DNA of 36,819 nt from Candidatus Fermentibacterota bacterium (lineage in GTDB: Bacteria > Fermentibacterota > Fermentibacteria > Fermentibacterales > JCC-6): positions 1 to 36,819 of the forward strand of contig JAUVIR010000033.1 of assembly GCA_030592645.1 (NCBI GenBank), read 5' to 3'. This document shows, piece after piece, positions 1 through 36,819 of this stretch; positions within the stretch are counted from its first letter, which is position 1; the number at the start of each line of letters is the position of its first letter. Below the pieces are notes generated by a model, which saw only the letters and a list, made by a program, of their open reading frames with translations, was not told where the DNA came from and did no database searches. A program made the translations under genes and the position numbers.

Positions 1-1304
1 TGATTCCATGCGGTGCCGCTGCTGATAACTGGAATGTGTTCCAGGAAGCCTCCACCTGGCAGCTCTTCGTAGTATTTATTCACTTCCCAGTACGGTGGAA
101 ACTCAACAGCTATTGAATCGCAGCCTTTGTCCGCGGTATAACCTATTTCCTCGAAAAGCACCGCACCGCACAGAACAGCCCTTGTCTGCCAGTCTCCTGC
201 AGGCGGGGTGTCCTGGTAGGTCAGGTTCTTCTGAACGAATAGCTCCGCTTCATCGATAGTTGAAAAGAGTGCCCGTCCAAGAAGTACATCCGCGTACAGA
301 TCAAGATCGTCATCCGGCTGCCCGTATTCGCCGTCTCCACTGCCATCCCATGTGCCGTCCAGATCGGCAAAATAGAGATCCACAGCGGCGGTATCAGCGT
401 AGGATTCGCAATAGGTGTAAATCCTTCTCACCGGAACGAGTGTTTCATCACCGGCAAGGAGGACAAAGATTGTCCCGTGTTCCAAGAATCTGTTCTTTAT
501 GAAATTCCGCAGTTTCTCAGCGTCATCAATGCCGGGGAAGGTGGAGAGTATATCCTGCACAGAAGCCGTTTCAACTGAGTACCCGTTGCTCGCATGAAAA
601 GTCGCAAGCGGTTCCATGGTTTCAATATATGAACTGTCACAGATCAGAAGGTACTGGGCATCTCCCTGGAGAATAGAAGGAGAATCCCAGGGGGAGGTAC
701 GATCATTAACCCCTTCAAGAGCATTAGTCCTGCTTCGGGCAACCCTTCTCTGTTCGAAAGTCAGATCGCAGGGGGTACCTTCTTCCCATGATACCGTTAC
801 TTCTATCTCATTTATGATGCTTATAGAACCTGTTGCCGGAATGTAGACCCATGGCTGAATCAGACAGGAAGCTATCCTGTTCCCTGCAAGGGTACCGGTG
901 TGCGTACCGATAAGAGGGTTCCGGGGCCAGGGTGATTCGGAAGAGTAAACAGCCGGATCAGGCAGGCGCAGGGAAACTGAAGTTTGTGCACTGAACGGTC
1001 TGAGTTCCGATGCGGGTATTATGTTTATTCCTGGAAGACCGATTGCAGTCTCTTCAAGGGTGACTGTGCTGAACGTAACGTTCACAGCGCCATCCGGGAG
1101 TATGAACACTTCTGGTATCGCCGGAAGAAGCGGGGTTCCGGGGAGACCCCTCTGCTCGAATTGCGGCATTACGATAACAGTCCAGATATCATTCAACTGA
1201 AGATCAATATCAGCCGGATTGAAATGCAGTGTTCTGGTGATGGAGCCTCCGGCTACCGGAAAACTCAGTATAAAAAGCACTTGTGCAAAACGGAATAATT
1301 TCAA
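1..1304 (-). CDS. Gingipain-type (C25) cysteine peptidase, 5' part only
   Basis: The frame is open from the left edge to about 1304, giving roughly 434 N-terminal residues; the stop lies outside the window. The N terminus (MKLFRFAQVLFILSFPVAG) is a signal peptide. A propeptide-like region follows (to about residue 200), then a segment typical of family C25: a LLAGDETLVPVRR strand, an acidic DLYFADLDGTWDGSGDG loop and DLYADVLLGR. The window ends in ISSGTAWN, just before the position where the family carries its catalytic GHG histidine, so neither catalytic His nor Cys is visible. The start is ambiguous. ATG codons at 1319 and 1310 overlap the GGAGGAG Shine-Dalgarno sequence, whereas TTG at 1304 sits about 8 nt from it and is preferred. 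Family members are exported proteases, often cargo of dedicated secretion systems. It is divergent from the phosphorylase gene. Confidence 0.8.
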   Translation of the reverse strand, partial: MKLFRFAQVLFILSFPVAGGSITRTLHFNPADIDLQLNDIWTVIVMPQFEQRGLPGTPLLPAIPEVFILPDGAVNVTFSTVTLEETAIGLPGINIIPASELRPFSAQTSVSLRLPDPAVYSSESPWPRNPLIGTHTGTLAGNRIASCLIQPWVYIPATGSISIINEIEVTVSWEEGTPCDLTFEQRRVARSRTNALEGVNDRTSPWDSPSILQGDAQYLLICDSSYIETMEPLATFHASNGYSVETASVQDILSTFPGIDDAEKLRNFIKNRFLEHGTIFVLLAGDETLVPVRRIYTYCESYADTAAVDLYFADLDGTWDGSGDGEYGQPDDDLDLYADVLLGRALFSTIDEAELFVQKNLTYQDTPPAGDWQTRAVLCGAVLFEEIGYTADKGCDSIAVEFPPYWEVNKYYEELPGGGFLEHIPVISSGTAWN

Positions 1305-1340
1305 ATCCATCTCCTCCATTACATTCGAATTACTATGAAT

Positions 1341-1370
1341 ATATTACATAACTGAGATAATCGTTCCCAA
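1341..1370 (-). promoter_or_regulatory. Possible promoter of the C25 peptidase gene
   Basis: On the minus strand TTGGGA (1370-1365) is followed after 18 nt by TAATAT (1346-1341), about 35 nt upstream of the Shine-Dalgarno sequence. The -10 is good and the -35 weak, so this is tentative. Confidence 0.3.
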
Positions 1371-1401
1371 GCATAGAGATGGTTCATGGAAGGCGCAGAC
1401 A

Positions 1402-3954
1402 TTGAAAACTAAGAATTTCAGAGTAATACCAAGAATACCACGATCGCTTGCAGCACTCAGGAAGATAGCTTACAACACCTGGTGGACATGGAATACACAG
1501 GCTATAGAGTTGTTTCGATGGATCGATTCTGACCTGTGGGAAAGCACTTATCACAACCCTGTACGCCTGCTTGGACATGTAAGCCAGGAAAGGCTTGAGG
1601 AACTTTCGGCAGATTCAGTCTATCTTTCACACCTTGAAAAGACAGTCGAAAGACTGGACGATTATCTTGGAAGGAACACCTGGTTTGATGCTCTGAAGAA
1701 GCAACAGGAAATATCGGGTGACAATTTCCTTGTAGCCACTTTTTCAGCTGAATTCGGTCTCCATGAGAGTATTCCGATCTATTCCGGAGGTCTTGGCGTT
1801 CTGGCCGGAGATACTATTAAGAGCTGCAGCGAACTTGGCCTGACAGCTGTTGGTGTTTCCCTGCTTTACAGGAAGGGATACTTCAGCCAGTACCTGAACA
1901 GCGACGGCTGGCAGCAGGAAAGATATTTCATCAATGATTATTCCAATATGCCGGTTGAACCGGTACACCGCCTCGATGGATCCCAGGTCTCAGTACAGGT
2001 TCCAATGGCTTCGAGAGTCGTAACTGCAGCGGTCTGGCAGGTCAAGGTCGGCAGAGCTGTCCTGTACCTTCTGGACACAAATCTTCCGGAGAATAAGAAA
2101 AGTGACAGGGACATAACCGGGCAACTCTACGGCGGAGATCGCGAAATGAGGATCAAACAGGAGATAATCCTGGGAATAGGAGGGCTCAAAGCCCTTGATG
2201 AAATGAACCTTACTCCCACTGTCCGGCATATCAACGAGGGGCATTCGGCTTTCCTTATCGTAGAACGCATAAGACAGCTCATGCAGGAAGGACTCTCCTT
2301 CCCCGAAGCCCGTGAAATCGTAGCCGCAGGCAACGTGTTCACAACGCACACACCAGTACCGGCAGGGAATGAGGAATTCTCAACGGATATGGTGATCAAG
2401 TATTTAAATCCTATGATCAGCTCCATAGGTCTCACGGATGAGGAGTTTCTTCGATTTGGGCATTACGACGACAATCCCAAGTTCTCAATGACGGTTTTCG
2501 GCCTTCGTTTCTCAAAATTCAGAAACGGTGTAAGCGAACTTCACGGTGAGATCTCAAGGGAAATCTGGAAGGATGTCTGGCCGGCTCTTCCATCGGCGGA
2601 CACACCCATTACGCACGTAACCAACGGAATACATCCTGAAACATGGGTCTCGGATGAAATGGAAAAACTGCTCAGCAGGTACGTCGGTCCAAGATGGTCA
2701 AGCAACAAGACAGATTCGAAGGAATGGGAAAAAGTTGACAGGATCCCGGATTCCGAACTCTGGCCGGCTCATGTCAGAATGAGGGAACGGCTTATCTCCT
2801 GGGCAAGGGACAGATGGGAACAGCAGATAAGAAGAATGGGGCTGCTCAAGCCGAACTTAGAGGACAAACCGGTTCTCGATCCCGAGAGAGCCACCATCGG
2901 TTTTGCCAGAAGATTTGCAACTTACAAAAGAGCCAGTCTTCTTCTGAGGGATGAAGAACGCCTTGCCAGAATTGTAAATGATCCTGAAAACCCTGTGCAG
3001 TTCATTTTTGCAGGGAAGGCCCATCCTCATGATACATCGGGCAAGGAACTGATAAAGGAGATCATACATCTCTGCATGAAAGAGGAATTCTACGGTAAGA
3101 TCATCTACCTTGAGGATTACAGCATGGACATGGCAAGACATATGGTACGGGGCGTTGACGTATGGCTGAACACTCCAAAACTGCCCATGGAAGCATGCGG
3201 TACAAGCGGTATGAAAGCGTGCTTCAACGGTGCCCTCCACTGCAGTGTCCCTGATGGCTGGTGGGCTGAAGCCTACAGACCGGGTGCGGGATGGTCTATT
3301 GGTTCAGGTGAGGAGTACGATGATCCTGAACTTCAGGACAGACTGGAGGCAAAGGCGCTCTACAACATCATCGAGAATCAGATAGTGCCCATTTTCTACG
3401 ATCGTGACAAGAACGATATCCCGGTGAACTGGCTTCGGATCGTCAAGGAATCGATGAAAAACGTCTGTCCTGTTTTCAGCAGCAACAGAATGGTTGCCGA
3501 GTACACATCGAGGTTCTACGTACCCGCCTACAAAGGAACAGAGAAACTTTCTAAAAACAGCTACTCAGGAGCCAGAGAACTCGCTTCCTGGATGGAGAAG
3601 ATCCGGGAAAACTGGAATTCTGTCGTGATAGAATCGGTTGAATCGGAAATCGAGAACGACGCCTGTGCAGTGGGTGATCCTATCCCTGTAAAAGTTACAC
3701 TTCGAGCGGGAGAACTTGAACCTGACGATCTCCTCGTTGAAATCCAGCACGGCAGGATCGAACATGACGGCTGGCTGACGGAAAGAGAATCTGTCCAGCT
3801 GCAGTTTGAGTGTAAAACGGAAGGAATACTGTTATTTGAGGGTTCATTCGAATGCAGCCATTCGGGAAATCAGGGGTTCACCGTAAGAATACTCCCGTGT
3901 CATACTGAGTTCGGGCTTATAATAGAGCCTGAACTTGTCTGCTGGTGGGAGTAA
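1402..3954 (+). CDS. glgP: Alpha-glucan (glycogen/maltodextrin) phosphorylase
   Basis: The 850-residue protein is a GT35 alpha-glucan phosphorylase of the 'alpha-glucan family phosphorylase' subtype (TIGR02094-like), which releases glucose-1-phosphate from storage glucans in the cytoplasm. The N-terminal DUF3417-like segment (RIPRSLAALRKIAYNTWWTW) is followed by EFGLHESIPIYSGGLGVLAGD, the INEGHSAF and THTPVPAGNE blocks, VTNGIHPETW, RRFATYKRA, and PMEACGTSGMKACFNGAL, whose lysine should bind pyridoxal phosphate. The C-terminal ~120 residues form an extra beta-rich region. The start is TTG: GGAAGG at 1388-1393 lies 8 nt upstream, and no in-frame ATG has better support. The gene stands alone, divergent from the C25 peptidase; no glycogen synthase or debranching gene is nearby. 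Confidence 0.93.
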   Translation: MKTKNFRVIPRIPRSLAALRKIAYNTWWTWNTQAIELFRWIDSDLWESTYHNPVRLLGHVSQERLEELSADSVYLSHLEKTVERLDDYLGRNTWFDALKKQQEISGDNFLVATFSAEFGLHESIPIYSGGLGVLAGDTIKSCSELGLTAVGVSLLYRKGYFSQYLNSDGWQQERYFINDYSNMPVEPVHRLDGSQVSVQVPMASRVVTAAVWQVKVGRAVLYLLDTNLPENKKSDRDITGQLYGGDREMRIKQEIILGIGGLKALDEMNLTPTVRHINEGHSAFLIVERIRQLMQEGLSFPEAREIVAAGNVFTTHTPVPAGNEEFSTDMVIKYLNPMISSIGLTDEEFLRFGHYDDNPKFSMTVFGLRFSKFRNGVSELHGEISREIWKDVWPALPSADTPITHVTNGIHPETWVSDEMEKLLSRYVGPRWSSNKTDSKEWEKVDRIPDSELWPAHVRMRERLISWARDRWEQQIRRMGLLKPNLEDKPVLDPERATIGFARRFATYKRASLLLRDEERLARIVNDPENPVQFIFAGKAHPHDTSGKELIKEIIHLCMKEEFYGKIIYLEDYSMDMARHMVRGVDVWLNTPKLPMEACGTSGMKACFNGALHCSVPDGWWAEAYRPGAGWSIGSGEEYDDPELQDRLEAKALYNIIENQIVPIFYDRDKNDIPVNWLRIVKESMKNVCPVFSSNRMVAEYTSRFYVPAYKGTEKLSKNSYSGARELASWMEKIRENWNSVVIESVESEIENDACAVGDPIPVKVTLRAGELEPDDLLVEIQHGRIEHDGWLTERESVQLQFECKTEGILLFEGSFECSHSGNQGFTVRILPCHTEFGLIIEPELVCWWE

Positions 3955-3973
3955 ACCCGGCAAATACAGGGGC

Positions 3974-4002
3974 TTGACCTGCATCCCGTAGTGAGATATT
4001 CT
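3974..4002 (+). promoter_or_regulatory. Sigma-70-type promoter of the small secreted protein gene
   Basis: TTGACC (3974-3979), a 17-nt spacer and TATTCT (3997-4002) stand about 50 nt before the start codon at 4050, leaving a leader of roughly 40 nt with a GAGGGGG ribosome-binding site. Confidence 0.5.
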
Positions 4003-4049
4003 TACAGCCAGTAGTGTGTATTTTCGTAACTTTACCTGAGGGGGTAAAA

Positions 4050-4724
4050 ATGAACAAAATGACCCGTCTTATGACAGTATGCGCAGCATTACTGCTCATC
4101 GTACCGGCAGCCAGCGCTGACTGGTCCGATAACTTCGATTCCTACGCTCTTAACAGCGGATTGATCGGCCAGGGCGGCTGGGACGGCTGGGAAGGCGCTG
4201 CTGCTGCGGATGCCTTCGTAACAGATACACAGGTTCTCACAGCACCCCATGCGCTGGCATCAATTCCAACAACGGATATCGTACAGGAATTCAATGAAAC
4301 CAGCGGCGACTGGATCATGACAGGATACTGCTACATCCCCAGCGGCTCTACAGGCAAGCAGTACTTCATCATGCTTAACATTTACGGTGCCGGTGTACAT
4401 AACTGGTCCGTCCAGCTTGAATATGATTCAGACGGCGGAATCGTAACGGATTACTACAGCTCCGCTGTAGCATCCCTTATCAACGACGCATGGGTAGAGG
4501 TTCGCGCTGAGATCCATCTTGATATCAATGTATACGACCTCTACTACAATGATGTTTTCCTTGCTTCAAACGCATGGCAGGATGGTTCAGGCGTAAATGA
4601 AATAGCCGCGCTTGATATCTTCTCCGACGGTGGAAGCACCATCTACTGGGATGACTTGACACTGATATACGAGGATGCTCTTCAGCACACAACATGGGGA
4701 CATATCAAGACCCTTATGCAGTAA
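4050..4724 (+). CDS. Secreted lectin/glucanase-fold-like protein with C-terminal TW-IK tag
   Basis: Encodes 224 residues starting at ATG 4050, chosen because GAGGGGG lies 5 nt upstream; a longer frame begins at 4014 but has no ribosome-binding site. Residues 1-23 (MNKMTRLMTVCAALLLIVPA...) are a signal peptide. The mature part (DNFDSY, a Gly/Trp-rich start, alternating beta-strand character, IYWDDLTLIYE near the end) resembles concanavalin-A-like lectin/glucanase (LamG/DUF1080-type) beta-sandwiches; that assignment is by general pattern only. The last residues, ALQHTTWGHIKTLMQ, match the ends of four unrelated secreted paralogs at 11548-14713, suggesting a shared sorting or anchoring tag. It is a single-gene unit with its own promoter and terminator. 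No catalytic function can be claimed. Confidence 0.8.
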   Translation: MNKMTRLMTVCAALLLIVPAASADWSDNFDSYALNSGLIGQGGWDGWEGAAAADAFVTDTQVLTAPHALASIPTTDIVQEFNETSGDWIMTGYCYIPSGSTGKQYFIMLNIYGAGVHNWSVQLEYDSDGGIVTDYYSSAVASLINDAWVEVRAEIHLDINVYDLYYNDVFLASNAWQDGSGVNEIAALDIFSDGGSTIYWDDLTLIYEDALQHTTWGHIKTLMQ

Positions 4725-4745
4725 ACTGTGCAGAATTGATACTTG

Positions 4746-4776
4746 GGGAGCCGGTTTTCCGGCTCCCTTTTCTTTT
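4746..4776 (+). terminator. Rho-independent terminator
   Basis: A perfect 9-bp stem GGGAGCCGG / CCGGCTCCC with a TTTT loop is followed by TTTTCTTTT, 21 nt after the stop of the small secreted protein gene. Confidence 0.9.
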
Positions 4777-4810
4777 ACTCCAGGAATGTTGCCTGTCATA
4801 CAAACAGCCC

Positions 4811-4837
4811 TTGACAAAGTATGACTGGAATTACATT
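4811..4837 (+). promoter_or_regulatory. Possible selC promoter
   Basis: A perfect TTGACA (4811-4816) lies 42 nt before the tRNA. The best -10 is TACATT (4832-4837) at a short 15-nt spacing; TAAAAT at 4847-4852 is too far from it. The -35 is convincing and the -10 is not settled. Confidence 0.35.
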
Positions 4838-4858
4838 TGTTGCTGGTAAAATAAACGC

Positions 4859-4955
4859 GGGAGCGCACGGGGACTGGTGTCCCTCCCGGACTTCAAATCC
4901 GGTGCTGGGTGCTAGAACCACCCTGGGTGGGTTCGATTCCCACACGTTCCCGCCA
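4859..4955 (+). tRNA. selC: tRNA-Sec (anticodon TCA)
   Basis: This 97-nt tRNA, with CCA encoded, has the hallmarks of a bacterial selenocysteine tRNA. The anticodon arm CCGGA-CTTCAAA-TCCGG carries TCA, which reads UGA. The D stem has 6 bp (GGGGAC/GTCCCT), the variable arm is long (GGGTG...CACCC), and the T arm is GTGGG-TTCGATT-CCCAC. The acceptor strands GGGAGCGC and ACGTTCCC give seven pairs including one G-T wobble; the eighth, next to the T stem, is a C/A mismatch. The discriminator base is G. It implies that this genome makes selenoproteins with SelA/SelB, although none is recognisable in the window. The gene ends 2 nt before the convergent tcdA stop codon. Confidence 0.95.
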
Positions 4956-4957
4956 TT

Positions 4958-5698
4958 CTATTGCGGCTCCGCTATCTTATCCAGCACCATTCCAGCAAGC
5001 GTATACCCGAATATTCCGGGCATTACCATAAGGCTGGATATCCGGTTTCTTACCCTCCCCCGTTCATATGTAAGATCGTCCGTATCGGGAGGAAATGAAT
5101 GGTCGCCGGCAGGTTCTGTTGAATACACGCAGGGTATACCGCTGGTAATTCCGCGCTTACGGAGGTACTTCCTGAGCTGTTTCGCAAGAGGGCAGGTTCT
5201 TGTCCGTGATATATCACCAATATTGACATGTGACGGATCTCTCCTTCCAGACGCGCCCATACTGCTGAAAACAGGTATCCTCTGTTCAACGCAGTATTCA
5301 AGCAGCGCGGCTTTGGGATTAAGGCTGTCTATGGCATCGACGACTACATCTGGTGCTGGCTTGAGAATCAGATCAGCGGTATCTGAATGAAAAAACTCCG
5401 TGATGGTCTCAACCCGGGTGTCAGGGCAGGTCCTGCGAAGATGATCTGCAACAATATCAACCTTGTAACCGCCGCAGTCTCTCAATCGGGCCATGGGATT
5501 TCTGTTCAGAGATGTTTCCGTAAGCCTGTCAAAATCAACAAGGCGAAGTATACCAATCCCGCTTCTTGCAAGCGCGGCCGCAACATGGCAGCCGACTCCG
5601 CCAAGACCAATAACCGCGACATCCGCTTCGCGTATTGCAAGAAATGATTCGCTGCCGAAATAATCAACTACCCTGTCGAATCTTCGCTGAAACTGCAT
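4958..5698 (-). CDS. tcdA: tRNA threonylcarbamoyladenosine dehydratase (TcdA/CsdL, E1-like)
   Basis: The 246-residue protein is an E1-like ThiF-fold ATPase. TcdA cyclises N6-threonylcarbamoyladenosine at position 37 of ANN-decoding tRNAs. Visible features are the nucleotide-binding VAVIGLGGVGCHVAAALARS (about residues 27-46), DFDRLTETSLNRN, VVDAIDSLNPKAALLEYC, and the family-typical CPLAKQLRKYLRKRGI...GIPCVYSTE region, which separates TcdA from MoeB/ThiF. No C-terminal CxxC zinc pair is seen. It lies 3 nt downstream of the TatD gene stop and is probably co-transcribed with it; an AAGG motif about 10 nt upstream can serve as ribosome-binding site. Grouping with a tRNA gene is likely chance. 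Confidence 0.88.
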   Translation of the reverse strand: MQFQRRFDRVVDYFGSESFLAIREADVAVIGLGGVGCHVAAALARSGIGILRLVDFDRLTETSLNRNPMARLRDCGGYKVDIVADHLRRTCPDTRVETITEFFHSDTADLILKPAPDVVVDAIDSLNPKAALLEYCVEQRIPVFSSMGASGRRDPSHVNIGDISRTRTCPLAKQLRKYLRKRGITSGIPCVYSTEPAGDHSFPPDTDDLTYERGRVRNRISSLMVMPGIFGYTLAGMVLDKIAEPQ

Positions 5699-5701
5699 GT
5701 C

Positions 5702-6472
5702 TTACCGGCCTTCTCTGATATTGAAAAGCTCCATCGAATTTCCTGCGGTCCGGGAGGCAATTTCCTCAGAATTGATTCCGCGAAGCAGTGCCAGTGCTTC
5801 AGCTATTCGGGCGATATATGCCGGCTCCATCTGTTCTGGCTCGACCCCGTCCATTCCGATGGAGGGAGCATCGGTCTCAAGAACAATTCTATTAAGGGGT
5901 ACCGCTGCCGCGGCACTTCTTGCTCTCTTTGCGCGGGATCTTGTAACAGCTCCTCCGAATGCAAGGTAGAAACCAAGATCAAGGAAACGCTCGGCCAGCT
6001 GCGTCCCCCTTGTGAAGGCATGCAATACGCCAGTAATCCTGCGATTGTATTTCTTCTCCGATAGAATGGAGAGCATTTCATCGAAAGCTCCCCTGCAGTG
6101 CAGAATTACAGGTAAACCAAGCTCGGAGGCAAGATCCAGCTGCCTGCGGAATACTATGATCTGTGTACTTCTGTCAGGATTTTCAATTTTGAAATCGAGA
6201 CCAATTTCACCTACGGCAACCGAACCTGTTTCGATCAGGAGCTTTCCAAGCAAACCCGTATCAAGTATCTCATCTGCAAACCAGGGATGAAGTCCAAGAG
6301 CCGGGTAAACTGCCCGATACTCTGACAGTTCAGCTATTCTCTGCCAGGAGCTGGTTTCTACAGCGGGAACGATGATCGCAGTAATGCCTCTGCGAGCGGC
6401 TCTTTTCAGAACACCGTCAATATCGCCGCATAGCGGTTCCATGAACAGATGGCAGTGGGTGTCAATCAGCAT
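5702..6472 (-). CDS. TatD-family metal-dependent hydrolase (DNase)
   Basis: Encodes 256 residues from ATG 6472; a TTG codon at 6484 extends the frame by four residues but lacks a ribosome-binding site. The TatD metal ligands are all present: DTHCHL near the N terminus, VAVGEIGLDF (Glu), VILHCRGAFDE (His), GVLHAFTRG (His) and LETDAPS (Asp). Family members are cytoplasmic TIM-barrel 3'-5' exonucleases/DNases linked to DNA repair and quality control; substrate cannot be fixed from sequence. Its length fits the family, and it forms a two-gene unit with tcdA. Confidence 0.88.
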   Translation of the reverse strand: MLIDTHCHLFMEPLCGDIDGVLKRAARRGITAIIVPAVETSSWQRIAELSEYRAVYPALGLHPWFADEILDTGLLGKLLIETGSVAVGEIGLDFKIENPDRSTQIIVFRRQLDLASELGLPVILHCRGAFDEMLSILSEKKYNRRITGVLHAFTRGTQLAERFLDLGFYLAFGGAVTRSRAKRARSAAAAVPLNRIVLETDAPSIGMDGVEPEQMEPAYIARIAEALALLRGINSEEIASRTAGNSMELFNIREGR

Positions 6473-6564
6473 ATCGGATTCCAATGGATTAAGTAAAGAA
6501 TATCTTATCGGCTTTACTACAATGCATTCTGCATCGACAGGCCCGATATGTCCAGAGCAGCAGG

Positions 6565-7503
6565 TCAGTAGGTCAGTGTTCTCTGCTTGAATCCGTATCC
6601 CATTACATCGTAAGCATCATGCAGAACCATGAATGCATCCGAATCGATCTTCTTCAGTATTCTTCTGAGAATCATAACCTGCCTGCGATGAATACAGACG
6701 TAAATAACATCTTTCTCTTTCCTGCTGTATCCTCCCTCCGCCTTGAGGAAAGTTACACCTCTATTGAGTTTCTGAAAAATGGCATCCCTTACTTCATCAG
6801 GTCTCTCGGTCACTATCATCACCGCTTTTACATAGGGCATCCCCTCAGCGGCGAAATCAGTCATCCTGCTTGTAAGGAAAAGGTTAAGATAAGCCCATAT
6901 TACGATGACCGGATTCCGGAATACAATACCAACAGCCAGGATTATCAGGGATTCGACCATCCAGTAACCGGTGCTTATCGAAACTCCTGTATACTTTTTC
7001 AGTATTGCCACCGGAATATCAGTCCCGCCGGTGGAACCACGGTATTTGAAGATCAGGCCAAGGCCGAGGCCAAGCAGAGCGGAACCGGCAATGGAAGCCA
7101 GGAGTATATCCATTTCAGAATTACCTGTAAAAAAGACCGCCAGCCGCGGCAGCTCTCCAGCCGGGGCAATGTTATGTACGAAGTTTTTATAATTCGAAAG
7201 AAATGATAGATGTGAAGGCTGAAAGAGCCAGCACATGGAATTCGACATGAGCATTCCAACAAGACTTCTTACCCCGAATTGTTTCCCGACGACCAGGTAA
7301 CCCAGAAAGAAGAGGGGTACATTGAAACCGAACATCCAGATGCTTTCAGAGACACCTGTCCAGTGGTACAGAACCTGCGCCAGTCCGGCTACTCCGCCAG
7401 GTGATATCCGAAAGGGAAACAGGAACCATGAATACGCCATTCCAAACAGAATGGAACCTGCTGCAATACCTGCATAGTCCTGAAATTCATTCCTGATGCT
7501 CAC
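6565..7503 (-). CDS. YitT-family membrane protein (DUF161 + DUF2179)
   Basis: About 312 residues with several hydrophobic spans (AGIAAGSILFGMAYSWFLFP and ISPGGVAGLAQVLYHWTG at the N terminus, later FKYRGSTGGTDIPVAILKKY), then a soluble C-terminal DUF2179-like domain of about 80 residues (AVMIVTERPDEVRDAIFQKL ... VIYVCIHRRQVMILRRILKKI). This is the standard YitT/YqfU arrangement; the biochemical role of the family is not established. The GTG at 7503 is the best start: AGGAGGTGAT pairs fully with the 16S tail and lies 8 nt from it, while the ATG at 7509 is inside that Shine-Dalgarno sequence. Confidence 0.85.
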   Translation of the reverse strand: MSIRNEFQDYAGIAAGSILFGMAYSWFLFPFRISPGGVAGLAQVLYHWTGVSESIWMFGFNVPLFFLGYLVVGKQFGVRSLVGMLMSNSMCWLFQPSHLSFLSNYKNFVHNIAPAGELPRLAVFFTGNSEMDILLASIAGSALLGLGLGLIFKYRGSTGGTDIPVAILKKYTGVSISTGYWMVESLIILAVGIVFRNPVIVIWAYLNLFLTSRMTDFAAEGMPYVKAVMIVTERPDEVRDAIFQKLNRGVTFLKAEGGYSRKEKDVIYVCIHRRQVMILRRILKKIDSDAFMVLHDAYDVMGYGFKQRTLTY

Positions 7504-7608
7504 TCTCATCACCTCCTGGATGTGAAAAAGAAAGGGACAAAACCGGAAGCGGCCTTGCCCTGACATGTGCGGGAAATATAATCAAATGTTTCGCTGATCA
7601 GTTAACAA

Positions 7609-8367
7609 TCAGCAAGTTTTTGGGATTCTACCTGCGTTCTCATCTTCCAGCAGAGCAGCTTTGATCTTGCGCTTCGCCAGGATTATTGCCCATACCAGAA
7701 CAGGAGGAAGGCCGAGTAGAACGAATTCACTCCAGTATGGGATAGCGAATATGCACAGGTCGTAAAGACCATGGAATAGAACGGCAAGAAGGAAACCCTT
7801 CATGATCAGCTTTCGCCTTGATCTTCTATTCTCGCTGAATTTAGCCATTCCTATCCAGTAGCCCATGATAACCGACACTGAAGCATGCATTGGAATTGAA
7901 GTGAATGCTCTGAGAATACCTACCGCTATACCGTTTCCGAGGACATACAGAACATTCTCCAGACAGGCGAAACCCATCCCGGCAATCACAGTATATACGA
8001 TTCCATCCATAACTTCATTGAAGCACTTCTTTCTAAAAACAAACTTCATTACAATAAAAAGCTTCAGGCTTTCCTCCACCAGCCCCGCTACGATAAATGC
8101 CTTGAATACCGGATAGAGGAGACGATAACAGGGATTGAGTAATCCCCTCAGTTCATCGAGACCCAATTCTATAAATATTGCCGGGACTGTTGATAGAAGT
8201 CCAAGCAGGAATATTCTGATGATAATGCGCTTCGGCTCCGGCTTCGCCCTGTCTTTCCTGTAAAAGTATATGACAATGATCAGAGCGGGAACTACTGCAA
8301 GCGCCAGCGAAAGGGCAAGGTTCATCTTCAGCGGATAAAGACGGTTAAAGATTGTTTCATGAAACAC
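7609..8367 (-). CDS. prsW: PrsW-family intramembrane metalloprotease
   Basis: The 252-residue polytopic protein matches the PrsW/CPBP-like family of membrane-embedded proteases that cleave transmembrane substrates such as anti-sigma factors. Diagnostic residues are present: AGLVEESLK (Glu pair near residues 98-99), FNEVMDGIVY, GFACLENVLY (Glu near 137), PMHASVS (His 161) and FHGLYD (His). At least six hydrophobic segments are visible. No substrate or anti-sigma gene lies nearby. The start is uncertain: GTG 8367 has GAGGG too close to it, and an in-frame ATG at 8325 (MNLALSLALAV) could be the true start. Confidence 0.82.
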   Translation of the reverse strand: MFHETIFNRLYPLKMNLALSLALAVVPALIIVIYFYRKDRAKPEPKRIIIRIFLLGLLSTVPAIFIELGLDELRGLLNPCYRLLYPVFKAFIVAGLVEESLKLFIVMKFVFRKKCFNEVMDGIVYTVIAGMGFACLENVLYVLGNGIAVGILRAFTSIPMHASVSVIMGYWIGMAKFSENRRSRRKLIMKGFLLAVLFHGLYDLCIFAIPYWSEFVLLGLPPVLVWAIILAKRKIKAALLEDENAGRIPKTC

Positions 8368-8618
8368 CCTCTTTCATCATACAGTACACTGTCAAGTATC
8401 AGATGCCGTCAGTTTGCGAATCTATTCTGCGCTCCTGAAAGGCACTGGTGAAGGCGCATTGCAGAGCTATGTAACTGAACCGTAACGAAGCAGGTGCGCT
8501 GAAGAGCGAGCAGGATACGGCAGGTAATGCTTGACAGAGTACTAGCATTTCATTGCCATGGAATAGATTATTGTCAATATATGTATCTGATGTAAATAAT
8601 CGAAAGGGGATACTTGAT

Positions 8619-10826
8619 ATGAAATACGCTTATACTTTTCCGGTAATTCTTCTTATTCTACTGATTCCATGCTGCAGCAGCGGAGGAGAAACCATGCTTG
8701 ATTCAGGCAACGATGTTATTGATGAAGAACTGCGATTCCCGGCGGAAGTAAACGTGGCTGAAACATTCGCTGACAGATTCTTCGAATCAGTGGAATCGGT
8801 TGTTATTCCGAATATGGCTTCTCTTCAGTTACCGGTTAACCCTGAGGAAGTATTCAACCTAGATGATATCATCAGTGTATCGGGTATCGGCCGTATTCCA
8901 GAAGTGCTGCTGGAGAATGGTTTTGTTGTATACGAACCGTTCCATGTAACGAACAACCCGATCAGAGCGTACGAATTTATAAAATCATGGGATCAGCCGG
9001 TATACATTTCTGCCGGTATTCCTCTTCACATGCTTCATATCTTCTTCGACCAGATCCTCCAGGATATAGAAGAAAATTATCTGTACGGCGATCTCGAAAT
9101 CGTCTGCCGGAATCTGTACGAAAGTAATTTTGAACGAGGCTGCAACCTGAATGCCGCTTTCTTTGCCGTACCCCTGGCGTTCCTCGATCCGGATTTTGAG
9201 CCTGACCACTCCATTGCAGAAGCTGTTGACGCTGAAGTGGCACTTATCGAAGAACACATCGGCTTTGATGACAGCCCCGTAATGGGATACAGGGAAGATT
9301 ACTCCCAGTACGTTCCGAGGGGACACTATACTGCCAGCCCCGGGCTCGAGCGGTATTTCAAGGCGATGATGTGGCTGGGCAGGCTTACGTTCATTCTGAA
9401 CGGAGGAGAGCCCAACGGACAGATGGCTGAATACATCGTTGCAGAAGAAGATGCCCGCGTTATGACTGCAAGCGCTCTCTGTATCGTTTCAGATCTTTCG
9501 GAAATTGAGTATGAAGGAGAACTTCTTCTTGATAAATGGCGTCGGATCTATGAGATAACAGCTTTCTTCGCCGGTTTTGCAGACGATCTCTCCGTGCCGC
9601 AGTACGCTTCTGCAGCGCGGGAGACCGCAGGCGAAGCCGCGGACAGCCAGCTTATATGGAGTATGGATTTCTACAGGCTGTTCAGAGATTACGTTAACTC
9701 CAATTTTGCGGGCCCTGCCATCTACAGTGGTACAGGGGAGCTGATATCAATGCCTGACGAACAGGGGGAATTCGATCCGAACGATCTGCAGGAGGCATTT
9801 CTGAAAACGACCGGTTTCAGGTTCCTCGGTCAGAGATACACCCCTGACAGCGAAATTCTTGGAAAACTCGTTTTCCCGGCTGTTGGAGCGAATCCGCAGG
9901 GAAACCGGAGGTTCATGCCCTCCGGCCTCGATATTGCTGCCGCCTTCGGCAGTGAGGCTGCCATCTCTATCCTTGAAGAACGCGGAGACCTGGAATTTGC
10001 ATCCTACCCGGATTCTTTGGAGTCGATGCGCGGAATGATAGAGGATTACAGTCCCTCCGATTGGCATGCAACACTTTACATGTCATGGCTCCACTGCATT
10101 TACCTTCTTCAGCAGGATAAGGGTGAGGGTTATCCGGATTTCATGCGGACGGATGCCTGGGAACGCCATACTCTTTCAAATTTCCTGGCATCCTGGGCGA
10201 TGCTCAGGCATGACACAATTCTTTACGCAAAACAGAGTTATACCATGGAGTGCGGCTGCTCGCCCGGCCCCTATGAGGAACCCGAGCCCTCCGCCGGATT
10301 CGTTGAACCTGTACCGGAAGTTTACGCCCAGTTGAATGCAACACTTCAGATGGCACAGAGGGGTCTTCGTGAATACGGCGTTCTTGACAGCAGTATAGAA
10401 GGCAGATTCAGGAATGCCTGTTCAATTATGACCCGTCTTCAGGATATAGCTGAAAGGGAACTTGCGGGCTCCGTCATAACGTCTGAGGATGCCGACTTTC
10501 TCAAGAGTTTCGCAGCTAACCTGGAATCGGCAATCTCGTGGGGAGCCGAAACAACAGAGGGCCTGGAAACATCACTTATCGCCGATGTACATACGGATCA
10601 GAACAGCGGTTCGGTGCTTGAGGTTGCTTCTGGAGACCTTGACTACTGCATGGTCATATACAGAAGACCTGACGGCAATGTCGAGGCGGCAGTGGGACCT
10701 GTGCTCAGCTATTACGAATTTACATGGCCCATGTCGGACAGACTGACCGATGAAGCCTGGAGAGAAATGCTGTCGGGGGATGAAACACCCGAACGACCGT
10801 TCTGGACAATGGAATACATGAAGTAA
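8619..10826 (+). CDS. DUF3160 lipoprotein, function unknown
   Basis: 735 residues from ATG 8619, preceded by AAGGGG 9 nt upstream; a frame opening at 8553 only adds an unsupported extension. The N terminus MKYAYTFPVILLILLIPCC is a lipoprotein-type signal, with cysteine 18 or 19 followed by SSGGE; the lipobox (LIPC) is imperfect. The body shows the DUF3160 pattern: LLENGFVVYEP, a PVYISAGIPLHMLHIFFDQI block, EDYSQYVPRGHYT and LERYFKAMMWLGR. DUF3160 proteins are large exported proteins of unknown role. No C-terminal TW-IK tag is present (it ends WTMEYMK), consistent with lipid anchoring instead. It is a single-gene unit, convergent with the next gene. Confidence 0.85.
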   Translation: MKYAYTFPVILLILLIPCCSSGGETMLDSGNDVIDEELRFPAEVNVAETFADRFFESVESVVIPNMASLQLPVNPEEVFNLDDIISVSGIGRIPEVLLENGFVVYEPFHVTNNPIRAYEFIKSWDQPVYISAGIPLHMLHIFFDQILQDIEENYLYGDLEIVCRNLYESNFERGCNLNAAFFAVPLAFLDPDFEPDHSIAEAVDAEVALIEEHIGFDDSPVMGYREDYSQYVPRGHYTASPGLERYFKAMMWLGRLTFILNGGEPNGQMAEYIVAEEDARVMTASALCIVSDLSEIEYEGELLLDKWRRIYEITAFFAGFADDLSVPQYASAARETAGEAADSQLIWSMDFYRLFRDYVNSNFAGPAIYSGTGELISMPDEQGEFDPNDLQEAFLKTTGFRFLGQRYTPDSEILGKLVFPAVGANPQGNRRFMPSGLDIAAAFGSEAAISILEERGDLEFASYPDSLESMRGMIEDYSPSDWHATLYMSWLHCIYLLQQDKGEGYPDFMRTDAWERHTLSNFLASWAMLRHDTILYAKQSYTMECGCSPGPYEEPEPSAGFVEPVPEVYAQLNATLQMAQRGLREYGVLDSSIEGRFRNACSIMTRLQDIAERELAGSVITSEDADFLKSFAANLESAISWGAETTEGLETSLIADVHTDQNSGSVLEVASGDLDYCMVIYRRPDGNVEAAVGPVLSYYEFTWPMSDRLTDEAWREMLSGDETPERPFWTMEYMK

Positions 10827-10833
10827 CCGGAAC

Positions 10834-11298
10834 TTAGAATCCGAGTCCGACGCCGCCTGAAAAGATCCAGTCATGATAGGTATCTACCCCCGAAACATGA
10901 CGGTAGATACCTGCGGACAGTATGAAGAGGTGAAATCCGCCGCGCGCTTCAATCCCGGCATAAGTCTGATCATTAGCAAGACCGTTCCAGGGATTGTTCC
11001 ATGTGTACATGAGGGAGCAGCAAATATCAACTGATGTGATCGGGATAAATACCATGCTGAAAGCGCTTCTTACCCCAAGATGCACCTTACCGCCGGCAAG
11101 CCCCGGTTCAAGCCGGAATACAAGACCGCTGTCACCGCCCCAGAGACTGTTCCAGGGAATACTGGAAAAACCGATCGATACACTGATCTTCTGCGGCGTG
11201 GTTACCTTCAGCCCTACTGTCGGGGACCAATCAGGAAAGCCTCCATTCACTGCTGATACTGAACATAAGAAGAGAAGAATAACGACAAGAATTCTCAC
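10834..11298 (-). CDS. Small exported protein, possibly outer-membrane beta-barrel-like
   Basis: 154 residues from GTG 11298, with GGGGGTG 6 nt upstream. A signal peptide (MRILVVILLFLCSVSAVNG) is followed by alternating hydrophobic/polar strands with many aromatic and glycine residues (VGLKVTTPQKISVSIGFSS, FHLFILSAGIYRHV). The protein ends in a strand finishing with phenylalanine (IFSGGVGLGF), as outer-membrane barrel proteins do. No family is recognised. The short length would allow about eight strands at most. It is convergent with the DUF3160 gene, stops 7 nt apart. Confidence 0.65.
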   Translation of the reverse strand: MRILVVILLFLCSVSAVNGGFPDWSPTVGLKVTTPQKISVSIGFSSIPWNSLWGGDSGLVFRLEPGLAGGKVHLGVRSAFSMVFIPITSVDICCSLMYTWNNPWNGLANDQTYAGIEARGGFHLFILSAGIYRHVSGVDTYHDWIFSGGVGLGF

Positions 11299-11468
11299 TA
11301 TGACACCCCCGATTGATATGCTGCTATTATGCCAGGGTCTTCCCTTCCATACAATGCTTGAATCCTGAGATCACACTCACTTATCGAGGGAATTCTGTTC
11401 AACTGACTTGCAGGTATGCATTTCCGGCAATTTGCGTAAATATCCTCTGCTGCTAGCAATCTTCTGAA

Positions 11469-11496
11469 TTGACAATACCCCGACATTTCGTAGGTT
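11469..11496 (+). promoter_or_regulatory. Possible promoter of secreted paralog 1
   Basis: A perfect TTGACA (11469-11474) is followed after 16 nt by TAGGTT (11491-11496), about 50 nt before the start codon at 11548. The -10 is a partial match. Confidence 0.35.
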
Positions 11497-11547
11497 ATGC
11501 GTAATTCTGGTGCAATTGGTATTTACACTATTTGAAAGGAGAACACT

Positions 11548-12246
11548 ATGAAATTTGTACTTTCTATACTTGTGCTTGCTGTGTCTCTCAGTATGGCTGC
11601 AGAGCCTACGGCTATCGGCGGCGGTAGCGGTGGAACAACCTGGCTGGGTTCCGACGCTGAAACGGTTTTCTTGTCTCAGCTTCCCACTGGAGGCGCTCAG
11701 GGATCCCAGAATTTCACGGATGAGCCAACTTACGATGCTGGTGTAGCGGACGATTTCGAATTCGCCGTATCAACAACCATCAACAGGATACGCTGGTGGG
11801 GCGGTTACTGGAATGGTACAGTCACCCCTCCAATTGATTCTCCCATGGAGATCTACCTCTACAATGATGATGGTACCGGAAATGCACCCACACTTCCTCA
11901 GCATTCTTCAGCTATCACCAGCTGGATGATTCCTGCAGGCGGGTACACCCAAGTCGCTGACGGAGCAAACTACCGTTGTGAATTCGATTTCCCGACATGG
12001 GTAGTTTTCGATCCCGGAGTGAAGTACTGGTTCGAGATCCGCATTGCAATGCCGTTCACTCCACACGGACAGTATGGCTGGGTTGAGTCAACGCCTGTCA
12101 CCAATTCACCCTGCGTTCAGGGATTCGACGGCCTCAGCATACCCTGGTGGACACCAAGAACTGGCGATGCAGCGTTCGAGCTTGTCTTCGACGATGCGAT
12201 CGCACTTGAAAGATCAACCTGGGCTGATATCAAAACAATCTTCTAA
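11548..12246 (+). CDS. Tandem secreted paralog 1, C-terminal TW-IK tag
   Basis: 232 residues; start fixed by AAAGGAG at 11536-11541. The signal peptide (MKFVLSILVLAVSLSMA) probably ends after residue 17. The mature protein has the blocks common to all four paralogs: SQLPTGGAQGSQ, YDAGVADDFEF, NRIRWWGGYWN, PMEIYLYNDDGTGNAPTLPQ, YWFEIRIA, CVQGFDGLSIPWWTP and DAAFELVFDD, then ALERSTWADIKTIF. Together they suggest a beta-sandwich rich in Trp, Asp and Gly, perhaps a surface or carbohydrate-interacting domain; I do not recognise a named family, and no catalytic motif is evident. It has its own promoter candidate and a strong terminator, so it can be expressed separately from the next three copies. 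Confidence 0.85.
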   Translation: MKFVLSILVLAVSLSMAAEPTAIGGGSGGTTWLGSDAETVFLSQLPTGGAQGSQNFTDEPTYDAGVADDFEFAVSTTINRIRWWGGYWNGTVTPPIDSPMEIYLYNDDGTGNAPTLPQHSSAITSWMIPAGGYTQVADGANYRCEFDFPTWVVFDPGVKYWFEIRIAMPFTPHGQYGWVESTPVTNSPCVQGFDGLSIPWWTPRTGDAAFELVFDDAIALERSTWADIKTIF

Positions 12247-12267
12247 ACAGCCAGGGTCTGAATCATT

Positions 12268-12300
12268 ACCGGGAAGAGCACCTGCTCTTCCCGGTTTTTC
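12268..12300 (+). terminator. Rho-independent terminator after paralog 1
   Basis: ACCGGGAAGAGCA (12268-12280) pairs perfectly with TGCTCTTCCCGGT (12283-12295), followed by a run of T. The innermost base pair probably opens to give a four-base loop. Confidence 0.92.
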
Positions 12301-12388
12301 TATCTATAGAAATGATCAATATTCTGTGTGGATAAATCTCTTCTTATTCAGCATTTACACAAGCCTCAAAGCCTGTCCCGATTCAGCA

Positions 12389-12418
12389 TTGACATGACTC
12401 TCCGGACACTTGTAGATT
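12389..12418 (+). promoter_or_regulatory. Promoter of secreted paralogs 2 to 4
   Basis: TTGACA (12389-12394), an 18-nt spacer and TAGATT (12413-12418) lie about 50 nt before paralog 2. This is the only good promoter seen between the terminator of paralog 1 and the end of the array. Confidence 0.45.
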
Positions 12419-12469
12419 TAGTCTACGTATAGTGAATAGGAACTTAAACTATTTGAAAGGAGACACACT

Positions 12470-13168
12470 ATGAAACTTGTACTTTGCTTGCTTGTACTTG
12501 CCGTATCACTCAGTATGGCTAGCGTAACAGTAGATGTAGAAGGTACCAGTGGAACGAACTGGTATCCTAGTGATGCTGAAACCATTCTCTGGGAACAGCC
12601 TCAGACAGGTGGCGCTCAGGGATCCCAGTACTTCACTGACATGTATCCTGATTACGACGCGGGTGTTGCAGATGACTTCATGTTCCCAACAGAAACCCTT
12701 TGTAACAAAATCAAATGGTGGGGCGGCTACTGGAACACCTCCGAGCCTTTCCCTATCGTTGCTCCTGTAGAAATTTACCTCTACTTGGATGACGGTACAC
12801 TTGCTTCTCCTACTCTTCCCCAGCATTCCTCAGCTATTCAGAGCTGGATGATCGCTGTCGGAGAGTACGACGAAGTCGCCGATCTTGACAACTTCCTTTG
12901 CACCTACTTCTTCCCCGAATGGGTAGTTTTCGATGCAAACGTCACATACTGGGTCGAGATCCGCAAGGCCTACGCGTTTGATCCTTACGGCCAGTACGGC
13001 TTTGTAGAGTCCGCACCTGGTTTCCTTGCTCCCTGCGTCCAGGGATTCGACGGTCTTGGAATAGACTGGTGGACCCCAAGAGATGCCGGCGCAGCATTTG
13101 TACTTATCTGGGATGATGCCGGTGCACTGGAATCATCAACCTGGGGTGATATCAAAACAATCTTCTAA
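12470..13168 (+). CDS. Tandem secreted paralog 2, C-terminal TW-IK tag
   Basis: 232 residues; GAAAGGAG lies upstream at the usual spacing. The signal peptide is MKLVLCLLVLAVSLSMA. It has the family blocks GGAQGSQYFTDMYPDYDAGV, KIKWWGGYWNTSEP, PVEIYLYLDDG, WVVFDANVTYWVEIRKAY, CVQGFDGLGIDWWTP and AAFVLIWDD, and ends ALESSTWGDIKTIF. Relative to copy 1 it lacks the TGN tripeptide after DDG. The WNTSEP segment is shared with copy 4 but not with copies 1 and 3. Function unknown, exported and probably surface-associated. Confidence 0.85.
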   Translation: MKLVLCLLVLAVSLSMASVTVDVEGTSGTNWYPSDAETILWEQPQTGGAQGSQYFTDMYPDYDAGVADDFMFPTETLCNKIKWWGGYWNTSEPFPIVAPVEIYLYLDDGTLASPTLPQHSSAIQSWMIAVGEYDEVADLDNFLCTYFFPEWVVFDANVTYWVEIRKAYAFDPYGQYGFVESAPGFLAPCVQGFDGLGIDWWTPRDAGAAFVLIWDDAGALESSTWGDIKTIF

Positions 13169-13190
13169 ACACCCTCTGGTTCTAGTTATT

Positions 13191-13223
13191 AACCGGGAAG
13201 AGCGAAAGTTCTTCCCGGTTTTT
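13191..13223 (+). terminator. Terminator or attenuator between paralogs 2 and 3
   Basis: AACCGGGAAGA (13191-13201) pairs perfectly with TCTTCCCGGTT (13210-13220) and is followed by TTT. Only 23 nt separate it from the start codon of paralog 3, so there is no room for a promoter between them and copies 3 and 4 probably depend on readthrough. Confidence 0.85.
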
Positions 13224-13243
13224 AAGTTGAAAGGAGACACACC

Positions 13244-13954
13244 ATGAAACCTCTGCTTCTTGTGCTTGGGCTTGCTGTGTCCCTCAGTACAGCCGGAGAC
13301 CCGACTGCGACGGGAGATATTATCAGCAGCGGGTCAGGGTCAAGCTGGCAGGGTTCCGAATATGAGATCGTGCGCTGGTCTCAGCTTCCCACCGGAAGCG
13401 CAATGGGATCACAGTATTTCCCTGATATGTATCCCACTTACGATGCAGGTGTTGCGGACAATTTCGAATTTGCAGAAACAACCACAATAATGAGGATTCG
13501 CTGGTGGGGCGGTTACTGGAATGGTTCTGGTTCCTACCCAGTTGATTCTCCCGTAGAGATCTACCTCTACCTCGATGACGGCACCGGAAATGCGCCCACA
13601 CTTCCACAGCATACTTCAGCTATCAAGAGCTGGATGATCCCCATGGGAGATTACGATGAAGTCCTAGATGGTTCAGACTACAGATGCGAATATATTTTCC
13701 CCTCATATGTAGTATTCGATCTCAACACACACTACTGGCTCGAGATACGCAAGGCATTCCCGTTCGATCCACTGGGCCAGTACGGCTGGATCCAGTCAGA
13801 GCCTGTCAGCCTTTCACCCTGCGTTCAGGGTTTTGACGGCCTCGGCATAGTCTGGTGGACAGCTCAGACTACGGACGCAGCCTTCGAGCTGATCTGGACC
13901 CCTCCTCCCGCATTGGATCGATCGACCTGGGCTGAGATAAAAACAATCTTCTAA
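13244..13954 (+). CDS. Tandem secreted paralog 3, C-terminal TW-IK tag
   Basis: 236 residues, with GAAAGGAG 8 nt upstream. The signal peptide is MKPLLLVLGLAVSLSTAG. The mature N terminus (DPTATGDIISSGSG) is shared only with copy 4. Then come the family blocks RIRWWGGYWNGSGSYPVDSP, VEIYLYLDDGTGNAPTLPQH, YWLEIRKAFPFDP, GQYGWIQSEPVSLSP and CVQGFDGLGIVWWTAQTTDA, ending ALDRSTWAEIKTIF. The gene immediately follows the terminator of copy 2 and lacks a promoter of its own. Function unknown; exported. Confidence 0.85.
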   Translation: MKPLLLVLGLAVSLSTAGDPTATGDIISSGSGSSWQGSEYEIVRWSQLPTGSAMGSQYFPDMYPTYDAGVADNFEFAETTTIMRIRWWGGYWNGSGSYPVDSPVEIYLYLDDGTGNAPTLPQHTSAIKSWMIPMGDYDEVLDGSDYRCEYIFPSYVVFDLNTHYWLEIRKAFPFDPLGQYGWIQSEPVSLSPCVQGFDGLGIVWWTAQTTDAAFELIWTPPPALDRSTWAEIKTIF

Positions 13955-14008
13955 AGACCATAGTTTTGGGATGATTGTGAACTTGAAGTATTTGAAAGGA
14001 GACACACC

Positions 14009-14713
14009 ATGAAATCTCTGCTATTTATGCTGGCATTTGCTGTGTCCCTCAGTACAGCAGAAGACCCGACTGCGACGGGAGATATTATCAGCAGCGGGTC
14101 AGGCTGGCAGGGGTCCGACGATGAAGATATTGTCTGGTCTCAACTTCCCACAGGAAGCGCCATGGGATCGCAGTACTTCACCGACCTGTATCCTGACTAC
14201 GATGCAGGTGTTGCGGACAATTTCGAATTCGACGTATTCACCATAATCAACAGGATACGCTGGTGGGGCGCTTACTGGAATACCTCTGAGCCTATTCCTA
14301 TCGATGCTCCAGTAGAGATATACCTCTACCTCGATGACGGCACCGGAAATGCACCCACACTTCCCCAGCATGCCTCAGCTATCCGGAGCTGGACGATTCC
14401 GGCTGGAAATTACGACGAGGTCGCTGATGGGGGTTATTACTTGTGCGAGTATGATTACCCATTTTACGTATCACTTAGCGCTGGAGTCAGATACTGGCTC
14501 GAGATACGCAAGGCATTCCCGTGGGAACCTTGCGGTCAGTACGGCTGGATTCAATCCGAGCCTGTCAGCCTTTCACCCTGCGTTCAGGGTTTTGACGGTC
14601 TCGGCATAGTCTGGTGGACAGCTCAGACAACAGATGCAGCATTCGAGCTTATCTGTAATGATCCATATGCACTGGAAGCATCCACCTGGGCTGAGATCAA
14701 AACAATCTTCTAA
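14009..14713 (+). CDS. Tandem secreted paralog 4, C-terminal TW-IK tag
   Basis: 234 residues, with GAAAGGAG upstream. The signal peptide is MKSLLFMLAFAVSLSTA. The protein is mosaic: its first ~60 residues (DPTATGDIISSGSG) and its last ~60 (GQYGWIQSEPVSLSP, FDGLGIVWWTAQTTDA) match copy 3, while the middle (WNTSEPIPIDAPVEIYLYLD) resembles copy 2. It ends ALEASTWAEIKTIF. It lies 54 nt after copy 3 with no terminator between them, and is convergent with guaA. Function unknown; exported. Confidence 0.85.
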   Translation: MKSLLFMLAFAVSLSTAEDPTATGDIISSGSGWQGSDDEDIVWSQLPTGSAMGSQYFTDLYPDYDAGVADNFEFDVFTIINRIRWWGAYWNTSEPIPIDAPVEIYLYLDDGTGNAPTLPQHASAIRSWTIPAGNYDEVADGGYYLCEYDYPFYVSLSAGVRYWLEIRKAFPWEPCGQYGWIQSEPVSLSPCVQGFDGLGIVWWTAQTTDAAFELICNDPYALEASTWAEIKTIF

Positions 14714-14771
14714 ACACCCTCTTAGTGTTTCAGACAGGCTGATTATCCTGCGTCAACGGAAGAAGAGGCTT

Positions 14772-16313
14772 TTACTCCCACTCTATCGTACCGGGCGGTT
14801 TTGTTGATATATCGTACACTACCCGGCTGATTCCGTTTACCCTGTTAACGATTGACGATGATATTCTGGCAAGGTGTTCAGGAGGCATTCTGTACCAGTC
14901 AGCTGTCATCCCGTCTGTGGAGGTTACGGCACGGAGTGCGATGACCCTGTCATAGGTTCGCTCGTCCCCCATGACGCCGACGGTTCTTACAGGAAGAAGC
15001 ACCGCGAAAGCCTGCCAGATCTCATCGTAGAGATCGTTCTCAACTAGATAATCTATGAATATCCTGTCGGCTTTTCTGAGGATGTCCAGGTCTTCATGGT
15101 TGATATTGCCAAGTATCCTGACTGCAAGCCCCGGACCGGGGAAAGGATGCCTCGATACCATGCGTTCGGGCAGCCCAAGCTCGCGTCCAAGCTCCCTCAC
15201 TTCATCCTTGAACAGCTCCCGGAGCGGTTCGAGCAGCTTGAGGTTCATCCTCTGCGGTAGACCGCCCACATTATGATGACTCTTGATGGTTGCAGAAGGT
15301 CCTCGAACGGAAATGCTTTCGATAACATCCGGATACAGTGTCCCCTGTGCCAGGTGAGTTACGTTATCAATTTCGGATGCAGCCTTCTCGAAAAGTTCAA
15401 TGAATACTCTGCCTATGATCTTCCTTTTCCTCTCCGGGTCCGTCACTCCGCTCAAAGCGGAAAGGAACTCATCAGAACCGTCAATAACCTTAAGCGGCAT
15501 ACCGAAATGGCCGCGGAAAGTCTCTATTACCTCTTCCCGCTCACCCATTCTCAGCAGGCCATTATCCACGAAGATCGGGGTGAACCTCTGCGGAACCGCT
15601 TCGTGAAGAAGCGCTGCTACAACGGAGGAATCCACACCGCCGGAAAGACCAAGAATAACATTGCCTCCGCCGGCAAGTTCATTTCGTACAGTATTAATAG
15701 ATTCTGTTCTAAATGTCTTCATGCTCCAGTCTGGGGAAATACCGGATATTCCAAAAACGAAGTTCCTCAGCAGTTTCTCTCCAAATTCGGTATGGTTCAC
15801 CTCCGGGTGAAACTGCACTCCATACCTTCGCCTGGTTACATCAGCCATGGCTGCAATCGGAAGGGATTCCGTATGCGCTATCGCACTGTATCCTCGGGGA
15901 ACCTCGACAACTCTGTCTCCATGGCTCATCCATGCCTGAAGACCGGATTCAATATCATTGAAAATACCGACGTCTTTTTCGAAAAAGAGCCTGGCAGGAC
16001 CATATTCCCTCTCGTATCCGCCCTCTACTTTTCCATTCTCATGAAGAGCCAGCAGCTGCATTCCGTAGCAGATACCAAGTATCGGCAGTTCGATCCTGAA
16101 AACAGCGGGATCAGGATGAGGGGAATCTGTATCATATACGCTTGAAGGGCCTCCTGAGAGGATTATTGCGGCAGGTTCAATTCTCAATACCTCGGACAGC
16201 GGTACATTCCCTGGAATAAGCTCACAGTATACACCCATTTCTCTGATCCTTCTGGCTATCAGCTGATTGTACTGAGAACCAAAATCAAGAATCGCTACTC
16301 CACCGCGAACCAT
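14772..16313 (-). CDS. guaA: GMP synthase (glutamine-hydrolysing)
   Basis: The 513-residue cytoplasmic enzyme aminates XMP to GMP using glutamine and ATP. The class I glutamine amidotransferase domain comes first: ILDFGSQYNQLIARRIRE, SGGPSSVYD, GICYGMQ with nucleophile Cys 82, and GVQFHPEVNHTEFG with the triad His and Glu. The ATP pyrophosphatase follows (LGLSGGVDSSVVAALL, the PP-loop). The C-terminal dimerisation/XMP domain contains RHPFPGPGLAVRI and YDISTKPPGTIEWE. Length is standard. AAGGAG lies 5 nt before the ATG. It is the last gene of the pyrG-purF-guaA operon, 9 nt after purF. Confidence 0.97.
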   Translation of the reverse strand: MVRGGVAILDFGSQYNQLIARRIREMGVYCELIPGNVPLSEVLRIEPAAIILSGGPSSVYDTDSPHPDPAVFRIELPILGICYGMQLLALHENGKVEGGYEREYGPARLFFEKDVGIFNDIESGLQAWMSHGDRVVEVPRGYSAIAHTESLPIAAMADVTRRRYGVQFHPEVNHTEFGEKLLRNFVFGISGISPDWSMKTFRTESINTVRNELAGGGNVILGLSGGVDSSVVAALLHEAVPQRFTPIFVDNGLLRMGEREEVIETFRGHFGMPLKVIDGSDEFLSALSGVTDPERKRKIIGRVFIELFEKAASEIDNVTHLAQGTLYPDVIESISVRGPSATIKSHHNVGGLPQRMNLKLLEPLRELFKDEVRELGRELGLPERMVSRHPFPGPGLAVRILGNINHEDLDILRKADRIFIDYLVENDLYDEIWQAFAVLLPVRTVGVMGDERTYDRVIALRAVTSTDGMTADWYRMPPEHLARISSSIVNRVNGISRVVYDISTKPPGTIEWE

Positions 16314-16322
16314 AATATCTCC

Positions 16323-17792
16323 TTAACTGTGGCTTTTGTACCCATCATATTCTGCAAAATGCTCGGGCGGCTTAACAGGATACTCACCATCAAAGCAGGC
16401 AGTGCAGTAATCGCAGGGATCATGTGCCCTGACACAGCTCAGCATTCCCTCCTTCGAAAGGTATCCAAGGCTGTCAAGTTCAAGCTGTGCAGCTATTTCC
16501 TGCACAGAAAAATTTCTGGCAATGAGCTTTGACGGCTCCGGGAAATCTATTCCGAAGTAACAGCCGAATTTGTGCGGAGGGCAGCTTACCCTCATATGAA
16601 CCTCAGTTGCTCCGGCTTCCAGGAGAGCTCTTATTCTGGCTCGGCTTGTGGTGCCCCTGACAATACTGTCCTCTACAACACACAGCCTCTTGCCTTTCAC
16701 GGCCTCGGGAATGGGCTGAAGCTTCCTCATGACCATTGTCGCCCTGTTTGCCGAGGCAGGATCGATAAATGTTCTGCCTACATAATGATTACGTGTGAAA
16801 CACATATCAAATGGTAATCCGAGCTCCCTGGCAAAGCCCATTGCAGCGAACATCCCGCTGTCGGGAACCGGAGCGACTACATCGCATTCTGCAGGGAATT
16901 CCCTTGCAAGCTGGCGCCCCATGGCCAGCCTTGTAGTATAGACGCTGTCTCCGAATACTCTGCTTCCGGGTCTTGCGAAATATACATGTTCGAAAATGCA
17001 CTGAGCGAGCCCGGTCCTGTTCCGAAAGAGATTCGCTTCGGTATCCAACACCTCCGATTCGGGAATGAATGTATCGTGCGGAATGTAAAGGATCTCACCA
17101 GCGTTTATTTCCCTCAGGTACTCAGCGCCGCATACATCAAACGCCAGGGTTTCACTGGCGATGATCCATCCACCCTCCTCGAACCTGCCAAGGTTCAGTG
17201 GCCTGAATCCAAGCGGGTCTCTCACAGCATACAAACCATCAGGTGCCATCAGCAGAAAACAGTAGGCCCCCTGGAGCCTGCCCAGAGCTATCTCCAGAGC
17301 TTCCCGGATATTGAAGCCGGTCTGTTCAAGATTACGGGACATCAGGTGCAGAACTACTTCCGTATCGGTATTAGTCATGAAGATCGCTCCCTGACGATGC
17401 AGCTCTTCCCTCAGTAATCCGGCGTTTGTGAGGGTTCCGTTATGGGCTATTCCTATCTGAAACCCGGCCATACTCACCATCAGCGGCTGAGCATTTTCAA
17501 CCCCTCCACCCCCATAGGTCCCGTATCTTACATGCCCTATTACCGCATCGTTTATGCCGGCTCCAAAGGAAGAGGGAATATTGGACATGGCTTCGGATAC
17601 GGTGCCTTTTCTCTTATGAAGCTTCATCTTACCATCGGAACAGGTCAGAACTCCTGCCGCCTCCTGACCCCTGTGCTGAAGAGCCAGTAATCCTTCGGCA
17701 ACGAGAGCGACAGAATCCCCGCTGAATCCGCTGATTCCGCACAAGCCGCAGTACTCACCTGCTTTTGCTGTTTGTGATTTATTCAGATACAT
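16323..17792 (-). CDS. purF: Amidophosphoribosyltransferase
   Basis: The 489-residue enzyme makes 5-phosphoribosylamine from PRPP and glutamine, the first committed step of purine synthesis. Cys 15 in EYCGLCGISGF is the expected N-terminal nucleophile after removal of a 14-residue propeptide, as in the Bacillus-type enzyme. LQHRGQEAAG and NTDTEVVLHLM belong to the class II amidotransferase domain. LCVVEDSIVRGTTSR binds PRPP. Cysteines in VSCPPHKFGC and DPCDYCTACFDGEYP correspond to the [4Fe-4S] cluster ligands of the oxygen-sensitive subclass, which suits an anaerobe. The gene overlaps the end of pyrG by 14 nt and is followed 9 nt later by guaA. Confidence 0.96.
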   Translation of the reverse strand: MYLNKSQTAKAGEYCGLCGISGFSGDSVALVAEGLLALQHRGQEAAGVLTCSDGKMKLHKRKGTVSEAMSNIPSSFGAGINDAVIGHVRYGTYGGGGVENAQPLMVSMAGFQIGIAHNGTLTNAGLLREELHRQGAIFMTNTDTEVVLHLMSRNLEQTGFNIREALEIALGRLQGAYCFLLMAPDGLYAVRDPLGFRPLNLGRFEEGGWIIASETLAFDVCGAEYLREINAGEILYIPHDTFIPESEVLDTEANLFRNRTGLAQCIFEHVYFARPGSRVFGDSVYTTRLAMGRQLAREFPAECDVVAPVPDSGMFAAMGFARELGLPFDMCFTRNHYVGRTFIDPASANRATMVMRKLQPIPEAVKGKRLCVVEDSIVRGTTSRARIRALLEAGATEVHMRVSCPPHKFGCYFGIDFPEPSKLIARNFSVQEIAAQLELDSLGYLSKEGMLSCVRAHDPCDYCTACFDGEYPVKPPEHFAEYDGYKSHS

Positions 17793-19395
17793 GTTTGGCG
17801 GCAGCTCCTACAAAGGCTCTGAAGAGTGGATTGGGCTTAAGGGGGGTTGAAGTGAATTCGGGATGGAACTGGCATGCGACAAACCATCTGTGATCAGGTC
17901 TTTCAACTATCTCAACAAGATCTCCATCCGGTGATAAGCCGGAGCAGACAAGTCCTGCTGCCTGCAGTCGGTCCCTGTAATCATTGTTGAACTCGTATCT
18001 GTGCCTGTGACGCTCTGAAATACTGCTGCTTCCGTAGGCTGATTGCGCTACCGAGCCATCCTGAAGAAGACACGGGTAAAGACCAAGACGCATTGTCCCT
18101 CCCTTATTGATAACACCCTTCTGATCCTCCATAAGATGGATTACCGGATGGGAACACCCTGGAGAGAATTCAGAGCTGTTGGCTTCGGAAAGCCCTGCGA
18201 GGTGCCTTGCCGTTTCAATAACAGCGCACTGCAAACCAAGGCATATACCAAGAAAAGGTATGTTCCTTTCCCGTGCAAACTGGACAGCTTCCAGTTTCCC
18301 CTCGATCCCGCGATAACCGAACCCGCCTGGAACCAGTATTCCATTCAAACCTTCAAGAGTTTCCGTGATGCCGTTTTCAAGGTCCTCAGACTCGATGCCT
18401 CTGATCTCAAGAGCAACATCATTTGCGATACCTCCATGAGAAAGGGCTTCATAAATGCTTTTGTAGGCATCGCGCAACCCCATATACTTGCCGACCACAC
18501 CAATCCTGACTGAAGGGCCGGATGGGTTCACTGCTCTGCTGATCATGGTTTTCCATGCATCAAGGTCAAGATCATTAAGGGGAAGCTTCAACCTTTTCAG
18601 AATGAGTTCATCAACCTTCTGATCTGCAAGCTCGACAGGGACTTCGTAGATCGAATTTTCTACATCCTTCTCTTCAATAACTGCATCAAGCGGAACGTTG
18701 CAGAACATTGAGAGTTTACTGAAATGCTCTTCCTGAAGGGATCTTTCTGTTCTGCAGATAAGAATGTCCGGAATGATACCTATATTCCGCAGAATGCTTG
18801 CTGACTGCTGCGACGGTTTTGTTTTCAATTCCCGTGACGCGGAGAGCCAGGGTATCAGCGTTAGATGAATGTATAGCACATTCTCCCTGCCAAGGTCCTG
18901 ACCGAGCTCCCTCAGAGCTTCGAGAAAAGGCAACCCCTCGATATCACCTGCCGTCCCTCCCACCTCAGTTATTGCGATGTCGATACCGTCAACCGCCTGG
19001 GATAGTACCGCTTTTTTGATCTCATCGGTAATGTGCGGTATCACCTGAACCGTTTTACCCAGATACCCCCCCTCGCGCTCCCGAGCCAGAACGGCTGAAT
19101 AGATCTTTCCTGCAGTGTAGTTACTGTTGCGGTTGCATGAAACGCCGGCAAATCGCTCATAATGCCCCAGATCGAGATCTGTTTCTGTGCCGTCATCCGT
19201 GACATACACCTCTCCGTGCTGATATGGAGACATCGTTCCAGGGTCGATATTCAGGTAGGGATCAAGCTTCTGCATTGTAACGCTGTAACCCCTCTGCCGG
19301 AGCAAAAGAGCAATGGAAGCAGCGGTTATTCCTTTTCCAAGGGAGGAAACTACACCGCCTGTAACGAATATGAACTTGCATCTGTGATGGGGCAT
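17779..19395 (-). CDS. pyrG: CTP synthase
   Basis: The 538-residue enzyme converts UTP to CTP with glutamine and ATP. The N-terminal synthetase domain shows FIFVTGGVVSSLGKGITAAS (P-loop), KLDPYLNIDPGTMSPYQHGE and TDLDLGHYERF. The C-terminal class I amidotransferase domain has VPGGFGYRGIEGK, FLGICLGLQCAVIE with the nucleophilic Cys, and CQFHPEFTSTP. Length is normal. It is the first gene of a three-gene operon in which all products use glutamine as nitrogen donor. The ATG at 19395 has AAAGG about 11 nt upstream and a promoter candidate about 40 nt upstream. Confidence 0.97.
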   Translation of the reverse strand: MPHHRCKFIFVTGGVVSSLGKGITAASIALLLRQRGYSVTMQKLDPYLNIDPGTMSPYQHGEVYVTDDGTETDLDLGHYERFAGVSCNRNSNYTAGKIYSAVLAREREGGYLGKTVQVIPHITDEIKKAVLSQAVDGIDIAITEVGGTAGDIEGLPFLEALRELGQDLGRENVLYIHLTLIPWLSASRELKTKPSQQSASILRNIGIIPDILICRTERSLQEEHFSKLSMFCNVPLDAVIEEKDVENSIYEVPVELADQKVDELILKRLKLPLNDLDLDAWKTMISRAVNPSGPSVRIGVVGKYMGLRDAYKSIYEALSHGGIANDVALEIRGIESEDLENGITETLEGLNGILVPGGFGYRGIEGKLEAVQFARERNIPFLGICLGLQCAVIETARHLAGLSEANSSEFSPGCSHPVIHLMEDQKGVINKGGTMRLGLYPCLLQDGSVAQSAYGSSSISERHRHRYEFNNDYRDRLQAAGLVCSGLSPDGDLVEIVERPDHRWFVACQFHPEFTSTPLKPNPLFRAFVGAAAKHVSE

Positions 19396-19433
19396 TGGAA
19401 CACAGCCTTTCAGAAGATGAAAAAATAGCTCCC

Positions 19434-19463
19434 AGTATAATCGAATATGCTTGCATACCGCAA
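19434..19463 (-). promoter_or_regulatory. Promoter of the pyrG-purF-guaA operon
   Basis: On the minus strand TTGCGG (19463-19458), an 18-nt spacer and TATACT (19439-19434) precede pyrG by about 40 nt. The spacer holds the inverted repeat TATGC-AA-GCATA, which could be an operator or chance. Confidence 0.45.
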
Positions 19464-19602
19464 GTTTTTCAAGGCTGAATGATCTGCTTCAGACACTGTC
19501 CGTTTCTTCATATGTTCAGAAGCTGCTATTGCAAATACCATTTCCGCAATGCATACTGTAGGGGTATATGCGCAAAATTATTACCATTGAAGGATTGATC
19601 CC

Positions 19603-22296
19603 ATGATCAGATTAATTCCGTTTATTCTACTCTCAGTAATCTCCTTATCTGCAGTATATGCTGTAGAGCCTGATGTTACAGTTCTGGATAACGGGCTTAC
19701 CGTCATTACACAGGAACTCCATTACGCTCCTGTTGTAGCTTCGGTCATCTCCTACAGAGTCGGTTCCCGCAACGAATGCGGTGACATTCTGGGAATGAGC
19801 CATTTCTGCGAACATCTGATGTTCAAGGGAACTGCGGATATGCCGAAATCGAGATTCTGGCAGATAGTCCAGAGGGACGGAGGAAGCGCAAACGCTTTCA
19901 CAAGCAATGATGTTACCTGTTACTATCTTCTCCTTCCGTCTGCCAGGCTTGTAGATGCATTATTGATTGAAAGCGACCGGATAGTAAACTGCACCATCGA
20001 TTCAGCGGAAGTTGTATCCGAGCGGAATGTTGTCCATGAGGAGCGCCGGATGAGAAGCATAGACAGCCCTGATGGAGCACTCTGGGAAGCTCTTGCTGAA
20101 CTCGCATTCGATGAACACCCTTATGGAAATCCGGTTATCGGATACGATGACAATATTCTGGGATACAACCACAACAATGCCCGCAGTTACTATGAAACCT
20201 ATTACTGCCCATCCAATGCGGTTCTCACATTCGTGGGAGATTTCGATACGGAAGAGCTTCTTCAGCAGGTAGAGCAGTATTTCGGCAGTATTCCATCGGG
20301 GGAAGTACCCCTGGAATCCATCCCGCTGGAGCCCAGTCAGACCGAAGCACGATATGTAGAGATCGAGCACGCATCGAATCTGCCAAGGTTTGTGATGGCT
20401 TTTCACACGGTTGACGGAGCCCATCCGGATAATCCGGCACTCAGCATGATAGCCTCGTACCTTTCAGGGGGAAGATCCAGCAGGCTGGAGCAGCTCCTGG
20501 TTGAAACGAACCTTGTGTACAGCGCGGGAGCATGGAATGACGGGGGGATAGATCCGGGCATGTTCAATATCTATGTAACCATGAACCCGCCGGAAGACAG
20601 CGATGTTACTATGGAGGAGATTCAGGAAATTATCTGGCGCGAACTTGATGAGATCGCGGAGAACGGTATTCCAGAAGAAACACTTGAAGAACAGAAGAAC
20701 AGGTACCGCGCGCGGGAGATTCTTGGCAACGCAAGTCCAATAGGACAGGCTATTGATTACAGCCTTTCCACTACAATGTTCGGTAATCCTCTTCACGGGA
20801 CTGCACAGCTTGAACTGATAGAACAGCTTACACCTGCAGATATAAGCAAAACCGCATCAAACTATTTCCGGCGTGATGGTCTTAACCTTGCGGTACTCGT
20901 TCCATCGGGAGGAATGGGAATATCGTCGGACGGCGAGAGGGAAGAACTTCCAACCGATGTTACGGAACCCTCATCGATCAATTACGAAGGTCTTGAGATA
21001 CCGGAGGATTTTCTTACACTTCCCGAAACATCCATAGCTGACGGCGTTCAGGAATTCGAACTGGCAAACGGTCTTGACCTGCTCATCAAGGAAGATCACA
21101 CGTTCCCGGTGGTCTCCATCAGCTTCGCGGTACCCATGGGTTCCCTGATGCATTCATCCGAGCTCAGCGGCCTTACTTCCGTGACGACTGAGATAATGCT
21201 GAAAGGTACTGAGGACCTGGACTACATAGAGTTCCACAAGAGGCTTGAAATGGAAGGCTCATACCTCAGGTTCTCTTCGGGTATGGAATACTCCTCTGGT
21301 TCGATAACCCTGCTTTCGGAGGACGTGGAGATCGCTTTCAAGACTATCTCGGACCTGCTTTTCAGACCGGCATTCAGAGAATCCGATTTTGAGACGGTTA
21401 TGATCGAGCATTACACCAACCTTGAAGCTTCCGCCGAACGGTCTTTCTCAGTCGCCTACGACAGCCTTATGGCTATAACAGTCAGTTCTCCATCCGATTA
21501 CAGAAGCCCTTCCGAGGCAAGCCTGGGCAGAATCACACTCAACGCTGTGACTGCGTATTACGAAACCTGCTGCCGGCCGGAGGGAACTGTAATAACCGTT
21601 GTAGGTGACATCGATCCCGAAACTGTCTTAAGGCTGACTGAAGAGTTCTTTGAAGGCTGGGATAATCCCCTGCAGTCTCTGCCCGAATTAGATATTCCTG
21701 AATTCTCAACAGCCCCCGGAGATACGATTGTATCCTTCATGCCCGGAAGAGTACAGGCGGTAGTTCTGATAGCCAGAAACGCACCCGGTAGCGAAATGCC
21801 CGATTATCCGGCTTTCAGTATTATGAATAGAATCCTGGGAAGAGGAATCGGTTCAAGGCTGGGACACAGCGTCAGAGATGAACAGGGGCTTGCGTACGGG
21901 GTAGGCAGCTGGTCATCAACTCTGGACAGTTCAGGTGTTTTCACAGCCTACCTGTCAACCCTGGCCGACTATATACCTCAGGCTACATCATCGGTCATTC
22001 ATGAAATGGAGAGGATCTCAACCGAAAACGTAAGGGATATTGAGCTCCTTCTCGCAAAGGCGAACGTAGTTGGAGCGCAGGCCTTTTCTGGCATGAGCTA
22101 CGCAGGTCAGGCTTCGAGATTCACAGGGCTGCATGTCAAAGGTAAACCTCTCGACTGGGATCTAACCTACCTTGGAGAAGTTCTTGAACTGACGCCGGAT
22201 GATCTTCGGGAAGCCGCATCAACGTACTTCATATCCGGAGAATGGTTTGTATCCATAGCAGGTGGTCTACAGGAGGAGGAAGCTCTATCCGAATAG
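19603..22296 (+). CDS. Exported two-domain M16 zinc protease
   Basis: 897 residues with a signal peptide (MIRLIPFILLSVISLSAVYA), so it acts outside the cytoplasmic membrane. The zinc site is intact: HFCEH at residues 67-71 and a downstream Glu near 147 (VVHEERR), spaced as in the inverzincin family. The C-terminal half (from about residue 475, FELANGLDLLIKEDHTFPVV) is a second M16 unit without HxxEH that carries the substrate-positioning Arg/Tyr region (IGSRLGHSVRDEQGLAYGVG). This two-domain layout resembles bacterial PqqL/pitrilysin-like enzymes that degrade peptides; the substrate is unknown. AAGGA lies 9 nt before the ATG. It heads a two-gene M16 operon. Confidence 0.9.
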   Translation: MIRLIPFILLSVISLSAVYAVEPDVTVLDNGLTVITQELHYAPVVASVISYRVGSRNECGDILGMSHFCEHLMFKGTADMPKSRFWQIVQRDGGSANAFTSNDVTCYYLLLPSARLVDALLIESDRIVNCTIDSAEVVSERNVVHEERRMRSIDSPDGALWEALAELAFDEHPYGNPVIGYDDNILGYNHNNARSYYETYYCPSNAVLTFVGDFDTEELLQQVEQYFGSIPSGEVPLESIPLEPSQTEARYVEIEHASNLPRFVMAFHTVDGAHPDNPALSMIASYLSGGRSSRLEQLLVETNLVYSAGAWNDGGIDPGMFNIYVTMNPPEDSDVTMEEIQEIIWRELDEIAENGIPEETLEEQKNRYRAREILGNASPIGQAIDYSLSTTMFGNPLHGTAQLELIEQLTPADISKTASNYFRRDGLNLAVLVPSGGMGISSDGEREELPTDVTEPSSINYEGLEIPEDFLTLPETSIADGVQEFELANGLDLLIKEDHTFPVVSISFAVPMGSLMHSSELSGLTSVTTEIMLKGTEDLDYIEFHKRLEMEGSYLRFSSGMEYSSGSITLLSEDVEIAFKTISDLLFRPAFRESDFETVMIEHYTNLEASAERSFSVAYDSLMAITVSSPSDYRSPSEASLGRITLNAVTAYYETCCRPEGTVITVVGDIDPETVLRLTEEFFEGWDNPLQSLPELDIPEFSTAPGDTIVSFMPGRVQAVVLIARNAPGSEMPDYPAFSIMNRILGRGIGSRLGHSVRDEQGLAYGVGSWSSTLDSSGVFTAYLSTLADYIPQATSSVIHEMERISTENVRDIELLLAKANVVGAQAFSGMSYAGQASRFTGLHVKGKPLDWDLTYLGEVLELTPDDLREAASTYFISGEWFVSIAGGLQEEEALSE

Positions 22297-22340
22297 TGAA
22301 TTACAAAGACAGTATCATTACCGGAATACATCTCTGAGAG

Positions 22341-24971
22341 ATGAACGGAATAATACTGCCTGACAATCTCAGGATAGAAAAGCTGGAAAACGGCCTTACG
22401 GTCATACTTCAGGAGCTGAAATACTCCCCGGTAGCTGCAGTGTGCCTTGTGTACAGAGCAGGTTCTCTGTGGGAAACCTCCGGCACACTGGGTCTCAGTC
22501 ATTTCTGCGAACACATGATGTTCAAAGGATCAGCAAAGTTCGGCCCCGGTGTCTACTGGCAGATGGTTCAGCGAAACGGCGGGCTGGCAAACGCATACAC
22601 ATCAAAAGACATTACCGTTTACTATTCCGCAGTTCCAAAAACGGGTTTGAATGATATTCTTGAACTTGAAGCAGACAGAATGCGTAACTGCAGCATGACT
22701 GCAGAAGATATTGCTTCGGAGACAGCGGTCATACTGGAGGAAGAACTTCTTACACACAGAGATGATCCGGCCGGCACACTTGATTCACTTCTTTACAGCA
22801 GGGCTTTCGGCAGCCATCCATACGGCAGACCCATCATCGGCACACCGGATGATATTCGATCATTCTCTGCTGAAAAACTGCTGAAATACTACAGAAATTT
22901 CTACACTCCATCGAACGCGGTTATCTCTGTAGTGGGAGATATTGATTCCCAGGCAGTGTATGCGAAGGTAAGGGATCTTTTCGGGAAGAATGGCGGGCAT
23001 CCAGCGTTAAAACCTCATATTGCTGCTGCACCTCCTGTTACGGAGCAGTTAAGAGCCAATGTCGAACATCCTTCTCACCTTCCAAGAATTTCCATTGGAT
23101 TCAGAGTCCCGGAAGGGAATCATGCGGACTCGGCACCTTTATCCCTCATTTCAGTTTACCTCGCATCCGGCAGATCCAGCAGGTTTGAGGAGCTTCTTGT
23201 AAAACCCTCTCTTGTTCTGGATATCTCCGTATCAACGAATACTCTTATCATGCCCGGTCTATATACTGTGCAGGCTTTACTCCCGCATGACGGTTCCCCG
23301 TCGAAGGTTGAAGATGTCATCTTCTGCGAACTGGACAGAATCGGGCGGGAGGGGATTAGAAGCGATACACTGAAAACCCTCAAGAACCGCCGGGAAGCCT
23401 GGAGCGTAATATCCAACGCAGATCCCCTCGGCAGGGCCAGAAGATTCGCAACGGGATATGCCAAGTTCAATGATCCATACTACTACTGGAAATCAATTGA
23501 ATCGTGCAATACAGTTAACGATAATGATATCAGATCAGCTGCATCCAGGTATTTAAGAAAGGATCAATCCACTGTCTCCGTGCTGAAACCTTCCACTGCG
23601 GATGCTGCCGGGCCGCCTGCACTGCCAGCCTCCTCCTTTGAAACCGACCTGGTTCCCCCCACTCGACTTGAGCCTTCTGATATAGAGATTCCCGACAGGC
23701 TCCTTGAGAATCCTGATATCTCCGTCTCTGACAATGCGAAAGATATCATGCTTGATAACGGAATAAGGGTACTCTTGAAAAGGGATACTTCTTTTCCAAT
23801 TGTATCAATAGGTTTTTCCTGCTCAATGGGTTCAAACAGAGAGCCTGAAGGTCTGACCGGGCTGTCGGAAATCACCGCTGAGACAATGCTGTATGGAACT
23901 GCCGAAGAGGAGAGCATAGAATTCAACGCACGACTGGAAAACCTTGGTGCGAGCGTGGATTTTTCATCGACGACTGAATATGCCGGGGGTATCATCACAT
24001 CGCTGAACAAGGATATGCCCGAGGTTCTATCTGTAATATCCGATATGCTTATCCGCCCCGCATTCCGCCGCGCCGATATAGACGCAGTAAGAACCGATTC
24101 GATATCAACCCTGGAAGAATGGTTAAAATCCCCTGTAGGGGCTGCCATGAACTCCTTCTCCAGGCAGTCAACCGATCCTCCGCAAAGCGCAGCGGTACCC
24201 ACGAGGGAATCGCTGGAAGCTGTATCACAAAAAGATGTGATCGATTTCCATCGAAGGTGCTGCAGACCTTCTGGAACGATCATCGTTGCTGTAGGCAGTT
24301 TTCAGGAAGAGAAACTGCTCCAGATCATCAAGAAGTTCTTCTCTGACTGGAATGAACCTGAGTGCGCTCCGCTCGAAATAGAAAAGGTCAGCAATCAGCT
24401 TGATTCGTCTGAGGAGCACATAAACCTGGAGGGCAGGGAACAGATAGCTGTCCTTTATGGAACACCGGCACCCCCTCTGCTCCACAGAGATTCGTATTCG
24501 ATTGCAGTCCTCAATGGAATACTTGGCGAAGGGATTGGATCAAGACTGGGAAGAAACATACGTGAAAGAGGTTTGTCGTACCACGTAAGCAGCCTCTATA
24601 TCCCGCTTATGGACAGGGGCAGAATCATCGCTCTGCTTCTCACGAGCCCTGCATCTTTCCCTGTAGCAATTCAGAAACTGAAGAATGAGCTGGAAGATAT
24701 CACAGCAAAGGCTGTAAGCAGAAATGAACTCAGGCTGGAAAAAGCCTCGTGGCTGGGCCGGAAGATACTTGGAATGATGAAATACAGCAATTTAACCCGG
24801 GTACTGCTTTCCTACGCATCGATAAACCTTCCGCTGGACAATGACAGGTATACCATGAAGAAGATCCTGGAACTGACAGAAGAAGATATCAAACTCGCAT
24901 CGGAAAGATGGCTTGGAAGCGGAATCAACTACATAACCGTTGCAGGCGGTCTGGACACAATTTCACAATAA
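22341..24971 (+). CDS. Two-domain M16 zinc protease without signal peptide
   Basis: 876 residues, paralogous to the preceding gene over its whole length. HFCEH is at residues 54-58 and the third ligand region is AVILEEELL near residue 133, so it should be active. The second domain (from about residue 460, LDNGIRVLLKRDTSFPIVSI) lacks HxxEH and has IGSRLGRNIRERGLSYHVSS. Unlike its neighbour it begins directly with MNGIILPDNLRIEKLENGLT and has no signal peptide, suggesting a cytoplasmic peptidase unless the true start is further upstream; only a weak GAGAG precedes the ATG. The gap to the first gene is 44 nt with no terminator. Confidence 0.88.
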   Translation: MNGIILPDNLRIEKLENGLTVILQELKYSPVAAVCLVYRAGSLWETSGTLGLSHFCEHMMFKGSAKFGPGVYWQMVQRNGGLANAYTSKDITVYYSAVPKTGLNDILELEADRMRNCSMTAEDIASETAVILEEELLTHRDDPAGTLDSLLYSRAFGSHPYGRPIIGTPDDIRSFSAEKLLKYYRNFYTPSNAVISVVGDIDSQAVYAKVRDLFGKNGGHPALKPHIAAAPPVTEQLRANVEHPSHLPRISIGFRVPEGNHADSAPLSLISVYLASGRSSRFEELLVKPSLVLDISVSTNTLIMPGLYTVQALLPHDGSPSKVEDVIFCELDRIGREGIRSDTLKTLKNRREAWSVISNADPLGRARRFATGYAKFNDPYYYWKSIESCNTVNDNDIRSAASRYLRKDQSTVSVLKPSTADAAGPPALPASSFETDLVPPTRLEPSDIEIPDRLLENPDISVSDNAKDIMLDNGIRVLLKRDTSFPIVSIGFSCSMGSNREPEGLTGLSEITAETMLYGTAEEESIEFNARLENLGASVDFSSTTEYAGGIITSLNKDMPEVLSVISDMLIRPAFRRADIDAVRTDSISTLEEWLKSPVGAAMNSFSRQSTDPPQSAAVPTRESLEAVSQKDVIDFHRRCCRPSGTIIVAVGSFQEEKLLQIIKKFFSDWNEPECAPLEIEKVSNQLDSSEEHINLEGREQIAVLYGTPAPPLLHRDSYSIAVLNGILGEGIGSRLGRNIRERGLSYHVSSLYIPLMDRGRIIALLLTSPASFPVAIQKLKNELEDITAKAVSRNELRLEKASWLGRKILGMMKYSNLTRVLLSYASINLPLDNDRYTMKKILELTEEDIKLASERWLGSGINYITVAGGLDTISQ

Positions 24972-25008
24972 GGCCGAAGGATACGAAATTCAGAAAATAC
25001 CCATGATA

Positions 25009-25037
25009 TTGACGACCAATCATGGTTGGGCTATACA
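25009..25037 (+). promoter_or_regulatory. mazEF promoter
   Basis: TTGACG (25009-25014), exactly 17 nt, then TATACA (25032-25037). This is a near-consensus sigma-70 promoter about 27 nt before the mazE start codon. Confidence 0.65.
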
Positions 25038-25052
25038 TAGGATATACATAGG
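25016..25052 (+). promoter_or_regulatory. Probable mazEF autoregulatory operator
   Basis: The direct repeat TATACATAGG occurs at 25032-25041 and 25043-25052 with an 11-bp period (one helical turn), the first copy covering the -10 box. In the spacer CCAATCATGGTTGG (25016-25029) is an imperfect palindrome. MazE-type antitoxins usually repress their own promoters, so both are operator candidates. Confidence 0.45.
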
Positions 25053-25063
25053 GTGGTGATAGA

Positions 25064-25312
25064 ATGCACACAAAAATTCAGAAATGGGGTAACAGTCAGG
25101 GGTTGCGCCTTGCCAGGAACATTCTGAAGGATGCTGACCTTGATGTCGGTGATGAAGTTGATATCAAGGTACAGGATGGCATCATCATCATAGCTCCTTC
25201 CAGAAGAATTCGAGGAAAACACCACATTGAAAATCTCATCGCGGAAATCCCTGCGGATTACAAAACTGAAGAAATCGACTGGGGAAAACCCGGGGGCAGG
25301 GAGGAATGGTAA
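25064..25312 (+). CDS. mazE: MazE-type antitoxin (AbrB/SpoVT fold)
   Basis: 82 residues. The N-terminal half is a swapped-hairpin AbrB/MazE DNA-binding domain (KIQKWGNSQGLRLARNILKD, DEVDIKVQDGIIIIAPS). The acidic C-terminal tail (IPADYKTEEIDWGKPGGREEW) resembles MazE tails that wrap around and inhibit MazF. It is followed 6 nt later by mazF, the standard toxin-antitoxin order, and should repress the operon through the repeats overlapping the promoter. Confidence 0.9.
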   Translation: MHTKIQKWGNSQGLRLARNILKDADLDVGDEVDIKVQDGIIIIAPSRRIRGKHHIENLIAEIPADYKTEEIDWGKPGGREEW

Positions 25313-25318
25313 GGAATC

Positions 25319-25654
25319 ATGACATCCTACGTTCCTGAACAGGGCGATATCATAACTGTAACTTTTGATCCTCAATCCGGACATGAGCAAAAAGGACGAC
25401 GTCCCGCTCTCGTAGTCAGCAAAGATATCTTCAATCGCGGCACAGGTCTATCTATTGTCTGCCCTTTGACGAGCACAACACGTAATTTCCCCTTTCATGT
25501 ACCAATTCCAGAAAATAGCAGCCTCTCAGGATATGTAATGGTCGAACAGGTGAAATCGATCGATTTCCGTTCCAGAAAAGCCACTCTTATCGAAAAGGCT
25601 TCTCAAGACCTCCTTGCTGAAGTACTCTCTATACTTGATGCCTGCATTTACTGA
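25319..25654 (+). CDS. mazF: MazF-type endoribonuclease toxin
   Basis: 111 residues, full length for MazF/PemK. Family features are the QGDIITVTFDPQSGHEQKGRRPALVVS strand-loop region (with the conserved arginine region), VCPLTSTTRNFPFHVPI with the conserved threonines, and the C-terminal RSRKATLIEKASQDLLAEVL helix. Such toxins cut single-stranded mRNA at short motifs; the recognition motif cannot be read from sequence. AAGGAA lies directly before the ATG and mazE lies 6 nt upstream. The reading frame is intact, so the pair is probably functional. Confidence 0.9.
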   Translation: MTSYVPEQGDIITVTFDPQSGHEQKGRRPALVVSKDIFNRGTGLSIVCPLTSTTRNFPFHVPIPENSSLSGYVMVEQVKSIDFRSRKATLIEKASQDLLAEVLSILDACIY

Positions 25655-25684
25655 AATTCTTAATATTCATTGAGAGGATCAAAC

Positions 25685-26749
25685 ATGAAACACAGCGGAT
25701 TCCTTATGACAGCAGTTCTTGTTCTGCTATCGGGCAGCGCATTATCAGATAACACCGCGAACGATTCCCTGCCGACGGTGGTAGTTGTAACCACCGGTGG
25801 AACGATCGCTGAGAAGTACGATCCCGCGACGGGTGGTGTTGTTCCCGCTGTATCAGGGGACGATCTTCTTGCAGCGGTACCCGGACTGAGCAATCTAGCT
25901 AACATAGAAGTAGTGGAGTTCTGCAATATCGACAGTTCACAGATGACCCCTGAGATATGGAGGAACCTCAGTGCGATGGTTCAGGAAATACTTGAGAGGA
26001 CTGAAGTTCGCGGTGTGGTCGTAACTCATGGTACCGATACTATGGCAGAGGGAGCTTTCTTCCTCGAAACCACACTTGAAAGCGTAAAACCGGTTGCCTT
26101 CGTCGGTTCAATGCGAAGCGGATCTGATCTGAGCCCCGATGGTTCCGCCAACCTTTACAATGCGATTCTTCTTGTATGCTCCCCCGCAGCCGAGGGATGG
26201 GGGGTGACTGTAACCCTTAACCAGTACATTAACTCAGCGCGTCATGTTGAAAAGGATAATACTACAAATGTACAGACCTTCGATTCCGGTGGATATGGTT
26301 ACCTGGGATACATTGTCGGTGACGAAGTTATTGTGTACAACGAAGTTGTTGAGGATACATATCTCCCGCTGCCGGAAGAACTCCCTGAAGTTCCCCTTTT
26401 CTACAGTTTCGCGGGGGATGACGGGCGGTACATCCGTTACGCTGTGGACAGCGGAGCGGAGGGACTGATAATAGTAGGTGTTGGTGCAGGCAATGTGAAT
26501 GAAGAAGTGTTTCATGCCGCCCGGTACGCCCTGGAAAGAGGTATCCCCGTTGTCGCCGCCAGCAGGGTAAGGTACGGAGAAGCACATGCGCTCTATGGAG
26601 ATCAGGGGGGCGGCAGTTCACTTGTAGAGGCAGGTGTTCTCTTTGCAGGTGACCTGAGCCCCTACAAGGCCAGGCTGCTACTTATGCTTGCTCTGGCCCA
26701 GCCGGTCATGACAACTGATATGCTTAAGGATCTTTTGGGGGATAGATAG
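25685..26749 (+). CDS. ansB: Periplasmic L-asparaginase (type II)
   Basis: 354 residues from ATG 25685, with GAGAGGA upstream. The signal peptide (MKHSGFLMTAVLVLLSGSAL) places it outside the cytoplasm, as for type II enzymes that hydrolyse L-asparagine to aspartate and ammonia. The first active-site block is VVTTGGTIAEKYD with nucleophile Thr 40. The second is VVTHGTDTMAE with the Thr-Asp-(Lys) relay. SMRSGSDLSPDGSANLYNA and a LVEAGVLFAGDLSPYKARLL C-terminal domain follow. Some glutaminase activity is possible. It lies downstream of mazEF without an obvious terminator and is convergent with an EamA transporter. Confidence 0.9.
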   Translation: MKHSGFLMTAVLVLLSGSALSDNTANDSLPTVVVVTTGGTIAEKYDPATGGVVPAVSGDDLLAAVPGLSNLANIEVVEFCNIDSSQMTPEIWRNLSAMVQEILERTEVRGVVVTHGTDTMAEGAFFLETTLESVKPVAFVGSMRSGSDLSPDGSANLYNAILLVCSPAAEGWGVTVTLNQYINSARHVEKDNTTNVQTFDSGGYGYLGYIVGDEVIVYNEVVEDTYLPLPEELPEVPLFYSFAGDDGRYIRYAVDSGAEGLIIVGVGAGNVNEEVFHAARYALERGIPVVAASRVRYGEAHALYGDQGGGSSLVEAGVLFAGDLSPYKARLLLMLALAQPVMTTDMLKDLLGDR

Positions 26750-26764
26750 CGTAAACTCTGAATG

Positions 26765-27646
26765 CTACCGATTCATCGTTTTGTCCATCGATTGCAGAAC
26801 AATGCCACCTATTACCAGCAGAAGTCCCGCAACAGTCCAGAGGCCGATTTTCTCACCCACGACAGAACCGATGAAAATAAGGGCTATAAACGGCGTCAGG
26901 TAGATAAGATTCCCGACTTCGGATGTTGTTTCTGAAAGCTCGAGCGCCTTCTGCCAGATGACAAAGGTAATCCCCATTTCAAATAGTCCGATGTATACAG
27001 AACCTATGATACCCTGATAATCCAGGTTCATAATGCCTGCAAATTGTCCGGTTACAGCGCCGTAGAGAACAATGTATATCAAGCCGAATATGAAAGATTC
27101 CGCAAGGTTCCGTGCAGGGTCTCCAGATGCGCGGAGGTTCAGAATCCAGAATAACGCCCAGATTACAGTGCTGACAAGAGCCAGTCCAATCGCTAAAAAT
27201 GACAGGTGTCCGCCTATCGGATTTCCCCCAAACGCAAGAACTCCGATCCCGCAGAAGCTGATCCCCGAGGCGAATGCCATTTTCAGAGTTATGCGCTGCG
27301 CAAGCAGGGGAGCTGACAGTATCATGAGAACTACTGGCCACAGATAGTTGATCACCATTGCTATCTGTGCTGGAAGCCCGTTGTATGCCTCAAGCAGGAC
27401 CAGGTAATAAAGAAACGGGTTGAGCAGTCCCCGCGCGGCAGATTTGAGAATTGTGCGCCCCGAAGAACCGGATTCAATACAGCGTTTCTTCCTAACCAGT
27501 ACTATCGTCCATAGAGCAATAGTGGAAACAGATGAAGCCAGCATGACAAGCTGAAAAGGGGTCAGCCATCTAAGAGTCAGTTTGAATGCCGAAGCAGCGG
27601 TTGACCAGAAAACTACAGCGATCAGAGCCAGTACCCGAGGTTTCAT
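26765..27646 (-). CDS. EamA/DMT-family transporter
   Basis: 293 residues, about ten transmembrane helices, built as two EamA repeats: the first from LALIAVVFWSTAASAFKLTL to MILSAPLLAQRITLKMAFA, the second from GLALVSTVIWALFWILNLRA to IGLWTVAGLLLVIGGIVLQS. The family exports or imports small metabolites including amino acids; the substrate cannot be told. GGAAAGG lies about 9 nt before the ATG at 27646. Its stop is 15 nt from the asparaginase stop on the other strand. Confidence 0.88.
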   Translation of the reverse strand: MKPRVLALIAVVFWSTAASAFKLTLRWLTPFQLVMLASSVSTIALWTIVLVRKKRCIESGSSGRTILKSAARGLLNPFLYYLVLLEAYNGLPAQIAMVINYLWPVVLMILSAPLLAQRITLKMAFASGISFCGIGVLAFGGNPIGGHLSFLAIGLALVSTVIWALFWILNLRASGDPARNLAESFIFGLIYIVLYGAVTGQFAGIMNLDYQGIIGSVYIGLFEMGITFVIWQKALELSETTSEVGNLIYLTPFIALIFIGSVVGEKIGLWTVAGLLLVIGGIVLQSMDKTMNR

Positions 27647-27986
27647 TCAGGGAACCTTTCCATTGATAGCACCATCTTCTCATTTCACAGCAATATGTTA
27701 TGAAACAGCAGGCGTCAGCCAGGTCCATTTTCCTCAAAACCGGCAATTTTCATTCAGCTTCTGCAGATTACGTGCAGTCTTGCATATAGATCAATATATG
27801 GACATGGGGCTACTGCCTTGATACCAGATATGGTGTTATTTCTCTTGACACGGGAAAGCCAAAAAAATATGCTCGACAGGTGGAAATCCGGATATTGACG
27901 ACCGCTTTGAATAACTGTTTCTCTACTTGACAAATTTAAGAACTGTTCCTCTCAGGAGAACTGGTTCTGCTTCTTCGGGGTAAATC
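27647..27986. other. Intergenic region between divergent EamA and nrdD genes
   Basis: 340 nt with no coding frame I trust. It contains the nrdD promoter at 27845-27873 and a 13-nt copy of GATATTGACGACC (27891-27903) that also occurs at the mazE promoter (25005-25017). A further TTGACA at 27926-27931 lacks a good -10. No clear NrdR box, riboswitch or small RNA could be identified by eye. Confidence 0.6.
27845..27873 (+). promoter_or_regulatory. Promoter of the nrdD operon
   Basis: TTGACA (27845-27850), 17 nt, then TATGCT (27868-27873). The leader to the nrdD start would be about 105 nt. Confidence 0.55.
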
Positions 27987-30107
27987 ATGGACTGGCTGAT
28001 TCGCAAGCGTGACGGTAAGATTGTAAATTTCACCAAGCTGAAAATTGAAAAAGCTGTCGAGAGAACGCTCAATTCCTCGTCGACGGATGCTGATGCCCGC
28101 GAGATTGCGGATCAGGTCGAAGCCAGCCTTTACATGAAATATTTCAAGAACGGTTCAATTCCCACAGTAGAGCATATTCAGGATTTCATTGAGGAAACAC
28201 TTGTACTGCGGAAACTGACTTCAGCCGCCCGGGCATTCATTCTATACAGAGAGAAAAAGAACGAGACCAGGGATGTAGATCATCTGCTCAGCGGAATGGA
28301 GGAAACCGTTTCCGATTACCTTGGTAAAGCCGACTGGAGAGTCAAGGAAAATTCCAACATGAACTATTCCCTTCAGGGACTGAATTTCTACATGTCATCT
28401 TCCATTACAAGAAAATACTGGCTCACCAAAATATATACTCCAAAGATCAGAAAATTCCAGGATAATGGGGATTTTCATATTCATGATCTTGGAATACTCG
28501 GTCCTTACTGTGTCGGCTGGGATCTGATGACCCTGCTCAAAGAGGGGTTCAGGGGAGCAAGAGGGAAAACAGAGTCCTCTCCTCCGGCACATCTCCGAAC
28601 AGCTCTGGGACAGATCGTCAACTTCTTCTATACGCTGCAGGGAGAGGCTGCAGGAGCCCAGGCATTCTCCAGTTTTGATACTCTGCTGGCGCCTTTCATA
28701 AGATATGACGAGCTGGATTACCCGCAGGTCAAACAGGCTTTTCAGGAATTCCTTTTCAACATAAACATACCTACAAGGGTTGGATTCCAGGCTCCGTTTA
28801 CAAACATAACGATGGATCTCAAACCTTCATCAACTTTCCGTGACCAGCAGGTGATCATTGGCGGCAAGCCTAAAAATAATGTCTATGGCGATTTTCAGCT
28901 GGAAATGGATATGATCAACCGGGCATTCGCCGAGCTGATGATGGAGGGCGACTCAAAAGGAAGGATATTCACTTTCCCGATACCCACGTACAACCTTACA
29001 AAGGATTTTGAATGGGACAACGACGATCTGAAACCGATATGGGAAATGACAGGTAAGTACGGTGTCCCCTATTTCAGCAATTTTGTCAATTCCGATATGA
29101 ACCCTGATGACACTAGAAGTATGTGCTGCAGGCTGAGGCTTGATAACCGGGAACTCCGAAGCAGAGGGGGCGGTCTTTTCGGTTCAAATCCCCTCACGGG
29201 ATCCATAGGAGTAGTGACCATCAATCTCCCGAAAATCGGATACACATCAGTAGATGAGAATGAGTTCTTCGATCGTCTTGCTGTAGTGATGGAAGCCGCA
29301 AGGGAATCCCTTGAGCTGAAACGCGATCTTATTGAGAAACTGACGGAACAAGGTCTCTATCCATACACAAGCCACTATCTCAGATCGATCAAGGCTGATC
29401 TTGGACAGTACTGGAGTAATCACTTTTCAACCATCGGACTTCTCGGAATGAATGAATGCTGCATGAACTTCCTCGGGGAAAGCATTGCCACGGAGGAAGG
29501 ACGCAGATGGTCCATCACGATTCTGGATTTCATGAGGAACAAGCTTACTGAATTCCAGGATGAGACAGGGAATCTCTACAATCTGGAGGCTTCTCCGGCG
29601 GAGGGCGCATCCTACAGCCTCGCGAAAAAAGATAGAGAGGAATTTCCGGATACCTACTGCATGGGCTCTTCCGATCCGTACTACACTAACTCAGTCCACC
29701 TGCCGGTTACGGAGCAGAAGGATATCTTCGGGCTGCTCGATCACCAGGACCCGCTTCAGACCATGTTCACTGGCGGAACTGTCGTTCACATATTCATAGG
29801 AGAGGCAATAACCGACTGGAGAATGGTAAGAAAACTGACGAAATCAATTGTTACACGATTCCATCTCCCCTACTTCAGTTTCACTCCCACTTTCTCGATC
29901 TGTCCTGTTCACGGTTATATTGCCGGAGAACAATTCCTCTGCCCCTATCCGCACACCACTGAAGAACTCGCGGAATTCGGTGAGGTTGTAAATGCAGGCG
30001 ATTATGACAGGCTGCCTGAAGGCAGCTACATAAAGGTTGATAAAATCGATTCAGAGGCACAGGGAAGCCTCTTTCTCAACATAGGAAAGGTTTCAACAAA
30101 TGTCTGA
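27987..30107 (+). CDS. nrdD: Anaerobic ribonucleoside-triphosphate reductase, large chain lacking the glycyl-radical tail
   Basis: 706 residues. An ATP-cone occupies residues 1 to about 90 (WLIRKRDGKIVNFTKLKIEK), giving allosteric control. The catalytic core includes the family block RSMCCRLRLD (Cys 380-381, one expected to be the thiyl-radical cysteine), GGLFGSNPLTGSIGVVTINL and the GMNECCMNFLG segment. Near the C terminus SICPVHGYIAGEQFLCPYPH (Cys 639, His 642, Cys 652, His 656) stands where NrdD normally binds zinc. A canonical NrdD then continues into a glycyl-radical motif (RVxGYxRP...WNxGK). Here the chain instead runs through about 50 other residues and stops; the radical motif is on the next, separate ORF. 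The start has GGGG about 8 nt upstream. Confidence 0.93.
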   Translation: MDWLIRKRDGKIVNFTKLKIEKAVERTLNSSSTDADAREIADQVEASLYMKYFKNGSIPTVEHIQDFIEETLVLRKLTSAARAFILYREKKNETRDVDHLLSGMEETVSDYLGKADWRVKENSNMNYSLQGLNFYMSSSITRKYWLTKIYTPKIRKFQDNGDFHIHDLGILGPYCVGWDLMTLLKEGFRGARGKTESSPPAHLRTALGQIVNFFYTLQGEAAGAQAFSSFDTLLAPFIRYDELDYPQVKQAFQEFLFNINIPTRVGFQAPFTNITMDLKPSSTFRDQQVIIGGKPKNNVYGDFQLEMDMINRAFAELMMEGDSKGRIFTFPIPTYNLTKDFEWDNDDLKPIWEMTGKYGVPYFSNFVNSDMNPDDTRSMCCRLRLDNRELRSRGGGLFGSNPLTGSIGVVTINLPKIGYTSVDENEFFDRLAVVMEAARESLELKRDLIEKLTEQGLYPYTSHYLRSIKADLGQYWSNHFSTIGLLGMNECCMNFLGESIATEEGRRWSITILDFMRNKLTEFQDETGNLYNLEASPAEGASYSLAKKDREEFPDTYCMGSSDPYYTNSVHLPVTEQKDIFGLLDHQDPLQTMFTGGTVVHIFIGEAITDWRMVRKLTKSIVTRFHLPYFSFTPTFSICPVHGYIAGEQFLCPYPHTTEELAEFGEVVNAGDYDRLPEGSYIKVDKIDSEAQGSLFLNIGKVSTNV

Positions 30108-30270
30108 TATCAAAGAAGATAAACGCATAAAAGCTGTTAAGACAGAAGTCTATTCGAGGATAGTAGGATACTACAGACCGGTTCAGAGCTGGAACAAGGG
30201 AAAAAGAGAGGAATTCTCTCAGCGGAAGTACATCTCTCTGAAAAAAGAAGAAGAAAAGGCTGATAGTTGA
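30100..30270 (+). CDS. Free-standing glycyl-radical domain of anaerobic RNR (56 aa)
   Basis: A 56-residue ORF overlaps the end of nrdD by 8 nt in the +1 frame, with AGGAAAGG 9 nt before its ATG. Residues 16-35 (EVYSRIVGYYRPVQSWNKGK) are the hallmark C-terminal glycyl-radical motif of NrdD, with Gly 23 as the predicted radical site; a lysine/glutamate-rich tail follows. An in-frame TAG at 30082 shows it is not an open extension from upstream. nrdG starts within its stop codon (TTGA), so nrdD, this ORF and nrdG are translationally coupled. By analogy with GrcA/YfiD, a spare glycyl-radical domain of pyruvate formate-lyase, it should dock on NrdD and be activated by NrdG. A frameshift artefact is the alternative, made unlikely by the ribosome-binding site and the extended NrdD tail. 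Confidence 0.85.
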   Translation: MSDIKEDKRIKAVKTEVYSRIVGYYRPVQSWNKGKREEFSQRKYISLKKEEEKADS

Positions 30271-30962
30271 TCCGATCCCTCACTGGCACAAGCCTGATCG
30301 AATATCCAGATAAGATATCATCCATAATATTTATATCCGGCTGCAATCTTCAATGTCCATACTGCCATAATCCGGAACTTGTCCGCCCTGATATGCTCGA
30401 TGAAGAATTCGGACTCACGCATGAGGAAATCATCGAAGAGCTGCTTGCGCGTGAGGGCTTCATAGAAGCAGTATCAATAACAGGTGGGGAACCTCTTCTT
30501 TACAGCGGTATTGTTGATCTCGTCCAGAGCATTAAATCCAGAACAAGCCTCTCCGTTAAGGTGGATACAAATGGAACCCACCCACGAAGGTTGAAGGATA
30601 TCCTCTGTTTTGCAGATTATGTCGCAATGGATATTAAAAGCTCCCCCTCCAAATACCTGAAGGCTACAGGAGAAAAAGCTGTTTTCCAGGATATCCGGGA
30701 TTCCATCAATATTGTCATGTCCCTGCCGGCGTACGAATTCAGGACAACAATGGTTCCAGGTATTGTAGACCGTGATGATGTTATTGAACTCCTTCAGAAG
30801 ATCGGCAGGGTCAAGCGATACGTTCTCCAGAATTTCCATTCGCACAAAACACTATCGGCTGAATTCAGAGATATGCCCGCCTATCCCAAAGGTTATCTCG
30901 AGGATACGGCAAGTATCGCACGAGATATGAAACTGGCTGATGAGGTAACTGTCCGTCTCTGA
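30267..30962 (+). CDS. nrdG: Anaerobic RNR-activating protein (radical SAM)
   Basis: 231 residues from TTG 30267, with AAAAGG about 8 nt upstream and a 4-nt overlap with the previous stop. SGCNLQCPYCHNPEL contains the radical-SAM Cx3Cx2C motif that binds [4Fe-4S]; SITGGEPLLY and KVDTNGTHP are further SAM-binding blocks. The enzyme creates the glycyl radical on ribonucleotide reductase, here presumably on Gly 23 of the 56-residue protein. The family is also annotated as 'anaerobic RNR activating protein' in its longer (~230 aa) form, which matches this length. Last gene of the nrd operon; no terminator seen. Confidence 0.92.
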   Translation: MIRSLTGTSLIEYPDKISSIIFISGCNLQCPYCHNPELVRPDMLDEEFGLTHEEIIEELLAREGFIEAVSITGGEPLLYSGIVDLVQSIKSRTSLSVKVDTNGTHPRRLKDILCFADYVAMDIKSSPSKYLKATGEKAVFQDIRDSINIVMSLPAYEFRTTMVPGIVDRDDVIELLQKIGRVKRYVLQNFHSHKTLSAEFRDMPAYPKGYLEDTASIARDMKLADEVTVRL

Positions 30963-30982
30963 TCCCTTTATGCAATAATCCT

Positions 30983-31011
30983 TTGACATCCGCATTCTAT
31001 ATTAGTATATA
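30983..31011 (+). promoter_or_regulatory. Promoter of the ArsR/Cys-rich operon
   Basis: TTGACA (30983-30988), exactly 17 nt, then TATATA (31006-31011): a near-perfect sigma-70 promoter about 24 nt before the regulator start codon, and probably strong when not repressed. Confidence 0.7.
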
Positions 31012-31019
31012 CTTATATA
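30998..31019 (+). promoter_or_regulatory. Palindromic operator for the ArsR-family regulator
   Basis: TATATTAGTAT (30998-31008) and ATACTTATATA (31009-31019) form a 22-bp inverted repeat with one mismatched pair. It covers the -10 box, as expected for autorepression by an ArsR/SmtB regulator, whose family binds AT-rich palindromes of this kind. Confidence 0.7.
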
Positions 31020-31034
31020 CTGAAATGGAGATTC

Positions 31035-31415
31035 ATGAAAACTGAGGATCACAATCTTAAGGAACTCTCTGAACTTATGAACGTACTGGGGGTTGAAAGC
31101 AGGCTGAGGATCATTACACTCCTGAGAGACTACGAATCCCTCTGTGTTAATGCCCTTGCATGCCGCCTCGATATTTCCCAGAGCGCGGTATCCCAGCACC
31201 TGAAAATTCTCCATCTTAAGGGTTTCGTCACTTCCCGCAGAGACGGATACTACACCCATTACTGTCTGAACAGAGAGAAATTCGACAGCTCCATGCAGCT
31301 GCTGTCTAAGCTTTCTATCAGACGCGACCCTATTGATCCTGATAATAAATGCAATTCGAAAGGAGAAAAACCATGTGCGGATGCGAAAAAGAGTGCCAGA
31401 AACCGGAAAACCTGA
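31035..31415 (+). CDS. ArsR/SmtB-family transcriptional repressor
   Basis: 126 residues with a winged helix: ALGVESRLRIITLL-type first helices (VLGVESRLRIITLLRDYESL), then LCVNALACRLDISQSAVSQH recognition region and LKGFVTSRRDGYYTHYCLN wing. Family members release DNA on binding metals or on thiol chemistry. Candidate sensing cysteines are in SLCVNALACRL (two Cys in the region where ArsR/CadC-like proteins bind metal) and in the tail (CNSKGEKPC). TGGAGA lies 5 nt before the ATG. It is the first gene of a three-gene operon and overlaps the next ORF by 43 nt. The inducing ligand is unknown. Confidence 0.88.
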   Translation: MKTEDHNLKELSELMNVLGVESRLRIITLLRDYESLCVNALACRLDISQSAVSQHLKILHLKGFVTSRRDGYYTHYCLNREKFDSSMQLLSKLSIRRDPIDPDNKCNSKGEKPCADAKKSARNRKT

Positions 31416-31510
31416 AAGACAAACCGGAAAATTGTTCCCCCGAACAGATACATGAATGTCATGGCCCGGATGGTCATCATCCATGCACTTCGAACAAAAA
31501 GGAAGAGTAA
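31373..31510 (+). CDS. 45-residue Cys/His-rich putative metal-binding protein
   Basis: A 45-residue ORF with a textbook ribosome-binding site (AAAGGAG, 7 nt before ATG). The sequence starts MCGCEKECQK and contains six cysteines (2, 4, 8, 21, 29, 38) and four histidines (27, 30, 35, 36), ending with a charged NKKEE tail. It has no signal peptide, so it should be cytoplasmic. The first half overlaps the end of the ArsR gene in another frame, and its stop overlaps the start of the next gene (TAATG). The composition suggests a small metal chaperone or metallothionein-like buffer; no named family is recognised. Confidence 0.7.
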   Translation: MCGCEKECQKPENLKDKPENCSPEQIHECHGPDGHHPCTSNKKEE

Positions 31511-31800
31511 TGAAACGGATAATACTTGTTGCTTTAAGCATTGCTATAGCCGGCACCTTTGCCATAGCACAGGCACAGGAAGATGCTTCTGCCCCTGACT
31601 GCGATCACTATGAAACCGCTGAGGGAGAATGCTGCTGCGACGGCACAGTTGACGGCTGCACGGAAGATTGTGACAGCTGCGAAGAACGCGACTGTGATTG
31701 CGAAGAAGATTGTACCTGCGATACCGACTGCAGCTGTGACGACTGTACTTGTGAAGAAGATGATGAGGAAGAGGTTCATCGCTGCGGCGACTGCCACTGA
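31510..31800 (+). CDS. Exported acidic Cys-rich metallothionein-like protein
   Basis: 96 residues from ATG 31510, which overlaps the stop of the previous ORF; GGAAGAG lies just upstream. Residues 1 to about 22 (MKRIILVALSIAIAGTFAIA) are a signal peptide. The mature part has 17 cysteines in about 74 residues, arranged largely as CxC, CxxC and Cx3C steps between Asp/Glu (EDCTCDTDCSCDDCTC), plus a final HRCGDCH. Such acidic Cys clusters resemble metallothioneins or metal-sequestering periplasmic proteins, but disulfide-bonded structure is also possible outside the cytoplasm. Its operon with an ArsR regulator favours metal handling. Confidence 0.8.
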   Translation: MKRIILVALSIAIAGTFAIAQAQEDASAPDCDHYETAEGECCCDGTVDGCTEDCDSCEERDCDCEEDCTCDTDCSCDDCTCEEDDEEEVHRCGDCH

Positions 31801-31819
31801 CCTTCAGTAATTGTTAGAC

Positions 31820-31853
31820 GGAGCAGGTGGCAACCACCTGCTCCTTTCCTTTT
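31820..31853 (+). terminator. Rho-independent terminator of the ArsR/Cys-rich operon
   Basis: GGAGCAGGTGG (31820-31830) and CCACCTGCTCC (31834-31844) form a perfect 11-bp stem with a CAA loop, followed by TTTCCTTTT. Confidence 0.92.
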
Positions 31854-31870
31854 ATGTAACCGTTATGTCA

Positions 31871-32461
31871 TCATGATTTTATCGTTACAGAAATATCTTC
31901 CTTTTCATTGTACCCTTTAAGAGAAGAAACAAGACCCCTGACAGCCCCTTCGATCATACCTGCTGGAAAACTGCCCAGCTCAGCAATCCTGCCACCCAGT
32001 TTCACTTCAACTGAGCCTGGGGCGAAGAAGCAGTCCTCCTCCCTCTTCTCTCCTCTGAGCAGGGCTTCTGCAAACCGTCTGCAATCCAGGCCGCATCGTC
32101 CGCATTCCTCAGCGGTTTTCTGCGGCAGCAGATTGAACGTTCCTGCGAAGATATCTTCTGAAGAGATAGATGATTCTTTTCCATCGAACAGGGCAAGAAC
32201 GAGCGGATTATCACTGATTGCATCACTGCCGCAGTGTACAACGGGAGCAATGATCTCCGTGCCGGAGCGCAGGAGGTAAATATCCGGAGGCATTGAGCGC
32301 ATTATCCCCATTACTGTTCGCGACCCTGGGAATGATACTTCGCATCGTCCCGTTTCACTCTCTTGAATAACGCATACGATTTTGTTCTGTAACGAATTGC
32401 AAAAAAATGATATGAATTTATCTGCAGGATCATCTGTTCCGGTGACTTTAATACACTTCAT
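31871..32461 (-). CDS. MobB-like Fe-S protein of the tungstate operon
   Basis: 196 residues. The middle holds ECGRCGLDCRRFAEALLRGE followed by a further Cys (EEDC), a four-cysteine pattern that resembles the Fe-S segment appended to some MobB-type molybdopterin-guanine-dinucleotide biosynthesis proteins. The C terminus (VEVKLGGRIAELGSFP...GAVRGLVSSLKG) also fits that group. MobB begins with a P-loop; here the equivalent stretch (VTGTDDPADKF) lacks the GxxxxGK[ST] residues, so nucleotide binding is doubtful. It lies 12 nt after wtpC and is probably co-transcribed with the tungstate transporter, suggesting a role in insertion or guanylation of a tungsten cofactor. The family assignment is from memory of the motif. 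Confidence 0.6.
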   Translation of the reverse strand: MKCIKVTGTDDPADKFISFFCNSLQNKIVCVIQESETGRCEVSFPGSRTVMGIMRSMPPDIYLLRSGTEIIAPVVHCGSDAISDNPLVLALFDGKESSISSEDIFAGTFNLLPQKTAEECGRCGLDCRRFAEALLRGEKREEDCFFAPGSVEVKLGGRIAELGSFPAGMIEGAVRGLVSSLKGYNEKEDISVTIKS

Positions 32462-32473
32462 GATACACCCTTC

Positions 32474-33499
32474 TCAGAAAACATGAACGGCGCTTGCCTT
32501 GAAGGAAATATACACATCTCGACCTTCAGTCAGATCCAGCTGGGATAGAGCGCTTCTGGTAACTGATGAAACTATTATCAGATTACCGCAATCCACAGAT
32601 ATACTGAAAACCGGACCAGCGCGTTCAACAGACGTTATGGTTCCCGTAAAATGATTCCGCTCGCTGGTGATTGTAGTCTCCCTGGAAACAACTATAGATT
32701 CTGGCGGTATTGCAAGAAAACCGTGTCCTCTTTTATCCGATGTATGCCTGATAAGAAGTTTTTTAACTACTGCTCCGTCTTCCTTGAACTCCGCCGGGAA
32801 AACATTCTTCATTCCGACAAACGATGCCATGAACGGAGTTTTCGGATTGTAAAAGATTTCATCAATTTCGCCTTCCTGCTCGATTTTTCCGGCATTTATC
32901 ACCGCGCCATGGGTGCCCATTGAGAGAGCATCGGTAAAATCGTGTGTTGTCATCAGAAAGGTTTTTGAGCTTTCACGTTGAAGCCTTCGGAGCTCGCTCC
33001 TTATCTCCCCTTTGAACATCTGGTCAAGGGAACTCAGTGGCTCATCCAGAAGAATAACATCGGGATCGGTAATAAGTGCGCGGGCAAGTGCTGTCCGTTG
33101 CTTCTCTCCCCCGCTGAGCTTCCCCGGGAGTCTGTCCAGGAGCGGCTGAAGGTCAAGGATATCCACAAACCTGTCGAAATTGTACTCACTATCTTCAGGT
33201 AAATAGCGGATTCCGTACATGATGTTCTGTTTTACAGAAAGGTGTGGAAATAGTGCGGTATCCTGATAAACGATACCAACGCTCCGTCTGCCCGGGAGTT
33301 TTTCTGTAACATCGGTACCCGCTACCTCAATTGTGCCCATGTCCGGTTTAACAAGACCTGCAACAGTTTCAAGGAGAAGGGTTTTTCCGGAACCCGTGGG
33401 CCCCATAAGCATGAAGAATGCACCTTCCGGCACTTCCAGATTCAATGAACCAAGCTGAAATCCTTTAAAACTGACCTTGATATCCCTTAGTCTTATCAA
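32474..33499 (-). CDS. wtpC: Tungstate/molybdate ABC transporter ATP-binding protein
   Basis: 341 residues. Walker A GPTGSGKT (about 33-40), Q-loop VYQDTALFPHLS, signature LSGGEKQR, Walker B VILLDEPLSSLD and switch His in TTHDF are all present. The last ~100 residues form a TOBE-type oxyanion-binding regulatory domain (HFTGTITSVERAGPVFSISV), typical of molybdate/tungstate/sulfate ATPases. It starts at TTG 33499, overlapping the wtpB stop by 4 nt (TTGA), with GGAG 7 nt upstream. It powers the WtpB channel. Confidence 0.9.
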   Translation of the reverse strand: MIRLRDIKVSFKGFQLGSLNLEVPEGAFFMLMGPTGSGKTLLLETVAGLVKPDMGTIEVAGTDVTEKLPGRRSVGIVYQDTALFPHLSVKQNIMYGIRYLPEDSEYNFDRFVDILDLQPLLDRLPGKLSGGEKQRTALARALITDPDVILLDEPLSSLDQMFKGEIRSELRRLQRESSKTFLMTTHDFTDALSMGTHGAVINAGKIEQEGEIDEIFYNPKTPFMASFVGMKNVFPAEFKEDGAVVKKLLIRHTSDKRGHGFLAIPPESIVVSRETTITSERNHFTGTITSVERAGPVFSISVDCGNLIIVSSVTRSALSQLDLTEGRDVYISFKASAVHVF

Positions 33500-34278
33500 A
33501 TCGTTCTCCGCTTCCTGGAAGTCAGAATTCTGAGAGTAATGAATATCATCAGGCTCATGGCGATAAGTATGAACGCTACCGGCTGGGAGTACTCAAGACC
33601 GTAAGCCTGGTAACGCTCGAACATCAGTACAGGAGCAATCATGGGATGGTAAGCGATAACAATAACCGCACCGAATTCGCTGAGTGCTCTAGCGGCACTC
33701 ATAATAGTCCCGGTAAGCATGCTTCTTCTGGCAAGAGGAAATGTTACGCGCCAGAATGTGGAAAATCTTGACGCGCCAAGAGTCATCGAAACGTTTTCAA
33801 GCCTTTCGGGAACGGATGAAAAACCTTCCTTGGCAGCGTTTATGAAAAAGGGAATCGATACAAATACAAGAACTGTAATGATTCCGGCAGGGCTTCCCAT
33901 TATTCTCACCCCGAGGTCCGCAAGAATTCTGCCGAACCAGTGGTTTCTGCCCGTTACAGCAAGAATGGCTATACCCACAACCGGATGCGGAATAACTATT
34001 GGAATATCAACGATGCTTTCTACGATATTCTTTCCCGGAAAATCCTTCCTTGCCAGGAGATACGCGAATGGGGTTCCCAGCAAAAGGCAGATGACCGCTG
34101 CCATTCCAGATGTGTAAAGGCTCAGGAAAACGGCGTTCATTATCTCCCCGTCGTGCAGGGATTCCCAGATGATACCCGGTGACGGCGCTGTGGCGATATT
34201 CAGCAGAGGAAGAGCCAGGAATGCCAGTACCACCACAGCGAATACGATACAGATCCATATGAAGGGACCTGATTTCAT
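33496..34278 (-). CDS. wtpB: Tungstate/molybdate ABC transporter permease
   Basis: 260 residues with about six transmembrane helices. The cytoplasmic coupling loop typical of binding-protein-dependent permeases is visible (ENVSMTLGASRFSTFWRVTF P), as is the conserved ARALSEFGAVIVIAY of molybdate/tungstate permeases. The start ATG 34278 lies 3 nt after the wtpA stop, with GTGGAG as ribosome-binding site inside the end of wtpA. It pairs with WtpC and receives substrate from WtpA. Confidence 0.9.
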   Translation of the reverse strand: MKSGPFIWICIVFAVVVLAFLALPLLNIATAPSPGIIWESLHDGEIMNAVFLSLYTSGMAAVICLLLGTPFAYLLARKDFPGKNIVESIVDIPIVIPHPVVGIAILAVTGRNHWFGRILADLGVRIMGSPAGIITVLVFVSIPFFINAAKEGFSSVPERLENVSMTLGASRFSTFWRVTFPLARRSMLTGTIMSAARALSEFGAVIVIAYHPMIAPVLMFERYQAYGLEYSQPVAFILIAMSLMIFITLRILTSRKRRTI

Positions 34279-34281
34279 GAA

Positions 34282-35232
34282 TTACTCCACAAGGTGATCA
34301 AGACACTCCGGTATTGAAGCTACATCTGTTTCTGAAGAAATCCTGCACGGAATAAAGGGAGGTTGCCCTTTCTCCGCCAGTACCGCGAGGCCGCCTTCGG
34401 GTGACAGCAAGTATTCAAGGAATGCTCTGGCAGCTTCCCCATTCGGCGCCTGGTTCAGCAGTGTTATGCCATAGGCTATTGGAGCGCCAGTAACAGTTTT
34501 TGTCTCTCCAGGAGAGCTTCCCGCTATCTCAGTTGATGCAGTGGCATAGAGGTCCGCATAATCAGGGTCTCCCAGATTGATTTCAGGTGCAAAATCAACG
34601 TACTCAAGATCATGCTGAACGGCTACGGAAAGGTATTCAAATGCGTAATCCAGATGTCCGCTTTCAAGAAGCGAAATCAACTCAACCGAACGGGGCCTGA
34701 TATTCCTTTCATCACGATTATCGATAAGAGAAACCGCTAACCCCGGAATGCCATAGTAATCCTCAGCAAGCTGCAGCAGCAGAAGTGTTCTGTAACCGCA
34801 GGGATCAGCATCAGGATCGGAATGCCCCCATTCAATATCCTCGTTCTGCAGAATTTCTATCCAGTTAACCGCGTTTATCTCATCCGCGAGTCGGCTCTCT
34901 GGAGTGTAAGCAAGAACCATTCTGTTTGTTGCGAAAATGGCGTTCCAGGACGCATAGTCTGAAATCAACATATTGTCTATGACCCGGTAATCAGCTGAAG
35001 CCATAATATCGCAATCTTCCCTGCCCAGTTCGGTTATCTTCCTGGCGCAGGCAACGCTTCCCGCGGATTCACGTCTTATATCAACTTCCGGATACATCGC
35101 TTCGAACTGTTCTTCAATAATCTCAAGAGGAACTGCTAGACTTCCAGCATGAAATATCGTAACTATTCCTGAAATGTCTCCTGCCAGAAGAATTGCCGAT
35201 AGGATAAATACAGCAGCTGTACTCTTTTTCAA
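34282..35232 (-). CDS. wtpA: Tungstate/molybdate-binding periplasmic protein
   Basis: 316 residues from TTG 35232 with AAGGGGGT 6 nt upstream. A signal peptide (MKKSTAAVFILSAILLAG) is followed by the WtpA blocks: VTIFHAGSLAVPLE, RRESAGSVACARKITELG, DIMASADYRVID, NRMVLAYTPESR, EINAVNWIEILQ and HSDPDADPCGYRTLLLLQLAE. These closely match the archaeal WtpA type, which prefers tungstate over molybdate and binds the oxyanion octahedrally using extra carboxylates. It begins the wtpA-wtpB-wtpC-mobB-like operon. Tungsten uptake fits an anaerobe with aldehyde:ferredoxin oxidoreductase or formate dehydrogenase, neither of which is in this window. Confidence 0.92.
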   Translation of the reverse strand: MKKSTAAVFILSAILLAGDISGIVTIFHAGSLAVPLEIIEEQFEAMYPEVDIRRESAGSVACARKITELGREDCDIMASADYRVIDNMLISDYASWNAIFATNRMVLAYTPESRLADEINAVNWIEILQNEDIEWGHSDPDADPCGYRTLLLLQLAEDYYGIPGLAVSLIDNRDERNIRPRSVELISLLESGHLDYAFEYLSVAVQHDLEYVDFAPEINLGDPDYADLYATASTEIAGSSPGETKTVTGAPIAYGITLLNQAPNGEAARAFLEYLLSPEGGLAVLAEKGQPPFIPCRISSETDVASIPECLDHLVE

Positions 35233-35281
35233 TTAATTACCCCCTTTGTTCGCAACCTTAAAATGTTTACTATCGGCTGGG

Positions 35282-35310
35282 AATATATCCGTTATGTCAA
35301 TTTGACACAA
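35282..35310 (-). promoter_or_regulatory. Candidate wtp operon promoter with palindromic operator
   Basis: On the minus strand TTGTGT (35310-35305), 17 nt, then TATATT (35287-35282), about 50 nt before wtpA. The perfect 13-nt palindrome TGTCAATTTGACA (35295-35307) covers the end of the -35 and the spacer, a plausible repressor site (for instance for an oxyanion-sensing regulator). Confidence 0.45.
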
Positions 35311-35317
35311 TGGGGGG

Positions 35318-35339
35318 CGGACGCCACTTGCGGCACTTA
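35318..35339 (-). repeat. REP-like inverted repeat, left copy
   Basis: On the minus strand TAAGTGCCGCAAGTGGCGTC plus CG; 20 of 22 bases match the inverted copy at 36231-36252. The core GCC-GCAAGT-GGC can form a small hairpin, and on the plus strand GGAC stands directly beside it. Confidence 0.75.
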
Positions 35340-35396
35340 CCAAATTAATACACCAAGAAGCAATCCATCATCCTTCTTCTCCATTCTCTTTGCCCC

Positions 35397-35425
35397 TTGA
35401 AATTCTCATAAATAGTGCGTACACT
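35397..35425 (+). promoter_or_regulatory. RAYT promoter
   Basis: TTGAAA (35397-35402), 17 nt, then TACACT (35420-35425). Transcription would start only a few bases before the ATG at 35435, so the message would be almost leaderless; no Shine-Dalgarno sequence is visible. Confidence 0.45.
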
Positions 35426-35434
35426 AATATTGTT

Positions 35435-36199
35435 ATGGGACAACATATACGACCTGATTGGGAAGGCGCCCTGCACCATGTGATGGCTCGTGGGATAGAC
35501 GGCAGATCCATATTCAATTCCACGGTAGACCGTTCTGACATGTATCAGAGGCTATCTCAACTTGTTGCTGAAACAGGAACCCGGATCTATGCATGGGTCA
35601 TTATGCCAAATCATTTACATCTTCTTATTCGCACCGGAATTAAACCTATCAGTACTTTCATGCATAGATTACTCACCGGGTATGCCATCTGCTATAACCG
35701 GAGAGAAGATAGAAAGGGCTATGTCTTCCAGGGAAGGTTTAAATCAATACTGGTACAGGAAGATGAGTACTTTCTTCAGTTGGTCAAATACATCCATCTC
35801 AATCCCTTAAAGGCCGGAATAGTGAATGATTATGACTCACTTGAACGTTACAATTGGTCTGGTCATAAAAGCCTTCTTGGTGTAGGAATAACGCCCTGGC
35901 AGGATGTGAATTATGTACTTTCCAAATTCAATATTCTACACAGTAAACCAAAACTGCAATATTTGAAATTCATTAAAGAGGAAATGAGTGATAAAGAGAC
36001 ACTCAAACTGATATGGGGAGTTGCGCTGAGTTCAATAAGGGGGAGTAACAGGAGTCCTGAGCTTTCAGATGCTCGTGCTATGATAGCATGGATTTGCTGG
36101 AAACAAATAGGTTTGAGTAAAACTGATTGCGCAAGAATACTCAATAAATGCAGGTCGGGAGCATCACAAGCAATAGACAGAGGTACCCTACTCGCATAG
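35435..36199 (+). CDS. REP-associated tyrosine (Y1, HUH) transposase
   Basis: 254 residues from ATG 35435. The HUH motif is in MPNHLHLLI (His 60 and His 62) and the likely catalytic tyrosine in LVKYIHLNPLKAGI (Tyr 119). The N terminus (WEGALHHVMARGIDGRSIF) and the KGYVFQGRFKSILV segment are also typical of the IS200-like TnpA_REP (RAYT) family. Residues ~205-250 (SDARAMIAWICWKQIGLSKT...) add a helix-turn-helix resembling DnaA domain IV, as seen in some RAYTs. The enzyme is expected to cut single-stranded REP hairpins; RAYTs are usually single-copy and domesticated. The frame is intact. A frame opening at 35390 has no better start. Confidence 0.9.
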   Translation: MGQHIRPDWEGALHHVMARGIDGRSIFNSTVDRSDMYQRLSQLVAETGTRIYAWVIMPNHLHLLIRTGIKPISTFMHRLLTGYAICYNRREDRKGYVFQGRFKSILVQEDEYFLQLVKYIHLNPLKAGIVNDYDSLERYNWSGHKSLLGVGITPWQDVNYVLSKFNILHSKPKLQYLKFIKEEMSDKETLKLIWGVALSSIRGSNRSPELSDARAMIAWICWKQIGLSKTDCARILNKCRSGASQAIDRGTLLA

Positions 36200-36229
36200 G
36201 ATTGTATTGTTCCTAATGAATTATGTTTG

Positions 36230-36819
36230 CTAAGTGTCGCAAGTGACGTCCGGCCTCGCGAGCGGTCTCGCGAGGTATTCGATGATCTCGTTGGCCATCA
36301 TGGCGGCCACAACAGCAACTCTTGCTGAAAGCGTACCAAGAGAAAGGTCACTCTCCTGATCTCCGACAATCGTCAGATTCAGGCGCCTGTCAACTCTGAT
36401 CGAATCGGTCTTTCCGAAACCTGCTATACCCGAACAGGAGAAGACGGGTTTGCCGGGTAATCCGCGAAGCCAGGATTCAAGGAGCATGACCTTGGTCTCC
36501 TCCCTGTCCACCGCTTCAACCAGCACATCACAGTCAGCAAAGATCGAACAGGCATGTTCAGGATCGATAAGCCTGGTATGGATCTCGATCTCAGCATGGG
36601 GATTTATAAGTTCCAGATTGTACTTCAGAGCCTCGACCTTTGGATATCCTATCTGATCTCTGAAAAAAAACTGTCTGTTGAGGTTGTGCAGTTCAACAGA
36701 ATCGAAATCGGCGATCACGAGCCTGCCGATTCCGGCACGAATCAGTGAAGCAGCCACATTCGACCCCACACCGCCGGCTCCGGTGATACCCACTGATGAA
36801 GTGTTTAGAACAGCCGTAA
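36230..36819 (-). CDS. thiF: ThiF-type E1-like adenylyltransferase, partial at right edge
   Basis: The frame runs through the window end (TAVLNTSSVGITGAGGVGSN), so the N terminus is missing; 195 residues are visible. ITGAGGVGSNVAASLIRAGI binds nucleotide, DFDSVELHNLNRQFFFRDQI holds the catalytic Arg, and DVLVEAVDREETKVMLLE follows. It fits the short (~200 aa) ThiF group that adenylates the C-terminal glycine of ThiS- or MoaD-like sulfur carriers; there are no CxxC zinc pairs as in MoeB. Its last six codons and stop lie inside the right REP-like repeat, so the C-terminal DVTCDT was probably acquired with the insertion. Given the neighbouring tungstate genes, a role in tungstopterin synthesis is possible, but thiamine synthesis is equally likely. 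Confidence 0.82.
   Translation of the reverse strand, partial: TAVLNTSSVGITGAGGVGSNVAASLIRAGIGRLVIADFDSVELHNLNRQFFFRDQIGYPKVEALKYNLELINPHAEIEIHTRLIDPEHACSIFADCDVLVEAVDREETKVMLLESWLRGLPGKPVFSCSGIAGFGKTDSIRVDRRLNLTIVGDQESDLSLGTLSARVAVVAAMMANEIIEYLARPLARPDVTCDT
36231..36252 (+). repeat. REP-like inverted repeat, right copy
   Basis: TAAGTGTCGCAAGTGACGTC plus CG, inverted relative to the left copy. The only two differences (C to T and G to A) sit opposite each other in the hairpin stem, so pairing is kept. It overlaps the 3' end and stop codon of thiF. Confidence 0.75.

Follow-up and report, generated by a model that had tools for sequence, protein, structure and literature searches.

A C-terminal motif of about 14 residues as a candidate sorting tag on unrelated secreted proteins of Fermentibacterota and Poribacteria

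Introduction

Short C-terminal homology on otherwise unrelated exported proteins, with many such proteins per genome, has been described for PEP-CTERM with exosortase and GlyGly-CTERM with rhombosortase (PMC3237569). In both, the C-terminal region is built from a motif, a transmembrane helix and a basic cluster. In type IX secretion, the type A CTD (TIGR04183), which is PorV/PorU dependent, is also C-terminal and is found on signal-peptide proteins of many folds, with dozens per genome. It is an Ig-like sandwich of about 70-100 residues, with a short form of 40-55 residues and three strands, the shortest on record in PMC11969387. The type B CTD with its PorP/SprF shuttles is described as an alternative signal class of the same translocon (PMC12618676), and it comprises 150-235 residues.

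In this study we analyzed a window, i.e., a whole stretch of 36,819 nucleotides from the 2.58 Mb genome of Candidatus Aegiribacteria (Fermentibacterota), in which five secreted proteins end in similar peptides of about 14 residues, hereafter the tag, for which no published description was found in the literature. The tag is very probably a sorting tag of some kind, and our main reading, to which we assign a probability of roughly 0.6, is that it is a C-terminal sorting signal read by outer-membrane export or sorting machinery, the likeliest being type IX-like.

Results and Discussion

Tagged proteins of the window

4050..4724, + strand: tagged secreted protein of 224 amino acids, not DUF7901, without Pfam match, with six tagged relatives
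4677..4721, + strand: its tag, ALQHTTWGHIKTLMQ, tag HMM 31.4 bits, E 6.5e-7
8553-10826: lipoprotein of the window, DUF3160, without tag
11548..12246, + strand: tagged secreted DUF7901 protein, Pfam PF25470 E 5e-8
12202..12243, + strand: its tag, ALERSTWADIKTIF, tag HMM 35.0 bits
12470..13168, + strand: tagged secreted DUF7901-like protein, PF25470 E 0.0075, under cut-off, alignable to the other three
13124..13165, + strand: its tag, ALESSTWGDIKTIF, tag HMM 34.0 bits
13244..13954, + strand: tagged secreted DUF7901 protein, PF25470 E 7e-6
13910..13951, + strand: its tag, ALDRSTWAEIKTIF, tag HMM 35.1 bits
14009..14713, + strand: tagged secreted DUF7901 protein, PF25470 at cut-off, 24 bits
14669..14710, + strand: its tag, ALEASTWAEIKTIF, tag HMM 29.9 bits

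The sequence-only reading of this DNA had claimed that the five proteins carry signal peptides, that the last four are paralogues and that the first differs from them outside the common end. The five C-termini agreed letter for letter with what was claimed, and a hydrophobic, signal-peptide-like N-terminus was seen in each frame, as judged by a hydropathy window rather than a trained predictor. The last four all belong to DUF7901, the one at 12470-13168 alone being under the Pfam cut-off. With the tag removed, the hhalign probability between the 4050-4724 protein and these paralogues was 2%, and full-length homology was rejected; the identities of 23-27% between them arise because a forced global alignment including the tag was used. 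The six relatives of the 4050-4724 protein come from other Fermentibacterota loci, and the tag is present in all of them. The lipoprotein lacks the tag, as had been noticed before. A lipoprotein family outside the window does bear it (L186, L106, L113).

Position, composition and chance controls

The core of the tag is [ST]-T-W-[GA]-x-I-K-x-x-F. The tag HMM, which has 18 positions and sets no stop requirement, matched 26 proteins in the source genome, with the tag at most 7 residues from the stop in 25 of them and a signal-peptide-like N-terminus in 24; by the same hydropathy window, such an N-terminus was found in 145 of 163 and in 64 of 68 frames, several of the failures being incomplete frames. 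The DNA pattern for [ST]TWxxIK gave 19 matches in the 2.58 Mb genome versus 2 for the reversed control, and in 17 of the 19 the motif starts 10-13 residues before the end of the open frame. The occurrence of the tag in the source genome exceeds chance. For other genomes, the distance from the core lysine to the stop was 2-6 residues in 66 of 68 loci (81 were submitted, of which 11 had no core near the expected place and 2 were absent or identical).

Since the Fermentibacterota HMM matched nothing in three Poribacteria genomes, a separate HMM was made for this phylum, run on Poribacteria only and controlled by reversed frames only. On the loci that it had itself picked it gave 51 matches, all at most 7 residues from the stop, and none in reversed frames, while both HMMs on 731 kb of stretches not selected for tags gave 1 forward match and 0 reversed. 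The C-terminal placement in a further contig scan holds by construction because the scan required F-stop; the unbiased placement comes from the 19 pattern frames and 26 HMM matches of the source genome and the 68 loci elsewhere.

The last residue is hydrophobic in most source-genome tags, as would be expected of a C-terminal degradation or quality-control signal for a periplasmic PDZ protease, but conservation is strongest at T, W, I and K, 4-9 residues inside the C-terminus in a set chosen for that core, and in Poribacteria the last residue may also be Y, R, N, H or K, so that we consider this explanation very improbable. The tag carries W, K and polar residues throughout, and no membrane-spanning helix or basic cluster can be read from it. 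The W, I and F at i, i+3 and i+7 would fall on one face of a helix, which is consistent with a docking peptide, i.e., a short amphipathic helix with no role in transport that tethers exported proteins to a common scaffold at the surface or in the periplasm, as encapsulation peptides or dockerins do. The carbohydrate-binding and adhesive-looking folds among the cargo agree with such docking, but no scaffold gene was found and the pLDDT of the tag in structure models, about 29-46, is too low to judge helicity, which leaves docking unlikely in our view. AlphaFold models of two tagged proteins had mean pLDDT values of 38.5 and 58.2 and were too poor for use.

Cargo families and comparison with described signals

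After removal of the tag, 160 tagged proteins (three Dehalococcoidia frames, L052, L069 and L103, left out, and members not individually checked) fell into 42 sequence families, with folds including DUF7901, CBM96, DOMON, beta-propeller, LamG and 3-keto-disaccharide hydrolase. These unrelated signal-peptide proteins have the terminal motif alone in common, and for some of them full-length homologues without the tag exist. One tagged family consists of lipoproteins, already anchored at the N-terminus, an observation that speaks against our main reading. The proposal of a candidate sorting tag was supported, with dozens of varied signal-peptide-like proteins carrying the motif in the last 15 or so residues; the motif was not confined to a single family, to mid-protein positions or to proteins lacking signal peptides, and no distant full-length homologue accounted for it.

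Like PEP-CTERM and GlyGly-CTERM, the tag is a short C-terminal homology common to otherwise unrelated exported proteins, but it stops 2-6 residues after the K, and the helix followed by basic residues is absent. Like the type A CTD, it sits at the C-terminus of signal-peptide proteins with diverse folds, dozens of them per genome, and it differs from that domain in its length, in the absence of an Ig-like sandwich of its own and in the lack of a TIGR04183 match; only about 14 residues are conserved, and the sequence upstream differs across the 42 families. A Big_5 Ig-like domain directly precedes the tag in two Coatesbacteria proteins, as one cargo fold among many. TIGR04183 and other CTD or CTERM models, the type B CTD included, had no match in 15 tagged proteins (NCBIfam, E<=1), nor had PF18962 in 24 tagged source-genome proteins (Pfam). 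If the type IX route holds, the tag would resemble the type B CTD as an alternative signal class of the same translocon, at about 14 residues versus 150-235. The median length in the source genome was 224 aa for tagged proteins (23 of the 26) versus 522 aa for CTD frames (15 listed of 116), the latter somewhat overstated since they were taken from stop to stop.

Distribution of the tag

The tag occurs more widely than the sequence-only reading saw. Of the 42 genomes of the order Fermentibacterales, 41 have the pattern, and every one of the 78 Poribacteria genomes contains a Poribacteria form, in 15 to at least 113 copies and often over 100. The tag was also found in Latescibacterota, Krumholzibacteriota and Coatesbacteria, and an Eisenbacteria genome gave one pattern match (L079) and no HMM match. 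In the F-stop contig scan, 80 of at least 113 stretches were examined, of which 71 lie in the named phyla and 9 look like chance (Dehalococcoidia 3, Actinobacteria 2, and one each from Bacilli, Campylobacter, Ruminiclostridium and an unnamed bacterium). Five of the 71 are labelled Gemmatimonadota, and their proteins group with Latescibacterota or Handelsmanbacteria proteins.

Type IX apparatus in tag-bearing genomes

The tag genomes share SprA, PorV-family homologues and CTD-like domains with type IX systems of type A. The results showed that SprA (TIGR04189) is above the curated cut-off in 40 of the 42 genomes of the order, with a fragment in one more (G015) and none in the tagless G005; in 77 of 78 Poribacteria at E<=1e-5, each under the curated cut-off; and above cut-off in all 6 Latescibacterota, Coatesbacteria, Krumholzibacteriota and Eisenbacteria genomes, in comparison to none of 14 named control genomes. 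PorV-family proteins were found in all 24 tested genomes of the tag phyla, G005 among them. CTD-like domains are encoded in the same genomes and absent from all 15 scanned tagged proteins; their counts of 36-150 per genome (E<=0.1) are upper bounds, the CTD model at that threshold having also matched 6 of the 14 control genomes (above cut-off in 1). This model resembles a FlgD-type Ig domain. A co-occurring transpeptidase or secretion gene had been anticipated, and the SprA and PorV-family homologues answer to it only in part: the CTD-like domains are encoded alongside them, and in other bacteria SprA and PorV are found without the tag. No dedicated partner was found, and a PorU-like sortase was found only in G005.

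In the reading that we prefer, the signal peptide would take the protein across the inner membrane by Sec, and in the periplasm an outer-membrane export or sorting machinery would read the last 14 or so residues, the likeliest reader being the type IX-like apparatus that these bacteria encode, with SprA as translocon and PorV-family proteins as shuttles. The short tag may serve small single-domain cargo as the Ig-like CTD serves larger cargo. That the tag is recognized, that SprA and PorV read it and that it is cleaved or used for anchoring are inferred, and we give operation through the SprA apparatus an even chance. Within the tested phyla SprA and the tag go together, an association among relatives that is confounded by shared ancestry and is not a proof. 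One Poribacteria genome, G119, counts against this route, with 80 tags but no match for SprA.

Elsewhere SprA occurs without tags: five distant genomes (G042, G044, G047, G048, G050) have it above cut-off with pattern counts at background only, the tag HMM gave 0, 1 and 0 matches in three of them, and both that were tested for PorV-family proteins, G044 and G048, have them. These genomes favor another explanation, in which the tag directs sorting or retention and is read by a dedicated receptor or a processing enzyme without relation to SprA. One such partner would serve many tagged proteins, as exosortase does for PEP-CTERM and rhombosortase for GlyGly-CTERM, and the genomic pattern of those systems, with many unrelated signal-peptide proteins alike only at the C-terminus, is the same. 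The one tagless congener, G005, points the same way, as it keeps PorV, 36 CTD-like matches and the PorU-like protein (a C25 peptidase of 320 bits, under the NCBIfam PorU cut-off of 420). On the other side, the tag offers a membrane peptidase neither a transmembrane helix nor a basic cluster, and among the fetched tag loci, to which the comparison is limited, clustering of neighbors gave no obvious partner candidate, the families that cross phyla being few and general-looking by eye (ABC transporter ATPases, a sigma factor, FG-GAP repeat proteins). We regard a dedicated receptor as rather unlikely.

G005 also gave no match for ligA or lptF, which are close neighbors of sprA in other genomes (one search had two congeners as positive controls, the other none), and therefore the absence of SprA there may be an assembly gap. 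With these genes missing while PorV, the PorU-like protein and the CTD-like domains stay, G005 was set aside as a natural-loss proof of a role for SprA.

In four listed Fermentibacterota stretches, sprA is accompanied by pilus-type ATPases, lptF, lptG, an aminotransferase and ligA (domains confirmed in the source genome, the other genomes being judged by eye); none of the listed neighbors is tag-specific, and a partner among them was rejected. A clade of PorV paralogues (L298, L302, L310, L313), taken from a tree of 40 rows of which five (L314, L316, L317, L319, L333) are probably wrong reading frames, is not among the G005 matches. It was rejected as a tag-specific partner because the gene is part of a TonB-ExbB cluster that also encodes a classical CTD protein and because the tag-bearing G037 has, among the matches listed, no PorV-paralogue match of that strength. 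Around sprA in Poribacteria, a tagged gene lies directly upstream in only 4 of the 20 loci where that gene was visible, as judged by eye; the strict motif script flagged none of the four, one of which extends 13 residues beyond the lysine. The 398 kb around these genes contain 1 HMM-matched tag at E<=0.01 and 4 at E<=1, which is below the genome-average expectation, and tags therefore do not cluster there.

Conclusions

In Poribacteria, which are prominent symbionts of sponges, a genome study of 2014 reported type IX sorting domains but did not find the structural genes, and it left open how the proteins are secreted (PMC3909097). With the tag, dozens to over 100 proteins in each Poribacteria genome can simply be listed as candidates for export, and the SprA-like open frame, present in 77 of the 78 genomes, is a candidate exit for them. 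We tentatively propose, as a possibility somewhat short of even odds, that the tag represents a third class of type IX-type export signal, a minimal one of about 14 residues and no folded domain, on many small exported proteins of Poribacteria and Fermentibacterota. If a 14-residue peptide suffices, it would be an export handle far smaller than the described CTDs of 40 residues or longer; a linear peptide could then address a SprA-type translocon, and the type IX pathway would be present in a phylum whose structural genes were reported missing.

The tag in the window and its genome

The five C-termini reported by the sequence-only reading were borne out exactly on re-reading, and its claim that the 4050-4724 protein differs from the other four was upheld, as no homology between them was detectable once the tag had been removed. 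Those four are DUF7901-type proteins by Pfam and alignment, while the 4050-4724 protein has six relatives in other loci, all of them tagged.

The genome holding the window comprises 2.58 Mb in 73 contigs, the window being contig C58. A congener, G001, shares its hit coordinates with the genome of locus L088 (Candidatus Aegiribacteria sp. MLS_C); on this basis the window is assigned to Aegiribacteria (Fermentibacterota), and the 42 order genomes (G000-G041) are treated as Fermentibacterota. The DNA pattern for [ST]TWxxIK gave 19 matches in this genome versus 2 for the reversed control, and the motif started 10-13 residues upstream of the frame end in 17 of the 19. A tag HMM of 18 positions, built on 45 ends, gave 26 matches at E<=10 (25 of these at E<0.05); the stop lay at most 7 residues beyond the tag in 25 of the 26, and a signal-peptide-like stretch was found in 24, the other two frames being short (113 and 89 aa). 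The sole tag set deeper, 19 residues inside, was that of locus L173, whose protein resembles by eye one from L105 that terminates immediately past the tag. For other genomes, the distance from core lysine to stop was 2-6 residues in 66 of 68 loci.

With no transmembrane helix in the tag, there was no ground for linking the PrsW-family metalloprotease to it.

Other genes in the window
7609-8367: PrsW-family intramembrane metalloprotease near the tag cluster
8553-10826: DUF3160 lipoprotein adjoining the DUF7901 tag cluster; a relative also in L057, L059, L122, L127 and L135
31035-31415: ArsR-family regulator, directly preceding the next gene
31456-31800: small protein with a signal-peptide-like start and a very high content of Cys, Asp and Glu; without a Pfam match; may bind metal
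35390-36199: protein of the IS200-like (Y1) transposase family

Range of proteins and phyla

With the tag removed, single-linkage clustering of BLAST matches at E<1e-5 sorted 160 tagged proteins into 42 families, and 12 of these families are present in the window's genome by a strict motif. Pfam matches there were DUF7901, CBM96 and DOMON, together with an SGL-type propeller below cut-off; tagged proteins of other phyla carried LamG, 3-keto-disaccharide hydrolase and PD40 propeller domains, and two from Coatesbacteria a Big_5 Ig-like domain immediately N-terminal to the tag. NCBIfam matches were below cut-off for choice-of-anchor J and far below it for ScyF, a PEP-CTERM propeller protein, the latter covering the propeller and not the tag. 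One tagged family (L106, L113, L159, L186) was lipoprotein-like in the three members read, and its untagged homologues occur at L106 and L113, the same loci as tagged ones. Among 35 homologous frames missing the motif, many had a diverged tag and others were cut off or tagless.

Among 60 relatives, the pattern gave 2-25 matches in 40 of 41 genomes of the same order, and 0-3 in each of 18 distant genomes, level with their controls; the tag HMM found 5-31 tags in 25 of 26 order genomes and 0-1 match in each of six distant ones. The exception in the order was both times G005, with none. A pattern scan drew on a collection of about 85,000 species genomes, and of the 80 loci examined among the matches listed, 39 were from Fermentibacterota, 16 from Poribacteria, and another 16 from Latescibacterota-like bacteria (including those labelled Gemmatimonadota and Handelsmanbacteria), Krumholzibacteriota, Eisenbacteria or Coatesbacteria. 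The Poribacteria tag has a longer form, V-x-P-x-x-K-L-x-T-T-W-G-x-I-K, and an HMM of this form found tags in 78 of 78 Poribacteria genomes, from 15 to at least 113 each, the upper figure being set by how many candidates were scored (113).

When 15 tagged proteins were scanned at E<=1, the tag was matched by none of the CTD (type IX C-terminal domain) or CTERM models. Six spellings of the motif were sought in the full text of the open-access literature and occurred in no paper, although a subscription paper could exist; among the open-access papers listed for these phyla together with type IX secretion or sorting, none described the tag in its title or abstract. The sequence-only reading was right to propose a candidate new C-terminal sorting tag: the motif is real, unusually short and found across several phyla.

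Type IX parts and a possible route for the tag

Fermentibacterota and other tag-bearing bacteria encode type IX parts. Of the 42 order genomes, 40 have a match to the translocon protein SprA (TIGR04189) that scores above the curated cut-off, and G015 has a fragment of it. Diverged matches (E<=1e-5, below cut-off) were found in 77 of 78 Poribacteria genomes, in frames mostly of about 2,000-2,300 aa (for example L236:5136-11981); a 2014 study reported CTDs in Poribacteria, with type IX structural genes not found (PMC3909097). Proteins of the PorV (shuttle) family numbered 5-24 per genome in 24 of 24 tag-phylum genomes tested, and were present also in two tagless distant genomes. CTD-like matches numbered 36-150 per genome, an upper bound, as the same model also matched 6 of 14 controls. 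The tag is borne by proteins without a CTD, typically small. In genome G000, SprA adjoins pilus-type ATPases and lptF/lptG (C23, L226), and a TonB-ExbB cluster holds a PorV paralogue, two GWxTD-domain proteins and a CTD protein (C65, L298).

The congener G005 (1.9 Mb, 98% complete) has neither tags nor SprA, the TIGR04189 search giving only an 18.6-bit match across 52 positions. It also gave no match to LptF or NAD-dependent DNA ligase of the window's genome, and its absences may reflect an assembly gap at sprA or else an unusual reduced genome. A C25 peptidase adjoining PorV in G005 matches the sortase PorU below cut-off; on contig C2 (L306), such a PorU-like peptidase, PorV and an M6-type metalloprotease are clustered.

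SprA occurs in genomes without tags too, and the Poribacteria genome G119, with 80 tags, gave no match to SprA. Only 4 of 20 Poribacteria loci showed a tagged gene beside sprA, with no tag enrichment around Poribacteria sprA. Because of these observations and the possible assembly gap in G005, the route is inferred and not proven. These bacteria encode type IX parts and the tag is carried by CTD-less proteins; the simplest reading is that the tag serves as an alternative type IX signal.
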